The position numbers were made by a program, and so were the translations under genes. Shown piece after piece: positions 1 to 61,872 of a stretch of DNA of 61,872 nt. This DNA comes from Synechococcus sp. SB0662_bin_14 (GTDB lineage: Bacteria > Cyanobacteriota > Cyanobacteriia > PCC-6307 > Cyanobiaceae): contig VXNS01000068.1 in the NCBI GenBank assembly GCA_009840445.1, positions 1-61,872 of the forward strand. Reading direction: 5' to 3'. The notes under the pieces are model-generated. The model saw only the letters and a list, made by a program, of their open reading frames with translations. It was not told the DNA's origin and made no database searches. Every line of letters starts with the position of its first letter. The stretch's first letter is position 1.

Positions 1-441
1 ACCCCCCAATACCACTTTCCTCTTCGTCTCGGGGGCCCGGAGATTCGTATATGATATCGGGGCAGGGTGGGGGATCACCTGAAGCGATCGTCGCCGCGAA
101 CCATGGTTGCCCTGGTGGGGCCAGGGGGGCTCCTCCATGACGGACGCATCACGGGTCCTTCTGCCGGACCGGCCCCTCCTCTCCCCGTTGGCCGGGGATT
201 CCGGCGGCGACGGTGGTTCCGTCCACGGGGCCTCCTGCGCCCTGCCGTCGGGATCGTCCTCCAAGAGCCAATTGATGCCCTCGCCAACCCAACGGCTCAC
301 CTGGCCGATGCCCCCCGAACCTCTGCGGCGCCGTGATCCCGGTCTGGCGCCAGCGGCGCCGTGGACAAAGTCACGGCCAGCCTCCACCAGGTTCGCCAGG
401 GTGTGACCAGGGCGACGACGGTAGGGATCTTGAGTCACCAT
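1..441 (-). CDS. Conserved hypothetical protein, partial (C-terminus beyond window)
   Basis: An open frame starts with ATG at 441 and runs without a stop to the window edge, so at least 147 residues are present and the C-terminus is missing. It begins MVTQDPYRRRPGHTLANLV. An Arg/Gly-rich stretch follows, then a Trp-containing patch (SRWVGEGINWLLEDD), then a Pro/Arg-rich tail. This resembles a poorly characterised picocyanobacterial family, judged by memory only. It lies 9 nt downstream of the SprT-like gene on the same strand, which suggests co-transcription. No function is assigned. The GC-rich overlapping frames on the other strand have no recognisable protein. Confidence 0.6.
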   Translation of the reverse strand, partial: MVTQDPYRRRPGHTLANLVEAGRDFVHGAAGARPGSRRRRGSGGIGQVSRWVGEGINWLLEDDPDGRAQEAPWTEPPSPPESPANGERRGRSGRRTRDASVMEEPPWPHQGNHGSRRRSLQVIPHPAPISYTNLRAPETKRKVVLGG

Positions 442-450
442 GGCGCCAGC

Positions 451-993
451 CTAACCCCAACGGGCTTCCCCCCGGACCCTTGAGGGACGGGGTTCAAACC
501 GCAAAAGGAAGCGCCGGTCCCAGCGTCCTCCGTTGAAGCGTCCACAACAAGCGCGGCAGGCCAGGCCTTTCACGCGCCGTTGATAGGGGGTGGTGGTTCC
601 ACAGAAGTCACAACGGGCCTGCCAGGATGACGGGGTTGGGGGGACGGGGAAATGGTGCCGAATGCTGATGGTCAGGTCCGTTCCCTGACCGTTGATGTCC
701 TCCATCTTGGCCCGGAAGCAGGGTCCATGGCCTTCCCGCTGGCGCAGAACCAGATCCACCCAGGCATGAATCATCTCGTGGACCAGGGTGCTGCGGGTGG
801 CTGACGCGGGCAACGGTGACAGCACAGGCAACGAGAGGACAATCTCCGCAACGTCCCCGCGGCGACGGTAAGACCCTGCGGCGCGGCTCATGCGGCGGCT
901 CCATCTGAGGCGCAACCGGTCGTAGGGAATGGCTTGGGCGAAGAACGTCCGGTTGTAACGGTGGAACAACGGCGGCAAGAACGCTACGCCCAT
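451..993 (-). CDS. SprT-like zinc metalloprotease-fold protein
   Basis: This protein of about 180 aa has the SprT-family signature HEMIHAW (HExxH) in its middle, a zinc-ligand pattern typical of minigluzincin-like proteases. The C-terminal part has a CDFC pair and a later CRACC cluster that looks like a second zinc ribbon. The start is set at ATG 993 (MGVAFLPPLFHRYN), because the longer open frame upstream reads through low-complexity sequence antisense to the neighbouring gene. Bacterial SprT-like proteins are mostly uncharacterised, while eukaryotic Spartan degrades DNA-protein crosslinks. Any role in DNA-protein repair here is inference. The next gene divergently starts at 1096. Confidence 0.85.
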   Translation of the reverse strand: MGVAFLPPLFHRYNRTFFAQAIPYDRLRLRWSRRMSRAAGSYRRRGDVAEIVLSLPVLSPLPASATRSTLVHEMIHAWVDLVLRQREGHGPCFRAKMEDINGQGTDLTISIRHHFPVPPTPSSWQARCDFCGTTTPYQRRVKGLACRACCGRFNGGRWDRRFLLRFEPRPSRVRGEARWG

Positions 994-1095
994 GTCCCGT
1001 GCTCCAAACCGTAGTTTTAAGACTAGCCCCCGGAGGGGCCGACAGTCAGGCACAATCGTCAGACACGAGTTCCTTTCGCCACGGCTGCCCGGTCC

Positions 1096-1512
1096 ATGGA
1101 CATGGCTCTTTTGCGGGATTATGGGACGAAAGCCCTGCTGGCAGCCCTGGCGGCGCTTCTCACCTATTGGCTGATCAGCGCCGTCCGCCTCATCATCAAC
1201 GCCCGCGGCATCAATCCACTGGTCAAGCAATTCTTCAACCAGGTGGCGCGGGGGCGGGTGGATGCCGCCTACCTGCTCACCACCAAGAATTATCGGCTCC
1301 ACGTGAGTCGCCAGAATTTCATTCGCCTGCTCTCCAGCCTGGAGCTCAGGCGCTACCGCAACCTCAAGTCCGGCCGTCCCCGCGTCCAGGAGGGGCGGAT
1401 CATCCTCACCGTGAAGCTCAATTCCGAGGACAAAAAACAGGTGTTGCCCCTGGATTTCACCTTCGTCAAGGTGGGGGAGGACTGGCGCATTGACCGCATC
1501 CTGAAGGTTTGA
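1096..1512 (+). CDS. Membrane-anchored conserved hypothetical protein (NTF2/DUF4864-like)
   Basis: The protein has 138 aa. Residues about 8-34 form one hydrophobic segment (LLAALAALLTYWLISAVRLI). It is followed by an alpha+beta domain of about 95 residues that ends in DFTFVKVGEDWRIDRILKV. That closing pattern is typical of DUF4864/NTF2-like domains, where the last strand carries a W-x-I/V motif. The protein is probably anchored in the inner or thylakoid membrane with a soluble domain. It ends 16 nt before ligA and probably shares its transcript. ATG 1102 is an alternative start. The family assignment is tentative and no enzymatic role is suggested. Confidence 0.7.
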   Translation: MDMALLRDYGTKALLAALAALLTYWLISAVRLIINARGINPLVKQFFNQVARGRVDAAYLLTTKNYRLHVSRQNFIRLLSSLELRRYRNLKSGRPRVQEGRIILTVKLNSEDKKQVLPLDFTFVKVGEDWRIDRILKV

Positions 1513-1528
1513 ACCAGGGGGGCCCACC

Positions 1529-3970
1529 TTGAGCTCGTCTTCCCCGTCCCTTGCCGAGGCCGAGGCCAGGGCGGACGCTCTGCGGCAGCAACTCAATCAA
1601 GCCAGTCACGCCTATTACGTTCTGGCGGAACCGACCCTCCCGGATCAGGAGTACGACCACCTCTATCGGGAACTGGTGGAGTTGGAGGAGCTTCATCCCC
1701 AACTGGTGCGGCCCGAAAGCCCCACCCAGCGAGTGGGCGAGCCGGTGGAGGCTGGTTTGCCCAGTGTCGTCCACAGGATTCCGCTTCTCAGCCTGGACAA
1801 CGTCTTTGCCGTGGAGGAGTTGCCGACGTGGGAGCAGCGGTTGCGCCGCTATCTTGACGGCTCCCCTGACCAACCCCTGGCCTATACCTGTGAGCTGAAG
1901 GTGGACGGGATGGCCCTGGCTCTACGCTACGAGCACGGCCTGTTGGTGCAGGGGGCCACCCGGGGAGACGGTCAACGGGGGGAGGAGATCACCGCCAGCG
2001 TCCGCACCATTCGCTCCATCCCCCTCCGGCTGCGCTGTACGGACCCGCCAGCCTGGGCAGAAATCCGTGGGGAGGCGTTTCTGGCGGAAGCCACCTTCTC
2101 CGCCATCAATCAACAGCGCCGCCAACAGGACGAGCCGCCCTTTGCCAACGCCCGCAATGCCTGCGCCGGCACCTTGCGCCAGTTGAATCCCCGGGTGGTG
2201 GCCAGCCGCAAGGTGGATTTTGTGGCCTACGGGCTTCACCTCTCGCCGGAGCAGCCCCAGCCCCGCCAGCAGTTGGCGGCCCTGGACTGGTTGAGCACCG
2301 CCGGGTTCAAAATTGACCCCCATGCCCGGCGCTGCATCAGCCTGGCGGAGGTGGGACGGTTTTACCAGCATTGGAACCTTCAGCGTCACCAGCTTCCCTA
2401 TGGGGCAGACGGGGTGGTGGTCAAGCTGAACGACCTGGCCCTTCAGCAGCAGGCGGGCCACACCCAGCGGGCGCCCCGCTGGGCCGTGGCCATGAAGTTC
2501 AGCCAGGTGGAGGCCAGGAGCACGCTGCGGCGCCTTGTGGCCCAGGTGGGTCGCACCGGCGTGGTCACGCCGGTGGCGGAGTTTGACCCGGTGGAACTGG
2601 ACGGGAGCACCGTGGCCCGGGCCACGCTCCACAATGCCGACCGGATAGAAGACCTCACAAAAGGAACCGGTCTGCACGGGGCAGACACCCTCGTGGTGCG
2701 CAAGGCGGGTGGGGTGATTCCTGAAGTGGTGCGGGTGGAGCCCTGCTCACCTCCGGGCGAACCCCTCAGGTTTCCCCGCCACTGCCCGGAATGCGGTTCC
2801 TCCCTGGTGCGGGAACCCAAGGAAGCCGCCCTGCGGCAGTGGCTGTCCGATCCAGTCAATCAACCTCTCCTGGACCGTTGCCCCAAGCTCAAGGCATCGC
2901 TTCTGGAGGCTCTGGCCGGGTTGAAGCTGGAGGCCGCCACCCGCTGTGTCAACAGCAGTTGTCCAGCAATCCTCCGCGGCGCTCTGCGCCATTGGGTCAG
3001 CCGTGACGCCCTGGACGTTGACGGCCTCGGCCGTGAGCGGATCGACCAGTTGGTGGGGTGTGGCCTGGTTCACACCATTGACGATCTCTATGGATTGCAG
3101 GAGGCTGATCTGACCGCGTTGGAGGGTTGGGCCGAGCAGTCGGCCTGCCGCCTTCTGCAGTCGCTGGAGCTCTCCAGGCAGCAACCATGGCATCGTGTGC
3201 TCTACGGCCTGGGGATTCCCCACGTGGGCACCGCCAACGCCGCGGTGTTGGCCCGCGCCTTCCCCTCGGCAGAGAGCCTGGCGGAGGCTTTTGCAGTGAC
3301 CCGGCAGTTCCAGGGCGCCGATGAACCTCTCTTGGCCGGTCTCAAGGGGGTGATGGGTAAAGTGTCTGCCTGCAAGCTTCAACAGTGGCTCAGCCAGCCC
3401 GGCAACCGGAATCTCCTGATTAACCGGGAAGCCTCCTGGGAAGCGTCCGGGGGGCACTTGCTCTGCGCCATTCCCGACGTGGGAGCAAAAAAGGCCGAAT
3501 TCCTGATCCGCACCTTCCCTTCGGCGGAGCAGTTGATCGCAGCGTTTTCCGCCAACCGCAACTTTCAAGGGACCGACGAGCCGAAGGGGCTGCAAGGGGT
3601 TGGCAACAAAATTGCCCTGGCGCTGCAGCAGTGGCTGGCCAATCCCGCCAATCAAAAACTCCTGGAGCGCCTTGCCAAGACCGGCCTGCAGCTTCAGGGA
3701 CAGGTCCATCCGTCCATGGCGTCTAGCCAGGGACGGATGGCGGGCCAGGTTTTCGTGCTCACCGGCACCCTGCCCTCCCTCAGCCGTGGCGAAGCCCAGG
3801 CGCGGATCGAGGCGGCAGGGGGAACCGTGACCAGTGGCGTCAGCAAGAAGACCACCCACGTGGTGGTGGGCGCCAATCCGGGCAGCAAGCTGGACAAGGC
3901 CCGCGCCCTTGGGCTGGCGATTCTGGACGAGGCCACTCTGTTGCGGCACTTGGAGCCTGCACCCACGTGA
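1529..3970 (+). CDS. ligA: NAD-dependent DNA ligase LigA with duplicated HhH module and enlarged zinc finger
   Basis: LigA seals nicks in DNA using NAD+ in replication and repair. The adenylation domain carries the catalytic lysine motif ELKVDG (K124). An OB-fold follows, then a zinc finger that begins CPEC (419-422), helix-hairpin-helix repeats, and a BRCT domain (about 737-808). At 813 aa it is roughly 120-140 residues longer than usual. The extra length has two sources. About 35 residues (about 432-467) are inserted between the first and second cysteine pairs of the zinc finger. The HhH unit (about 558-640) is also copied in tandem (about 645-727). The start is TTG 1529, preceded by a purine-rich AGGGGGG. 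Identity is certain, the start less so. Confidence 0.97.
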   Translation: MSSSSPSLAEAEARADALRQQLNQASHAYYVLAEPTLPDQEYDHLYRELVELEELHPQLVRPESPTQRVGEPVEAGLPSVVHRIPLLSLDNVFAVEELPTWEQRLRRYLDGSPDQPLAYTCELKVDGMALALRYEHGLLVQGATRGDGQRGEEITASVRTIRSIPLRLRCTDPPAWAEIRGEAFLAEATFSAINQQRRQQDEPPFANARNACAGTLRQLNPRVVASRKVDFVAYGLHLSPEQPQPRQQLAALDWLSTAGFKIDPHARRCISLAEVGRFYQHWNLQRHQLPYGADGVVVKLNDLALQQQAGHTQRAPRWAVAMKFSQVEARSTLRRLVAQVGRTGVVTPVAEFDPVELDGSTVARATLHNADRIEDLTKGTGLHGADTLVVRKAGGVIPEVVRVEPCSPPGEPLRFPRHCPECGSSLVREPKEAALRQWLSDPVNQPLLDRCPKLKASLLEALAGLKLEAATRCVNSSCPAILRGALRHWVSRDALDVDGLGRERIDQLVGCGLVHTIDDLYGLQEADLTALEGWAEQSACRLLQSLELSRQQPWHRVLYGLGIPHVGTANAAVLARAFPSAESLAEAFAVTRQFQGADEPLLAGLKGVMGKVSACKLQQWLSQPGNRNLLINREASWEASGGHLLCAIPDVGAKKAEFLIRTFPSAEQLIAAFSANRNFQGTDEPKGLQGVGNKIALALQQWLANPANQKLLERLAKTGLQLQGQVHPSMASSQGRMAGQVFVLTGTLPSLSRGEAQARIEAAGGTVTSGVSKKTTHVVVGANPGSKLDKARALGLAILDEATLLRHLEPAPT

Positions 3971-4011
3971 CGGAAATTGCGGCAGACTGGAGGCAGTGCT
4001 CCTGTCACGTC

Positions 4012-4197
4012 ATGGACCAAGGCATTGAACGCTGGATCAAAACGGACTGTGGTCGCGCCAAGTACGCTCACTTGGCTCAGCGGCGCGGCGTTCTGGCCCG
4101 CCTGCGGCTGTACTGGTTTGTGGCCATTGCCGTGCTCCGCGACGTTGTCCTGTCCCCCGTCAGCCGGGGCATTCGCAACCTGTTCCGGGCCGCCTGA
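4012..4197 (+). CDS. Small conserved hypothetical protein
   Basis: This is a short basic protein of about 61 aa (MDQGIERWIKTDCGRAKYAH at the N-terminus). The central hydrophobic stretch LYWFVAIAVLRDVVLSP could be one membrane segment. A longer form starts with GTG 3967, overlapping the ligA stop as GTGA, and would add 15 residues. The shorter ATG form is preferred because the W-x-KTD-x-G-R block looks like the conserved start. Its stop abuts the convergent TVP38-like gene. No function is recognised. Confidence 0.55.
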   Translation: MDQGIERWIKTDCGRAKYAHLAQRRGVLARLRLYWFVAIAVLRDVVLSPVSRGIRNLFRAA

Positions 4198-4815
4198 TCA
4201 GGTGTCCGTTTCACTGAGTTGCTTTTTCAGCACCTTGCTGGCGGTGCGGCCCACCAGCCAGACCACGGCAAAGGTGGCTGCCACGCCAAGGATTCGCAGG
4301 GCAAATTGACCCTGCTCCAGGCCACCCTCCAAGGTCAACCCCCGGCGGACCGTGTCGCCAATGTAGATGTAGAGGATGGTGCCGGGCAGGATGGTGGCTG
4401 AGGCCGCCATGTAGGCCAGGAAGCGCAGGTTGCTGGTGAGGGCACACACCAGGTTGATCAACACGAAAGGAAACAGGGGCGACAACCGCAGCAGCGCCAC
4501 CAGCTTCCAACCCTCGTCCCGGCTCAGCACCTGCTCCAGCTTCTGCAGGCGTGGATTCTGCTCCAGTTTCCTCTGGGCCCAGGGACGTAGCCACCGGCGC
4601 GTGAGAAACCAGTTGCCGGCCATCCCGAGAAAGGCGCCCGCCAACACCGCCAGCACCCCCAGCCGCGGCCCGAACAACGCGCCACCCAACAGGGTCAGCA
4701 CCGAGCCCGGCACGTAGAAGGTGACCGCCAGGGCATACAGGGCAATGAACACGATCCAACCCACCGGTCCTAGTTCCCTGAGGAAGGTTTCGACGGGCTC
4801 GATAAAGGACGACAT
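4198..4815 (-). CDS. TVP38/TMEM64 family membrane protein (VTT domain)
   Basis: The 205 aa multi-pass membrane protein has hydrophobic segments near residues 18-40, 45-70, 105-135, 140-155 and 170-195. Key patterns are FYVPGSVLTLLGGALFG, the G-N-W-F-L-T-R-R turn, and LLRLSPLFPFVLINLVCAL. The latter is the conserved R-x-S-P-x-x-P loop of VTT-domain proteins (TVP38, DedA and relatives), where lipid scrambling or ion-coupled transport has been proposed. It is convergent with the short gene ending at 4197, their stop codons abutting. It lies 58 nt downstream of valS on the same strand, so it may be the last gene of that transcript. Confidence 0.88.
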   Translation of the reverse strand: MSSFIEPVETFLRELGPVGWIVFIALYALAVTFYVPGSVLTLLGGALFGPRLGVLAVLAGAFLGMAGNWFLTRRWLRPWAQRKLEQNPRLQKLEQVLSRDEGWKLVALLRLSPLFPFVLINLVCALTSNLRFLAYMAASATILPGTILYIYIGDTVRRGLTLEGGLEQGQFALRILGVAATFAVVWLVGRTASKVLKKQLSETDT

Positions 4816-4873
4816 GGCGTTAGTGGCGGGGAACGGGAGACGGAACCCTGTCCCGGTTGGGACGGGGCTGCCC

Positions 4874-7800
4874 TCAGCCCAGGGAGGCGAGGCGACTTTG
4901 GGCCAGGCGCTGTTGCTGCCGGGCCTCGCTCAGGTTAGAGCGCATCCTGCTCACCACGTCCTGGGGGGCCTGATCCAGAAACTTGGGATTGCTCAAGCGC
5001 TCGGCAAGGACGGTGATCTCCTTCTCCGCCTTGCCCAGGTCTTTCCGCAGGCGGTTCCGCAGGGCGTCCACGTCCACGAGACCACCCACCGGCAGCAGGA
5101 TTTGCAGTTCACCACTGACGGCACTCAAACAGCGGGGCAGGTCCAGGGCGGTGGTGCTGATGTCCACCGCGCCAGCCCTGGTGAGACCGGCAATGTCGTC
5201 CCTGGCCTCCTGTAACAACCGACAGAGCCCTTCGTTGTCGCTCACAAAGAGCACGTCCGCGCTCTGGGAGGGTTTCAAGCCCGCCACTGCCCGCAGGTTG
5301 CGCACCACGCGAACGGCGTCAATGACGGCCCCGAACTGCTGTTCCAGGTGGTCGTTCAGGTGGGCCGAATCCAGTTGGGGCCACCGCTGCAGGGCCAGGA
5401 AGGTGTTGCCGTCAGCACCGCTCAGCCGATGCCACAGCTCCTCGCTGACGTGGGGCATGAACGGGTGGACCAGCACCAGCAGTTGCTCAATCACCAGAGC
5501 CAGAACCTGCTGGGCCGTGCGGCGATCCTCCGGATTGCTGCCGTTGAGGCGCCGCTTGAGCAATTCAATGGTCCAATCGCACACGTCGTTCCAGGCAAAC
5601 TCGTAGAGGATCCTGGCCGCTTCCCCCAGGCCGTAGATGTCCAGCTTCTCTGCCATGGCCCCACTGGTGCGCACCAGGCGGGAGAGGATCCAGCGATCTG
5701 CGATTAAAAGCTTGTCCGGATCCGGCCGGCCGAGGGACGAGGGGGTGGCTCCGTCCAGATTGAGGAGGGCGAAACGGGTGGCGTTCCACAACTTGTTGGC
5801 AAAGTTGCGCGATACCTCGACGGCGTTGGATGTTTGTGTGGCGGGATCGAAGTCCAGGCGAATGTCCTGCCCCGCTCCGGCCACGCCCCGCACCAGGGAA
5901 AAGCGCAGGGCGTCCGCCCCGTAACGCTCACAGAGCACCAGGGGATCAATGCCGTTGCCGGCGGATTTGCTCATCTTGCGGTTCTGGGCGTCCCGCACCA
6001 GACCGTGGATGTACACGTCGGCGAAGGGAATGGCGCGGGTGCAGACTGCGCCCATCATGGTCATGCGGGCCACCCAGAAGAAGATGATGTCGAATCCCGT
6101 GAACAGGGTGCTGTTGGGATACCAGCACCGCAGATCGGCACTCTCCTCATCCGGCCAGCCCATGGTGGAGAAAGGCCAAAGGGCGCTGGAGAACCAGGTG
6201 TCCAGCACGTCTTCATCCTGCTGAATCGTGGCGTTGGGTCCGTAACGGCGCCGGGCCTCGTCCTGGGCTTCGGTTGCATTGCGGGCCACCACGTAGGGTG
6301 TGTCGCTGCGCAACCGGGAGCCGGTTTCACTCACCACAAACCAGGCTGGAATGCGATGGCCCCACCAAAGCTGGCGGCTGATGCACCAGTCGCGGATCTC
6401 CATCAGCCAATCCCGGTACACCTTGGCCCAGCGCTCGGGAACAAAGCGGGGGCGTCCCTGGTTCAGGGCAGCCAGGCAGGCATTGGCCAGTGGTTTGGTG
6501 CGCACAAACCACTGGGTGGAGAGCAGTGGCTCCACCGGAACCTTGCCCCGGTCCGAATAGGGAACAGTGTGACGGTAATTTTCCACTTTCACCAGGGCCT
6601 GTTCAGTGGCCAGGGCGGCCACAACGGCCTGCCGCGCCTCGAAGCGCTCCAGGCCACGGAATTGCCCCGCAGCTTCGTTCATGCGGCCGTCCTTGCCCAT
6701 GACCGTCACCAGAGGCAGGCCATGGCGCTGACCCATGGCAAAGTCGTTGGGGTCATGGGCCGGGGTCACTTTTACGCAGCCGGTGCCGAATTGGGGATCC
6801 ACGTGGTCATCGGCAATCACCGGAATCTTGCGACCCACGAGGGGCAGGGTGAGGGTACGGCCCACCCATTGGGCATAGCGCTGGTCGCCGGGATTGACCG
6901 CCACCGCCACGTCCCCCAACATGGTCTCGGGGCGGGTGGTGGCCACCTCCAGGTGACCGGATCCATCGGTGAGGGGATAGCGTAAATACCAGAGATGACC
7001 GTCCACTTCCTTCATCTCCACCTCCAGGTCGCTAACCGCCGAGCCGGAGGCGGGACACCAGTTCACCAGATATTCCCCCCGATAAATCAGCCCCTTCTCG
7101 TGCAACCGCAAAAACGATTCCTGTACGGCCCGGCTGAGTTCCGGGTCCAGAGTGAAGCGCTCCCGCCGCCAATCCACGGAAAATCCCAGACGGCGCAGTT
7201 GGGTGGTGATTGCTCCACCACTCTCCTGCTTCCAGGCCCAGGCCCGCTCCAGGAAAGCTTCACGGCCAAGCCGGTCTTTGCTGGTTCCTTCCCGGGCCAG
7301 TTGTTTTTCCAGAAGCGTTTGCACAGCAATGGAGGCGTGGTCCATGCCCGGCAGGCAGAGGGTGTTGTACCCCCGTAACCGCTTGAACCGCACCATGGCG
7401 TCCATCAGGGCCGCTTCAAACGCATGGCCCATGTGCAGGTTGCCCGTCACGTTGGGGGGCGGAATCACCACCCCGTAGGGTTGGCCCGGGGCCTGGGGAT
7501 CCGGATGGAAGGCATGGCAGTGCTCCCAGGCCGACTGCCAGCGGGCTTCTGTGGCCTTGGGATCGTATTGCCCCATGGATACCGGCGCCGGGTGTTCAGG
7601 GGAGGCCCCCCTGTCCTGCTCCATCGCGGTCAGCACAACATGGCCGCCACGGATCTCAATGGCCATTTGATCACCGGGTGTCAAACCCAGTTGGCCGATA
7701 TACGTCTTGCCAACCAGCAGGTTGCCGTTTCCTTGAACCTTGGCTACGAAGCTGAGCTTGCGGCCGCCTTGGGTTCCACTGCCAATCCGTATGCCTTTGG

Positions 7801-7954
7801 CCTGGAGAAGTGCGTCGTAAAACGCCGTGAAGTTGAGGCATTCACGGCCGTCCTTCATGGTGGTGACATAGCCACAAGCGCGAACAACTTCTGTTTTGCT
7901 GGCGCCAGCGAGCTCACGGACCTTGTTGAGAAGCTCTGCGTGTTTGAGCATCAT
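4874..7954 (-). CDS. valS: cyAbrB domain fused to valyl-tRNA synthetase
   Basis: Residues about 1-115 form a complete cyAbrB-type DNA-binding protein ([45 protein letters not shown]). They match the separate cyAbrB gene immediately upstream. After a short Pro/Gly-rich linker (about 112-126), residues 127-1026 are a full class I ValRS. It has the HMGH signature within [14 protein letters not shown], an editing CP1 domain, the KMSKS loop, an anticodon-binding domain and a C-terminal coiled coil. The reading frame has no stop across the junction. ATG 7576 (MGQYDP) could act as an internal ValRS start, and the fusion rests on a six-C run at 7606-7611 where one extra base would split the genes. 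ValRS is certain and the fusion is probable. Confidence 0.93.
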
Positions 7955-8028
7955 TCAGGCAAAGGGGTTTGCGTCATCGTTGAACGTGGTCAGCAACGGC
8001 ATCCTACGCTTGCTGAAGCCACCAACAA

Positions 8029-8394
8029 TTACTCCTCTCCGCCGTCGTCCTCGCTGCCCAGGGGAACAAGGCGGATGTGCTTCCGGCCCAGCTTGATCTC
8101 AAATTCGTCACCAGGGTTCAGGCCCAGCTTTTTGGTGTAGGCCTTGCCAATGAGCAGATTGCCGTTGCCCTGAACCTTGGCCAGGAAGCTGAGCTTGCGG
8201 CCGATTTTGGTCCCACCGCTGCGGCCAATCTCCACACCCTTGGCATCAAGAACTGCTTCGTAGAACGCCGTGAAGTTGAGGCGCTCCCGCCCGTCCTTTG
8301 TGGTGGATACGTAGCCACAGGCGCGGACCACGTCCGACTTGCCGGCATCAGCAAGCTCACGGACCTTGTTGAGAAGCTCTGTTTTCGTCAGCAT
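8029..8394 (-). CDS. cyAbrB-type transcription regulator
   Basis: The predicted protein is 121 aa, starting at ATG 8394 ([19 protein letters not shown]). An ATG at 8436 would add 14 residues without family support. An N-terminal helical region is followed by the cyanobacterial AbrB swapped-hairpin core ([40 protein letters not shown]) and an acidic tail. cyAbrB proteins are abundant cyanobacterial DNA-binding regulators linked to carbon/nitrogen balance and photosynthesis. About 70 percent of positions look shared with the N-terminus of the fused ValRS 75 nt downstream, so the two arose by tandem duplication. It probably shares a promoter with valS. Confidence 0.92.
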   Translation of the reverse strand: MLTKTELLNKVRELADAGKSDVVRACGYVSTTKDGRERLNFTAFYEAVLDAKGVEIGRSGGTKIGRKLSFLAKVQGNGNLLIGKAYTKKLGLNPGDEFEIKLGRKHIRLVPLGSEDDGGEE

Positions 8395-8521
8395 CGTTTG
8401 AAGAACAGGATGGCTAAACGCTAACAACTTTAGCATGGTTTGGTACTAGGGCAAGACAAGGGACAATAAAGAATTTCCAATCGTCCGCCACCTACATTAA
8501 ACAGCCGTCGTTAGCAACAGA

Positions 8522-8593
<72 letters not shown>

Positions 8594-8612
8594 GATAGGG
8601 GACGTCGGTATC

Positions 8613-9750
8613 TTAGGGGACCGTCCCGAATCCTGCCGGGTCACTTAAGCCTACCCTCAGGAACGTGGAGCCTCCCAGTCTCTGGAGCGTTCTCAAGGCT
8701 TTGAGGCAGGCCTCCACTGACTTGTAGTGACCATGAAAGGCCAGTTCCTCTCTCTGCAGGACGGGAAACGTTGAGTAAATGTAACGAATCTCCGTTTCGC
8801 TGGTGATGCCGTAGAGAAGAAAAAACAGGGCGTCAAGCCTTGCCCGCAAATGGCGGCGGCGCTGCGGATTCCAAACGAAGGGTGGTCCCCGGTGGCCCAG
8901 ATCACGGGCAAAGGCCGTAAGGTCCCATGCGGTGTAGGTGAGTTCCAGCACCGCCGCTCTGATGATGGCGGCGACCGTGGTGGACCCTATCCTCACGTTG
9001 AAGCAGCGGTCTGGAGGCACAACGGGGAGCTGCTCAAGGATATGGAGCGTCAAACTTGTGCCGTAAAGCTTCTGGCGGACGACAAAATCAAAGACGACGG
9101 AATTCAGGTTGGCAAGAATGAAACAAGCCCAGGACGGTCGTCTGCTGACGTTACTGTCCAATAACAACAGGGGAAGCTTATGGCTGACGGCAGCCCGGGG
9201 CAGAACTGCTGCGATCATGGTTCTCATATTTGTGGTTGACGTGACATCCTTAAAAGCAGCAACCCGTGCCTCAGGCCAAAACCAGCCTGGCGTCCACCTT
9301 CACGTAATGACGCCACTGTGGTTGCCGGTCAGGGCTGGCCTTTTCAGGGTTCTGTAACCGACGTTGCCGAGCAGGACGAAACAGGTTGTTCTCGTTGACC
9401 ACGACATCGGCAGCGCGGTGGTCGAATGCCTGCACCATTTTCCCCTCGTAGAGAGGCAGCCAGCCGTCGTCCTCGGGAGCGCTGCGAAAACGGTGGGAGT
9501 CGGCACTCATGTCCACCATCCTTCTGTAGGTCACCGGCCATGTGGAACGAACCGTGCTCCCTGATCGCTGAACCAGCACAGGCAGGCGACCATCAATCCC
9601 TGGGGACGCCAGTTGTGGGGTGTCCAGTGTTCGCCACGGCCGAGTGTGCTTCAGTTCCTTCTCCAGGAAGCCCCGGCCCAATAGGCGCCCTCTTGTTGGC
9701 GGCCCTGGAGATTGACCACCGTCCCCACCACGGACGCCCGACCGATCCAT
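8613..9750 (-). pseudogene. Remnant of a type IIG (Eco57I-like) restriction-modification methylase, frameshifted
   Basis: Two adjacent leftward frames are pieces of one gene. The upstream piece holds [17 protein letters not shown] and a later YVKVDARLV. The downstream piece holds RTMIAAVLPRAAVSHKLPLL, FDFVVRQKLYGTSLTLHILEQ, LPVVPP, ELTYTAWDL and the HLRARLDALFFLLYG block. These are characteristic of the C-terminal half of large Eco57I-type methylases/type IIG enzymes. The frames join at a run of four T on the coding strand (about 9277-9280). Removing one T gives a continuous RLVWPEARVAAFKD. The methylase catalytic domain is gone. Homology is recognisable to about 9540, and from there to the next gene at 9834 nothing clear is seen. 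Confidence 0.75.
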
Positions 9751-9833
9751 GTTGCCCTCCTACATTCCGAAACCGGTCCGCTCACTGTTGGGAAGTCTTG
9801 GGCCTAGAATGGAGTTTGTTGCTGCTAATCCCC

Positions 9834-10079
9834 ATGACCATGGACACCATGGCCCTTACCAAGGACAACGTGGAGAAAGTGCTGGACGAGGTGCGGCCTT
9901 TTCTGCTGGCGGACGGCGGCAACGTGGAGGTGGTGGAGTTGGACGGTCCCATCGTGAAGGTGCGCCTCCAAGGGGCCTGCGGCAGTTGCCCCAGCAGCAC
10001 CATGACCCTGAAGATGGGCATTGAGCGCAAGCTGCGGGAGATGATCCCGGAAGTCAGCGACGTGGTGCAGGTGCTCTGA
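9834..10079 (+). CDS. NifU C-terminal domain Fe-S scaffold protein (NfuA type)
   Basis: This 81 aa protein consists of a NifU-like C-terminal domain with the Fe-S ligand pair CGSC in [16 protein letters not shown]. The end [12 protein letters not shown] is typical of cyanobacterial NfuA, an essential protein that assembles and delivers clusters, notably for photosystem I. Three in-frame ATGs (9834, 9840, 9849) are possible starts, and the first is used. A longer upstream frame is antisense to the restriction-gene remnant and is rejected. It stands alone, 77 nt before serS. Confidence 0.95.
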
Positions 10080-10156
10080 CGGACCGCAAGGCAGCACTTG
10101 CAAGGGCTTGCATTGGGTCTTGCGTAGGCTGAAGGCGCCACCAGATCCCCACCGCT

Positions 10157-11554
10157 GTGCTTGACCCACGCCTTATTCGCCAAGACCCTGATCACGTGGC
10201 GAAGCAGTTGACCCGCCGTGGTCTTGCCGTGGATGTTGACGCCCTCCATCAGCGGGCTCGACAGGTGCAAAAGCTGGCGGACGATCGGGCCAACCTCCAG
10301 GCCGAGGGCAAAAAGGTTAGCCGTCAGGTGGGACAAAGGCTCAGGCTGCTGAAGGAGGAATCGGACAAGCGCCCTGTTGTCCATTCAGACTTTTCAGAAC
10401 CTCCGACTGATCAGTGGCCACAAGTCAATATGGAGGCCCGTGAGGAATCAGCAGAGTTTGTACAGCTACAGAAAGAGGCCGTTGCTTTAGAGGCAAAGGG
10501 CAAAGAATTTAAACAACAGGTGACCGCCCTGGAGGAGAAGGAGAAAGCGCTGCAGGACCAGTTGCGCCAGGAACTGCTACACCTGCCCAATCTGCCCTCC
10601 CCCCAGTGTCCCGACGGCCGCAGCGAAGCCGACAACGTGGAACGGCGCCGCTGGGGCGACCCCAAACCCGCTGCCCCCAGCCTGGAGCATTGGCAGTTGG
10701 GCAAGACCCTGGGCCTGTTTGAAAGCGAGCGCTCCGTGCGTGTGGCCCAGAGTCGGTTCATCACGCTGCTGGGCCAGGGGGCACGGCTGGAACGGGCCTT
10801 GATTCAGTTCATGCTGGATCTGCACGTCAGCCGGGGTTATACGGAAGTGCTGCCCCCGGCGCTGGTGAACACCGCCAGCCTCACCGGCTCCGGCCAGTTG
10901 CCCAAATTTGCGGAGGAAAGCTTTCGCTGTGCCGATGACGATCTCTGGCTGAGCCCCACGGCGGAGGTGCCCCTCACGGCTCTCCATCGTGACGACATCC
11001 TGGCGGCAGCGGACCTGCCCCGCCGCTACGTGGCCTACAGCCCCTGTTTTCGGCGGGAGGCGGGTAGCTACGGCCGCGACACCCGCGGTCTGATTCGCCT
11101 CCACCAGTTCAACAAGGTGGAACTCTATTGGTTCTGCCATCCCGATGCTTCCGAGGCGGCCCATGAACAACTGACCGCCGATGCGGAGGCGGTGCTTCAG
11201 GCCCTGGAGCTGCCCTATCGGGTGGTGGAGCTCTGCACCGCCGATCTGGGGTTTTCCGCCTGCCGCACCTACGACCTGGAGGTGTGGCTGGCCGGGGCGG
11301 GCGCCTATCGGGAAATCAGCAGTTGCAGCACCTGTGGGGATTTCCAGGCGCGCCGCTCCTCCATCCGCATGAAGGAGGGCAAGCGTAACCGCCTCCTCCA
11401 CACCCTTAACGGCAGCGGCCTGGCGGTTGGACGCACCATGGCGGCCCTGCTGGAGTGGTACCAGCAGCCGGACGGCTCCGTGGCCATCCCCCAGGCGTTA
11501 CAGCCCTACATGGGCTGCGCCGTGATCACGCCTCCTTCTTCAGCCCCAAAATAG
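10157..11554 (+). CDS. serS: Seryl-tRNA synthetase with enlarged coiled-coil arm
   Basis: This class II synthetase charges tRNA-Ser. It starts with GTG 10157 (MLDPRLIRQDPDHV, the standard N-terminus). The N-terminal helical arm spans about residues 30-140. The catalytic core has motif 2 (SPCFRREAG, followed by R-G-L-I-R-x-H-Q-F) and motif 3 near LNGSGLAVGRTMAALLE. The protein has 465 residues against about 425 usually. The surplus of about 35 lies at the tip of the arm (about 61-100, ending near AREESAE) and is hydrophilic and more AT-rich than its surroundings. Its 3' end overlaps the convergent mqo by 29 nt. Confidence 0.97.
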   Translation: MLDPRLIRQDPDHVAKQLTRRGLAVDVDALHQRARQVQKLADDRANLQAEGKKVSRQVGQRLRLLKEESDKRPVVHSDFSEPPTDQWPQVNMEAREESAEFVQLQKEAVALEAKGKEFKQQVTALEEKEKALQDQLRQELLHLPNLPSPQCPDGRSEADNVERRRWGDPKPAAPSLEHWQLGKTLGLFESERSVRVAQSRFITLLGQGARLERALIQFMLDLHVSRGYTEVLPPALVNTASLTGSGQLPKFAEESFRCADDDLWLSPTAEVPLTALHRDDILAAADLPRRYVAYSPCFRREAGSYGRDTRGLIRLHQFNKVELYWFCHPDASEAAHEQLTADAEAVLQALELPYRVVELCTADLGFSACRTYDLEVWLAGAGAYREISSCSTCGDFQARRSSIRMKEGKRNRLLHTLNGSGLAVGRTMAALLEWYQQPDGSVAIPQALQPYMGCAVITPPSSAPK

Positions 11555-13010
11555 CGTCGCAGCGCTGGCGGCAGCGGTCCAGGGCGGCGGCATCGGCGTT
11601 CCCCGTGGTGGGGTCGTAGGGAAGGAGTTGGGCCAGCCGCCGGGGCCAGCGGCCGCTCCGGAACCGTTGCGGGAAACAGCGCCGCACAAGGTCCACCATG
11701 ACGGTGACGGCGGTGGACGCGCCCGGTGACGCCCCCAGCAGGGCCGCCAGGCTGCCGTCGGCTGCCGCCACCACCTCCGTGCCCAGTTTCAGTTGGGCTC
11801 CCCCGCCGGGTTCCCGTTTGATGATTTGCACCCGCTGACCCGCCACGGCCAGGCGCCAGTCCTCAGGCCGCGCCTGGGGGAAAAAGCGCCGCAGGCTGGC
11901 AAGCCGCTGCTGGGGACCTTGGCGAAGCTGTTGCAGCAGATAGCCCACGAGATGACGCTCCCGTAGCCCCACCCCCACCATGGACAACAGATTATGGGGA
12001 CGCACGGAGGCCGGTAGATCCAGCAGGGAGCCGTACTTCAAAAACTTGCTGCTGAAGCCGGCATAGGGACCGAACAACAGGCCCCGCCGGCCGTTGATCC
12101 AACGGCTGTCCAGATGGGGCATGGACATGGGGGGCGCCCCCACCGGCGCTTTGCCGTAGACCTTGCCCCAGTGGCGGTCAATGGGTGCCGCCGCTTGGCA
12201 GATCAGCCACTGGCCACTGACGGGGAAGCCGCCATAGCCCCGGGCCTCCGGCAGCCCGGCCCGTTGCAGGAGTGGCAGGGCGCCGCCACCGGCGCCAAGA
12301 AACACGAAGGGGCTCTCCACCCGAACCCTTCTGCCGCCGTGGTCCACGTCCAGACGCCAAAGACCGTCCGATCCGCGACGCAGGTGACGCACCGCATGGT
12401 TGAGGCGCAGTTCCACGCCGGGCTGGCGCTGCAGCCAGTTCACCATGGACTCGGTAAGGGCGCCAAAGTCCACGTCCGTGCCCCGCCCATAGCGGGTGGC
12501 GGCCATGGGCTCCCCGGCGGGGCGCCCCTCCATCACCAGGGGCAGCCAGTCCCCCAGGGCGCCGTGATCCCGGCTGAAGACCATGCCCGCAAATTGGGGC
12601 AGCGCCGCCATGCGCTGCTGCCGCTGCGCCAGCGCCGCCACGTCCTCTTCGCCCCACACCAGGCTGTAATGGGGCACCTGGTGAAGAAACGCGCCAGGGC
12701 TACCCAGGCCCCCCTGCTCCACCAGCGCGGCCCAGAATTGCAGGCTTTGCTCATAGGCCCCGTTGATGGCCAGGGCTTTGTGAAGGTCGAGCCGACCCTG
12801 GCCGTCAACGGGGGTGTAATTGAGTTCGCAGTTGGCCCCATGGCCGGTGCCGGCATTGTTCAGTGCAGCACTGCTCTCCGCTGCAACCCGCCCCAGCCGC
12901 TCCACCATCAACACCGTGAGCCCCGGCTCCAGGTGTTGCAGCAGCGTCGCCAGGGTGGCGCCCATCACGCCGGCTCCCACCAGGACGGCATCCGCCCGGA
13001 TTCGCTCCAC
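11526..13010 (-). CDS. mqo: Malate:quinone oxidoreductase
   Basis: Mqo is a membrane-associated FAD enzyme that oxidises malate to oxaloacetate and passes electrons to quinone. The N-terminal FAD-binding motif DAVLVGAGVMGATLATLL is followed by ALNNAGTGHGANCELNYTP. Near the C-terminus, LLGASPGASTAVTVMV completes the FAD site. Length is about 494 aa, as expected for the family. The start is taken as GTG 13010, which places the Rossmann motif near the N-terminus. A TTG at 13040 would add 10 residues and is an alternative. It is divergent from rseP, with starts less than 50 nt apart, and convergent with serS. Confidence 0.95.
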   Translation of the reverse strand: MERIRADAVLVGAGVMGATLATLLQHLEPGLTVLMVERLGRVAAESSAALNNAGTGHGANCELNYTPVDGQGRLDLHKALAINGAYEQSLQFWAALVEQGGLGSPGAFLHQVPHYSLVWGEEDVAALAQRQQRMAALPQFAGMVFSRDHGALGDWLPLVMEGRPAGEPMAATRYGRGTDVDFGALTESMVNWLQRQPGVELRLNHAVRHLRRGSDGLWRLDVDHGGRRVRVESPFVFLGAGGGALPLLQRAGLPEARGYGGFPVSGQWLICQAAAPIDRHWGKVYGKAPVGAPPMSMPHLDSRWINGRRGLLFGPYAGFSSKFLKYGSLLDLPASVRPHNLLSMVGVGLRERHLVGYLLQQLRQGPQQRLASLRRFFPQARPEDWRLAVAGQRVQIIKREPGGGAQLKLGTEVVAAADGSLAALLGASPGASTAVTVMVDLVRRCFPQRFRSGRWPRRLAQLLPYDPTTGNADAAALDRCRQRCDAILGLKKEA

Positions 13011-13058
13011 AACTCCTTTGCAAAGGGCAGAATGGCGCAATCATGCTGTTGTGCCACC

Positions 13059-14150
13059 GTGATTCATATTTTGGCAGCCCTGGCCGTGCTCGGGCTTCTG
13101 ATTGCCGTCCATGAGGCGGGCCACTTTCTGGTGGCCATCGGTCAGGGGATTCGGGTGAGCAGTTTCTCCATTGGCCTGGGGCCGGTGCTGGTGGGCTGGC
13201 GGCACCGTGGGATTCAGTTTGCTCTGCGGGCCATTCCCATAGGCGGCTACGTGGCCTTCCCCGATGGCGAGACCGACGAAGAGGCTCCTGCCCAGGATCC
13301 TGACCTGTTTCAGAACCGACCTTTGCCCCAGCGGGCTTTGGTGATTGCAGCGGGGGTGCTGGCCAACCTGATCTTTGCCTGGATGGCGTTGTTGGCCCAG
13401 GGGGCCGTCTACGGTGTGCCCGACGGCATCACGGCCGCCGCCGGCATCGTGGTGACGGGGGTCAATCCCGATTCCCCCGCTGCCGTGGCCGGCCTGCGGC
13501 CGGGGGACCATGTGGTGGCCGTCAACGGCCAGCCCCTGGGGCAGGGGGACGAGGCCGTGAAAACCCTCGTCACGGCAGTGAAGACCCACCCCGACATGCC
13601 CCTGACCCTGCAACTGGAGGGTGGTGGCGGCCTGCAGGAGCGGCAGGTGATCCCCCGTCTTGAAGAGGGGACCAGCCGCATTGGCACCCAGTTGCAACCC
13701 TACGGCGCCAGCCGGTATCGGCCCGTGGCTGGCCTGGGGGAATGGCTGGCCACGGCAAGCCAGGGATTCTGGGCCATCACGGCCAATACCCTGGCGGGCT
13801 ACGGCCAACTGCTGACCCACTTCCAGGCAACGGCCCAACAATTGGGGGGACCTGTTCGCATCGTGGAGGTGGGGGCCCAGTTGGCGCAGCAGGGCGGGGC
13901 CAGTCTCCTGTTGTTCACGGCATTGATTTCCATCAATCTGGCGGTGCTGAACGCCTTGCCCCTGCCCGCGCTGGACGGGGGGCAGATGGTGTTGCTGCTC
14001 TGGGAAGGTCTACGGGGGCAGCCGCTGCCGGAACGGTGGACCCTGACGGTGAACCGCCTGGGATTCGCCCTGTTGTTGGGGCTGGTGGGGGTGTTAATGG
14101 TCCGCGACACCTCCCAGCTCACCATCCTCAAATCGTGGTTGACCAGTTGA
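13059..14150 (+). CDS. rseP: Site-2 membrane metalloprotease RseP
   Basis: This is an intramembrane zinc protease of about 363 aa. The catalytic HEAGH motif lies in the first membrane helix (LIAVHEAGHFLVAI). A PDZ domain occupies roughly residues 125-215 (PAAVAGLRPGDHVVAVNGQ). The second zinc-ligand motif, N-A-L-P-L-P-A-L-D-G-G, sits in the C-terminal membrane region. Cyanobacterial homologues release regulators or clear membrane proteins by regulated proteolysis. The start is GTG 13059, while ATG 13032 would add nine Cys-rich residues overlapping the mqo start region. nth follows after 11 nt, and the pair probably forms an operon. Confidence 0.95.
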   Translation: MIHILAALAVLGLLIAVHEAGHFLVAIGQGIRVSSFSIGLGPVLVGWRHRGIQFALRAIPIGGYVAFPDGETDEEAPAQDPDLFQNRPLPQRALVIAAGVLANLIFAWMALLAQGAVYGVPDGITAAAGIVVTGVNPDSPAAVAGLRPGDHVVAVNGQPLGQGDEAVKTLVTAVKTHPDMPLTLQLEGGGGLQERQVIPRLEEGTSRIGTQLQPYGASRYRPVAGLGEWLATASQGFWAITANTLAGYGQLLTHFQATAQQLGGPVRIVEVGAQLAQQGGASLLLFTALISINLAVLNALPLPALDGGQMVLLLWEGLRGQPLPERWTLTVNRLGFALLLGLVGVLMVRDTSQLTILKSWLTS

Positions 14151-14161
14151 CTGCCAACACG

Positions 14162-14869
14162 ATGCCCAACATGGACAATCCAGGCTGGCCACCACCTCCC
14201 CAGCGGGCAGCCTTGATTCTTCAGACACTGGGTCAACTCTACCCGGACGCCCACTGCTCCCTGGATTGGCGCGACCCCTTCCAGTTGCTGGTGGCCACCA
14301 TGCTCTCGGCCCAATGCACGGACCAGCGGGTGAACCAGGTGACGCCAGCCCTCTTTGACCGGTTCCCGGATGCCGCCAGCTTTGCCGCCGTGGAGCCGGA
14401 GCAGGTGGAACCCTATGTGCGCCCTACGGGGTTCTACCGCAGCAAGGCCCGCCACATTGTGGGCACGTCGCGCCTGTTGTTGGAGCGCCACCAGGGCCGT
14501 GTGCCCAAGTCCATGGAGGCGCTCCTGGAATGCCCCGGTGTGGCCCGCAAAACAGCCAACGTGGTGCTGGCCACAGCCTATGGCCTCAATGCGGGTGTGA
14601 CGGTGGACACCCATGTGCGCCGCCTCAGCAACCGTCTCGGTCTTGCGGCTGCAACGGATCCAGCCCGCATTGAGGTGGAGCTGATGGCTTTGCTGCCCCA
14701 AGCGGATTGGGACCTGCTGTCCATCCGCCTCATTTTCCACGGCCGCGCTGTGTGCAAGGCACGGCGACCAGCCTGTGGACATTGCCGCTTGGCGGACCTC
14801 TGCCCGTCCTACGGGCTGGAGCCAATGGACACCAGCCCGCAAAGGGCGTCCCCACTCACCAGGGTCTGA
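14162..14869 (+). CDS. nth: Endonuclease III (DNA glycosylase/AP lyase)
   Basis: Nth removes oxidised pyrimidines from DNA. The HhH motif (LLECPGVARKTANVVLA) contains the catalytic lysine in GVARKTA, and the catalytic aspartate lies in VTVDTHVRRLSNRL. The C-terminal 4Fe-4S cluster ligands are present in the order CKARRPACGHCRLADLC. Length is 235 aa, slightly longer than usual because of a short N-terminal lead (MPNMDNPGWPPPPQ) and a tail after the cluster. The 3' end overlaps the convergent sigma factor gene by 14 nt. Confidence 0.96.
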   Translation: MPNMDNPGWPPPPQRAALILQTLGQLYPDAHCSLDWRDPFQLLVATMLSAQCTDQRVNQVTPALFDRFPDAASFAAVEPEQVEPYVRPTGFYRSKARHIVGTSRLLLERHQGRVPKSMEALLECPGVARKTANVVLATAYGLNAGVTVDTHVRRLSNRLGLAAATDPARIEVELMALLPQADWDLLSIRLIFHGRAVCKARRPACGHCRLADLCPSYGLEPMDTSPQRASPLTRV

Positions 14870-15749
14870 CGGTGGCCAGGTTGATGGTTCGTGCTGCTCT
14901 ACGGAGTTTGCGCAGTGCGCTCTGGTTGATCTGGAAAGCATGTTCAGGGCTGAGGGCCAGACTCTTGGCAATGTCCTGGAACGTGAGGCGCCGGTTCAAG
15001 TAGTGGCGTCGCCGCACCACGGCCCATTCCTGGTCCCTCAGCCGAGCCGTGGTGATGACCTCCACCAGGTAGGCGTTGTAGAGCGCCTGCATCATTTGGT
15101 CCATGGGGCAGGGGGCTTCGTCAATCCATTCATCAAGGGGGTGGGGGCGGTCTCCGTCAGCATCCACGTGCTCCTCAAGACTCACCAAGTGGAGCAGTTG
15201 GGCGGCGCGCACCAGTTGGCGGATCTGGTCCTCGGTCTCGTTGCCCGCCTGGGCCACTTCCGCCACCATGGGTGATCGTCCCAGCTTGTCTGATAATCGC
15301 TGCACCGTGATCTTCAGGCGGGCCAAGCGATCCGCCACGTGGAACGGCAAACGGATGGTGGAGCCTTTTTGGGTGATGGCCCTTTGTAGTGACTGTTTAA
15401 TCCACCAGTAGCTGTACGTGCTAAAGCGATACCTCTTGTCAGGATCAAACTTCTCCGCCGCTCTCTGCAAACCGATTGCGCCCTCCTGGATAAGATCCTC
15501 CAGGGGAAGACCTCGGGTCTGATACTTTTTCGCGAGATGGACCACAAGCCTGAGATTAGACTGAATCATTGTCTCCCGCGCCTGAAGGCCCGCCCTGCGC
15601 AAACTTGTTGGAGCAGACTCCGGACCACCGGGATAGCTCTGCCACTTGTGGATGATCCGGCCCAGACTGGCTTCCTCTTCAGAGGTCAGCAGCCGAAACT
15701 GGGAGATGTTCTGAAGCATCCACGCCAAGATATTTGTTCTTCTGGTCAT
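14856..15749 (-). CDS. Group 2 sigma-70 family factor with degenerate region 4.2
   Basis: This is a 297 aa RNA polymerase sigma factor. Region 2 is well kept (SNLRLVVHLAKKYQTRGLPL, GLQRAAEKFDP, RFSTYSYWWIKQSLQRAI), so core binding and -10 recognition look intact. Region 3 is recognisable. In region 4.2 (residues about 255-290) the usual S-R-E-R-x-R-Q-I-E is replaced by SPEHAFQIN (267-275). This loses arginines that contact the -35 box in well-studied sigma factors. It is a tandem paralogue of the sigma factor just upstream. It may have altered promoter choice or be decaying, and the sequence cannot decide between the two. Confidence 0.92.
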   Translation of the reverse strand: MTRRTNILAWMLQNISQFRLLTSEEEASLGRIIHKWQSYPGGPESAPTSLRRAGLQARETMIQSNLRLVVHLAKKYQTRGLPLEDLIQEGAIGLQRAAEKFDPDKRYRFSTYSYWWIKQSLQRAITQKGSTIRLPFHVADRLARLKITVQRLSDKLGRSPMVAEVAQAGNETEDQIRQLVRAAQLLHLVSLEEHVDADGDRPHPLDEWIDEAPCPMDQMMQALYNAYLVEVITTARLRDQEWAVVRRRHYLNRRLTFQDIAKSLALSPEHAFQINQSALRKLRRAARTINLATVRPW

Positions 15750-15817
15750 GGGTTGGGAGGCTCTTCAATCCTCCTAGGGCATAGCCACAATTCGCGGTAG
15801 GTCATGAGAATTATTGT

Positions 15818-16726
15818 TCACTGTGCGGGTGGGGCGGGGGCTGCTGCTGCCTTGCAGTGGGGTTGACCGCCACGGGCGGCCCGCCGTAGCTTGCGCATGG
15901 CGTTTTGCTCGATCTGGCGCGTACGCTCACGGCTGAGGCCCAGGCTGCCGGCAATCCCTTGAAAGGGCAGAGGTTGATGGAGGCAGTGGCGCTGCCTGAC
16001 CACCTGTCGCTCCCGTTCACTGAGCTTGGCGTTATCCATAAGCTTGTCAAGTTGCGCCAAAATATCCACCTGCTCCAGGGCGTCCATGGGTTGAGTGCGC
16101 TCGTCTTCGATCAACTCGCCAAGGGAGCTGCAGTCATCCTCGTTCTTCACCTGAGCATCCAGACTCGCCCCGCTCAGCAACCGCGCCGTCTGCTGCAACT
16201 GGCGAATCTGCTCCCTGGTTTCGTTCATGGCAAGAGCCGCTTCGTCCAGGCTTGGGGGGCGGCCAAGCTGTTGAGTGAGGCGATGGGTACAGGCCGCCAA
16301 TCGCGACAAGCGATCCGCCACGTGGAACGGGAGGCGAATATTGGAAATCTGCTGGCTCACCGCCCGTTGGAGTGATTGTTTAATCCACCAGTAAGCGTAC
16401 GTGCTGAAGCGATATCCGGTGGTGGGGTCAAACTTTTCCGCGGCCCGCTGCAGGCCACAACTGCCTTCCTGAACCAGATCTTCAAGGGGCAGGCCCCGGG
16501 TTCGGTATTTCTTGGCCAGGTGAACCACCAGGCGCAGATTGGAGCGAATCATTTCTCTCCGAGCACGGAGACCCGCCTTGGACACTCCGGCAGGGGCCTT
16601 CTCGGGGCCACCAGGATAGTCCATCCAGGCGCGAACCGTGCGCCCCAGACTCACCTCCTGATCAGGGTCCAACAGCCTGGAACGACCGATCCCGTCCAGC
16701 ATCCAGCCAAAACAATCCTGTTTCAT
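15818..16726 (-). CDS. Group 2 sigma-70 family factor
   Basis: This 302 aa sigma factor has intact regions 2 (SNLRLVVHLAKKYRTRGLPL, RFSTYAYWWIKQSLQRAV), 3 and 4.2 (LGLSRERTRQIEQNAMRKLR). The latter carries the standard -35 contact residues. Group 2 sigma factors in cyanobacteria respond to light, stress and nutrient status and are dispensable singly. It is a close tandem paralogue of the factor 68 nt downstream. The spacer between them lacks an obvious terminator, so both may be transcribed together. The C-terminus ends in an Ala/Pro-rich tail. Confidence 0.94.
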   Translation of the reverse strand: MKQDCFGWMLDGIGRSRLLDPDQEVSLGRTVRAWMDYPGGPEKAPAGVSKAGLRARREMIRSNLRLVVHLAKKYRTRGLPLEDLVQEGSCGLQRAAEKFDPTTGYRFSTYAYWWIKQSLQRAVSQQISNIRLPFHVADRLSRLAACTHRLTQQLGRPPSLDEAALAMNETREQIRQLQQTARLLSGASLDAQVKNEDDCSSLGELIEDERTQPMDALEQVDILAQLDKLMDNAKLSERERQVVRQRHCLHQPLPFQGIAGSLGLSRERTRQIEQNAMRKLRRAARGGQPHCKAAAAPAPPAQ

Positions 16727-16826
16727 CTCGCCTTCAACCCGCCTATTACGGGAAATTTACCGTGGCTTATAGAATCTTTCTCTTCGGTGTTCGGATTGGA
16801 CATCTTTCTTAAGTTGGCCGGATCCC

Positions 16827-17321
16827 CTAACGGGGCCATGGCTGCCCGTCCGCAACAAAGCTCTCGGGATGCTCCTCCACGGGCCAGTCGCTGTTGATGC
16901 CGCCGACCACCACTTCTTCCACCCGCACCACGTCCTGATCCAGGGTCCTCAGGGCATTGATCAGCACGTCCAGGGCCAGGGCGTCGCTGGTGCCCAGGTC
17001 CACCCAGATACGGCACCATTCCGCCTGGGTTTCCAAATCACCCATGTTGTGCATCACTGCCGCCAAACTGGTGTCGGCCTGCTCCCGGGTGTAGTGCATC
17101 CAACTGATGTCCGCTCCCTCCTCGTGGACTTGCAGGTTCTCGGCATTGAAGCCACCCAGTTTGCCCAGGTAATACCAACTGTCGAACACCTCTTGTAGAT
17201 AGGGCGTTTCCGCCTCGGTGAGCGGTTCCGCCAAGCGGACCCAGATCCAGCAGTTGAAGGGATCAAATTCACGAAAACGCACGTCCATGGGGTATGGCCA
17301 AGGGGCTCCATCCTGGGCCAT
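16827..17321 (-). CDS. DUF3531 family protein
   Basis: The 164 aa soluble protein is of a type found in cyanobacteria and plastids. It begins near WPYPMDVRFREFDPFNCWIW, the usual entry to DUF3531. The pattern FDSWYYLGKLGGFNAENLQV and a C-terminal VEEVVVGGINSDWPVEEHP are also characteristic. The function of the family is unknown. Its ATG (17321-17319) overlaps in a CATG tetramer with a possible start of the divergent ABC ATPase gene, so the two genes have no untranslated spacer and their promoters must lie inside each other's coding sequence. Confidence 0.88.
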   Translation of the reverse strand: MAQDGAPWPYPMDVRFREFDPFNCWIWVRLAEPLTEAETPYLQEVFDSWYYLGKLGGFNAENLQVHEEGADISWMHYTREQADTSLAAVMHNMGDLETQAEWCRIWVDLGTSDALALDVLINALRTLDQDVVRVEEVVVGGINSDWPVEEHPESFVADGQPWPR

Positions 17322-17322
17322 G

Positions 17323-17982
17323 ATGGCTGGCTGTTCAGCGGGACCGTTGGCGACCGTGCTCAGTCTGGAACAGGTGTCCTATCACCCGACAACAGTTCCC
17401 CGCCCCCTGCTGAGACAGGTGTCCATGGCGGTACATCCAGGGGAGACCGCCGTGGTGGCGGGCCCCAGCGGCGCCGGGAAGAGCACCTTGCTGGAGTTGG
17501 TGGCGGGGCTGATCCAGCCGGGTCGGGGGCGCATCTGCTGGCAGGGGGATCCCATGGGCCGACGGCAGCGACATCGACGTTGTGGCCTGGTGTTTCAGTT
17601 TCCTGAACGGCATTTCCTTGGCCTCACCGTGCGCCAGGAATTGCAACTGGGTCAACGGCGCCTGACGGAGGAACGTCTCGGCGCTGTCTTGACTCAGGTG
17701 GGACTGAACCACGTTCCCCCCCAACGCCCCCCGGAGCGCCTGAGTGGTGGCCAACAGCGGCGTTTGGCCCTGGCGGTGCAGTTGCTGCGGGATCCCCAGG
17801 TGCTGCTGCTGGATGAACCCACCGCCGGCCTGGACTGGTCTGTGCGGGACAGTCTGCTGGCACTACTGGGGCAACTCCGCACAGGGCGGGTGCTGGTGGT
17901 GGTGACCCATGAGCCCAAGCTGTTCGCTCCCCTCCAACCTCGCTGCTGGCGGCTCCAGGACGGCAGGCTGGAGCCCTGTTAG
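17323..17982 (+). CDS. ABC transporter ATP-binding protein (CbiO/EcfA-like, short)
   Basis: The 219 aa ATPase has all nucleotide-binding motifs: Walker [11 protein letters not shown]-loop [11 protein letters not shown], signature [12 protein letters not shown], Walker [13 protein letters not shown] and the switch histidine in VVVTHEP. The QFPE variant of the Q-loop is typical of energy-coupling factor and CbiO-type ATPases. No membrane or substrate-binding partner lies nearby, so the substrate is unknown. ATG 17320 and ATG 17323 are both possible starts. hslO follows closely on the same strand. Confidence 0.9.
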
Positions 17983-18028
17983 GGGGAACAGCCAATTACC
18001 ATCAATCCTGCGTCGATCCACTGCTGCC

Positions 18029-18937
18029 GTGGCCGATCAGATTCTTCGCGCCGTGGCTGCCGAGGGCGGTATCCGCATGGTGGCGGTGGAAACAACGGTC
18101 TCCACCCGCTATGCCTGCCGTCGCCATGGCCTGTCCTACCTCACCACCACGCTGCTGGGGCGGGCCATGGCCGGAGGGTTGCTGCTGGCCAGCAGCATGA
18201 AGACCCATCGGGCGCGGGTCAGCTTGAGTCTTCAGTGTGAAGGCCCCCTGGGGGGGCTCATCGTAGATGCCGGTCGCGACGGCGGGGTGCGGGGTTACGT
18301 GGCGGCGCCCAAGCTGGAGTTGGCGTTGGCGCCCGGGGGGCGGTTTGACCTGGCTGGCGCCGTGGGCAAGGGGCATCTCCAGGTCACCCGGGACGAGGGT
18401 CTGGGGGATCCGTTGCAGAGCACCGTGGAGCTGGTGAGCGGGGGGATCGGAGACGACCTGGCCGCCTACCTGTTGCATTCGGAGCAGACCCCCTCGGCAG
18501 TGTTCGTAGGAGAACGCATCACTCGCAAAGGGATTCGCTGCAGTGGTGGCCTGCTGGCGCAGGTGTTGCCCAAGGCTGCCAACGAGCCGGCGTTGGTGGA
18601 CCTGCTGGAGCGGCAGTGCGCTGCAGTGGAGGGCTTCAGCCGGCAATTGGAGGCCCATCGGGGCAACATGGCCGCCCTTCTCCAATCCGTCTTTGGCGCC
18701 CTGGATCCCCAACCCCTCGGGGCGCCCCAGCCTGTGCGTTTCCACTGCCCATGCACGGCATCCCGTTGCCGCGCCGCCCTGCAGCTACTGGGTATCCAGG
18801 AACTGGAGGAGATGATTGTTCAGGATGGCGGCGCGGAGATGACCTGCCACTTCTGTGGGGAGGTGTACCGCTTTCGTGCGGCTGATCTCCAGGAGGTGAT
18901 CCACGGCCTGAGCGCTGGCGCCGTCAAGCCACGGTGA
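18029..18937 (+). CDS. hslO: Hsp33 redox-regulated chaperonin
   Basis: Hsp33 is a cytoplasmic holdase switched on by oxidation of a zinc-binding cysteine cluster. The 302 aa protein starts with GTG 18029 ([20 protein letters not shown], a standard N-terminus). The core contains [24 protein letters not shown] in its first half. The C-terminal redox switch reads HCPCTASRC and later CHFCGEVY, giving the CxC and CxxC pairs. It begins 46 nt after the ABC ATPase stop and its stop overlaps the convergent CPP1-like gene by 14 nt. Confidence 0.96.
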
Positions 18938-19598
18938 GAGCCAGCACCAACTGCAACAGCAGGGCCAGCGTGCTGCTGATCTGCATCTCCTGCAACGGTG
19001 ACGTCACCGCCAGCGGCTGGGTCAGCAGCGCACCTATGCCCAGCCCCATGGCCAACCCGGCAAATCCCCAGAAGGCCGCCTTGAAAAAGCGCCCGTGGCG
19101 CCACAGGAGATTGAGGACGGTGGCCCCTGTGCCCAGGGACAGGATCAGGGAGAGGGTTCCGGATGGGGGGCTGAACACCGCCACCCAGGCCAGCAGCCCG
19201 CCATGAACCAGTAGGGGCAGCCACAGCAACTGCCTGTCGACCAAGGCAAATCGGGGCACCTCCATGGATAGGGCGGGTCGTGACCGAGGGCTGGCGGTAC
19301 GTCCCATGGGAAGCTGGGGGAGGGCTGGCAGCTTGAGTTGCCGCAAGGGGGAGGCCGCCTTGGCTTCCTGCTGGGAGGCGGAGATAGCCCCCTGACTGAT
19401 CTTCCCCGCTTGGCGCTGCTTCAGCCGATCCATGAGAACAGCGTCATAGTCGGCCTCGATACGGGCCCTGGCCTGGGGGTCGTCCCCACAGGCCGCCAAC
19501 TTCTCGGTCTTTGCTGCATGGACGGCATCAAAACTGGCGTCATCGGCGACGCCGAGCCGTACGTAGGGTGAGTCTGTCCCGGAGTGGCCTGGTTCCAT
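18924..19598 (-). CDS. CPP1-like (DUF3353) membrane protein
   Basis: The 224 aa protein starts at ATG 19598 ([17 protein letters not shown]). The N-terminal half has a J-domain-like helical region ([17 protein letters not shown], then [15 protein letters not shown]). The C-terminal half has about four membrane helices from residue 115 on ([66 protein letters not shown]). In plants, CPP1 stabilises protochlorophyllide oxidoreductase during chlorophyll synthesis. The same role in this cyanobacterium is an inference from the family. It is divergent from the small RNA and mfd region. Confidence 0.85.
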
Positions 19599-19732
19599 CA
19601 AGCCTGTGTACTGTGTGCTACCACAAAGCTTACCCACTTCCCGGAGGATGAGGTACGGCAGCCGTTGCCGCCAATTCTAAAAGAAAGCAACGGATCACCC
19701 CCCAGCTACGGCACGGATGGGCTTCCGGGGTG

Positions 19733-19738
19733 CATAAT
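19733..19738 (+). promoter_or_regulatory. -10 element (CATAAT) of the Yfr1-like RNA
   Basis: CATAAT matches the TATAAT consensus in five of six positions and lies about 6 nt upstream of the predicted 5' end of the small RNA. No good -35 box is seen at the usual distance. Confidence 0.45.
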
Positions 19739-19743
19739 CAAGG

Positions 19744-19820
19744 GTGAGGTGACTCGGCACTCCTCACACGAGGCACAAGAGGACACAACAAGCTCCCACC
19801 GAGTCCCTGGGAGCTTTTCC
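19744..19820 (+). ncRNA. yfr1: Yfr1-like small RNA
   Basis: The exact 11-mer ACTCCTCACAC (19759-19769) is the ultra-conserved core of the cyanobacterial small RNA Yfr1, which base-pairs with mRNAs such as porin-type transcripts. It follows a short 5' stem-loop candidate (TGAG, GTGA loop, CTCG) and precedes a terminator hairpin with a T tract, the same order as in known Yfr1. A second fold pairing GTGAGG (19744-19749) with CCTCAC inside the core is possible. The RNA lies in the spacer between the CPP1-like gene and mfd, whereas picocyanobacterial Yfr1 is usually recalled near guaB/trxA. Confidence 0.65.
19790..19820 (+). terminator. Rho-independent terminator of the Yfr1-like RNA
   Basis: The inverted repeat AAGCTCCCA / TGGGAGCTT (9 bp, loop CCGAGTCCC) is followed by TTCC. 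The stem is strong and the T tract short. Confidence 0.65.
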
Positions 19821-19906
19821 TAAAAGGATGATCCTCTTGGCTATGCCTTGCGGACTTGGCCGGGAAGGTTTGCCAGAATCGGTGCGGTTGTGAAATCCCC
19901 CGTTCC

Positions 19907-22900
19907 ATGCCCCTTGGCTCCCTGGTTCACCAGCTTCAGCAATCTGCGTTGACCATTGACTTGGCGCAGCGCACCCGCCGGGGGCAACAACAGGGACAAC
20001 GGCTGTGTCTCCGTGGTGGCGCCCGCGTGGCCCGGGCCCTGGTCACCAGTGCCGTGGCCCGGCAACAGGGGTGTTCTCTGCTGGTGGTCACCCCCACCGT
20101 TGAGGAAGCGGGGCGCTGGACCGCACTGCTGGACACCATGGGCTGGCCCACGGTGTTGTTCTATCCCACCAGTGAAGCCACCCCCTACGAGAGTCTGGAT
20201 CCCACCAGCGAGATCACCTACGGCCAGCTTCAGGTGCTTGCGGAACTGCTGAGGGGGCAGGAGCCGTTGGTGGTGGTGGCCAGTGAGCGGGCCCTGCAAC
20301 CCCATCTGCCCCCCAAAGTGGTGCTGCAGGCCAGTTGCCTCACCATGGAGCGCGGTAACGCCACAGACCTGACCACGCTGGCCCGGCGCCTGGGTCAACT
20401 GGGCTACGAGCGGGTCAGCACCGTGGAGCAGGAGGGCACATGGAGCCGACGGGGGGACATTGTGGACGTGTATCCCGTCAGCGCCGAGTTGCCGGTGCGG
20501 CTGGAGTTCTTTGGCGACGAACTGGAGAAACTGCGGGAGTTCGACCCGGCCAGCCAACGGTCCCTGGACACCGTTGAGCAGCTCTGGCTCACCCCCAGGG
20601 GCTACGACCCCCTCATTGCCCAGGTCTTGCGGACCGCCGCCGTTCCGGCGGGGCTACAGGCCCTGGTGGGGGATCAGGCGCTGGCGTCCCTGCGGGACGG
20701 TGAGACACCCAAGGGGTTGCGGCGGCTACTGGGAGCTGCCTTCCCTCAGCCCGCCACCCTGTTGGACTACATGCCCGGCCATGGGCTGGTGGTGGTGGAC
20801 GAACGGCGCAGTTGCCTGGCCCACGGCCAGCAGTGGGTGGACCATGCCGCCAGCCACCTTGAGGACCTCCGCGCCCGGATGGACCCGGCGGCAGCGGCCC
20901 TGATGGGGGGCGCCATGCATTGGCCCATGACCACGTGCCTGGAGCAGGTGGATCGCCGGGAAGGGTTTGACCTGGCGGAACTGGACACAGCAGACAGCCG
21001 TCCCCATCACGTGGCCCTCGGGGCGAGGCCGGTGCCCTGTCTCCCCAACCAATTCGGCAAACTGGGCAAGCTGGTGCGGGATCAGCAGCGGCAGCGCACC
21101 CACCTGTGGCTCCTCTCCGCCCAGCCGTCCCGCACCGTGGCCCTGCTGGAAGAGCACGACGCCGTCACCCGCTTTGTGCCCAACGCCCAGGACCGCCCCG
21201 CCATCGCCCAACTCCTGGAGCAAGGCACGCCCGTGGTGTTGAAGGCCAAAGGGTTGGCCGAGATGGAGGGGGTGTCCCTGCCGGCCTGGAAGGTGATGCT
21301 GCTCACCGACCGGGAAATCTTTGGCCAGCAGTCCTTGGCCAGCAGTGGCTACGTGCGCCGCCGCAGGCGGGCCGCCAGCCGCACGGTGGATCCCTGCAAG
21401 CTTCAGCCGGGGGACCACGTGGTGCATCGCCTCCACGGCATCGGCCGCTTCCTGAAGCTGGAAAAGCTCAGCCTCAGTGGCGAGCCGCGGGATTACCTGG
21501 TGGTGCAGTACACCGACGGCCTGCTGCGGGTGGCCGCGGACCAACTGGGCAGCCTGGGCCGCTACCGGGCCAGCGGTGAGCAACCTCCCCAGTTGAACCG
21601 CATGGGGGGCAGCGCCTGGAAGAAAGCCAAGGAACGGGCCCGCAAGGCAGTGGCCAGGGTGGCCATGGACCTGGTGAAACTTTACGCCGAGCGCCACGAG
21701 GCCCGTGGCCATGCCTTCGCTGCCGACGGGCCATGGCAGGCGGATCTGGAGGGGTCCTTCCCCTATGACCCCACCCCGGACCAGCTCAAAGCCATTACGG
21801 ACATGAAGCAGGACATGGAAGCGCCACGCCCCATGGACCGCCTCGTCTGCGGGGACGTGGGCTTTGGCAAAACCGAGGTGGCGGTGCGGGGCATTTTCAA
21901 GTGCGTCACGGACGGGAAGCAATGCGCCCTGCTGGCCCCCACCACGGTGCTGGCCCAGCAGCATTGGCGCACCATCCGGGACCGCTTTGCCCCCTACCCC
22001 GTCAAAGTGGGGCTGTTGAATCGGTTCCGCACGGCCACGGAACGCCGCGAACTGCTCCAGCAGTTGGCGGAGGGCACCCTGGACGTGGTGGTGGGCACCC
22101 ATCAGTTGCTGGGCAAGGGCACGGTGTTCAGGGACCTGGGTCTGGTGGTGGTGGACGAGGAGCAGCGGTTTGGCGTCAAACAGAAGGAAAAGCTCAAAAC
22201 CCTGCGCAAGGCCGTGGACGTGCTCACCCTCAGCGCCACCCCCATCCCCCGCACCCTGTACATGAGCCTGTCCTCCATGCGGGAGATGAGCCTCATCACC
22301 ACCCCACCCCCCTTGCGACGGCCCATCAAAACCCACCTGCTGCCCATGGACGACGAAGTGGTGCGCAGCGCCATCCGTCAGGAACTGGACCGGGGCGGGC
22401 AGATCTTCTACGTGGTGCCCCGGGTGGAGGGTATCGGTGACGTGGCGGCAAAGCTGCAGCGCATGGCCCCCGGCCTGCGGCTGCTGGTGGCCCACGGCCA
22501 GATGGACGAGGGCCGGTTGGAGGCCACCATGCTGGCGTTTAACGACGGGGAGGCGGACCTGTTGGTCTGCACCACCATTGTGGAATCCGGGCTGGACATC
22601 CCCCGGGTGAACACCATCCTGGTGGAAGACGCCCACCGCTTCGGGCTGGCCCAGCTTTATCAACTGCGGGGCCGGGTGGGCCGCAGCGGCGTGCAGGCCC
22701 ACGCCTGGCTCTTCTACCCCAACGAAGAGACGCTCACCCCCGCGGCCCGCTCCCGCCTGCGGGCCATTCAGGAATTTGCCCAACTGGGCAGTGGTTACCA
22801 GTTGGCCATGCGGGACATGGAAATCCGTGGGGTGGGGAATTTGCTGGGGATGGAGCAATCGGGCCAGATGGAGGCCATCGGCTTTGACCTCTATATGGAA

Positions 22901-23482
22901 ATGCTCCAGGAGTGCCTGGCGGAAATCCGTGGGCAGGACATCCCCCAAGTGGAGGACACCCAGGTGGATCTGCGGGTGCCGGCCTTTCTCCCCGGGGTCT
23001 GGATCGCCGACGGCAACGAGAAGATGGCCGCCTATCGCGCCGCCGCCAATTGCGGGAGCCCGGAAGAGTTGCTGGCCTTGGCGGCGGCATGGAGTGATCG
23101 CTACGGCCCGCTGCCGGCGCCGGTGCAGACCCTGCTGCAACTCATGGAACTCAAGCTGCTGGCCAGGCGCTGTGGCGTTTCCCGCATTCGCCCGGAGAAG
23201 GCCAACATCATTCTGGACACACCCCTGCAGGAGCCGGCCTTCCGCCGCCTGCGCCAGGGGTTGCCCCAGCACCTGCACGGCCGCCTGATCTACCAGGCCG
23301 GGGACGTGACGGCCAAGGTGATCGCCCGGGGCCTGGGCTCCCTTCCCGCCCCCCAGCAACTCACCACCGTCATGGAATGGTTCCAGGCCATGGCCAGCCA
23401 GCTTCCGGGTCTGGAGCAGGCGAAGGCGCCAGCGGCCTCAAGAGCGCCCGGCCTGCTCCTCTCGTCGCACCATGCGGAATAA
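19907..23482 (+). CDS. mfd: Transcription-repair coupling factor Mfd
   Basis: Mfd pushes RNA polymerase off DNA lesions and recruits UvrA. This 1191 aa protein has the UvrB-homology region at the N-terminus (SEATPYESLDPTSE), an RNA polymerase interaction domain around residue 500 (PGDHVVHRLHGIGRF), and the RecG-like helicase core. Walker A is CGDVGFGKTEVAVRG and the DEEQ box lies in VVDEEQRFGVKQKEK. LSATPIPRTLYMSL and the TRG-like QLRGRVGRSG are also present. The start is ATG 19907 (MPLGSLVHQLQQ). The 3' end overlaps the convergent nuclease gene by 45 nt. Confidence 0.98.
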   Translation: MPLGSLVHQLQQSALTIDLAQRTRRGQQQGQRLCLRGGARVARALVTSAVARQQGCSLLVVTPTVEEAGRWTALLDTMGWPTVLFYPTSEATPYESLDPTSEITYGQLQVLAELLRGQEPLVVVASERALQPHLPPKVVLQASCLTMERGNATDLTTLARRLGQLGYERVSTVEQEGTWSRRGDIVDVYPVSAELPVRLEFFGDELEKLREFDPASQRSLDTVEQLWLTPRGYDPLIAQVLRTAAVPAGLQALVGDQALASLRDGETPKGLRRLLGAAFPQPATLLDYMPGHGLVVVDERRSCLAHGQQWVDHAASHLEDLRARMDPAAAALMGGAMHWPMTTCLEQVDRREGFDLAELDTADSRPHHVALGARPVPCLPNQFGKLGKLVRDQQRQRTHLWLLSAQPSRTVALLEEHDAVTRFVPNAQDRPAIAQLLEQGTPVVLKAKGLAEMEGVSLPAWKVMLLTDREIFGQQSLASSGYVRRRRRAASRTVDPCKLQPGDHVVHRLHGIGRFLKLEKLSLSGEPRDYLVVQYTDGLLRVAADQLGSLGRYRASGEQPPQLNRMGGSAWKKAKERARKAVARVAMDLVKLYAERHEARGHAFAADGPWQADLEGSFPYDPTPDQLKAITDMKQDMEAPRPMDRLVCGDVGFGKTEVAVRGIFKCVTDGKQCALLAPTTVLAQQHWRTIRDRFAPYPVKVGLLNRFRTATERRELLQQLAEGTLDVVVGTHQLLGKGTVFRDLGLVVVDEEQRFGVKQKEKLKTLRKAVDVLTLSATPIPRTLYMSLSSMREMSLITTPPPLRRPIKTHLLPMDDEVVRSAIRQELDRGGQIFYVVPRVEGIGDVAAKLQRMAPGLRLLVAHGQMDEGRLEATMLAFNDGEADLLVCTTIVESGLDIPRVNTILVEDAHRFGLAQLYQLRGRVGRSGVQAHAWLFYPNEETLTPAARSRLRAIQEFAQLGSGYQLAMRDMEIRGVGNLLGMEQSGQMEAIGFDLYMEMLQECLAEIRGQDIPQVEDTQVDLRVPAFLPGVWIADGNEKMAAYRAAANCGSPEELLALAAAWSDRYGPLPAPVQTLLQLMELKLLARRCGVSRIRPEKANIILDTPLQEPAFRRLRQGLPQHLHGRLIYQAGDVTAKVIARGLGSLPAPQQLTTVMEWFQAMASQLPGLEQAKAPAASRAPGLLLSSHHAE

Positions 23483-24595
23483 CTCCGCCAGCGCTTTGGA
23501 GGCAATCTCGCGGCTGGGGCCTTCAAGGCGCTGCTGTTGCAACTGGGTGGCCACGGAGCAAAGGAGGGGGTCCTGAGGCCGGTTCAGCAGCGCGTCCAGG
23601 TGGTCACCTGCGGGCACGGCTGTGCAAGAGCCCTTGCCAATGACCACCAACAGTTGCTCACCCAGACTTTCCCTCCACCGTACATAGCGGTCATGGCTGG
23701 CAAAATCCAGGATGCTGTGTCCAAGATCCAGGTTGAGCAGATCACGACGCACCCTGTTGCCAATGCATGCGTCCACTTGCTGTTGAAGGTGATGCAAGTC
23801 CTCCGCGCTGGAGAGTTCCGTCTTCATTTGGTGCCAGTGGAAGTGGCCCGTGGGATGAGTCGTCACGTGGGGCGTCTCGCCGCGCTCGACTTCAACCAGC
23901 AGCACCTGGGCCCGTCTGTCGTTCCCCTCTTTGTCAAAGCAATCCGGCTCCGGTGTGCCGCAATACCAGGCCTTGGTCCCCACCTGTTTGAGGCCATGCC
24001 AGTCGCCAAGGGCGACGTAGTCCACAGCAGCGGTGGGTAGACCGTCCAGAGCCATGACGTTGTGGTGAACCCGCTCGCCAAAGTTGGTGACGCTCCCGTG
24101 GGCCAGCACAAGGCGGGGACGATCCGCCGGCAGGGTGTCCCAGGGAAAAGCGTGCAGCCAGGCCGTGGCGTCCGTGGCGCTGTGGCGGCGCAACAACGGG
24201 CAGGGCAGCACCACCAGCTCGGGGAGCACCACCGGTTCCGCCCGGGCCAGCAGCCTCAGGTCGGGAGCATAGCGCTGCTGTGACGCCTCAACCTCCGGCC
24301 TGTGCCAGATGCCGTCTGAACCACCATGGTCGTGGTTTCCAGGAATCACGAGAACAGGCCGCCCCAGCCTGCCGATGGCGTGAAAACACTCATGCACCGT
24401 GTCCATGGGGAGGGTGGGGGAATCCCAAAGATCCCCAGCCACCACCACGTAAGCCGCGTCAAACTCCCGGGCCGCCGCACCCAGGCGATCAATGGCGTCC
24501 ATGCGGGCCTTGCGCAGAAGACAAGCAGCCTCCTCCGCAAAATTTCCATAGCCCTTGCCGATCTGCCAATCGGCTGTATGGATCAGGCGAACCAT
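23438..24595 (-). CDS. SbcD-like DNA repair metallophosphoesterase
   Basis: The 385 aa protein carries calcineurin-like phosphoesterase motifs in order: HTADWQIGKG, VVAGDLWDSP, IPGNHDHGG, LAHGSV and ALGDWHG. Together they form the two-metal site of SbcD/Mre11-type nucleases. No SbcC/Rad50 ATPase partner is adjacent. The start is ATG 24595, which places MVRLIHTADWQIG at the N-terminus as in the family, so the longer open frame upstream is rejected. It is divergent from the membrane protein gene at 24664. Confidence 0.9.
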   Translation of the reverse strand: MVRLIHTADWQIGKGYGNFAEEAACLLRKARMDAIDRLGAAAREFDAAYVVVAGDLWDSPTLPMDTVHECFHAIGRLGRPVLVIPGNHDHGGSDGIWHRPEVEASQQRYAPDLRLLARAEPVVLPELVVLPCPLLRRHSATDATAWLHAFPWDTLPADRPRLVLAHGSVTNFGERVHHNVMALDGLPTAAVDYVALGDWHGLKQVGTKAWYCGTPEPDCFDKEGNDRRAQVLLVEVERGETPHVTTHPTGHFHWHQMKTELSSAEDLHHLQQQVDACIGNRVRRDLLNLDLGHSILDFASHDRYVRWRESLGEQLLVVIGKGSCTAVPAGDHLDALLNRPQDPLLCSVATQLQQQRLEGPSREIASKALAELFRMVRREEQAGRS

Positions 24596-24663
24596 GGGGT
24601 GCTGTCCTCCTGCCTCCAACTTTAGGTAGCCTGATTGAAAGTGTCCCCTCCATAACCCCACCC

Positions 24664-25305
24664 ATGCAGGACACTGATCCCGTCAAGGCGCGTGTCGCGG
24701 CTGACCAGGACAACACCACGGGCAAGAGGATTGAACGCTTCCGGAACGCTTTGGTTGCCCTCAAAGGTCAGATCGACCTGGATAGCAGCCAGGGGCTGGT
24801 GATCTATGGGCTGCTGGTTGTCGTCTTGCTCTATGGCTTGAATCTGCAGCAGCGTCGCCTTGTCGCCGACAACCTGTTGAGCCTGGAGCCGATCGCACCC
24901 CTGCCCCTTGAGACCCACCTCAGCAATACGCCGGTGCGTCTTGCGGAACAGGTGGAGACCGTGAACCCGGCTGTGGAGTTTCAGCCCCTGGCCCGCCTCG
25001 AGGATCCGGCGATTCGCCGCCAACTGTTGCGGGAGGCCTTGCAGCCCCCGGGTCAGCCGCCCCAATACGGCCTCCTGGAGGTGACCATGGCCGCACCTGC
25101 CCAGGTCACCCTCTCCCGGCAAGGGGCCGTGGATGCCCGGTTCATGGCAGCGTCCGGGACGCTGCGCTGGCGTCTCCAGCCGGCGTTCGCGCTGACGGTG
25201 ATGCCACCGGACGGCGCCGTTGTCCGCTGGAATGATCAGCCTCTTGTCCTCCTGGATGAAACCCGGGGGCGGTTCCAGGTGGAAACAACGCACGACACCC
25301 CTTAA
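24664..25305 (+). CDS. Single-pass membrane protein of unknown function
   Basis: The 213 aa protein starts at ATG 24664. It has a short N-terminal cytoplasmic part, one clear membrane helix at about residues 45-62 ([18 protein letters not shown]), and a soluble C-terminal region of about 150 residues with many short beta-like stretches. The family was not recognised, though it looks like a conserved cyanobacterial protein. It lies 136 nt before smpB on the same strand, and that spacer holds nothing recognisable. Confidence 0.7.
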
Positions 25306-25441
25306 AGAAAGCTTTCCTGCTACAACCGGATCGGCGGGAACGTGGTCGGCCTGCGGGGACAAAACCGACCCTCCCCGCTGTTGCCGGCAAGCCAGCATAG
25401 GAAGAAGACAGAAGGCAAAGGACAGGAGCTGCCAAAAGACC

Positions 25442-25936
25442 ATGGCCAAATGCAAAACCACAAGACGCCCCAAAGGCGGTACAGGCCGATCAACCGTGTT
25501 GGCGGAGAATCGCTTGGCCCGCCATCAATACGACATCCTGGAGACCCTGGAGACCGGCCTTGAACTGCTGGGCACCGAGGTGAAGTCCATTCGTGCCGGC
25601 AAGGCCAATCTGCGGGACGGCTTTTGCCTCGTCCGTGACGGGCAGCTTTGGCTCCATAACGTTCACGTCTCCCCCCATCAGCAGGCGGGCAGCTATTTCA
25701 ACCACGAACCCTTGCGGGCGCGCCGGGTGCTGGCCCGGCGGCGGGAGATCAACCGTCTGGAGGTGGGGGTGGCCCAGAAGGGGTTGACCCTGGTACCGCT
25801 CAATCTTCACCTGAAGGGCTCCTGGATCAAGTTGAGCCTGGCCCTGGGGAGGGGGCGCAAGCTCCATGACAAGCGCCGCCACGACCGCACCAAGGAGGAC
25901 CGTCAAGCCATGCGCGCCGCCCTGGGTCGCCCCTGA
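25442..25936 (+). CDS. smpB: SsrA-binding protein SmpB
   Basis: SmpB binds tmRNA and delivers it to stalled ribosomes. This 164 aa protein has the family blocks [64 protein letters not shown] and a basic C-terminal tail. The start is ATG 25442. The tmRNA gene itself is not in this window. A stem-loop lies directly after the stop. Confidence 0.97.
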
Positions 25937-25940
25937 GCCC

Positions 25941-25956
25941 CTGAGGGCAACCTCAG
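25941..25956. terminator. Stem-loop between convergent smpB and cysK
   Basis: CTGAGG-GCAA-CCTCAG forms a 6 bp stem closed by a GNRA-type tetraloop at the meeting point of two convergent genes, overlapping the cysK stop. There is no T tract, so intrinsic termination is uncertain. Confidence 0.35.
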
Positions 25957-26936
25957 AGGCGTGGCTGCTGGAGCCCCCGGTGCGCCAGCCACCGGGCATC
26001 AAACAAGCGGGACTGGTAACGGCTGCCGGAGTCGCAGAGCACGGTGACAATGCAATGGCCTGGACCCATCTCCCGGGCCACCTGCACCGCCGCCGCCACG
26101 TTGATGCCCACGGATCCCCCCATGAACAGCCCCTCGTGCCGGAGCAGGTCGTAGATGGTGTCGAGAGCCGTCTGGTCGTCGATGCGGATGGCCTCGTCTA
26201 CGGGGGCGCCCGCCAGGTTGGCGGTGACCCGGCTGTTGCCAATCCCTTCGGTGACGGAGGAGCCGCTGACGCTGATGGTTCCCGTGCTGAACCAAGCGTG
26301 GAGACCGCTGCCGTGGGGGTCCGCCAGCACACAGCGCACGGAGGGGTTTTGCTCCTTCAAATAGTGGGCCACCCCGGCATAGGTGCCCCCCGTGCCGGTT
26401 GCCGCAACCCAAGCATCCACCCGCCCCCCGGTTTGCTCCCAGATCTCCGGCCCCGTGGTGGCGTAGTGGGCATCCCGGTTGGCCGTGTTGTCGAACTGGT
26501 TGGCCCAAACAGCCCCCGGTAGCTCCTGGGCCAGTCGACCGGAGAACTTCACGTAGTTGTTGGGGTCCCGGTAGGGCACCGCGGGCACCGTACGCACCTG
26601 GGCCCCCAGGGTGCGCAGCAGGGTGATTTTCTCCTCGGATTGGGTCTCGGGAATCACGATCAGGGCGCGGTAACCTTTGGCGTTGCAGATGTGGGCCAGG
26701 CCAATGCCCGTATTGCCAGCGGTACCTTCCACAACGGTTCCACCGGGCACCAGCGCACCCGAGGCCTCAGCCTGTTGCACAATGCCCAGGGCGGCGCGGT
26801 CCTTAACCGAGCCCCCTGGATTCATGAACTCGGCCTTGCCAAGGATCTGGCAACCGGTGGCCGCGCTGAGGCGTCGCAGGCGAATGAGTGGCGTGTTGCC
26901 GATGGCTTCCACAAAACCGTCGGTCGCGCCCACCAT
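25953..26936 (-). CDS. cysK: Cysteine synthase (O-acetylserine sulfhydrylase), EGTAGNTG type
   Basis: This PLP enzyme makes cysteine from O-acetylserine and sulfide. The PLP lysine is in NPGGSVKDRAALGIV, near residue 44 from the chosen start. The phosphate/substrate loop reads GTAGNTGIG, and the glycine-rich loop is ATGTGGTYAG. The start is ATG 26936 (MVGATDGFVEAIGNTPLIRL), and a longer TTG form at 26993 is possible. It is divergent from egtB with about 110 nt between starts. The placement suggests supply of cysteine for ergothioneine synthesis, but this is inferred. A second cysteine synthase lies at 55877-56836. Confidence 0.93.
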   Translation of the reverse strand: MVGATDGFVEAIGNTPLIRLRRLSAATGCQILGKAEFMNPGGSVKDRAALGIVQQAEASGALVPGGTVVEGTAGNTGIGLAHICNAKGYRALIVIPETQSEEKITLLRTLGAQVRTVPAVPYRDPNNYVKFSGRLAQELPGAVWANQFDNTANRDAHYATTGPEIWEQTGGRVDAWVAATGTGGTYAGVAHYLKEQNPSVRCVLADPHGSGLHAWFSTGTISVSGSSVTEGIGNSRVTANLAGAPVDEAIRIDDQTALDTIYDLLRHEGLFMGGSVGINVAAAVQVAREMGPGHCIVTVLCDSGSRYQSRLFDARWLAHRGLQQPRL

Positions 26937-27046
26937 GATGCACTTGTCAGTGTCCAGGCTCTGATGGTACCCATTGCGTGGGGGTTCTCCCAAGGTTTCT
27001 TGCGGAGTTGATTCCCTTAGCCTGTGGGAGCGGAAGAGTGGACCCC

Positions 27047-28375
27047 ATGTCCAGCGGCGGCCAGCAGACCACGGGCCTCGCGCAGCGTTTCCGGGCCATC
27101 CGGCAAGCCAGCGAGGATCTGATCCATGGCCTGGAGCCGGAGGATTTGATGCTTCAGGGGATGGCCGACGCCAGTCCGGCCAAGTGGCACCTGGCCCACA
27201 CCACGTGGTTTTTTGAGCAGTTCCTGCTGCAACAGGATGCCCAGCACCAAGCGGCGCCTGTCCAGTGGCACACCCTGTTCAACAGCTACTACCGCACCAT
27301 TGGCGCTCCCCACCCCCGGTCGGAGCGGGGCCTGCTCAGCCGCCCGGCGCTTCGCCACGTTCTGGCCTGGCGCCAGCGGGTGAACGGGTCCATGGAACGG
27401 CTCATGGCAGAGTTGGAGGCGGGAGCGGGATTAGGGCCGTCCCCCCAGAACTGTCAACTGCTGGCCACAGCGGAGCTGGGCCTGAACCACGAGCAGCAGC
27501 ACCAGGAGTTGTTGCTCATGGATTTATTGGACGGCTTCTCCCGCAGTCCCCTGGAACCCGCCTACGCCACCCCGGTCCATCAAGACCAGCCAGTCCACCT
27601 GAGCGCGTCTCCAGCCTCTCCGCCGCCACTGGGCTGGTGGCATCATCCCGGTGGGCTGGTGTGGTTGGGCCACCAGGGGGAGGGGTTCCACTTTGACAAC
27701 GAGTCACCAGCCCACCAGGTGTGGCTGGAGCCTTTTGCCATGGGGAACCGGTTGGTCACCAACGGGGAGTATGCCGCGTTCATGGCGGACGGGGGCTATC
27801 AGGACAGCCGCCACTGGATGGACGAGGGTTGGCAGTGGCGCCATGATCGCCAGGTCACGGCGCCCCGGTATTGGCGCAACGATGGCGAAGGGTGGCAGTG
27901 GGAGTTCACCCTGGAGGGCCGCTGTCCCCTTGACCCCAACGCGCCGGTGCGACACCTCTCCTGGTTTGAAGCGGATGCCTATGCCCGCTGGGCCGGCGCC
28001 CGCTTGCCGCTGGAGGTGGAGTGGGAGACCATGGCCCGCCATGCCCCCTGCTGCGACGGTCAGTGGTTGGATACCCGGCATCTCAAGCCTCGCCGCGCCA
28101 CGGTCGTGGACGGATCTCCGGTGGTACAGCAGGTATTCGGGGACCTTTGGGAGTGGACGGCCAGCCCCTATCGCCCCTATCCGGGCTTTCACGTGCCGTC
28201 GGGGGCAGTGGGCGAATACAATGGGAAGTTCATGAGTTCACAGTTTGTGTTGCGGGGCGGCAGCTTCCTCACGCCCGCTGGACACCACCGATCCACCTAC
28301 CGCAACTTCTTCTCCCCCCGGAGTCGCTGGATGGCCTCTGGTCTCCGCTTGGCCCGTGATGCAGCATCCCTGTGA
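27047..28375 (+). CDS. egtB: Ergothioneine sulfoxide synthase EgtB
   Basis: EgtB is an iron enzyme that joins a thiol (cysteine or gamma-glutamylcysteine) to hercynine with oxygen. The N-terminal DinB-like domain has a metal histidine in KWHLAHTTWFFEQF and the pair HEQQHQE. The C-terminal FGE-sulfatase domain (from about residue 205) shows FAMGNRLVTNGEYAAFM, HLSWFEADAYARWAGARLP, FGDLWEWTASPYRPYPGF and LRGGSFLTP. At 442 aa it matches the family. The start is ATG 27047. The stop overlaps the egtD start as TGATG, indicating translational coupling. Confidence 0.96.
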   Translation: MSSGGQQTTGLAQRFRAIRQASEDLIHGLEPEDLMLQGMADASPAKWHLAHTTWFFEQFLLQQDAQHQAAPVQWHTLFNSYYRTIGAPHPRSERGLLSRPALRHVLAWRQRVNGSMERLMAELEAGAGLGPSPQNCQLLATAELGLNHEQQHQELLLMDLLDGFSRSPLEPAYATPVHQDQPVHLSASPASPPPLGWWHHPGGLVWLGHQGEGFHFDNESPAHQVWLEPFAMGNRLVTNGEYAAFMADGGYQDSRHWMDEGWQWRHDRQVTAPRYWRNDGEGWQWEFTLEGRCPLDPNAPVRHLSWFEADAYARWAGARLPLEVEWETMARHAPCCDGQWLDTRHLKPRRATVVDGSPVVQQVFGDLWEWTASPYRPYPGFHVPSGAVGEYNGKFMSSQFVLRGGSFLTPAGHHRSTYRNFFSPRSRWMASGLRLARDAASL

Positions 28376-29382
28376 TGAGCTTTACTCTTCTGACGCGCCC
28401 GGAATTGATCGACCTTCATCCCGGTCCTGGGGACGTGTGCGCCGCGGTGGAGCAGGGTCTGGCCAGGCAGCCGCGGCAACTGCCCCCATGGCTGCTCTAC
28501 GACCAGGAGGGCTCCCGGCTCTTTGAAGCCATTTGCCAACAACCGGAATACCGTCTCACCCGCCTGGAGAAGGGTCTACTGCAGCGCCATGCAGATCACA
28601 TTCGGCACTGCTGCACAGACCACAGCGGCGGCACGCCGCTTATTGTCGTGGAGTTTGGCGCCGGCGGCGCCCACAAGGTGACGCCCCTGCTCCATGCGCT
28701 CCAGCCCAGCGCCTACGTGGCCCTGGACATCAGTGCAACCCACGTGCATCAGGCCTGCATCGGGCTCCAGACGCTCCACCCCCGGGTGCCCATGGTGGCC
28801 GTCTGTTGTGACTACGAGCAACTATCCGGCCTACCGGATCACCCTCTCCTGGCGAGCCAGCGGCTGGGCTTTTTTCCCGGCAGCTCCCTGGGCAACTGCT
28901 CCCGCGCCGGCGCCGTGGCCCTCTTGCGTCACATGGCCACCCTGCTGGGGCCTGGGAGCCTGCTGCTGATTGGCATGGACCAGCCCCAGAGCGTCACCGC
29001 CATGGAGGCAGCCTACGACGATGCGGCAGGGGTCTCCGCCCGGTTTGCCCGCAATCTGCTGGTGCGCCTGAACCGGGATCTGGGCGCCAATTTTCAGCCA
29101 CGGCACTTTGCCTACCAGGCCCACTGGGACGCCCGTGAGCAACGCATTGAAATGGCCCTGGTGAGCCGACGGGAGCAGGTGGTGTCGATCCCCCCGCTGA
29201 AGGCTGTGGTTTCCTGGGCCAGCGGCGAGAAGCTCGTCACCGAGCACAGCCACAAGTGGGGTGCGGAGGCGGTGCAGGCCATGGCCCAGGAGGCGGGCTG
29301 GCATGGCGTGGGGCGCTGGTGTGACAGCCAGGACCGCTTCAGCCTCCATTTGATGGAGCATGGATCCCTCTCGCAATGCTGA
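28375..29382 (+). CDS. egtD: Histidine N-alpha-methyltransferase EgtD
   Basis: EgtD trimethylates histidine to hercynine using SAM, the first step of ergothioneine synthesis. The 335 aa protein has the family pattern LPPWLLYDQEGSRLFEAI and a SAM-binding VEFGAGGAHKVTPLL. LGFFPGSSLGNCSRAGAVAL and LLIGMDQPQ follow further on. It overlaps egtB by one base (TGATG). Two small genes typical of picocyanobacterial hercynine loci follow at 6 nt and 2 nt. Confidence 0.96.
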   Translation: MSFTLLTRPELIDLHPGPGDVCAAVEQGLARQPRQLPPWLLYDQEGSRLFEAICQQPEYRLTRLEKGLLQRHADHIRHCCTDHSGGTPLIVVEFGAGGAHKVTPLLHALQPSAYVALDISATHVHQACIGLQTLHPRVPMVAVCCDYEQLSGLPDHPLLASQRLGFFPGSSLGNCSRAGAVALLRHMATLLGPGSLLLIGMDQPQSVTAMEAAYDDAAGVSARFARNLLVRLNRDLGANFQPRHFAYQAHWDAREQRIEMALVSRREQVVSIPPLKAVVSWASGEKLVTEHSHKWGAEAVQAMAQEAGWHGVGRWCDSQDRFSLHLMEHGSLSQC

Positions 29383-29388
29383 CCAGCC

Positions 29389-29631
29389 ATGGGACAAGCG
29401 GAGCAAAGGGCCATTGCCCATCGTGTCCAACAGCAACTCACTGCCGAACTGGAGGCTCTCTATCGGGGCGTGTTTGACCGGATGAGCCGGGAACAACTGG
29501 GAGAGGGCGCCATGGCCCGTCTCACTCAGGTGATTCTGCGCTCTCGTGACGGGGCGCTCTCGCCCCTGCAAGAGTCCATGGGGCCTGCTCCCATGGCCGG
29601 CCCACAGGAAAAGCCGTCCCTCAACTCCTGA
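29389..29631 (+). CDS. Hercynine metabolism small protein (picocyanobacterial family)
   Basis: This 80 aa helical, charged protein (MGQAEQRAIAHRVQQQLTAE at the N-terminus) has no catalytic motif. Its position 6 nt after egtD, and a name I recall for the equivalent gene in marine Synechococcus and Prochlorococcus, support the call. How it acts is unknown. The C-terminal 20 residues are Pro-rich and probably disordered. Confidence 0.72.
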   Translation: MGQAEQRAIAHRVQQQLTAELEALYRGVFDRMSREQLGEGAMARLTQVILRSRDGALSPLQESMGPAPMAGPQEKPSLNS

Positions 29632-29633
29632 TC

Positions 29634-30125
29634 ATGGCGCCACAGCACTGGTTTGAGGACCTGGACCACAGGTTGGACACATGGCTGGATACATGGCTGG
29701 CTCATCACCCTGACCAGGGGGTCCTACTGGAGGAGGATGAGCGCAACCAGGCCCAGGCTGCGGGGACCAGCCACCGGGTGCAGCTTCGGCAGGAGGCTCA
29801 ACTGCTGCGCCGGGTTCTCCTGCAGCAAGGGGAAGCCATTCAACTCTGGCGCCAACGCCAGCAAGAGGCCTTGGCCGGCCACAACCGCACCCTGTCACGC
29901 CAATGCAGCGACCATGAGCGCCACTGCCGCCAGGAGGGTCAGGGGATGTGGGAGCGCCTGGAGATGATCGGGTCTTTGCCCCCGGAAGCGTGGCGCACCA
30001 CAGCCGCTCGAACCGGTTGGCGGGTCACGGAAGCCCCTGCCTCCCTGCAACAGGCCTGGTCCAGTTTCGTGGTGGAGCAGGAGCTGAGGGAGCTGCAGCG
30101 CCAAGGGACCAGACGTAAGACCTAG
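29634..30125 (+). CDS. Hercynine metabolism protein (picocyanobacterial family)
   Basis: The 163 aa protein is mostly helical, rich in Gln, Arg and Leu, with a probable coiled coil at residues about 45-115 (VQLRQEAQLLRRVLLQQGEA). It is the fourth gene of the egt run, 2 nt after the small protein. The name follows the family usually found beside egtD in this lineage. No enzymatic motif is seen. Its stop overlaps the convergent hypothetical gene by 4 nt. Confidence 0.68.
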   Translation: MAPQHWFEDLDHRLDTWLDTWLAHHPDQGVLLEEDERNQAQAAGTSHRVQLRQEAQLLRRVLLQQGEAIQLWRQRQQEALAGHNRTLSRQCSDHERHCRQEGQGMWERLEMIGSLPPEAWRTTAARTGWRVTEAPASLQQAWSSFVVEQELRELQRQGTRRKT

Positions 30126-30385
30126 CGCGTCGGGGTGTTGGGATCAAGGCTGACCCCTTCCGGGGGTGGGGTGTCGTCAGGATCGGCAATCAGCATGTGC
30201 TGCAGCACCACCTCGGGACGTTCACTATCGCGCCAGCGAATCCTGTAGGCGGGCATCTTGGTGCCACGGCTGGTGGCCTGCTCAACAGGCTCCATGACCC
30301 AGCCCCGCCGGGACCGCCCCTGGGGATTGCGCTTAATCACTGCATCAGCGTGTTTGAACCGGAAACCAACCCGTTCACCGCTCAT
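30122..30385 (-). CDS. Conserved hypothetical protein
   Basis: The 87 aa basic protein begins MSGERVGFRFKHADAVIKRN. A small beta-rich core is suggested by RRGWVMEPVEQ and YRIRWRDSERPEVVLQHMLI, and the tail is Pro/Asp-rich. It resembles short picocyanobacterial proteins of unknown role. It is the last gene of the leftward run that includes lysS, separated from it by a 91 nt spacer with no clear terminator. Confidence 0.65.
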   Translation of the reverse strand: MSGERVGFRFKHADAVIKRNPQGRSRRGWVMEPVEQATSRGTKMPAYRIRWRDSERPEVVLQHMLIADPDDTPPPEGVSLDPNTPTR

Positions 30386-30476
30386 GGTGGAAGAACCTCC
30401 AGCTTGCTCAAGAGGGACACGATGTCCATTATCAGATTATCTCTTGCCGAGGGGGGTCTTCGGTTTCTCTCAAGTG

Positions 30477-32003
30477 TCATTCCTCCTCCGCCATTGGGCG
30501 CAGCAAGGGGAAGGCAATAACGTCACGGATGCTGGGGGAATCGGTCAACACCATGGCCAGGCGATCAATGCCAATGCCCAGCCCCCCTGTGGGAGGCATG
30601 CCGTGTTCCAGCGCCGTGAGGAAGTCCTCGTCCACCCCCTGGGCCTCCAGGTCTCCGGCAAGACGGCGCTCCTGCTGGGCTTCCAGCCGACGGCGCTGCT
30701 CCAGGGGATCGGTGAGTTCACTGAAGCAATTGGCGGTCTCCCGTCCGGCGATGAACAACTCGAAACGCTCCACCAGCCCTGGCGTGCTCCGATGGGGCCG
30801 GGCCAAAGGGGAAATCTCCACGGGATAGTCCAGCACAAAGGTGGGCTGGATCAACCGGGGCTCCACCTTTTGTTCAAAGGCTTCATTCAGGAGGCGACCC
30901 AGGCTGTCCGCCATGGGGGAAACCTCCAGGCCGGCCGCGGCCATGGCGGCACCGGCCGCGGCGGCACCGGAGAATCGGGCAAAGTCAAGACCTGTGGCCT
31001 CCTGGACCAACTGGTGCATCGTGGCTTGGCGCCATGGGGGCGTCAGGTCAACGGTTTGACCCTGATAGTCCAGGACGGTGGAGCCACACACCTGTTGGGT
31101 GACGGTGCTGATCAGGTCTTCCGTCAGCGTCAGCATATCCCGATAGTCGCTGTAGGCCTGGTAAATCTCCACCGAGGTGAATTCCGGGTTATGGCGGGTG
31201 CTGATGCCTTCGTTGCGAAAGATGCGCCCCAGTTCGTAGACCCGCTCGAAGCCCCCTGTGATCAGCCGCTTCAAGTGGAGTTCCGTGGCAATGCGCAGAT
31301 AGAGGGGCAGATCCAGGCTGTGGTGATGGGTTTGAAAAGGACGGGCATCGGCGCCGCCCGCCTCGGCCTGGAGCACCGGCGTCTCAATCTCCAGAAAGTC
31401 CTTCTCGTCCAGATAGCGGCGGATGGCGCCCACCAACCGGGCACGGCGACGTAAGGTCTGGCGGGTCCGGGGGGTCACGATCAAGTCCAGATAGCGCTGG
31501 CGGTAACGCTTTTCCACGTCGGTGAGGCCGTGCCATTTATCCGGTAGGGGGAGCAGGGCTTTGCTGAGCACGGTCCAGCGCCGCACCTTGACGGACAACT
31601 CGCCACGGTCCGTGCGCCGCAGGGTGCCCCACACCCCCAGCACGTCCCCGCTGTCCACAAGACCCGTGACGTGGGCAAAGGCCTCCGGGTCCTCCGGCAT
31701 CCCTTCCGCCAGGGTGGTCCTCTCAAGGAAGAGTTGAATGGCGCCAGTCTCGTCTTGCAACTGGAAGAAGGCCAGCTTGCCCAGCACCCGCCGCGCCATG
31801 ACACGGCCCGCCACCTGAACGGCAACGTCCCGCTCCTCGCCGTTGGGCAAGTCGCCATGGTCCCGCTGGAGGTCCTGGAGGTGATGGCTGGGGGCAAAGC
31901 CCAAGGCATAGGGCCCGTAGCCCAGTTGGCGCAAGGTGTGGGCTTTTTGCAGGCGCGTGGTGCGTAGCTCGGACAAGGGTGCAACCCGATCACTTCTGGC
32001 CAT
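30477..32003 (-). CDS. lysS: Lysyl-tRNA synthetase (class II)
   Basis: LysRS charges tRNA-Lys. An N-terminal OB-fold anticodon domain ([21 protein letters not shown]) is followed by the class II core. Motif 1 lies near [20 protein letters not shown], motif 2 is [13 protein letters not shown]...[14 protein letters not shown], and motif 3 is [21 protein letters not shown]. It is 508 aa from ATG 32003 ([14 protein letters not shown]), and a longer frame upstream is rejected. It begins 19 nt after the stop of the response regulator on the same strand. Confidence 0.97.
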
Positions 32004-32022
32004 CTTGCTGGTCAGGCTGCAC

Positions 32023-32901
32023 TCAACTGCCGGCGGGGGACACACTGGTGACCCCTTGGGAGGCATAGCCGGTTCCCCGTACGGTGAGGATCAGCTCGGG
32101 ATTGCGGGGGTCCAGCTCCAGCTTGTTGCGCAGTCGGGCCACGTAGACATCCACCACCCGCAGGTTGGTGGCCTTGCGCGGCGGATAGCCCCAGAGTGCT
32201 TCCAGGATGGTGGCGCGGGGCACCACCGTCCCCGGTTCACGGAACAAAAGCTCCAACAAGCTGAACTCCGTGTAGGTGAGCCCCAACCGCTCACCCTTGC
32301 AGGTCACCTGACGGCGGTTGGTGTCAATCACCAAGTGACCGGCACGAATGATACCGGTCTGGTGACGCGACTCCCGTGGAACGGAAGGTTGTGGCACGGC
32401 AGCCACCTCCTGGCGCCGGAGAACCGCGGCAATGCGCATTTCCAGCTCACGGGGCGCAAAGGGCTTGGGCAGGTAGTCGTCCGCCCCCAACTCCAGGCCA
32501 GCCACCTTCTCGCTGGTGTTGTCCAGCGCCGAGACAATGATAATGGGCACGCTGGATTCAGCCCGCAGTTGGCGGCAGACGCCAAAGCCGTCCAGCTTGG
32601 GCAACATCACGTCCAACACCACGAGGTCGGGCTGCTCTCGATAAAATTGACTGAGTGCCTCTTCCCCGTCTCCAGCCAGGATCACGGTGTAGCCGGCCAT
32701 GCGCAGGCGGGTCTCCAGGATGCGCCGCACAGCAGGCTCGTCATCTACCACCAGCAGACGCTTGGGAGGGGTGACTGCTGCGCCCTGGTCCTCCTCAAGC
32801 GATGGGCCGTCATCCCCTGGAGGTTGTTGCTGCTGGGTCCCTGAACAGCCGTTCACGCCTGTAGCCACCGGAGACGTTTTGGGCTGAGGCTCCGACTCCA
32901 T
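32023..32901 (-). CDS. OmpR/PhoB-family response regulator (RpaB/Ycf27-like)
   Basis: The 292 aa regulator has a Gln/Pro-rich N-terminal extension of about 48 residues. A receiver domain follows ([21 protein letters not shown], phospho-acceptor Asp in [13 protein letters not shown], Lys in LPKPF). The winged-helix DNA-binding domain contains [12 protein letters not shown] and [20 protein letters not shown]. It resembles RpaB, the high-light regulator, but replaces the usual MLTALGD with VSALDNT in the receiver. It may therefore be an RpaB-type paralogue rather than RpaB itself. No histidine kinase is adjacent. ATG 32901 is preferred over two upstream TTG codons. Confidence 0.9.
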
Positions 32902-32968
32902 CAACAAAGAAGTTGCAGTTGTTAATGAAGCCTACAGACCCCAGTCCGCCCATGGTGGCCCACAACGG

Positions 32969-34303
32969 TTACGGGGATTGCCGGACATGGCGATTCCACG
33001 CAGCAGCAGCGGTCTCCACAGCCTCTTCAGGAGAGAGCTGGCCAAGCATGGCCCGCTGCAGGTGGTTGTAGATCACGGCTTGGAGTTGCTTGATCTCCGG
33101 ATCCGCAGGAACCAGCACCCGGCCTCGCTCCAGGGCGCGAAGACTCGCTTCTTGGGCGGACAACGTCTGGGCCGCCGCCTCACCCCCTGGCTTGAGGTCT
33201 TTCTGGGCTTGGCGCACGTCCTGCTTGAGGGCAGCTATGGCCTCATCCGCAGAGGGGAGCGTGCCGGAGGCTTTGGCGAAGTTGTACTGGTTGGCGGGAT
33301 TGGTGAGGAACAGGGCAAAGTCCACCGCCTCTTCCGGTTGATCGGATTGCTCAGGCACCACCAGGTTCATGACGGCCACGTTGGCGCTGCCGTCGGGTCC
33401 GGTCAGGGGCGGCGCCACCCTGGTGCGGGCCGCCACGGCGGGCGCATTGGTGCGAATGGAATTGAGCGCCGCGGCGCTGGTGGAGAGAAGGGCCACGTCA
33501 CCGGATTGATAGAGCTCAATAGCGCGGCGATGTCCTTGACTCACCACCTCCCGGGGCAGCAGGTCACGGCGGTAGAGATCTGTCCAAAAGCTGAAGGCGC
33601 GCCGACCCGCAGGGGTGTTAAACGCTGCCTGCTTCTGCCCATCCAGCAGTTTCACCCCCATTTGCACAAAAGATTCCAGAATTTCTGCGGAGTCTTCGGG
33701 CACCACAGAGACAAATAAGGCATGGCGGCCCGTGGCGTCCTTGACGGCCTTGGCAAAGGCCGGCAGGTCTTGCCACCGCGCCGGCGGCTGACCGTAGCCG
33801 GCGGCGTCCAACAACTCCCCGTTCACCAGGGTAATGCGGCTGGTGAGGTACCAGGGGATCCCGAAAGTCCCCATGGGACCTGTGCTGGCTTGCCAGGCTC
33901 CCTCCAGGTATCGTTCACGCTCCTCCGGACTCACGTGCTGATCCAGATTCAGCAGCCCACCCCGGCTGGCGAGGTTGGCAGCGAATTTGGGGTTCAGGTT
34001 CACCACGTCCGGTGCGGTGCGGGCAAACACCGCTGCCAACAACTTCTGCTCCACCGCTCCCCAGGGAATATCGGTCCAGCGCACATCAACGTCAGGATTC
34101 CGGGCCTCCCACTGGTCCACCAGCCCCTTTAGATAGGCGTCAAACTTTGGTGAGAGTTGAAGAGTCCACACCTCCAGTTGCCGTGCCGGGGGACGGGCGC
34201 TACAGGACTGGAGGGCCAGCAGCAGGGGGAACAGCAGTGTGGTGAGCCAGACGTGACCGTGCCGGGACCAGTGGCGAGGGCGGGATGGGGAAGCCTTAGC
34301 CAT
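32969..34303 (-). CDS. ABC sugar-type extracellular solute-binding lipoprotein
   Basis: The 444 aa binding protein starts with a signal peptide and lipobox (LLFPLLLALQSC), so it is probably a lipoprotein facing the periplasm. The body is a family 1 solute-binding fold, with PDVVNLNPKFAANLASRGGLL, FGIPWYLTSRITLVNGELLDAAGY and NPANQYNFAKASGTLPS. Sugar-type binding proteins in this lineage include the glucosylglycerol importer, and the gpgS cluster nearby makes an osmolyte substrate plausible but unproven. No permease or ATPase gene is adjacent. It overlaps the mreD end by 8 nt. Confidence 0.88.
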   Translation of the reverse strand: MAKASPSRPRHWSRHGHVWLTTLLFPLLLALQSCSARPPARQLEVWTLQLSPKFDAYLKGLVDQWEARNPDVDVRWTDIPWGAVEQKLLAAVFARTAPDVVNLNPKFAANLASRGGLLNLDQHVSPEERERYLEGAWQASTGPMGTFGIPWYLTSRITLVNGELLDAAGYGQPPARWQDLPAFAKAVKDATGRHALFVSVVPEDSAEILESFVQMGVKLLDGQKQAAFNTPAGRRAFSFWTDLYRRDLLPREVVSQGHRRAIELYQSGDVALLSTSAAALNSIRTNAPAVAARTRVAPPLTGPDGSANVAVMNLVVPEQSDQPEEAVDFALFLTNPANQYNFAKASGTLPSADEAIAALKQDVRQAQKDLKPGGEAAAQTLSAQEASLRALERGRVLVPADPEIKQLQAVIYNHLQRAMLGQLSPEEAVETAAAAWNRHVRQSP

Positions 34304-34895
34304 GGTGGTGACTCCGGTCTGGAGGGCACCACAGCCGCAGCAATAGGGTGCCCACAAGGGGCGCCAGGAATCCGGTCACCAGGGCGGCAGCCATGGTTCC
34401 ATGCAAGCCGGCAGTGGTAATCTCCCGACCAAACCAACCCGCCGCCGCCACGTCACTGGAGAGGATACCTGAACCAGGCTGGAGGTGACTGGCGCGGGGG
34501 TCAGCCAGGAGGCGTAATTGCAGCATCAACGTGACGTCGACGAGGAGGGAACCGAAGCTTGCCTGGACGGCCATGGCGGCAGGGCTGGGGAAGCTAAGGT
34601 GGCGGTAACCGGTTCGGCGTCCCCAGAACCAGGCCAGCAAGGCCAGGCCATAGAGAGGTGTTGCGGACCCAATGGTCATGGTCTCCAGGGCAAAGCCCAG
34701 AATGCAAGCACCGATGAGGCCAACTCTGGTTCCTTGGGACAGGGACCAGGGCAACAACCACAGGACCAGCCAGTTGGGGCCAACCCCACCGAGCCTGAGC
34801 CAGCCAGGGGACGAAAGGGACAGCAGCAGCACCGCAAGACCCGTTGCGCCAGCACCGATGAGCACGGATGGGGACCAGGCAGTGGCGGGTCTCAT
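34296..34895 (-). CDS. mreD: Rod shape-determining protein MreD
   Basis: The 199 aa membrane protein has about five hydrophobic segments (VLIGAGATGLAVLLLSLS, NWLVLWLLPWSLSQG, VGLIGACILGFAL and others). Weak sequence conservation is normal for MreD, and the assignment rests mainly on position after mreB-mreC. Its ATG overlaps the mreC stop as ATGA. It is part of the elongasome that guides lateral wall synthesis. Confidence 0.9.
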   Translation of the reverse strand: MRPATAWSPSVLIGAGATGLAVLLLSLSSPGWLRLGGVGPNWLVLWLLPWSLSQGTRVGLIGACILGFALETMTIGSATPLYGLALLAWFWGRRTGYRHLSFPSPAAMAVQASFGSLLVDVTLMLQLRLLADPRASHLQPGSGILSSDVAAAGWFGREITTAGLHGTMAAALVTGFLAPLVGTLLLRLWCPPDRSHHHG

Positions 34896-35677
34896 TGGGC
34901 CAGCTCAGGGGGGTCTTGCAGCAACACGTCAGCCCAGGCAATGGCGTCAATGGGGGCGCTGGTTTGGACCACAGCTTCAGGGGCGGGAGCCCGGTTGCGA
35001 TCAACATTTTGCACCACACCGACGGGAATACCGCCGGGCACCAGGGTGCTGGCGGACGAGGTCACCACCACGTCTCCCGGAATGGTGCGGGGGTTTTCCG
35101 TGAAGAAGCGCAGCACCGGCCGGCCGGAGCCAAGGCCACTGAGCAGACCATGGTGATTGGTGCGGGTGACGAGGACACCGATGCGGCTGGTGGGATCCGT
35201 AACCAGGGTGACCTGGGCCGTATTGGCGGTCACGGCAGTGATGCGACCAATCAAGCCCCCCGGCGCCACCACCGCATAGCCAACGCGAATGCCGTGGCGA
35301 CTGCCGCGGCCCAGGGTGAGTTGCCGCCACCACACCGCCGGACTGCGGGCAATGACCGGCGCCTTCAAGCTGTTGCCCCGTGGGACAGACGGCAAGCCGA
35401 TCAACTCCTTGAGGCGCTGGTTTTCCTTCTCCAGCAGAATGAGACGCTCCATATTGGCCGCCTCTTCCGCCTGCCGCACCCACTTGAGTTGGCTGGGACC
35501 AGGCCAGAAGGGGCGACTGAGGACGGCGTAGGCTTCCATCAAAGCCCCACCAATCACTTGGCGCATGGGGCTGGCCACGGCCAGGGACAGGACAATGGCC
35601 CCCAATCCCAACAGACGCCTCCGTTGTTGCCTGGCCCGCCGTGTGCTCTGCGGAAACTCTTTGCGCAGGCGAACCAT
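34892..35677 (-). CDS. mreC: Rod shape-determining protein MreC
   Basis: MreC links MreB filaments to periplasmic wall synthases. This 261 aa protein has a membrane helix near residues 22-40 (LLGLGAIVLSLAVASPM), a short coiled coil (about 68-92, MERLILLEKENQRLKEL), and a beta-rich domain with LGRGSRHGIRVGYAVVAPGGLIGR and RTIPGDVVVTSSAST. The start codon lies 42 nt after the mreB stop. Confidence 0.95.
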   Translation of the reverse strand: MVRLRKEFPQSTRRARQQRRRLLGLGAIVLSLAVASPMRQVIGGALMEAYAVLSRPFWPGPSQLKWVRQAEEAANMERLILLEKENQRLKELIGLPSVPRGNSLKAPVIARSPAVWWRQLTLGRGSRHGIRVGYAVVAPGGLIGRITAVTANTAQVTLVTDPTSRIGVLVTRTNHHGLLSGLGSGRPVLRFFTENPRTIPGDVVVTSSASTLVPGGIPVGVVQNVDRNRAPAPEAVVQTSAPIDAIAWADVLLQDPPELAQ

Positions 35678-35719
35678 GGGTCCCGGGTCAGGGCGAACTC
35701 AACTGGTGGGTGGCAATTC

Positions 35720-36751
35720 TCAACCGCTGATTTGAGTGTCCAGCACCCTGGACAACCGACCGTAGTCTTCAAGAACCCGTGCACAGCCCAGGACCACGCA
35801 TTCAAGAGGATTCTCGGCCAGATGTGCGGGAATACCCGTCTCATGGGCAACGAGATCACTGATGCCCTTCAGCCTGGCGCCGCCGCCTGCCAGCATGATA
35901 CCCCGCTGGGCAATATCGGAGGCCAATTCAGGGGGCGTACGCTCCAGCGTCCGTTTGATCAGGTCCACAATCATGGCCAAGGATTCCCCAAGAGCTTCCC
36001 GAATCTCGACGGAGGAAATGGTGACCGTGCGCGGCAGGGCTGAAGCCAGGTGAAGACCACGGATCTCCAGAGTGAGGGCCTCGTTCTCGTCACCGGGAAA
36101 AGCAGAAGCCAGGCACACTTTGGCCTCCTCCGCCGTGCGCTCACCAATCAGGAGGCCATGGACCTTTTTCATGTATCGGCGAATGGCGTCGTCAAACTCG
36201 TCTCCCGCCACCCGCAAGGACTCGCAGGTCACAACGCCACACAGGCTGATCACCGCCACTTCAGTGGTGCCACCGCCAATGTCCACAATCATTGTGCCCA
36301 CAGGCTCCGTGACGGGCAGTCCAGCGCCGATGGCTGCCGCCATGGGCTCGTCAATGAGATACACCTCGCGTGCCCCCACAAGGGCCGCGTCCCGCAATGC
36401 CCGACGCTCGACTCCCGTCACGCCGCTGGGGATGCCCACCACAAGGCGGGGCGCCATCAACCGTCGACCCTCGTTGCCTTTCTCGATAAAGCTTTTGATC
36501 ATCAACTCGGCGGCGTCAAAGTCGGCGATCACGCCATCCCGGAGCGGGCGAACGGTGCGAATATCGCCAGGGGTGCGTCCCAACATGCGATGGGCCTCCT
36601 GACCTGCTTCCACCAGCTTGCCTGTGTTGAGGTCAATGGCCACCACAGAGGGTTCCGAGAGCACCGTACCCTTCCCGGCGATGTAAATCAGTGTATTGGC
36701 AGTGCCCAAGTCAATCCCGACGTTGCGAGCTCGGTTGAAGGGACGAATCAT
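35720..36751 (-). CDS. mreB: Rod shape-determining protein MreB
   Basis: This bacterial actin sets cell shape. The 343 aa protein has the phosphate-binding loops GIDLGTANTLIYI and DIGGGTTEVAVIS and the adenosine motif MLAGGGARLKGI near residue 290. Length matches the family. It is the first gene of a leftward run mreB-mreC-mreD, binding lipoprotein, response regulator, lysS, and is divergent from ssb. Confidence 0.98.
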   Translation of the reverse strand: MIRPFNRARNVGIDLGTANTLIYIAGKGTVLSEPSVVAIDLNTGKLVEAGQEAHRMLGRTPGDIRTVRPLRDGVIADFDAAELMIKSFIEKGNEGRRLMAPRLVVGIPSGVTGVERRALRDAALVGAREVYLIDEPMAAAIGAGLPVTEPVGTMIVDIGGGTTEVAVISLCGVVTCESLRVAGDEFDDAIRRYMKKVHGLLIGERTAEEAKVCLASAFPGDENEALTLEIRGLHLASALPRTVTISSVEIREALGESLAMIVDLIKRTLERTPPELASDIAQRGIMLAGGGARLKGISDLVAHETGIPAHLAENPLECVVLGCARVLEDYGRLSRVLDTQISG

Positions 36752-36811
36752 GAGGAAGGTTGTGTCACGAAGATGATAGGAGTTCCAGAGCAGGGTTCTC
36801 CGGGCGATGCG

Positions 36812-36840
36812 ATTGTTGCCGCATCAGGCGGGGCAGTCAA
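36812..36840 (-). promoter_or_regulatory. Candidate promoter for mreBCD
   Basis: On the minus strand TTGACT (36840-36835) is followed after 17 bp by AACAAT (36817-36812), about 60 nt upstream of the mreB ATG. The -35 is five of six to consensus and the -10 is four of six. Confidence 0.35.
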
Positions 36841-36944
36841 GGGGACGGGCTGGGAGAATGGGCGGATGTGGGGGAACCCTGTAAGGGGCAGCCCAGTCAG
36901 TGGCTGAACCAACCTTCAAATCATTCACCAAGTATCGCCACACC

Positions 36945-37346
36945 ATGAGCGTCAACTCCATCACCCTCGTCGGCCGGGCTGGTCGCGACCCTGAGGTTCG
37001 CTACTTTGAATCCGGCACCATGGTGGCCAATCTCACCCTCGCGGTCAATCGCCGCGGCCGGGACGAGGAGCCCGACTGGTTCAGCCTTGAAATCTGGGGT
37101 CGCACAGCCCAAATCGCTGCGGACTACGTCAAGAAAGGGTCCCTCCTGGGCATCGTCGGCTCCCTGAAGATGGACCATTGGAAGGACCGCAACAGCGGTG
37201 AAGACCGCTCCAAACCCGTGATCCGCGTGGATCGGCTGGAACTGCTGGGTTCACGCCGGGATAACGCTGCCCCCATGGACGGAGGAGGGGCCGAGTCCGA
37301 CCCTGGCGGCAGAGACAGCACAAGTGAAGAAGAGGCGCCCTTTTAA
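36945..37346 (+). CDS. ssb: Single-stranded DNA-binding protein
   Basis: The 133 aa OB-fold protein begins MSVNSITLVGRAGRDPEVRY. It has the strand pattern NLTLAVNRR and DWFSLEIWGRTAQIAADYVK, and an acidic disordered tail ending EEEAPF, the partner-binding tip typical of bacterial SSB. It protects single-stranded DNA in replication and repair. The start is ATG 36945. A strong hairpin begins inside its last codons. Confidence 0.95.
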   Translation: MSVNSITLVGRAGRDPEVRYFESGTMVANLTLAVNRRGRDEEPDWFSLEIWGRTAQIAADYVKKGSLLGIVGSLKMDHWKDRNSGEDRSKPVIRVDRLELLGSRRDNAAPMDGGGAESDPGGRDSTSEEEAPF

Positions 37347-37353
37347 GGGCGCC
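37334..37353. terminator. Bidirectional stem-loop at the ssb/dedA junction
   Basis: GGCGCCC-TTTTAA-GGGCGCC is a perfect 7 bp GC-rich hairpin spanning the end of ssb, between convergent genes. There is no long T tract on either side. Confidence 0.4.
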
Positions 37354-37385
37354 CAGGCCCCCATCGAGGCCTTCGCCCTCGTCTC

Positions 37386-38048
37386 CTAAAGGTGGGAGCT
37401 GCGGGCGCGACGCAGCATCCGCAGCCCCACAAAGACAGCCAGGCCCAGCAGAATCAGCATCAGGGCCACCTTTGCAGCGGCGGAGACAGGATCCAGCCAT
37501 GTCTCCACCTGCTGATATCCCGTGCCCAGCGCCATGCCGGCCACGGTCAGCAGGAAGGTCCACAGGAAGCTGCCCATGGTGGTCCACAGCACAAACGGGG
37601 GCAGAGGCATCAACTCCACACCGGCGGGGACAGAAATCAAGGTGCGAACTCCCGGCACCAGGCGCCCCCAAAACACCACGGCGCTGCCGTATCGCGTAAA
37701 CCAGGTGCGGGTACGCCTCAGTTCAGCCACGGAAATGCCCAGCCAGCGTCCATGGCGTTGCAGCCAGACCTCAAGCCGTTGCTCGTTCACCAGTCGGCCA
37801 AGGCCATACCACGGCAGAGCGCCCACCACAGTGCCCAACAGGCCTGCCAGCACCACAGGGACCAACTGCAGCATCCCCTGCTGCACATAAAACCCACCCA
37901 GGGGCATGATCAACTCCGACGGGATGGGAGGGAAAACGTTTTCCAAGACCATGGCCGTAAAAATGGCCCCGTAACCCAGCAGAGGTGATGCGGCCACCGC
38001 ATCGCCAATCAGCCGGGGCAGGGCGGTCAGCAAAGCGCCCGGATGCAT
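37386..38048 (-). CDS. DedA family membrane protein
   Basis: This is a 220 aa membrane protein with the DedA signatures VLENVFPPIPSELIMPLGG, the acidic/Pro motif thought to be part of the transport site, and FWGRLVPGVRTLISVPAG. About five hydrophobic segments are visible. DedA proteins help keep membrane lipid carriers and proton balance. It is a distant relative of the TVP38-type protein at 4198. It is convergent with ssb. Confidence 0.92.
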   Translation of the reverse strand: MHPGALLTALPRLIGDAVAASPLLGYGAIFTAMVLENVFPPIPSELIMPLGGFYVQQGMLQLVPVVLAGLLGTVVGALPWYGLGRLVNEQRLEVWLQRHGRWLGISVAELRRTRTWFTRYGSAVVFWGRLVPGVRTLISVPAGVELMPLPPFVLWTTMGSFLWTFLLTVAGMALGTGYQQVETWLDPVSAAAKVALMLILLGLAVFVGLRMLRRARSSHL

Positions 38049-38093
38049 GAGTCAAGAATCTCCGTTGATCGGATGCAGTGTAGATTCACGACC

Positions 38094-38303
38094 TCATGAA
38101 CAACCATGGGACTCACCCACAATAAAGCTGTCAATCACCTCCACACTACCGTTGCAATAACCCCAAACAAAGACTTTTGCCGCAGCAGGGGCGTTAAAGT
38201 TAACTATATCGAAGGGGAACGCAACCTTTTCCATATAGAAATCCTCCTGATCGGATCGCAGGACCACGAGAGCGTCAGACCGATTGTGATAGCACCACTC
38301 CAC
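38094..38303 (-). CDS. DUF1830 family protein
   Basis: The 69 aa protein follows the DUF1830 pattern: CYHNRSDALVVLRSDQEDFY, then EKVAFPFDIVNFNAPAAA and VFVWGY. The start is GTG 38303. The family is confined to cyanobacteria and has no known function. The gene is AT-richer than its neighbours. It lies 45 nt upstream of the dedA start, on the same strand. Confidence 0.75.
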   Translation of the reverse strand: MEWCYHNRSDALVVLRSDQEDFYMEKVAFPFDIVNFNAPAAAKVFVWGYCNGSVEVIDSFIVGESHGCS

Positions 38304-38394
38304 ACGGGGCCGGCAAGGATTTTCCGATTAATCCACAGCCACTGGTCAGGTTTTGTGTCTTGTGTTACGGAATTCCTGGTCCGGAGACGGGGCC

Positions 38395-39609
38395 TCAGGC
38401 CACCTGGATTGGAGCGGTATTTTTGGTGGCGGCAGCCACAACTTCCTGGCGCAGGTTGGGGTTGAACGCCAGAGCCCGGGTCCAACTGGGCAGACGAAAT
38501 CCTGCCGGGGCATTCATGAAATCACTCCAGCAGGGCCGCACCAGCCTGGCAAAGCAGTTGACGATGGATTCCTCGGCATGGCGGTCATAGGGAAGACCGT
38601 TGATGGCGGCATCCAGGTGGTGCTGTCGCACCCGATCCTTGGCAATCCGCTGGTAGAGCACTTCCAGGGTGGCCGCCTCTTCCCGGCTCAAGGCGATGGA
38701 CTCGTGCTCCATCAACGCACGCATCAAGCAGGCAAGGATTTCTGAACACATGCGTTGCAGACCCTCCATCCGCGCCGTGCCAATGCCTTTGTGTTTGTGG
38801 TCAAACACCCCCAGATCCACCTGGGCGATGTGGCTGATGGTGAGGTTGCGGTACACCTCCGCCAGGAGACCCATCTCCAGCCCCCAATCACAGGGGACAC
38901 GCAGGTTCAGGGCAAGATCCGCGGTAAAGGAAAACTCTCCGGAGAGGGGGTAGCGGAAGGCGTGCAGGTAGCTCAGCAAGGTTTTGGGACCCACCAACTG
39001 CTGCAGGGCATCCAGGATGGGCATCACGAACAGCCGGGTGGCGCGCCCGTGCATGCGGTTTTCCTCCAACGAGAGCCGGCTGTAAAAGGCCTTGACATAA
39101 GCCACCCCGAACTGGCGCTCCAGCAGAGGGCTCAGCATCCGCACGGGATAGGAGGGGTTGAAGGTGCGAATGTCCGCATCAAACAGGGCAATGAGTTCAG
39201 CTTCCAGGGTGGCGGCCGCCAAGCCCACCCACACGGCCCAACCCTTGCCCGCCGGCCCCAACACGTCCAGGCCGGCATCATGGGTGTGGGCCATAAAGTC
39301 CCCCAGCACTGGCCCGTTGGTCCACAGCACCTGCACCGGGCAGGGCATCTCCTGGAAAAAGGCCTTCGTTTGATCCACCTCGTCCTGGTGCTCTGCGGCC
39401 AGGGCAATCACCAGGTGGCTCAGGTTGGAAAAGCGGGCCAGCACGTCCCGGGTCAAGGCCAGGGCAGGGCGACGCAACTCGTCAAAAAGGCAAGGAATCA
39501 AGACACAAGCCCGACGCTGAGCCAACTGCTCGTTGAAGCGCTGCTCCTGATGGGCATCAATGGTGCGGTGATTGTGAACAGTGCTAATGGCGTCCTGAAG
39601 AAAATCCAT
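38395..39609 (-). CDS. gpgS: Glucosyl-3-phosphoglycerate synthase (GT81)
   Basis: GpgS transfers glucose from a nucleotide sugar to 3-phosphoglycerate, the first step to the compatible solute glucosylglycerate. The 404 aa protein has the metal-binding DADIRTFNPSYPVRML, the acceptor-site region with GKGWAVWVGLAA, and the FRYPLSGEFSFTADLALNLR block, all typical of GT81. It begins with MDFLQDAISTVHNHRTIDA. It is divergent from the phosphorylase gene, and its partner phosphatase gpgP lies two genes away. Confidence 0.93.
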   Translation of the reverse strand: MDFLQDAISTVHNHRTIDAHQEQRFNEQLAQRRACVLIPCLFDELRRPALALTRDVLARFSNLSHLVIALAAEHQDEVDQTKAFFQEMPCPVQVLWTNGPVLGDFMAHTHDAGLDVLGPAGKGWAVWVGLAAATLEAELIALFDADIRTFNPSYPVRMLSPLLERQFGVAYVKAFYSRLSLEENRMHGRATRLFVMPILDALQQLVGPKTLLSYLHAFRYPLSGEFSFTADLALNLRVPCDWGLEMGLLAEVYRNLTISHIAQVDLGVFDHKHKGIGTARMEGLQRMCSEILACLMRALMEHESIALSREEAATLEVLYQRIAKDRVRQHHLDAAINGLPYDRHAEESIVNCFARLVRPCWSDFMNAPAGFRLPSWTRALAFNPNLRQEVVAAATKNTAPIQVA

Positions 39610-39687
39610 CGAAACCCTTGTGAATGGGCCAGTGACTTGGCAGCTTTATCAGCAATCTACCGTCATCAACACTTGCAACCACGGATT

Positions 39688-41430
39688 GTGCCAGAGAGCA
39701 AGGCTGCAGGTGAGCAGGATGCAGCAGTCATCAGGCAGAAGCTGGGTCGTTTGCTGCACGCCATTTATTCCCAACCGGACCTGCAAACCCGTTTGGACCG
39801 GTTGCTTCCCCTGGCGCTTCCCCCTGGTCAATCGGCAACCTGCCAGCGCTGGGACCAGTCTACCGCCATTCTCATCACCTACGCCGACACCGTCACTGCC
39901 CCTGACGAGCCCACGTTGGCGGTACTGAATCGCTTCTTGTCACAGAACTACAGCACAGTACCACTGCCTGTTCTCCACGTGTTGCCGTTCTTGCGCTCCT
40001 CCAGTGACCGGGGGTTTGCCGTCTGTGACCACACCCGGTTGGAGCCCCACTTCGGGGACTGGCGCCATCTACGGGAATTGGCCCATGGTCGCCGCCTCAT
40101 GGCGGACCTGGTGGTCAACCACGTCTCCGCATCCCATCCCTGGGTGCAGCAGTTTCGGCGGGGCCAGGAGCCCGGATCGTTCATGGTGATGGCGCCCAGA
40201 GACCTGCAGGGTTGGGACAACGTGGTCCGTCCCCGCAGTTCGGTGCTGTTCACGCTCATGCACACCCCTCAGGGGCTGCGGCCGGTGTGGACAACGTTTG
40301 GACCGGACCAGGTGGACCTGGACTGGAGCCGGCTGGAGGTGTTGGAGGCCTTTGCCCGGTTGATGCACGCCTACGTGGACCACGGTGTCACATGGGTTCG
40401 GCTGGACGCCATTGGTTTTCTTTGGAAAGATCCCTACACCACCTGCCTGCACCGCCCCAAAACCAGGCTGCTGGTGCAGGCCCTTCGCCTCCTCCTGGAG
40501 CACTACACCTGCAACGGCGTCCTGCTCACGGAAACCAACGTTCCGGAAGAGGAAAATCTTTCCTACCTGCGCAGTGGCGATCAGGCCCATGTTGCCTACA
40601 ATTTTCCCCTGCCGCCCCTGCTGTTGGAGGCCCTGTTCTCCAACAACTGTGATCTGATCAACCGCTGGTTGGCCCGTTGGCCTCGGTTGCCCCAAGGCAG
40701 CACCATGCTGAACTTCACCGCCTCCCACGACGGCATTGGTCTGCGGCCTGCCGAGGGACTCATCAGCCCCGAGCGACTCCACAACCTGCTGATGCGCTGC
40801 GAGGAGCGGGGTGGGCTGGTGAGTCACCGCACCGAAGCGGACGGCAGCTTGAGCCCCTACGAGTTGAACATTGCCTGGTGGAGCGCCATGGCGGGACCCG
40901 CAACCACCCCGCGCCGCCTTCAGTTGGAGCGTTTCCTGGCCAGCCAGTTGCTGGTCATGGCCCTGCCCGGCGTGCCGGCCTTCTATCTGCCCACCCTCCT
41001 GGCCGCCGGCAACGATCACCCGACTTACCGCAAGACCGGCTGCCGCCGCGACCTGAACCGGCCCCAATTTGCTCTGCAAACCTTGCGCCAGCACCTGGAG
41101 AACACCGACAGTCCTCCAGCCGTCATCCGCACCCTCATGGCCCATACCCTGGGCATTCGCGCCCAGCTTCCCGGGTTTCACCCGGAGGCCCCCATGGCGC
41201 TGCTGAGCCCCGAGCGCAGCGACATGGTCATTCTGCGGCGCGGCCACAGGGACGATCCTGGCACCGTGTGGGTGGTGCAGAGTTTCCGTGAAGAGGCTGT
41301 GGAGTTGCAGCTTTCCCTGCTCAGGCCCGAGCACGATGGAGGTTGGCGAGATCGGCTCAGCCAGCGCACCATTGCCGGCCCGGAGTTGGTGCTCAGTCCC
41401 TACGAGGCGCTCTGGCTCCAGCCAGTCTGA
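39688..41430 (+). CDS. GH13_18 sugar phosphorylase, probable glucosylglycerate phosphorylase
   Basis: The protein of about 580 aa closely follows the pattern of the E. coli YcjM type: ITYADT near residue 70, LHVLPFLRSSSDRGFAVCDH, the catalytic nucleophile in VRLDAIGFLWKDP, acid/base TETNVPEEENLSYL, and ASHDGIGLRPAEGL. YcjM-type enzymes reversibly split glucosylglycerate into glucose 1-phosphate and glycerate. Its position between gpgS and gpgP fits recycling of that solute. The start is uncertain. GTG 39688 is used because no ATG is available, and the frame stays open further upstream. Confidence 0.9.
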   Translation: MPESKAAGEQDAAVIRQKLGRLLHAIYSQPDLQTRLDRLLPLALPPGQSATCQRWDQSTAILITYADTVTAPDEPTLAVLNRFLSQNYSTVPLPVLHVLPFLRSSSDRGFAVCDHTRLEPHFGDWRHLRELAHGRRLMADLVVNHVSASHPWVQQFRRGQEPGSFMVMAPRDLQGWDNVVRPRSSVLFTLMHTPQGLRPVWTTFGPDQVDLDWSRLEVLEAFARLMHAYVDHGVTWVRLDAIGFLWKDPYTTCLHRPKTRLLVQALRLLLEHYTCNGVLLTETNVPEEENLSYLRSGDQAHVAYNFPLPPLLLEALFSNNCDLINRWLARWPRLPQGSTMLNFTASHDGIGLRPAEGLISPERLHNLLMRCEERGGLVSHRTEADGSLSPYELNIAWWSAMAGPATTPRRLQLERFLASQLLVMALPGVPAFYLPTLLAAGNDHPTYRKTGCRRDLNRPQFALQTLRQHLENTDSPPAVIRTLMAHTLGIRAQLPGFHPEAPMALLSPERSDMVILRRGHRDDPGTVWVVQSFREEAVELQLSLLRPEHDGGWRDRLSQRTIAGPELVLSPYEALWLQPV

Positions 41431-41436
41431 CCCCCC

Positions 41437-42297
41437 ATGCAAACCCCTTCATCTCCTGCCGTGGCCAGCCAGTGGCTGGTGGTCACCGATCTGGACGGCA
41501 CCCTTCTGGACCACGCCTACGACTTTTCCGCTGCGGCGCCCCTCTTGCAGCGCCTGGAGCAGCAGGGCGTTCCGGTGGTTCCCTGCACCAGCAAGACGGC
41601 CGAGGAGGTGGAGCAGTTCCAGGCCGCCGCCGGCCTCAGCAGCCCCTACATCGTGGAAAACGGCGGCGCCATCCACTTCCCCCACCCGGAGGAGGGCTGG
41701 CGGTTGGACATACCGCATCAGCCTGCCCCTGGCGGGGGTGTTGTGGCGCCCCTGGGCTGGCCCAGCCAGCGGCTGCGCCCCCTGCTGGACAGCTTGGCCG
41801 CAGAACTGGACACCCAATTTTTTGCCCTTGCGGACCTGTCCATGGAGGAGCTCATGGCCCGCACCGGCCTCTCACCGGCAGGGGCGGCCCTGGCAGCGCG
41901 GCGCCGTTGGAGCGTGCCTTTTGTGCTAGCGGAGGATCAGGGCCAGTATCAGGCCGTTGCAATCGAAGCTGTGGAGTCCCTGGCGGCGGCACGGGGCCTC
42001 AAGGTGTTGCAGGGCAACCGCTTTGCCCATCTAATTGCTCCCGGCAGCGACAAGGGCCTGGCGCTGGCGGCTTTGCGCCGTGCGGATCCCCTGGGTCGTG
42101 CGGTGTTGGCCCTGGGGGATTCCCCCAACGACACGGCGCTTCTGGACGGGGCGGATCAAGCCGTTGTCGTTCCCGGCGCCAACGGCCCCCATCCCCGCCT
42201 TCAGCCCGCCATTGAAGCAGGGGATTACCAACTGGCCTCCGCGCCCCATGCCGTGGGCTGGACTGATGCCGTCACCACGTGGCTGGCGCTGGGCTGA
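41437..42297 (+). CDS. gpgP: Glucosyl/mannosyl-3-phosphoglycerate phosphatase (HAD family)
   Basis: This 286 aa HAD-IIB phosphatase removes phosphate from glucosyl-3-phosphoglycerate, completing glucosylglycerate. Motif I is VVTDLDGTLLDH, motif II lies in VVPCTSKTAEEV, and motifs III/IV are GSDKGLALAAL and ALGDSPNDTALL. The IVENGGAI block is typical of the MPGP/GPGP group. It starts 6 nt after the phosphorylase stop, so the two are co-transcribed. Confidence 0.92.
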   Translation: MQTPSSPAVASQWLVVTDLDGTLLDHAYDFSAAAPLLQRLEQQGVPVVPCTSKTAEEVEQFQAAAGLSSPYIVENGGAIHFPHPEEGWRLDIPHQPAPGGGVVAPLGWPSQRLRPLLDSLAAELDTQFFALADLSMEELMARTGLSPAGAALAARRRWSVPFVLAEDQGQYQAVAIEAVESLAAARGLKVLQGNRFAHLIAPGSDKGLALAALRRADPLGRAVLALGDSPNDTALLDGADQAVVVPGANGPHPRLQPAIEAGDYQLASAPHAVGWTDAVTTWLALG

Positions 42298-42317
42298 TGC
42301 GCTCCAGGGAAGCCGCC

Positions 42318-43541
42318 CTACTGGATCTGGTCGAACACGGTAAGCATGGGCAGATACATGGCCATCAGAATGGACCCCACGATGCCGCCCACCACCAGGA
42401 TCATCATGGGCTCCACCATGGCGGTGAGGGTTTTGAGGGTGGTGGTGACCTCGGCTTCGTAAAAGTCGGCGATTTTGGCCAGCATGACGTGCATCCGGCC
42501 TGTTTCTTCGCCGATGGCCACCATGGTGACGGCTGTATGGGGGAACACGTTTTGGGCCCCTAGAGCGGTGCTCAGCAGTTCCCCTTCTTCCAGGTTGTGT
42601 TGGGCCTGGGCAACAGCACGGTTGATGACCCCGTTGCGGATCACGGCCCGGGCAATGTCCATGGCGGAGAGAATGGGCACACCCGCACGGGTGAGGCAAG
42701 CCAAGGTGCGGCAGAACTGGGCGGTGGCGGTCTTGCGCAGCAACCCACCGAACACCACCAGGGCCAAGACCCACTGATCCCACTGCCGGCGACCTCGGGG
42801 GGTGTTGCGGGCCATGGATAGCCCCCCCAAGGCCAGCACCAGCAGCACCAGAGCCGCAACGGCCCAGGGGGAGCGCAGCCAATGACTCAGATTCACCATC
42901 AACTGTGTGAACAGCGGCAGTTCGGCGCCAAGCTCGGCAAAGACTCCGGCAAATGTGGGGATGAGGAAGACGGTCATGCCCAAAAAGGCGCCCACGGCCA
43001 TGACCAGAATCATCAAGGGATAGGTGACGGCCTGCTGAAGCTGGTTTTCCAGCTTGGCGTTGCTCTCCAGAACCATGGCCAGGTGGCCCAGCACCTCGTC
43101 CATCACCCCGGCGGCTTCACCCGCCATGACCATGGCCACGGTCATGGGGTCAAAGATACGGGGCCAGCGCTTCATGGCGCCCCCCAGGCTGTCCCCCTGG
43201 CGCACGTCCAGGGAGACGGCGGCCAAAGCCCGCTTGAACAGGGGAGAGCGTTGTTGCTCCGCCACCAGATCCAGACCCCGCACAACGGGTACGCCGGCAC
43301 CCACCAGGGCGGAAAGCTTGCTGGCCCAGACGGCCCGCTCCCGGCGGCTGGGGGGGCGCTCCAGCGTGAACGTCCACCCCGCTGACGGGGGGCGCTGCGG
43401 CAAAGCCTCGATCTTGATGGGCGTCAACTGGCGGCGCAGCAGGATGCGGCGCGCCTTCACGAGGCTGGCGGCCTCCAACTCTACGGTTTTGGTGGCGCCC
43501 TGCTTGTTGCGACAGGTGGCGGTGTAGCGCATGGTTGACAT
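42318..43541 (-). CDS. pilC: Type IV pilus inner-membrane platform protein PilC
   Basis: The 407 aa protein has two GspF-type domains: first with FTLERPPSRRERAVWASKL and MVMAGEAAGVMDEVL, second with FCRTLACLTRAGVPIL and MVAIGEETGRMHVML. Three membrane segments are present (PLMILVMAVGAFLGMTVFLI, WAVAALVLLVLALGGL, MMILVVGGIVGSILMAMYL). The start is ATG 43541 (MSTMRYTATCRNKQG), overlapping the pilB stop as TAATG. No pilT lies between pilB and pilC. Confidence 0.95.
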   Translation of the reverse strand: MSTMRYTATCRNKQGATKTVELEAASLVKARRILLRRQLTPIKIEALPQRPPSAGWTFTLERPPSRRERAVWASKLSALVGAGVPVVRGLDLVAEQQRSPLFKRALAAVSLDVRQGDSLGGAMKRWPRIFDPMTVAMVMAGEAAGVMDEVLGHLAMVLESNAKLENQLQQAVTYPLMILVMAVGAFLGMTVFLIPTFAGVFAELGAELPLFTQLMVNLSHWLRSPWAVAALVLLVLALGGLSMARNTPRGRRQWDQWVLALVVFGGLLRKTATAQFCRTLACLTRAGVPILSAMDIARAVIRNGVINRAVAQAQHNLEEGELLSTALGAQNVFPHTAVTMVAIGEETGRMHVMLAKIADFYEAEVTTTLKTLTAMVEPMMILVVGGIVGSILMAMYLPMLTVFDQIQ

Positions 43542-45220
43542 TAGGTGGGACGCTGCTGCAGGCAATAGGGGCACTCCAGCCATTGATCCCGCAGTCCGGC
43601 GCCACAGCCCGAACAGTTGAGGGAGTTGAGGGCCTTGGCCCGTCGTTCCGTGGCCAGGCCCACGTCCGTCAGCAACACCCGCTCCACCTCCTCCAGGGTG
43701 GTGATGCCCTGGCGGACCAACTCCAGGCCGTAGCCCAGCAGTGTGGTCATGCCCGCTGCCACGGCCATGCGCCGCAGGTGATCCGTTGTGAAGCCCCGCG
43801 CCACTGCCGCGGCAATCTCCTCCCCCACCGGCAGCACCTCGTAGACCCCCACCCGTCCCCGGTAGCCACTGCCGCCGCACTGGTTGCAGCCCGGCCCTCC
43901 CGGGGCGCTGACACAGGCGCGATAGAACTGCAGTTCCGTGTCCTCACTGGCCAGAAGCCCCACCCTGGCCAGGTCTTCAGGGTGGGGACGGTAGGGGATG
44001 GCACAGGCGGGGCAGACACGGCGCAGCAGCCGTTGCGACACCACCCCCAGCAAAGAGGCCGCCACCAGAAAAGGCTCAATGCCCATCTCCTGCAAGCGCA
44101 CAACGGCGCTGGGGGCATCGTTGCAATGGAGGGTGGTGAGCACCAGGTGGCCGGTGAGGGCAGCCTCAACGGCGATTTTGGCCGTCTCCCGGTCCCGGGT
44201 TTCCCCCACCAGCAACACGTCCGGGTCCTGGCGCATGAAGGCCCGCAGAACCACGGCGAAATCCAGGCCCTTCTCCCGGTTGACCTGGGTCTGGGTAATA
44301 CCGGGCAGGGTGTACTCCACCGGATCCTCCACGGTGCTGATGTTGACGCCCGGCTGGTTCAGCAGGGCCAGCAGGGCATACAGGGTGGTGGATTTGCCTG
44401 AGCCGGTGGGGCCGGTGACCAGAACCATGCCGTGGGGGCGTGTGCCCATGGCCTGCACCGCAGCGCGCACCGCCTCGTTGGTAATCAATTGATCCAGGCC
44501 CAACTGCACCGTGTCGTGATCCAGCAGCCGCAGGCAGATCTTTTCCCCATGGCGGCTGGGCAGGCTGCTGACGCGGAAATCTACGGTGCGGCCATGGAAA
44601 CGGCGGCGGATACGGCCGTCTTGAGGAAGCCGCCGCTCGGCAATGTCCAGGTCCGCCATGATCTTGAAGCGGGAGGTGACAGCAGGAATCACCTGCTTGG
44701 GCAAACCGCTGTAGACCTTCTGCAGTACTCCGTCCCGGCGTAGGCGCACCACCAGTTCGTTGTCCTGGGGTTCCACGTGGATGTCGCTGGCCCCCTGGCT
44801 CAGGGCTTCCATGAGGATTTTGTCGGCCATGGCCACTGCTGGCGAGGCGTCCTCCGTTGCTACGATTGTCGCCAGGTCGGGGGCTTCGGCCTGGTTGCTC
44901 TGCTCGGTGGCATCGCCAGGCTCACCCAGGTCGCCAGCCGGCCCCGTCGCCTGCTGCGCACTGGCCATGCGGCATCCATGGAGGAGTTGTTGCTCCAGGC
45001 GTTGCAACTCCTGCAAGCCCTGGATCGTCCGGGCGGAGAGGGCATGGCCAGGCAGATCCTCAAGGAACCGGGTTAAATCGGCTTCACCGCTGCGGCAGCG
45101 CTGAAAGGCCATGCGAACCTGCTGCTCACCGCAGAATCCCTGGTGGACCAGTTGCCACGCTGCCTCCGGCAGGGGGCCCGGCCCGGCTGAGGTCAAGGGT
45201 TGGAAGGATTGGGTGGTCAT
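43541..45220 (-). CDS. pilB: Type IV pilus assembly ATPase PilB
   Basis: The 559 aa ATPase powers pilus extension. It has an N-terminal MshE-like domain and the ATPase core. Walker A is VTGPTGSGKSTTLYALL, the Asp box is STVEDPVEY, Walker B lies in PDVLLVGETRDRETAKIAVE, and the His box in TGHLVLTTLHCND. A zinc-binding loop is visible (CPAC, then CNQCGGSGYRGRVGVYE). A further CSGCGAGL/CPYC zinc ribbon ends the protein. The start is ATG 45220. It is translationally coupled to pilC. Pilus genes in this lineage are linked to DNA uptake. Confidence 0.96.
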   Translation of the reverse strand: MTTQSFQPLTSAGPGPLPEAAWQLVHQGFCGEQQVRMAFQRCRSGEADLTRFLEDLPGHALSARTIQGLQELQRLEQQLLHGCRMASAQQATGPAGDLGEPGDATEQSNQAEAPDLATIVATEDASPAVAMADKILMEALSQGASDIHVEPQDNELVVRLRRDGVLQKVYSGLPKQVIPAVTSRFKIMADLDIAERRLPQDGRIRRRFHGRTVDFRVSSLPSRHGEKICLRLLDHDTVQLGLDQLITNEAVRAAVQAMGTRPHGMVLVTGPTGSGKSTTLYALLALLNQPGVNISTVEDPVEYTLPGITQTQVNREKGLDFAVVLRAFMRQDPDVLLVGETRDRETAKIAVEAALTGHLVLTTLHCNDAPSAVVRLQEMGIEPFLVAASLLGVVSQRLLRRVCPACAIPYRPHPEDLARVGLLASEDTELQFYRACVSAPGGPGCNQCGGSGYRGRVGVYEVLPVGEEIAAAVARGFTTDHLRRMAVAAGMTTLLGYGLELVRQGITTLEEVERVLLTDVGLATERRAKALNSLNCSGCGAGLRDQWLECPYCLQQRPT

Positions 45221-45347
45221 GTTGCCGGCTGGGTGCTGGGCTTGAGGCTTCCCACGAAGTGCGGCCTTCCCCCCACAACCAGACCTTGTGGCCAGGAACC
45301 TTGAACCGCCAAGATGGATTGTTCCCAGCAGTCCGTCACCCGTCGCC

Positions 45348-46217
45348 ATGACCAGCCAGAACCACGGTCAGCCGATCCCCTCTCCCGGCCCCGACCAAGG
45401 GGAGGTGCCCCCTTCTGGCGTCGTCATGCCCACGCCATCCGAGGACAACCCGTCCCCGGAGCCTGGGGCCGCGTCCTCTGCTCAAGGAGACGCAAGCCAG
45501 GCGGAAGGAGGGGAGGATTCGGAGCAGCCCCTGCCTTCAAGTCCTGGGGAGTCCGTCGAGGAATCCGTTGAGGAACGGGTGTTGAAACTGGAACGACGGC
45601 AGGAGGAAACCGTTGAGGAGGACATGGAGCAGCGGCAGCCGTCCAGCCATGGGATGTCTCTTGAGGAAAGAGTGTCAAAACTGGAGCGATGGCAGGAGGC
45701 CATGGACCAGCAGTTCAAGCAGCAGCAGCAGCAGCTAGAAGAAAAAGACAACCAGATCATGCGGCGTGCCGCTGAATTTGATAACTTCCGGCGACGTAGT
45801 GAACGTGATCAGGATAAGCTGAAACTTCGACACACTTGTGCAGTCTTGCAGGAGATACTGCCCGTTGTGGACAACTTTGAGCGGGCACGCAAAGCTCTGT
45901 CCCCTGAAAAACTCGACACACTCCACGCCCTTGATGTCCATCAAGACTATCAAGGGATCTACAAGCAATTGGTCACAGCCTTGAAGCGGCTGAACGTGTC
46001 ATCCATGAGGGTTGAAGGTCAGGTCTTTGATCCTTCTCTCCATGAGGCGGTGATGCGGGAGCGCAGCCACGAGTATGAGGAAGACGTGGTGATGGAAGAG
46101 TTGCAGCGTGGCTACCGCCTGGAGGGGGAGGTGCTGCGCCATGCCATGGTGAAGGTGTCCATGGGACCGGGACCCGATGATGGATCCATCAACTCAAGAG
46201 ATGGTTCAAACGGGTGA
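45348..46217 (+). CDS. grpE: Nucleotide exchange factor GrpE with long N-terminal extension
   Basis: GrpE releases ADP from DnaK. Residues about 130-275 are a standard GrpE domain: a coiled coil with [17 protein letters not shown], then [12 protein letters not shown] and the beta-domain [15 protein letters not shown]. The first roughly 125 residues are acidic, Pro/Ser/Glu-rich and contain a repeated unit ([13 protein letters not shown] and [13 protein letters not shown]) plus a Gln run from a CAG tract at about 45720. Total length is 289 aa against about 200-250 usually. It is divergent from pilB and its end overlaps the convergent Z-ISO gene by 29 nt. Confidence 0.95.
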
Positions 46218-46911
46218 CACTGAAGGCTGCCGTGGCGGCCCCAATCCAGCGGTGGGACCACCAGAACACCACAACGGCCAACAGAATGCCCCCATAGGCA
46301 GGGCGCAGGAATTCTGACAACACCAACTGCTGCCGCCCGTCCAACACCGCTTGAAAGGGAATCACGGAGGTGGTGCGGCTCACGTCTTCAAACGCCTCGC
46401 CAAAGCGTTGGCGCAGCCGCCGGTCCCCGTGCCACACGGCAAACAGGTGGTGGGCCACGAGCCCCAGGCTGGCTACGAGGGCAAAGCTGGTCCCCAGCCA
46501 CAGGGTGTGGCTGAAGCACCAGAGCAGTTGACCCACCATCTGGGGATGGCGGCTGATCCGCAGAATCCCGGTGGTGTAGAGACGCACCCGGGGTTTGAGC
46601 AGGGCCGGAATTTCCAGCAGGTGAAAGGTGGCGGGATAGAGGAAGACAAAACTCAAGGCCGTCAATACCCACACGGCAGGCGCCATGCCGGGCACCCCTT
46701 GCAGATTCCACAACCGCAGGCCGTCGTAGCGGTGGGTCAGGAAGTAGGCCACCAGCAGCACGGCCATGGGCAGACTGGCGCCAACGAAGATCAACCGCCA
46801 AAGCCGGGGGCCCAGGCGCTGTTCCCACCGGAACCGCAGGGCGGCGCCACCGCTGTGAATGACCGCAAATCCCAGCAGCAGCAACAGCATCACCAGGCTG
46901 GTGTGATGCAC
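46189..46911 (-). CDS. NnrU/Z-ISO-type membrane protein (15-cis-zeta-carotene isomerase homologue)
   Basis: The 240 aa protein has six or so hydrophobic segments. NnrU-family patterns include [49 protein letters not shown] and [18 protein letters not shown], with histidines that bind heme in plant Z-ISO. Z-ISO isomerises a carotenoid intermediate, and the cyanobacterial function here is inferred from family. The start is GTG 46911 with AGGTGG upstream. It reads in the same direction as the secreted protein gene upstream. Confidence 0.8.
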
Positions 46912-46924
46912 GGGGACCACCACC

Positions 46925-47692
46925 TCAGGGAAAATCGGGAGGCGTGGCCAGGGGCGGTGTATCACGCACCTGCACCCGTTTGCTGGCAATTAACGTGCCG
47001 TCGGGGTGGACCAGCATGATGGTCCAGGTTTGGCCGCCGGCAGTGTAGGGCGCCTGGACCCGTTTGAACAGGCCACCGGCATTAAGGGTGCCAAGCTGAA
47101 TGGTGGGGGCGCCCATGATCTCCACCTCGTCGGGGCTCACCTCCAGGATGCCCCCCGCCAACAGCCCGCTGTCCAGGGGATCGTCCAGGATCACGTCCAC
47201 GTCGTAGCGTTGGCCGGTCAGCACGGCATCGGGAATTTGCAGGGTCACCGGCAGCCGCTGATCGCCACTGTAGACCCATGACTCCTCCTGGAGCACCTCC
47301 TGGCTCAGAATCTGCCCCTGGTGGCTGGAGACCGCCAGGGTCTGCGTGGCCTCCAATTGATAGACAACCCCTGCCACCTCACCGGTGCCGCGGACGGACA
47401 GGTCCAAACGGGCCCGCCCATCCGGGAGGGGCTGGCTCTGGCTCACCTGCCATGTGAGGGGCCCAAAGCTGTCCGTCAGTCGCTCCAGCCGGGCGGTCAG
47501 TTGCTGGGGGTCCACAGTTCCCTCCGAGCCAATCAAGGCCATGAGCTCCGCAGTATCGTTGTCGTTAAGGGCTTGGTGGAGACGATCCACCAGTCGGCTC
47601 TCCAGCCGGGCCGCTTGCCCAGGCTGCAGCAAGGAAGCGCCAGCCACGATCCATGCTGTGGCGGTGGACAGCAGCTTGGCGGATATGGACAT
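46925..47692 (-). CDS. Secreted conserved hypothetical protein
   Basis: The 255 aa protein starts at ATG 47692 and opens with a signal peptide ([21 protein letters not shown]). A mixed alpha/beta region follows ([19 protein letters not shown]). The C-terminal half, about 110 residues, has beta-sandwich features with [24 protein letters not shown] and [15 protein letters not shown]. It probably acts outside the cytoplasmic membrane. No named family is recognised. The divergent murG starts 57 nt away. Confidence 0.7.
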
Positions 47693-47749
47693 GGGGTGTA
47701 CTCCTGGACGCCTCTTGCCTACGGTACGGGTCTTCACGGGATCATCGCC

Positions 47750-48874
47750 ATGGCGCGCCTGCTGATTGCCGCCAGTGGCACCGGCGGCCACCTGTTCCCG
47801 GCACTGGCAGTGGCGGAAAAGCTTCCCCGTTGGGACATCCATTGGCTGGGCACGCGGGAGCGCCTGGATGGGCGCCTGGTGCCCAAGCGTTATCCCTTGC
47901 ACTGGGTGACCATGGGGGGCTGGCAAGGGGGGTGGCGGGAGCGGCTGCGGCGGCTGATCCAGTTGCCTTTGGCGGTGGGGGCTGTGGAACGGCTGCTGCA
48001 CCGTCAACAGATTACCGTTGTGTTCACCACAGGAGGCTACATTGCTGCCCCGGCCATTCTGGCGGCGCGCCTGGCTGGTCTGCCGGTGCTGCTCCATGAG
48101 TCAAATGCCGTTGCCGGCCGGGTCACCCGTCTGCTGGGGGGGTGCTGTAGTGGGGTGGCCCTGGGATGGAGCTCAACAAGGCTTGGTCACCCACCCGCCC
48201 GCATCTGGCACACAGGAACACCGGTGCGCTCCCGGTTCTACCACCCAGCCCCGTTGCCGGAATGGGCGCCCCGTGGAGCCGGCCCGTTGCTGGTGGTGAT
48301 GGGGGGCAGCCAGGGGGCCCGTGGCTTGAATCACATGGTGCGGCAACAGGCCCGGCCCTGGCTGGAGGCAGGGTGTCGGCTGGTGCATCTCTGTGGGCGC
48401 AATGATCCGGAGATGGGCAGCTTGCGGCATCCGGCCTACGTGGAGCGCCAGTTCACCGAGGAGATTGCCGGTCTCCTGCAGCATGGGGACCTGGCCATCA
48501 GCCGCGCCGGAGCTGGCAGCATCAGCGAACTGGCGGCGAGCCGTTGCCCAACCGTACTGGTGCCCTATCCCCATGCTTCCGATCAGCATCAGGAAGCCAA
48601 TGCCGCCGCGGTCGCCGCCTTCGGTGCTGCGGTTATCGTCCATGAAAATCCCGATGGGGGGCCACTGGGCCGTGCCATCCGACTGCTGCTGGGATCCCGT
48701 CTGTCCATAGGGGCGCCTGCTCCGGATCCACTGGTGGCCATGGCTGACGCCATGGGCGGTCTGGCCAGGAACAACGCGGCGGCGGACATGGCGAAGGTGT
48801 TGGAAACCCTGTGCCGGACCCAGGCCGGGCGTCAGCAGGCAACCACCAGACGTCACATCGATTCCCATGGCTGA
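47750..48874 (+). CDS. murG: UDP-GlcNAc:lipid I N-acetylglucosaminyltransferase MurG
   Basis: MurG makes lipid II, the last membrane-side step of peptidoglycan precursor synthesis. The 374 aa protein has the N-terminal [11 protein letters not shown] loop, a middle [20 protein letters not shown], and [16 protein letters not shown]. The C-terminal donor-binding part contains [27 protein letters not shown], and [15 protein letters not shown]. The start is ATG 47750. A lipoprotein gene with glycoside-hydrolase-like features follows in the same direction after 30 nt. Confidence 0.97.
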
Positions 48875-48904
48875 TCACCGTCCATCCTCGTTGAAGAAAT
48901 TGTC

Positions 48905-50179
48905 ATGTTGATGGGGCTCTCGCAGACAAGAATGGCTTGGCTTCTGCTCATCGCGCTTCTGATGTGCGGATGTTCTTTCCCGGAGGACCACCTGAAAGAG
49001 GAGGCCCCCGACCGCCCCTGCGCAGACACGGCCTTCGAAGTGGGCCTTTGGGTGCAGGCGGAGGGCACCAACAGAACCCTGGACAGCCCGGAAAAAATCA
49101 GGGCTCTGGTGAAACGCGCCCGGGCAGCAGGGGTCACGGATATTTACGCTCAGGTTTATCGCTCGGGCCGCTCGTGGTTCAGAACGTCGCTGGCTGACGA
49201 TGCTCCCGCACGGCGCTTCGGACAGGAGCCCCTCACGCTCCTACTGGATCTGACCTCCCAGGGACAAGGCAACGAGTGTCCCATCCGCATCCATGGCTGG
49301 ATCAACGTATACGCCCTCGCCAACAACAAAGACGCACCCGTTATCCAGGAACTGGGGGAAGAAGCCGTCCTCCGGGATCAATACGGCTATTCACTCCTCG
49401 ACTACCCCACCTCGGGAGCACCCGAATGGACGAAGGGTTTTGGCCCGGATACCCGGGGCATTTTTCTGGATCCGGGCAACCCCGACGTGCGCCAGCGCAT
49501 CATCGACCTCGCGGCACAATTGGTGAGCGATTATCCGCGGCTGGCGGGGGTCCACCTGGACTACATCCGCTACCCCTACGGAGTGTTCCTCTCACCAGGC
49601 TCCCGACTTTCATCGCGTCTTAATTTTGGATACAACGAGGGCTCGGTATCCCGTTTTGAGCAAGCAAGCGGGCGAACCGCCCCCCGTGCAGAGGCACAAG
49701 TGACGGACACCGACGTGGCGGCGTGGGATGACTGGCGGCGGGCACAGGTGACGGCGGCGGTGCGCGGCGTCTATGAAGCCGGCAAAAGGATCAGGGAAGA
49801 CGTCGTTGTTTCCGCTGCGGTTCTGGCATGGGATAAACGGGCCTATGGTTCCACCTTTCAGGATTGGCGAACCTGGTCGGAAGAGGGATTTCTGGATAAG
49901 GCCGTGGTGATGAACTACACAGAGGATGAACGTCTGGCCGCGCAAGTCAACCGCAGCGCCCTCGCCTCGAAGCGGTTGAAGGGTGGGAACGAGGCCCACC
50001 GGGGGGAGGTGGTGATCGGGCTGGGAGCGTATAAGTTCACGGATCAGCCGGCAGGCTTGTGGCGGCAGTGGAATGCCGCAAAAGAGGCGGGCGCCGATGG
50101 CGTCGCGCTCTTTTCCTATGACCAGATGGTGGACAACGACGCCATGTGGACGTTTCCTGAAAGCCATGGCCAGGATTGA
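48905..50179 (+). CDS. Glycoside hydrolase-like (GHL10/DUF187) lipoprotein
   Basis: The 424 aa protein has an N-terminal signal with a probable lipobox near residues 19-24 (ALLMCGC). The body matches the GHL10/DUF187 barrel: FEVGLWVQAEG, VKRARAAGVTDIYAQVYRSGRSWF, GWINVYALANN, GIFLDPGNPDVRQRIIDL, GVHLDYIRYPY, and FSYDQMV near the end. Members are thought to act on glycans at the cell surface. Its position after murG suggests a wall-related role, which is inference. Its stop overlaps the cobL start by 14 nt. Confidence 0.85.
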   Translation: MLMGLSQTRMAWLLLIALLMCGCSFPEDHLKEEAPDRPCADTAFEVGLWVQAEGTNRTLDSPEKIRALVKRARAAGVTDIYAQVYRSGRSWFRTSLADDAPARRFGQEPLTLLLDLTSQGQGNECPIRIHGWINVYALANNKDAPVIQELGEEAVLRDQYGYSLLDYPTSGAPEWTKGFGPDTRGIFLDPGNPDVRQRIIDLAAQLVSDYPRLAGVHLDYIRYPYGVFLSPGSRLSSRLNFGYNEGSVSRFEQASGRTAPRAEAQVTDTDVAAWDDWRRAQVTAAVRGVYEAGKRIREDVVVSAAVLAWDKRAYGSTFQDWRTWSEEGFLDKAVVMNYTEDERLAAQVNRSALASKRLKGGNEAHRGEVVIGLGAYKFTDQPAGLWRQWNAAKEAGADGVALFSYDQMVDNDAMWTFPESHGQD

Positions 50180-51431
50180 GGTGATTGGCTGTGATGCGGG
50201 AGCCCCCGACACCATGGCGGCTCCCCAGCGCCAACTCCTGAGCCGTTGTGACTGCTTGCTGGCCCCTCGGCGGGTACTGGAGCAACTCCAACCCCGGCCC
50301 AACACCCAGGAGATGCACGGCATGGAGCCGTTGGACACAGCGTTGGCATGGCTCACCCAACGGCACCGGCAGGGGAAATCTTGCGTGGTGCTCGCCAGCG
50401 GGGATCCCCTCTGGTTTGGTCTGGGCCGTGTGCTGCTGCAGCGGTTTCCCCCGGAAGACCTTGCCTTCCATCCAGCAGCCACCTCCATGCAGCAGTTGTT
50501 TGCGCGGCTCAAGCGCCCATGGCAGGACGCCACATGGGTGAGCCTCCATGGCCGTGATGCCGCCGACAGCCTGGTGACCAGGCTACGGCGCCACCCCAGC
50601 GCCCTGGTGGTGCTGACCGATCCAGGCCAAGGTGGGCCGGCGGATGTTGTGGCCGTCCTTCGTTCCACCCAGATGCTCAACTGTTACGACCTCTGGTTGG
50701 CGGAGCGTCTGGGGCATCCCACGGAGCGTCTGCGCCAAGTGCAGCCCGACGGACTGCCCACGGACGTGGACCCCCTCAACCTGATGGTCCTCCTGCACCG
50801 CCCCACCCCCCGCCCCGGTCCGTTGTTGCCCTGGTTTGGCCTGGACGACGGCATCTGGCATCAGCACGGGGATCATCCAGGCCTCATGACGAAACGGGAA
50901 GTGCGGGTGCTGCTGCTGGCAGAGCTGGACCTGCCCTCCAGCGGGGTGATGTGGGATCTGGGGGCTGGGGTGGGCAGTGTGGGGTTGGAGGCCATGCGGC
51001 TGCGGCCCCAACTGGAACTCCACGCGGTGGAGCGGCGGGTGGGGGCCGTGCCCCTGATCCGGCGCAATGCCCTCATGGCGGAATGTGACGTGCAACGGCT
51101 CCACGTCTACGAAGCCTCCGCTCTGGCTGTTCTGCACAAGCTTCCCGACCCGGATCGGGTGCTCGTTGGCGGTGGCGGAGACCGTCAAGCAGTGCTGGAG
51201 CAGGCAGCGGCGCGCCTCAAGCCCGGCGGTCGCATCGTGCTTCCCCTGGCCACGTTGGAGCCTTTTGCCGCTGTGCAACAGCAACTCGGGGAAGCCGGTC
51301 TGGAGGTGCATAGCCTGCAGGCACAGATCAGCCGCGGTTGCCCAGTGGGGGGGCACACCCGTCTCCACCCCCTCAATCCCGTCTTCATTGTGAGCGGTCG
51401 TTCTCCCCGCCAGGCTCCTCCAGCCAGGTGA
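50166..51431 (+). CDS. cobL: Precorrin-6Y C5,15-methyltransferase (CbiE-CbiT fusion, CobL)
   Basis: CobL methylates and decarboxylates precorrin-6Y in cobalamin synthesis. Residues about 1-205 are the CbiE tetrapyrrole methylase domain (VVLASGDPLWFGLGRVLL, AATSMQQLFARL). Residues about 230-421 are the CbiT domain, with LTKREVRVLLLAEL-like entry and SAM-binding WDLGAGVGSVGLEAM. The start is ATG 50166. It overlaps the convergent DUF192 gene by 47 nt. cobQ at 57869 is a second gene of the pathway in this window. Confidence 0.95.
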   Translation: MARIEVIGCDAGAPDTMAAPQRQLLSRCDCLLAPRRVLEQLQPRPNTQEMHGMEPLDTALAWLTQRHRQGKSCVVLASGDPLWFGLGRVLLQRFPPEDLAFHPAATSMQQLFARLKRPWQDATWVSLHGRDAADSLVTRLRRHPSALVVLTDPGQGGPADVVAVLRSTQMLNCYDLWLAERLGHPTERLRQVQPDGLPTDVDPLNLMVLLHRPTPRPGPLLPWFGLDDGIWHQHGDHPGLMTKREVRVLLLAELDLPSSGVMWDLGAGVGSVGLEAMRLRPQLELHAVERRVGAVPLIRRNALMAECDVQRLHVYEASALAVLHKLPDPDRVLVGGGGDRQAVLEQAAARLKPGGRIVLPLATLEPFAAVQQQLGEAGLEVHSLQAQISRGCPVGGHTRLHPLNPVFIVSGRSPRQAPPAR

Positions 51432-51942
51432 AGTCCAGCACGGTCCCCTCCGTCCAGTTGCGCCGCCGGGCTTCGCCAGCAGCCAGTTCCACCACATGGT
51501 CAACGGGTTGTCCGGCATTGTAGCTGGGGCATGGCAGGCCGGGGCATGGCTGGACACCATGGGCCACCCTCACAATGCGCGCCACGGGAGGCACCTCACC
51601 CGGAGCGCCGTTCAAAGACCCACGGTGATCGAGCCGCTCCAGGAACACCAGGTCCAGGGGGATGAGGGTATGGCGCATCCAGATGCCGGCATCCTGCCGA
51701 TCAAAGCGGAACCACATGCCCCGCTCTGGCGGAAGCCGGGAGCGCCCCATCAAGCCAATGGCGTACTCCTGCGGCGTGGACGGCACTTCCAGATCCACAC
51801 AGGTGGAGGCCGGAGGCCGGGGTTGACGTTCCCCCGGCACAGGACCACACACCTGGGCGCGAACGGGGAGGTTTTGGGTTGGGGCCGCAGCCTGGCTCAG
51901 GGCTACCGCGGGGGTACACAGGCTCACCAGGAGCCAGGTCAT
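51385..51942 (-). CDS. DUF192 family secreted protein
   Basis: The 185 aa protein begins with a signal peptide (MTWLLVSLCTPAVALSQA). The DUF192 core contains EVPSTPQEYAIGLMGRSRLP, GMWFRFDRQDAGIWMRHTLI, PLDLVFL and VVELAAGEARRRNW. The domain is a small beta barrel of unknown biochemical function, common in periplasmic proteins. The start is ATG 51942, and ATG 51984 is possible but would overlap the divergent TPR-like gene. It is convergent with cobL. Confidence 0.88.
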   Translation of the reverse strand: MTWLLVSLCTPAVALSQAAAPTQNLPVRAQVCGPVPGERQPRPPASTCVDLEVPSTPQEYAIGLMGRSRLPPERGMWFRFDRQDAGIWMRHTLIPLDLVFLERLDHRGSLNGAPGEVPPVARIVRVAHGVQPCPGLPCPSYNAGQPVDHVVELAAGEARRRNWTEGTVLDFTWLEEPGGENDRSQ

Positions 51943-51982
51943 GGGGAAGGAGACGGGTGAAAACAACTGCTGCGGGAAGACC

Positions 51983-52474
51983 ATGGCATTGGATAACGTG
52001 AGGCTGGATCTCCACACACCCAGCATGGTTGATGACACCATCCCCAACGGGGGCGTTGGTGACGAGGCACAGAGCCCATTTGAGCAGGCCCTGGCGGCCT
52101 ATGAACAGGGGGGCAGCATCGAGGAGTTGCTTCCCGTGTTTTTGGACATTGTCCGCAGTTCTCCCAATCACAGTGCTGCATGGACCTGCCTGTGCTGGTT
52201 ACAACTCCTGTCCAGCCGCCCCCTGGCGGCCTTGAAGTCGGGGCGCATGGCGGTGCGGCTGAGTCCCCGGGATCCCCAGGCCCGTCTCAATCTCAGCCTG
52301 GCCATGCTGGAAACCAACACCAAGGGGGTCAGGGAGCAGATTCAGCAGATTCAGAAGGTGCTGGCCATAACCCCGGAACTGAAGGACGATCTGCAACAGT
52401 CCATGGTGGACGGTTTGCAGCGGCGTGAGGACTGGCAGGCCTTGCGTAAGGTCAGGACCTGGCTCTTCCCGTGA
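51983..52474 (+). CDS. TPR-like protein
   Basis: The 163 aa protein has helical repeats of the tetratricopeptide kind: FEQALAAYEQGGSIEELLPVF, then SPNHSAAWTCLCWLQLLSSR, ALKSGRMAVRLSPRDPQARLN and a last helix with WQALRKVRTWLF. These usually mediate protein contacts. ATG 51983 is used because GGGAAGA lies 5 nt upstream, with ATG 52025 as an alternative. Its stop overlaps the next gene start as GTGA, so translation of the two is probably coupled. Confidence 0.8.
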   Translation: MALDNVRLDLHTPSMVDDTIPNGGVGDEAQSPFEQALAAYEQGGSIEELLPVFLDIVRSSPNHSAAWTCLCWLQLLSSRPLAALKSGRMAVRLSPRDPQARLNLSLAMLETNTKGVREQIQQIQKVLAITPELKDDLQQSMVDGLQRREDWQALRKVRTWLFP

Positions 52475-53685
52475 GCCGCTCCCATGGGCCAAGGCTGTTG
52501 CTGGTGAGCAATGGGCATGGGGAAGACCTGAGCGGCGCCCACCTGGGCCAGGCTCTGGTGCGGCTGGGGGGGCACGCCGTTGGGTTCCCCTTGGTGGGCC
52601 ACGGAGAAACCTACAAACAGTTGGGCATTCCCACGCAGCCGGTTGCAACCCGCAGCTTCCCCACCCATGGCATGAACTACCAAACCCTTGGGGGCACCCT
52701 TCAAGAACTGCTCAACGGTCAAACCATCGATGGACTCAGACAGTCCATCGCCGCTGCGCAGGCTGCCCGCCACTATGACGCCGTGGTGGCCGTTGGTGAC
52801 GTGCTGCCTGTGGTGGTGGCACACTTGAGCCGCCGTCCGGCGTTCTGTTATCTGGCGGCCTACTCCAGCCACTATGAGGGCAGGCTGAGATTGCCCTGGC
52901 CCTGTGGTCGGAGCCTGCGCAGCAAGCGGTTCCTTGGCGTGTTCAGCCGTGACCGGCTCACCGCCGCCGACCTGAGCACCCAACTGGGGCGAAGAGTGGA
53001 GTTTCTCGGCAATCCCTTCATGGATGCCGTGGGCGTCAGCAACCTGCCGCTGCCGTCCCTCCCCCATCCCCGCGTTGGCCTGTTACCCGGTAGCCGCTTG
53101 CCGGAAGCCTTGAACAACTTGGCCCTGATGTTGTCCATGCTGTTGCGGCTGCCCCAGCATCCGGGCAGGGTCCCCTTGGGGCTGGCTGCGGCGCTGGTGA
53201 AAGACATCACAGTGGACCACCTGGCGGCCAGGGCGGCGCAACAGGGCTGGCGCCTGCAACGCCGCAGACCCCGTTGCCCCGGCGCGGCGGCCATGGAGTT
53301 GGTCCAGGGCTCCATGGGGGTGGAACTCTATTGGGGGCGCTTCGCCGACGTGCTCCACGGCAGCCAGTTGCTGGTGGCCATGGCCGGCACCGCCACGGAG
53401 CAGGCCGTGGGTCTGGAAAAGCCGATTCTGCAAATGCCTGGCGCCGGACCGCAGTTCACACCCCGATTTGCGGAGGCCCAGCGGCGCCTCCTGGGGGCGG
53501 CGGTGTTTTGTGGCGCGGGGCCGCCGGGTTCCGGTGCCAACGCCAGGGACACGGCACGGCTACTGATGGTGCTGCTGCGGGACGGGGACGTGCCCACCGT
53601 CTGTCTACGCACAGCCCGTGAGAGAATTGGGCGCTGTGGCAGCAGCCAGGCCATGGCACAAGCGATTCTCGGAAGCCTGAACTGA
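52471..53685 (+). CDS. Lipid-A-disaccharide synthase-related (LpxB-like) protein
   Basis: The 404 aa protein belongs to a cyanobacterial LpxB-like glycosyltransferase group. N-terminal LLVSNGHGEDLSGAHLGQAL replaces the usual LpxB entry. AVVAVGDVLPVVVAHLSRRP follows, then a C-terminal nucleotide-sugar region with RVGLLPGSRLPEAL, LVAMAGTATEQAVGLEKPIL and GPQFTPRFAEAQRRLLG. True lipid A synthesis is not implied, since the lineage has unusual lipopolysaccharide. It starts with GTG 52471 and ends in TGATG shared with the next gene. Confidence 0.88.
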   Translation: MSRSHGPRLLLVSNGHGEDLSGAHLGQALVRLGGHAVGFPLVGHGETYKQLGIPTQPVATRSFPTHGMNYQTLGGTLQELLNGQTIDGLRQSIAAAQAARHYDAVVAVGDVLPVVVAHLSRRPAFCYLAAYSSHYEGRLRLPWPCGRSLRSKRFLGVFSRDRLTAADLSTQLGRRVEFLGNPFMDAVGVSNLPLPSLPHPRVGLLPGSRLPEALNNLALMLSMLLRLPQHPGRVPLGLAAALVKDITVDHLAARAAQQGWRLQRRRPRCPGAAAMELVQGSMGVELYWGRFADVLHGSQLLVAMAGTATEQAVGLEKPILQMPGAGPQFTPRFAEAQRRLLGAAVFCGAGPPGSGANARDTARLLMVLLRDGDVPTVCLRTARERIGRCGSSQAMAQAILGSLN

Positions 53686-54005
53686 TGGGGGAGCACACCG
53701 ACCCGTGGCAGACATGCAGGACCTGGATGGACCGGGTCCTGATGATCAACGTGTTCGTGGTCATGGTTGGCGCCCTGTGGTTTGTGGTGGCGGTGGGGCT
53801 CCACGGCCAGGGGCTGGAGCAGCCCCTGGGGCGCTTTCAGCAGCTCTGGACACCCCTGTTCATGCCCGCCATCGGCCTGCTCATGGCAGCGGCGCTCCTC
53901 AACGGCGGGCTGCAGTGGTTGTGGCGTCTCAAGACGAGGCGCGAACAACGTCCTCCAGGGCCTCGGGCAGCCGTGGATAAGCAAAGTGGAAACCATGCTC
54001 CTTGA
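53685..54005 (+). CDS. Small two-helix membrane protein
   Basis: The 106 aa protein has two membrane helices (about residues 19-42, MINVFVVMVGALWFVVAVGL, and about 60-80, LFMPAIGLLMAAALLNGG) and a basic C-terminal tail. It is translationally coupled to the LpxB-like gene (TGATG), which suggests a shared membrane pathway. No family is recognised. The last 77 nt overlap the convergent epimerase gene. Confidence 0.75.
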   Translation: MGEHTDPWQTCRTWMDRVLMINVFVVMVGALWFVVAVGLHGQGLEQPLGRFQQLWTPLFMPAIGLLMAAALLNGGLQWLWRLKTRREQRPPGPRAAVDKQSGNHAP

Positions 54006-54843
54006 GAAAGTCGGAGCGCACCTTTTGACCCTTGAGCACAACCATGGCCCCGTCTCCCAACAGGGCTTGGAGCAAGGGAGCAGGCACAGGCAGCAGGCTG
54101 GGACGTCCCATGATCCGTCCCAGGGAAGCAGCCATCTCCCCCATGGTGACGGGATTGGGGGCAACGGCATTGCAGGTGCCCCGGAACGCCGGGTCCGCCA
54201 GAGCCGCCACGATCATCTTACAGAGGTCGGTGCGATGAATCCAGCTCATCCATTGGCGGCCATTGCCCACAGGTCCACCGACGCCCAAGCGAAACACCGG
54301 CAACATCTTGCCCAGGGCGCCGCCGTCCGGCCCCAGCACAATGCCAATGCGCAACACCACAACACGACAGCGGTGCTGCGCCTTCTGGGTGGCCCCCTCC
54401 CATGCATGGCACAGGTGGGCCAGGAAATCCGCACCGCAAGCGCTGACTTCCGAGAACTCAACGGTGGCGCTGGTGCCGTAGTAGCCCACAGCGCTGCCAC
54501 TGATGAGCACCTGGGGGCCGGGGTCGGCAGCGGCGATGGTCTCCACCAGGTTACGGGTGGTGGCAATCCGGCTTTGCTGGAGCAGAGCTTTGTGCTCGGC
54601 AGTCCAGCGTTTCTCGGCGATGGGCTCCCCCGCCAGGTTGATCACCCCCTCAGCCGTGGCCACGTGGGCTTGCCATGGACCGGGTTGGCTGGTATCGGCA
54701 ACCACCACCCGGGCTTTGGATGAAAGGCGACGGGCCCGGTCGGGATGCCTGGTGGCGAGGATGAGTTCATGGCCGGCAGCTTCCAGGGCCGGGGCCAAAC
54801 CATGGCCGATAAATCCTGTACAGCCAGTGGTGAAAAGTCGCAT
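53929..54843 (-). CDS. TIGR01777-type NAD-dependent epimerase/dehydratase (SDR39U1 family)
   Basis: The 304 aa protein starts at ATG 54843 with the Rossmann motif MRLFTTGCTGFIGHGLAPAL. Further family patterns are GVINLAGEPIAEKRWT, LISGSAVGYYGTS, LRIGIVLGPDGGALGKML, and a C-terminal PAPLLQALLGDGAMVVLKGQ. Related plant and bacterial proteins act in plastid division or are uncharacterised. It reads opposite to ndhO, whose start lies about 100 nt away. Confidence 0.92.
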   Translation of the reverse strand: MRLFTTGCTGFIGHGLAPALEAAGHELILATRHPDRARRLSSKARVVVADTSQPGPWQAHVATAEGVINLAGEPIAEKRWTAEHKALLQQSRIATTRNLVETIAAADPGPQVLISGSAVGYYGTSATVEFSEVSACGADFLAHLCHAWEGATQKAQHRCRVVVLRIGIVLGPDGGALGKMLPVFRLGVGGPVGNGRQWMSWIHRTDLCKMIVAALADPAFRGTCNAVAPNPVTMGEMAASLGRIMGRPSLLPVPAPLLQALLGDGAMVVLKGQKVRSDFLKEHGFHFAYPRLPEALEDVVRASS

Positions 54844-54945
54844 TGCCAGCAGAAGTGCGGGGTTTTGCCCCAACTCTAGAAGCAGTCGGCACCTGTCCCC
54901 GATGGACATGACTGTTTACCATGGTGCAACTGCCATCCTTGCGCC

Positions 54946-55206
54946 ATGGCCCCAACAGGCTCTCCATCTGCCGCGGACAAAGCCCGGTCCCCCCTGAAGC
55001 TGAAAAAAGGAAGCCTGGTGAAAGTGGACCGTCATGCCTACCTGGCGGATGCCAGCCGGGCCGCCAGTGATCCCGATCCTCCGGATTACCTGTTTCTTGG
55101 TCCTGGGGAATTGCTGCAGATGAAGCCTGACGCGGCCTTGATCCGGTGGCGGTTGCCGGTTCCCGACGTGTGGCTCCCCGTGGACGTGCTGAGTCTTTAC
55201 GAGTGA
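54946..55206 (+). CDS. ndhO: NAD(P)H-quinone oxidoreductase subunit O
   Basis: NdhO is a small peripheral subunit of the cyanobacterial NDH-1 complex in the thylakoid, used in respiration and cyclic electron flow. The 86 aa protein matches the family with LKKGSLVKVDRHAYLADASR, DYLFLGPGELLQMK and WRLPVPDVWLPVDVL. The first roughly 17 residues are a lead richer in Ser, Ala and Pro than usual. It overlaps the convergent J-domain gene by 10 nt. Confidence 0.93.
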   Translation: MAPTGSPSAADKARSPLKLKKGSLVKVDRHAYLADASRAASDPDPPDYLFLGPGELLQMKPDAALIRWRLPVPDVWLPVDVLSLYE

Positions 55207-55877
55207 AGGTGACGGCGCCTTTGCTGAAGGTCATGACGCAGCTGTCGGGCCAGGCGCATCACCTCACGGCCGTCCCGCAGATAGTCGTCCACATAACCTC
55301 TCGTGTAGAAACTGAGTTGGGACAACCCCTCCTGCACATGGCGAAAGCACCGATAGAGGTCGGTGGAGAGACCGGTCAGGGCAGGCGGGGCACAGCAACT
55401 CTGGTAAAGGGCTTGAACAAGGTCAACCCGCCGTTGGCCATCTAAAATATAGTGGCAGAAAGTAGCCATCGTCCTGTCGTCATAAGGATTGGCGGCGAGG
55501 GAGCGCAGTTGACCGGGGAAGGGGGTGATAATTTTGGAAAGCTGGCGGTTGGCAGGGTCAAACACCACCCGGAGCCATTGATACGCCTCCCCCGTGGAAC
55601 GGGGAGAAGGAGGGGGCGACCAGCGCTGCTGCTGCCTCCGGCTTCCGGCGTGATGGGCCGTCTGGCGTTGGCAGTGACCTTGCCGGGTCGCGTCATAGGC
55701 TTGCCGCGTCTCCATCTGACTGAGCACGCCATAGGCAAGATTGATGGCAACGATCCGTTGCTGGTCTCCGCCAGCATCGGGATGATGCCGCTTCACCAGT
55801 TGACGATAGGCAACTTTGATTTCTGCCGCCGTTGCTGTAGGGGACAGTCCCAGTTCCGTGTAGAAATCCCTGGTCAT
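55197..55877 (-). CDS. J-domain (DnaJ-like) protein
   Basis: This is a 226 aa protein with an N-terminal J domain: FYTELGLSPTATAAEIKVAYR, the HPD motif in KRHHPDAGGD, and LAYGVLSQMETRQAYD. The remaining 150 residues hold no DnaJ zinc-finger or G/F region, so it is a J-only co-chaperone for a DnaK rather than full DnaJ. It starts where the upstream cysteine synthase ends (TGATG), so the two are translated together. Confidence 0.92.
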   Translation of the reverse strand: MTRDFYTELGLSPTATAAEIKVAYRQLVKRHHPDAGGDQQRIVAINLAYGVLSQMETRQAYDATRQGHCQRQTAHHAGSRRQQQRWSPPPSPRSTGEAYQWLRVVFDPANRQLSKIITPFPGQLRSLAANPYDDRTMATFCHYILDGQRRVDLVQALYQSCCAPPALTGLSTDLYRCFRHVQEGLSQLSFYTRGYVDDYLRDGREVMRLARQLRHDLQQRRRHLHS

Positions 55878-56836
55878 CAGAGCAGCGCTCCTGACGGAGG
55901 CGTGACGTCTCCAGAAAACATGGGCGTACTCAGATAGCGCTCGCCAAAACTGGCCAGGACGGCAACGATGAGCTTGCCCTGCATCTGAGGGCGAGTGGCC
56001 AGGCGCAAGGCAGCCGCCACTGTAGCGCCACTGCTCACGCCACTGAGCAGCCCCTCTTCCCGGGCCAGGCGACGGCCCATCTGCATGGCGTCCTCGTCCC
56101 CCACGGTCATGACCTCGTCAATCAGGCTTTGGTCAAGGATATCGGGAACAAAGCCGGCGCCAATGCCCTGGATGCCATGGCGGCCCGGTTTGCCTCCCGA
56201 GAGGACGGGACTACCCGCCGGCTCTACGGCAACAGCCATCAGCCCTGGTTTGCGCTGTTTCAGGGCGGCGGCGCAGCCTGTGATGGTGCCTCCGGTCCCC
56301 ACCCCGGTCACGAGAACGTCAATTCTGCCTTCGGTATCCCGCCACAGTTCTTTTGCCGTGGTGCTGGTGTGGCTCCTCGGATTGGCTGGGTTGGAAAACT
56401 GCTGCAACTGAAAACCGTTGGGCATGTCCTGCAGCAGTGCATTGGCCCGGCGCAAGGCTCCGGCCATGCCCTCACTGCCTGGCGTCAGCTCCAGGCGCGC
56501 ACCGTAAGCCCGCAGCATGGCGCGGCGCTCAACACTCATGGAGTCCGGCATCACCAAAATGATGGAATACCCCTTGGCGGCAGCCACCATGGCCAAGGCA
56601 ATTCCCGTATTGCCACTGGTGGGCTCAATGAGGGTTGTAGTGGAAGGAGAAATCAGGCCATCCTCCTCGGCCTGATTAATCATTGAGATGGATATCCTAT
56701 CTTTAACGGAGGACGTTGGATTAAAGGATTCAAGTTTACAGAGAATTTCACTTTTGCAGTCCACGGCCGGGATTCTCCGAAGCCGCACCAGAGGGGTGTT
56801 GCCAATCAGATCAAGAATGGAATCGTGAACATTCAT
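55877..56836 (-). CDS. cysK: Cysteine synthase A (O-acetylserine sulfhydrylase), standard type
   Basis: This is a second PLP-dependent cysteine synthase, 319 aa. The PLP lysine is in [15 protein letters not shown], the substrate loop is [11 protein letters not shown] (the classic TSGNTG) and the PLP phosphate loop is [10 protein letters not shown]. The start is ATG 56836 ([20 protein letters not shown]). It is upstream of and coupled to a J-domain gene, and divergent from the DUF2808-like gene. Compare the EGTAGNTG-type enzyme at 25953, which is the egt-linked copy. Confidence 0.94.
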
Positions 56837-56931
56837 GGCGTTGTTGCTCCCAGGCAGCGCCATGGCAAGCTAGCAGGAATTTTGCCATCATCGTTCCCTA
56901 TAAACCATGGGCCAGTTTAACAATTGACACA

Positions 56932-56961
56932 TTGACAAGGCTACAACGGCGGCGCTAAAAT
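56932..56961 (+). promoter_or_regulatory. Strong sigma-70 promoter before the DUF2808-like gene
   Basis: A perfect TTGACA (56932-56937) is followed after 18 bp by TAAAAT (56956-56961), which differs from consensus at one base. It lies about 35 nt before the ATG. A second partial TTGACA sits 9 bp upstream. Confidence 0.65.
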
Positions 56962-56995
56962 CAGCTTCTAGCTGCATGGTATCTTGATCTTGTCC

Positions 56996-57544
56996 ATGAA
57001 TCGTTTTCTTGCTCTGGCCACCGGTCTTGTCCTGGTTCCCTGGTCCGTCCCTTCCCTGGCACAAACCAGTTTGCTGGAATTTCGTTGGAGACAAGATCCC
57101 GGTTACGTCAGCCTTGACTATCGAATCAGCAATAACCGAGCCAGGCGACGCTCAAACTTAAAACTGATTCTCCCCACAAAAGCCAGAAAACATGCCATTT
57201 TGGAGTTGACAGTTCGTGCGCCGGAAATCTTTGATAAATGGCGTGGCAAGATTAATGTTGATAGCGTGAAGCTTGGTCATAATTGCATACAGAAATCAGT
57301 GTTTGCAGGCATCAAGACCCGTTGTGAAGACTATTTTACATTGTCAGAGGTGACTGAACTGGGACCAGGGATAATCCGGATTACTCCCGATGCGCCAATT
57401 CCTCAAGCCAAGACCATTGTCGTAGAGCTAAAAATGCGCAATCCCACCGCCACCGGATTTTACCAGTTCAACGGCTACGCCACAGCACCGGGCCAAGTGC
57501 AAATCCCTTCCTACCAGGGCAGTTGGCTCGTGGAGATTGACTGA
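56996..57544 (+). CDS. Secreted DUF2808-like protein
   Basis: The 182 aa protein starts at ATG 56996 with a signal peptide (MNRFLALATGLVLVPWSVPS, cut near SLAQ). The mature part has a beta-rich layout that looks like DUF2808 of cyanobacteria: SLDYRISNNRARRRSNLKLI, LELTVRAPEIFD, IRITPDAPIPQAKTIVVELK and NPTATGFYQFNGYATAPG. Function is unknown. The gene is visibly AT-richer than its neighbours and has its own strong promoter. Confidence 0.75.
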   Translation: MNRFLALATGLVLVPWSVPSLAQTSLLEFRWRQDPGYVSLDYRISNNRARRRSNLKLILPTKARKHAILELTVRAPEIFDKWRGKINVDSVKLGHNCIQKSVFAGIKTRCEDYFTLSEVTELGPGIIRITPDAPIPQAKTIVVELKMRNPTATGFYQFNGYATAPGQVQIPSYQGSWLVEID

Positions 57545-57602
57545 ATTGTCACATCAGGCGCACCTGGGAACTGGCGATGTCGATGGGGAAATTCTCTCAC
57601 TG

Positions 57603-57863
57603 TCACCAATAGGGATCTGTCGCCAGTTCCACCTTCAGGGTCCCCTTGGATCCACACACGCTGCTGATGCAGGCGCGCACCACATGGCCGTTGACTTCAA
57701 TCTCGCAGGCGCCACAACTGCCGTAAAGACAGCCCGTGGGGACGGTGTGACCCAGGATCTGCGCCGCCGTCAGCCAGGGGGTGCCCACCGGTATGGACAC
57801 GGGGTCTCCATCCTCCCAGCACACGGGAACCTGGTCAGATTCAGATGGGGATGATGGGGACAC
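57603..57863 (-). CDS. 2Fe-2S ferredoxin-like protein
   Basis: The 86 aa protein has the plant-type ferredoxin cluster spacing CLYGSCGACEIEV with a fourth cysteine in RACISSVCG, and ends GTLKVELATDPYW. It has an N-terminal lead rich in Ser/Pro. The start is GTG 57863, only 5 nt after the cobQ stop, because the longer frame is antisense-like sequence inside cobQ. It is probably translated with cobQ. The electron partner is unknown. Confidence 0.85.
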   Translation of the reverse strand: MSPSSPSESDQVPVCWEDGDPVSIPVGTPWLTAAQILGHTVPTGCLYGSCGACEIEVNGHVVRACISSVCGSKGTLKVELATDPYW

Positions 57864-57868
57864 GATGA

Positions 57869-59350
57869 TCAGTGCAGCAAGGGTTCCAGGTTGACATTTT
57901 CGTCCAAGGCATCGGCAAGGCGATCCAGCAGTCGATCCCGCTGGACGGCGTGGTGGGGAACGGCTGTGGGCAGGGGCGGCAAGCCACGGCGACTCCGCAG
58001 CCAGTTGAGCCAGTGGCGACGCCATGGTCCGGCCTCCAGGCAACCGTGGAGATAGGTTCCCGCCACACGGCCACAGGGGCTCACCCAGCCCAAACCGGGT
58101 TGAGCATACAGCGGCTGGGCAGCACGGGCCAAAGGGGTGGTGTGACCATGGTGCAACTCAAATCCTGTGCAGGATTGACCGGGTTCCGGCCATGTGGTGG
58201 TGGTGGTCCACTGCCGTTGCACCTTGCCGGGGCTGAACGTGGTTGCCAAGGGCAAGAGCCCCAGACCCTCCAGATTCCCTGGTGTCTCCGCTTCCAGACC
58301 ATGGGGATCATGGAGCCGTTGCCCCAGCATTTGCAAGCCGCCACAGATGGCCAACACCACACCACCGGCGGCCACGTACCGCTGCAGGCGTTCATCCATG
58401 CGGGTGGCCTGCATGGCCTTGAGATCCGCCATGGTTTGCTTGCTGCCGGGCAGCAGGACAGCGTCGTACCGGTCCACGGTGTCCGTGGGCAACAGCCAAT
58501 CCAACTGGACCGTGGCTTCCGCAGCGAGGGGATCCATGTCGGAGAAGTTACTGATGGACGGCAGGCGCAGCACGGCCAGACGCAACTCGGCTTCAGGCTT
58601 GCGGGCTTGGCGCTCCAGCAGATCCAGGGAGTCCTCCGGCGGGAACCGCTCCCCCAGCCAGGGCAGCACACCCAACACCGGCAAACCGGTGCGCCGCTCC
58701 AACCACAGGCGTCCCTCGTCAAACAAGCTGCGCTGGCCACGGAAACGGTTGATCAGCAGGCCTGCCATCAGGGAGCGCTCCACAGGCCGCAGCAGTTGCA
58801 GCGTGCCGACGATCTGGGCAAAGACCCCCCCCCGCTCAATATCCGCCACCAGAACACAACGGGCCCGCAAAAACTGGGCCAAGCGAAGGTTGGTCAGATC
58901 CCGCGCCTGCAGGTTCACCTCCACCGGACTGCCAGCCCCTTCCAGCAGGAGCCGCCCTTGCCGCTGCTGGCAGATGTCCAGACCTTGGCGAATGGCCAGC
59001 CAACCCGGCCGGAACCAGTCCCGGTAGTAATCTTCCGCCCGGCTGATTCCCACAGAGCGCCCCAGGTGGATCACCTCGCTGCTGCCCTGACCACAGGGCT
59101 TCAGCAACACCGGATTCATGGCTGCGCAAGGTGTGAGACCAGCGGCCCAAGCCTGCATGGCCTGGGCATAGGCCATTTCCCCCCCGTCTTCATCCACGTA
59201 GGCATTGAGACTCATGTTTTGCCCCTTGAAGGGGACGGGCTGCTCCCCACGGCGCCGCAACAGGCGACACAGTCCTGCCGTAACGAGGGACTTGCCCACC
59301 CCGCTGCTGGTGCCCAGCACCATGAGGGGGGGCGGTGACGGCGCCGTCAT
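57869..59350 (-). CDS. cobQ: Cobyric acid synthase CobQ
   Basis: CobQ amidates four carboxylates of adenosylcobyrinic acid diamide in cobalamin synthesis. The 493 aa protein has the P-loop-like [20 protein letters not shown] and [10 protein letters not shown]. The C-terminal glutamine amidotransferase half has catalytic Cys in [13 protein letters not shown] and His in GTYLHGCLE. The start is ATG 59350, overlapping the upstream gene stop as ATGA. The ferredoxin gene follows at 5 nt. Confidence 0.96.
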
Positions 59351-59715
59351 GACCAAATGCTGAGCCAGCGCCGCAACCCGTTGGCGCAACGCTCCTGCCA
59401 TGAAACGGGGGGGCAGCGCCCCTCCGGCCAAGCGGCCACCACTTGGCGACCCAGGGGGGTGAGACGCACCCGATCCGTCAACCCCTGGCCATCCACCTCA
59501 CGGCGCAGAAGACCCACCCGCAGCAGCCAACGCACCAGTTGATCCGCTTGGGCCTCGCTCAAGGACCTAGTGGTGAAGGGGGAGTCCACAGCGCAAAGCT
59601 CAGCCAGGCCCACGGCGCCTTCCTGCAAGGCAGCAAAGCAGCGGCGGTGCAAGGGGCTACAGCGGGCAGCCCGGTCGGCACGCCGGGCAGCCTGTTTCTC
59701 AATGACAAGATCCAT
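59347..59715 (-). CDS. Npun_F0494 family protein (winged-helix-like)
   Basis: The 122 aa protein starts at ATG 59715 ([20 protein letters not shown]) and has a helix-turn-helix-like run ([20 protein letters not shown]) followed by [13 protein letters not shown], a pattern of winged-helix folds. It matches the cyanobacteria-specific Npun_F0494 group, whose function is unknown. Coupling to cobQ by ATGA and orientation toward it suggest a shared transcript. Confidence 0.78.
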
Positions 59716-59760
59716 AACCACAGAGGCGGACAATCTCGGAGCGGCTAGCCCCCATTTGTG

Positions 59761-60402
59761 ATGCCCCCATCATCTCAACATCCGTTTGCATTGATTCTGG
59801 CCTCAGCCTCTCCCTCCCGGCGCCGTCTGCTGGAGCAGGCCCGGATCCCTTGCCAGGCGAAGGTCAGTGGTTTTGATGAAGACAGTCTTCCCAGGACAAT
59901 GGAGCCGGGTCAGTTGGTTACCGCCCTGGCCCGGGGAAAAGCCGGAGCCGTTGTGGAGCGCTTGCCCCAGCCAGGACCTTTGGTGCTTGGGTGTGACTCC
60001 GTTCTGGTGTTCCAGGGAGCCGTTCAAGGCAAGCCCACCTCTGCGGACGAGGCCATCCAGCGTTGGCGTGACCTGGCAGGCAAGAGGGGTGCGCTGTACA
60101 CAGGTCACTGCCTCCTCGATAGTGGTCTGGAGCGGGCTTGTCAGGGTGCGGTGGTGACCCGGATACGGTTTGCCCCGGTGGATGATGAGACCATCACCCA
60201 CTACGTGGCCACGGGCGAGCCCTTGGGCTGTGCTGGCGCCTTTGCCCTGGAGGGGCGCGGGGGCCTCCTGATTGACGCCATTGAGGGCTGTGCCTCCAAC
60301 GTGATGGGCTTGAGCCTCCCCTGGCTGCGCCATCACTTGGGGGCGTGGGGGGTCAGCTTGGCAGCGCTGTGGGGGATGGGCGGCCACAAAAAAGCCCCCT
60401 GA
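59761..60402 (+). CDS. maf: Maf-family nucleotide pyrophosphatase
   Basis: Maf proteins hydrolyse non-standard nucleoside triphosphates. The 213 aa protein has the signatures LILASASPSRRRLLEQARIP, VLGCDSVLVFQG, GKPTSADEAIQRWRDLAG and GRGGLLIDAIEGCASNVMGL. ATG 59761 is used, with GTG 59758 just before it. The end of its coding sequence doubles as part of the psbDC terminator on the other strand. Confidence 0.95.
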   Translation: MPPSSQHPFALILASASPSRRRLLEQARIPCQAKVSGFDEDSLPRTMEPGQLVTALARGKAGAVVERLPQPGPLVLGCDSVLVFQGAVQGKPTSADEAIQRWRDLAGKRGALYTGHCLLDSGLERACQGAVVTRIRFAPVDDETITHYVATGEPLGCAGAFALEGRGGLLIDAIEGCASNVMGLSLPWLRHHLGAWGVSLAALWGMGGHKKAP

Positions 60403-60411
60403 GCGGGGGCT
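60388..60411 (-). terminator. Rho-independent terminator of the psbD-psbC transcript
   Basis: On the minus strand AGCCCCC-GCTCA-GGGGGCT (7 bp stem) is followed by TTTTTT, a textbook intrinsic terminator 39 nt after the psbC stop. It overlaps the last codons and stop of maf on the plus strand. Confidence 0.88.
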
Positions 60412-60449
60412 GTGGTTTGCTGAAGGGATTCTGGCCGAGGGGGAAGGGA

Positions 60450-61832
60450 TTAGTCCAGATCAGGCATGGCCAGAACCGGCTCAGCCTCCCGGTCGATACC
60501 CTTCTCAAAACCGGCCGCGGCGGCCCTGGCCCGACCGGCATGCCAGAGGTGGCCCACCAGGAAGAAGAAGGCCAGAACAAACTGGGCGCCACCCAGCCAT
60601 TGGCGCAGGTTCACGTAGTTCACCGCGTTGGGTTCGGTGATGATGCCGCCCACGGAGTTGATGGAGGCATTGGGAGCATGGGTCATGTACTCCGCTGCAC
60701 GACGCACCTGCCAGGGCTGGATGTCGTTCTGCAGTTTCTCCAGGCTGAGACCGTTGGGACCCCGCAGCGGCTCCAGCCACGGCCCACGGAAATCCCAGAA
60801 GCGCATGGTCTCGCCACCGAAGATGATCTCGCCGGTGGGGGAGCGCATCAGGTACTTGCCCAGGCCGGTGGGACCCATGGCGGAGCCAATGTTGGCGCCC
60901 AGGCGCTGGTCCCGCACCAGGAAGGTGAAGGATTGGGACTGGGAGGCTTCAGCGTTGGTGGGTCCCCAGAACTCGGAGGGATAGGCGGTGTTGTTGAACC
61001 AGATGAAGGTGGAGGCGATAAAGCTCATCAGGCTGAGGGCCCCGAGGCTGTAGCTCAGATAGGCTTCACCGTTCCAGATGAAGGCCCGCCGCACCCAGCC
61101 AAAGGGCTTGGTCAACACATGCCAGATGCCACCGAAGATGCAGGTGATCCCCAGCCAGATGTGGCCACCGATGATGTCTTCCATGTTGTCCACACCGACA
61201 ATCCAGCCCTCACCTCCCCAGGGGGAGCGCAGCAGATAGCCGAAGATGACGGCAGGATTCAGGGTTGGATTGGTGATCATGCGCACGTCACCGCCTCCAG
61301 GGGCCCAGGTGTCGTAAACACCGCCAAAGAACATGGCCTTGAACACCAGCAGCAGGCAGCCCACCCCCAGAAGGATCAGGTGATAGCCAATGATGTTGGT
61401 CATCTGGTTCTTGTCCCGCCAATCCTGGGAGAAGAAGGCCGAGTAGTTCTCCAGCACGTCGGGGCCGCGCAGGGCGTGATAGAGGCCGCCAATGCCCAGG
61501 ACGGCGGAAGACACCAGGTGCAGCACCCCCACCACAAAGAAGGGGTAAAGACTGGTGATCTCGCCACCGGGTCCGACCCCGTAGCCCAGGAGAGCCACGT
61601 GGGGGAAGCAGAGGAAGCCCTGCTCGTAAACGGGCTTGTCAGCCGTATAGTGGCTCACTTCGAAGAGCATCATGGCCCCGGCCCAGAAGACCATGAGGCC
61701 GGCGTGGGCAACATGGGCCCCCAGGAGGCGACCCGAGAGATTGATGAGGCGGGCGTTGCCGGCCCACCAAGCGTAGCCGGTGGAGTCCTGATCCAGACTG
61801 CCGCCGAGGGAAGGATTAGAGAGCGTTACCAC
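60450..61832 (-). CDS. psbC: Photosystem II CP43 chlorophyll protein
   Basis: CP43 is the core antenna of photosystem II and supplies the glutamate and arginine ligands near the manganese cluster. The 460 aa protein starts with GTG 61832 ([20 protein letters not shown]) and has the six-helix chlorophyll-binding body, with [33 protein letters not shown], and the large lumenal loop carrying [18 protein letters not shown]. Its start lies inside psbD by 17 nt, the normal arrangement. A strong terminator follows. Confidence 0.99.
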
Positions 61833-61872
61833 GTGGGAGGACCTCTTCAGGGAATAGGAAGCGTTCGTGAGG
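61816..61872 (-). CDS. psbD: Photosystem II D2 protein, C-terminal fragment
   Basis: The last 18 codons before TAA (61818-61816) read [18 protein letters not shown], the conserved D2 C-terminus. The rest of the gene is beyond the window. It overlaps psbC by 17 nt in a different frame, so psbC translation is probably coupled to psbD. Confidence 0.97.

Follow-up and report, generated by a model that had tools for sequence, protein, structure and literature searches.

The window analysed here, a stretch of 61,872 nucleotides from Synechococcus sp. SB0662_bin_14 (contig VXNS01000068.1), carries on its forward strand a ligA gene for an NAD-dependent DNA ligase of 813 amino acids (positions 1529 to 3970, with a TTG start assumed). 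The organism belongs to the same genus as the sponge symbiont Candidatus Synechococcus spongiarum, and among named records, isolate 1 of that species (Candidatus Synechococcus spongiarum, 89% identity) and two MAGs of cyanobacteria come closest to the window. A Pfam scan detected every LigA domain in the protein (DNA_ligase_aden at 8.8e-87, OB at 6e-24, and BRCT at 7.4e-13), including the Ia domain that confers NAD+ use (Nlig-Ia at 1.4e-7, residues 13 to 61), and their order of Ia, NTase with KVDG, OB, C4 zinc finger, helix-hairpin-helix (HhH) domain, and BRCT is that of the LigAs of E. coli (2owo), T. filiformis (1dgs), and D. radiodurans (8ak4). LigA structures are also the best structural and sequence matches of the window protein. 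The KVDG at residues 124 to 127, representing the catalytic lysine motif K-x-D-G, is near-invariant across our LigA alignment, and the zinc-finger cysteines C419, C422, C473, and C478 (2777 to 2968) are invariant; a lineage-specific insertion parts the two Cys pairs and divides the finger, with Pfam DNA_ligase_ZBD found in two pieces. HhH1-HhH2 (2966 to 3187) have normal LigA sequence by alignment and identity (residues 468 to 553 share on average 64.5% identity with LigAs of the family), and the BRCT domain (3734 to 3943, Pfam BRCT) is normal as well. By its domains the protein is thus a LigA with NAD+-dependent nick sealing as its putative activity. It is the sole PF01653 match in the organism's assembly (99.6% complete), in which a search with PF01068 for ATP-dependent ligases gave no match. 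Searches of the genome with LigA, PF01653, and PF01068 for another ligase that could relieve the enlarged enzyme, whether a LigA of normal size or an ATP-dependent one, found none. The window protein, the only ligase detected there, is probably essential.

The window ligase differs from standard LigA in its length (813 amino acids versus roughly 660 to 720), in a zinc finger divided by about 39 amino acids, and in having six HhH motifs instead of four. The first-pass annotation had proposed a tandem duplication within the HhH region, and two copies indeed lie where it had placed them, at residues 558 to 727 (window 3200 to 3709), with unit limits at residues 556 to 631 and 648 to 719 according to HMM searches. 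Both copies show all the motifs it had listed, save that copy 2 has alanine for the first glycine of the G-x-x-x-V-G entry (GIPHVG in copy 1, AIPDVG in copy 2). Aligned with each other, the copies are identical at 37 of 68 residues (54%; E = 5e-22 for this single comparison), which rules out chance likeness, and over the unit alignment they share 53% protein and 58% DNA identity. The two HhH3-HhH4 units are a real duplication. Also in agreement with the annotation, the HhH region is one HhH3-HhH4 module longer than in standard LigA, as LigAs outside the genus have a single unit, so that the gain over a standard ligase stands. Pfam itself reports two HHH_2 stretches in the protein. In a fragment-based self-comparison of the 153 window reading frames of at least 150 amino acids, only LigA has a strong internal repeat; a repeat-bearing minus-strand frame at 2750 to 4009 simply reads ligA on its opposite strand. 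The one further candidate, an open frame of 541 amino acids at 42321 to 43943 on the minus strand, repeats itself just weakly (29% identity, E of about 1e-5). The idea of an in-frame repeat that is mobile across the genome was discarded, as the two-unit query matched only ligA and its zinc-finger fragment in its own genome.

The enlargement is not confined to this one genome: our comparison reveals a genus-wide and still changing feature. We built a module profile from the HhH3-HhH4 region of 26 LigAs that do not belong to the genus (25 are from the same family, the other is L034), and a search with it found exactly one module in each of these 26 proteins and two in the window LigA. Each of the nine genus members for which ligA is readable carries two or at least three units: two in the window and in G123 and G124, three in G121, G122, G063, G091, and G008, and at least three in G114, whose array contains an N gap. 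Three-unit relatives thus have eight HhH motifs. In the LigA frame of G121 (L067), an additional partial HhH4-like piece lies between units 2 and 3 at residues of about 697 to 750 (TAKSLQEWLAKPDNQKLL), which makes this array longer than three whole units. Beyond the genus, no match spanning both units was found outside the window in 386 cyanobacterial genomes, a search that weak second units may have escaped, and all ten distant LigA ORFs examined have a single unit. Within this sampling and judged by sequence, the doubling is a genus trait. The literature searched, outside of which most subscription papers lie, yielded a hit on the ligases of large DNA viruses but no paper on a duplication within the HhH domain of LigA; the enlarged domain is thus undescribed in searchable papers and a variation on a well-known enzyme.

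To locate the gained material, each half of each unit was scored against family profiles in the eight genomes with a contiguous array. In all eight, the HhH3 half is best preserved in the first unit (49 to 60 bits, compared to at most 40 for inner copies) and the HhH4 half in the last unit (30 to 44 bits, compared to at most 26), though these genomes are related and the pattern at the ends does not amount to eight independent tests. In the window LigA, this places the ancestral HhH3 within the first unit (3188 to 3289; 54 bits versus 10 for the inner copy) and the ancestral HhH4 within the last unit (3587 to 3700; 37 bits versus 9), while the stretch between them (3290 to 3586) is an inserted HhH4'-HhH3' pair of about 99 amino acids with a pI of 8.8 that is predicted to be helical. 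All four ancestral HhH motifs are kept in this protein, and the two additional ones lie between the third and the fourth. AlphaFold models point the same way. In the three-unit array of G063, 143 residues superpose on solved LigA HhH domains at 1.6 to 2.0 A, and they span model residues 1 to 306, reaching the end of the third unit and far exceeding the roughly 145 residues of a contiguous first unit. For the full window LigA, residues 723 to 726 align with where the HhH domain ends in 2owo, 4glx, 5tt5, and 8ak4. The two models were built from input alignments that treated the single-copy outgroups in different ways (for G063, these were matched with unit 1), and the result for the outer ends held in both. 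Confidence in these models is moderate (pTM of 0.58 and 0.52), loops within each unit have low pLDDT, and the pairing is read from the alignment ranges.

Most simply read, HhH1, HhH2, the first unit's HhH3, and the last unit's HhH4 together make up the normal clamp domain, with the ancestral outer halves still pairing. What was gained is best understood as an HhH4'-HhH3' pair inside the HhH domain (about 3290 to 3586), formed by the duplicated inner halves and present as two pairs in several relatives. The annotation had instead placed the second copy between the normal HhH region and BRCT; this copy does adjoin BRCT, but it ends in the ancestral HhH4, and the additional material sits inside the domain. 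An appended module, i.e., an intact normal HhH3-HhH4 as the first unit followed by an extra copy before BRCT, would follow the plain reading order of the sequence, and tandem duplication and internal insertion are indistinguishable at the DNA level, yet we consider this arrangement improbable given the conservation of the outer halves in all eight genomes and the structural alignment ranges in both models. That the array might be an artefact of assembly or binning could be suspected from the 85 contigs of the window genome and the N gap within the G114 array, but the frame is open throughout, the copies are just 54% identical, and eight other genomes have the same architecture, leaving this explanation with practically no credibility.

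The history of the array was addressed with protein and DNA trees of single units. Most first units group together and most last units group apart from them, a pattern that a single duplication in the genus ancestor would leave, though the deep nodes of the unit DNA tree have weak support (62% and 89% UFBoot). On top of this pattern, several middle units cluster with an adjacent unit of their own genome: units 1 and 2 of G008 (99% UFBoot), units 2 and 3 of G121 (94% UFBoot), and units 1 and 2 of G091 (85% in the DNA tree; not paired in the protein tree), while all units of G063 and G114 form a clade of their own (96% UFBoot). This pairing suggests that several lineages gained units later or that gene conversion took place, and the trees fit either. 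The HhH3-HhH4 module would accordingly have been duplicated in tandem in the ancestor of the Candidatus Synechococcus spongiarum genus, with further units added later, lineage by lineage.

Substitution patterns indicate that the insert is under purifying selection. In four comparisons, its dN/dS was 0.24 (bootstrap interval 0.09 to 0.57), 0.33 (0.16 to 0.56), 0.37 (0.20 to 0.64), and 0.15 (0.03 to 0.51), with all intervals below 1 and values near the 0.17 to 0.25 of the catalytic core; the ancestral HhH3 ranges from 0.06 to 0.25. Seven of the eight genomes have a basic insert, with a pI of 8 to 9.4 compared to 5.0 to 6.6 for the rest of the domain, and G091 has an acidic one. Pfam HHH_2 exceeds its cut-off in the inserts of five of the eight genomes, and the window insert falls just below it (23.6 for a cut-off of 27). 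The window insert has a regular hairpin in its inner HhH3' (IPDVGAKKAEFL) and a degenerate one in its inner HhH4' (GVMGKV in place of GIGxEI).

Other parts of ligA have been rearranged, too. The zinc-finger insertion of about 39 amino acids (2813 to 2929), a feature beyond the claims of the annotation, is absent from aligned LigAs outside the genus and is predicted at low confidence to be helical. Its first part (2825 to 2887) duplicates the HhH4 tail at 3617 to 3679 as a dispersed copy (45 of 63 bases identical, 71%), and the next-best place for this fragment on the plus strand of the window reaches 34 of 63. At the protein level, none of 2,000 shuffles attained the score of the zinc-finger/HhH4 likeness in three genomes, and the likeness is weaker in G091, G121, and G122; G114, G008, and G063 lack the insertion entirely or almost entirely. 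A helix of the NTase domain is doubled in L073 of G008 and L070 of G091 (WEKTLRSELGKWEKTLRDKL / WEQQLHNKLHNWERQLHEKL) and single-copy in the other genus members. Directly downstream of ligA, three relatives encode a fusion of a DnaQ-like exonuclease with BRCT in an open frame that overlaps the ligA end (L067:2733-3635 and L068:2932-3858, both on the minus strand, and L069:5682-6599 on the plus strand). The BRCT of this fusion closely resembles LigA BRCT (65 to 83% in cross-matches), and an ordinary DnaQ match without BRCT lies at a separate locus. Apparent broken remnants of the fusion are present in G063 (C68) and G114 (C37), and none was found in the window genome. In the window itself, valS (4874 to 7954 on the minus strand, 1026 amino acids) encodes a cyanobacterial AbrB-like regulator domain fused in frame ahead of valyl-tRNA synthetase (Pfam AbrB-like at 1.4e-17), a fusion shared with G123 (1027 amino acids). 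In the genus g17 of the same family, four complete genomes (G017, G067, G095, and G117) are without a full-length LigA and contain short frames of 249 to 255 amino acids with a partial NAD-ligase adenylation domain together with ATP-dependent ligase (PF01068) frames of 444 to 559 amino acids that are found neither in the window genome nor in G010. In g17, LigA thus seems to have been replaced by an ATP-dependent ligase.

What the insert may do can be approached from known systems. LigA consists of four modular domains that are highly conserved between species; its HhH motifs contact both DNA strands in the minor groove, and its clamp closes via contacts between the NTase and HhH domains (PMC10504179). 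Engineered polymerases with a fused (HhH)2 pair, which showed better amplification performance and higher salt resistance (PMC7490695), resemble our case in that such a pair is joined to a DNA enzyme and serve us as a model for the role of the insert, though these fusions are artificial, C-terminal, and made with polymerase rather than ligase. By analogy to these observations, the insert would most likely add duplex contact. In nature, tandem (HhH)2 repeats on a DNA enzyme are also known from Methanopyrus topoisomerase V, where they form the bulk of the protein, whereas those of the window LigA lie inside an existing HhH domain. Topoisomerase V is a weak structural match (8df9 with Z of 3.5 and 5hm5 with Z of 3.4) that reflects fold likeness at the level of HhH alone; no topoisomerase domain was found in the Pfam scan of the window LigA, nor any sign of a family relation. 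The sequence of unit 2 had no match in the PDB.

We see about an even chance that the full account holds in which the module was duplicated in the ancestor of the genus, the outer halves pair into a normal clamp domain, and the insert adds a non-specific grip on duplex DNA, giving the LigA clamp a longer footprint or a stronger hold with unchanged ligation chemistry. A changed grip on DNA, as the annotation had proposed, remains the best functional guess, drawn from analogy. The degenerate HhH4' hairpin and sub-threshold HHH_2 score of the window insert, the acidic insert of G091, and the moderate confidence of the models count against this account. It is possible, though we advance this only tentatively, that the array is a selected and changing extension of the clamp, with species gaining (HhH)2 pairs that tune the footprint of their only ligase. 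The main rival is constrained neutral expansion: units would arise by unequal crossing-over and be tolerated since the outer ends preserve the clamp, adding no useful activity, while selection only keeps the insert foldable. Lineage-specific third copies, loops that vary and hairpins that have degenerated in some inner motifs, an array length that varies by species, and the further duplications in ligA (the zinc finger, and the NTase helix in G091 and G008) all fit such a process, which accounts for the anatomy nearly as well as an added grip does. However, every readable ligA of the genus keeps at least two units and none has returned to one, the insert has a dN/dS well under 1 in all four comparisons, and LigA alone is strongly repeated among the window frames, so that we regard neutral expansion as a serious but minority possibility.

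Alternatively, the insert could be a docking arm for a protein (e.g., polymerase, exonuclease, or replication machinery) rather than a grip on DNA. HhH and SAM-like folds serve as protein docking surfaces, too, the AR2 domain of NusA is among the weak structural matches, and the exonuclease-BRCT fusion adjoins ligA in three relatives. Yet the window genome has the insert without an exonuclease-BRCT gene, and the basic character of seven of eight inserts also speaks against docking, which we therefore find unlikely.

LigA is a studied antibacterial target and a laboratory enzyme. A genus whose only ligase found has two to four extra HhH motifs is a natural experiment on how HhH number relates to nick binding, in which these motifs were apparently gained more than once and kept by purifying selection. 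Its anatomy illustrates how a module may be gained inside a clamp without breaking it, with the old halves retained at the ends and a new pair growing in the middle of the domain. The LigAs of this genus are also a possible source of ligases that grip DNA more strongly, and if the array is indeed a selected extension of the clamp, it would be a natural counterpart to engineered HhH fusions.
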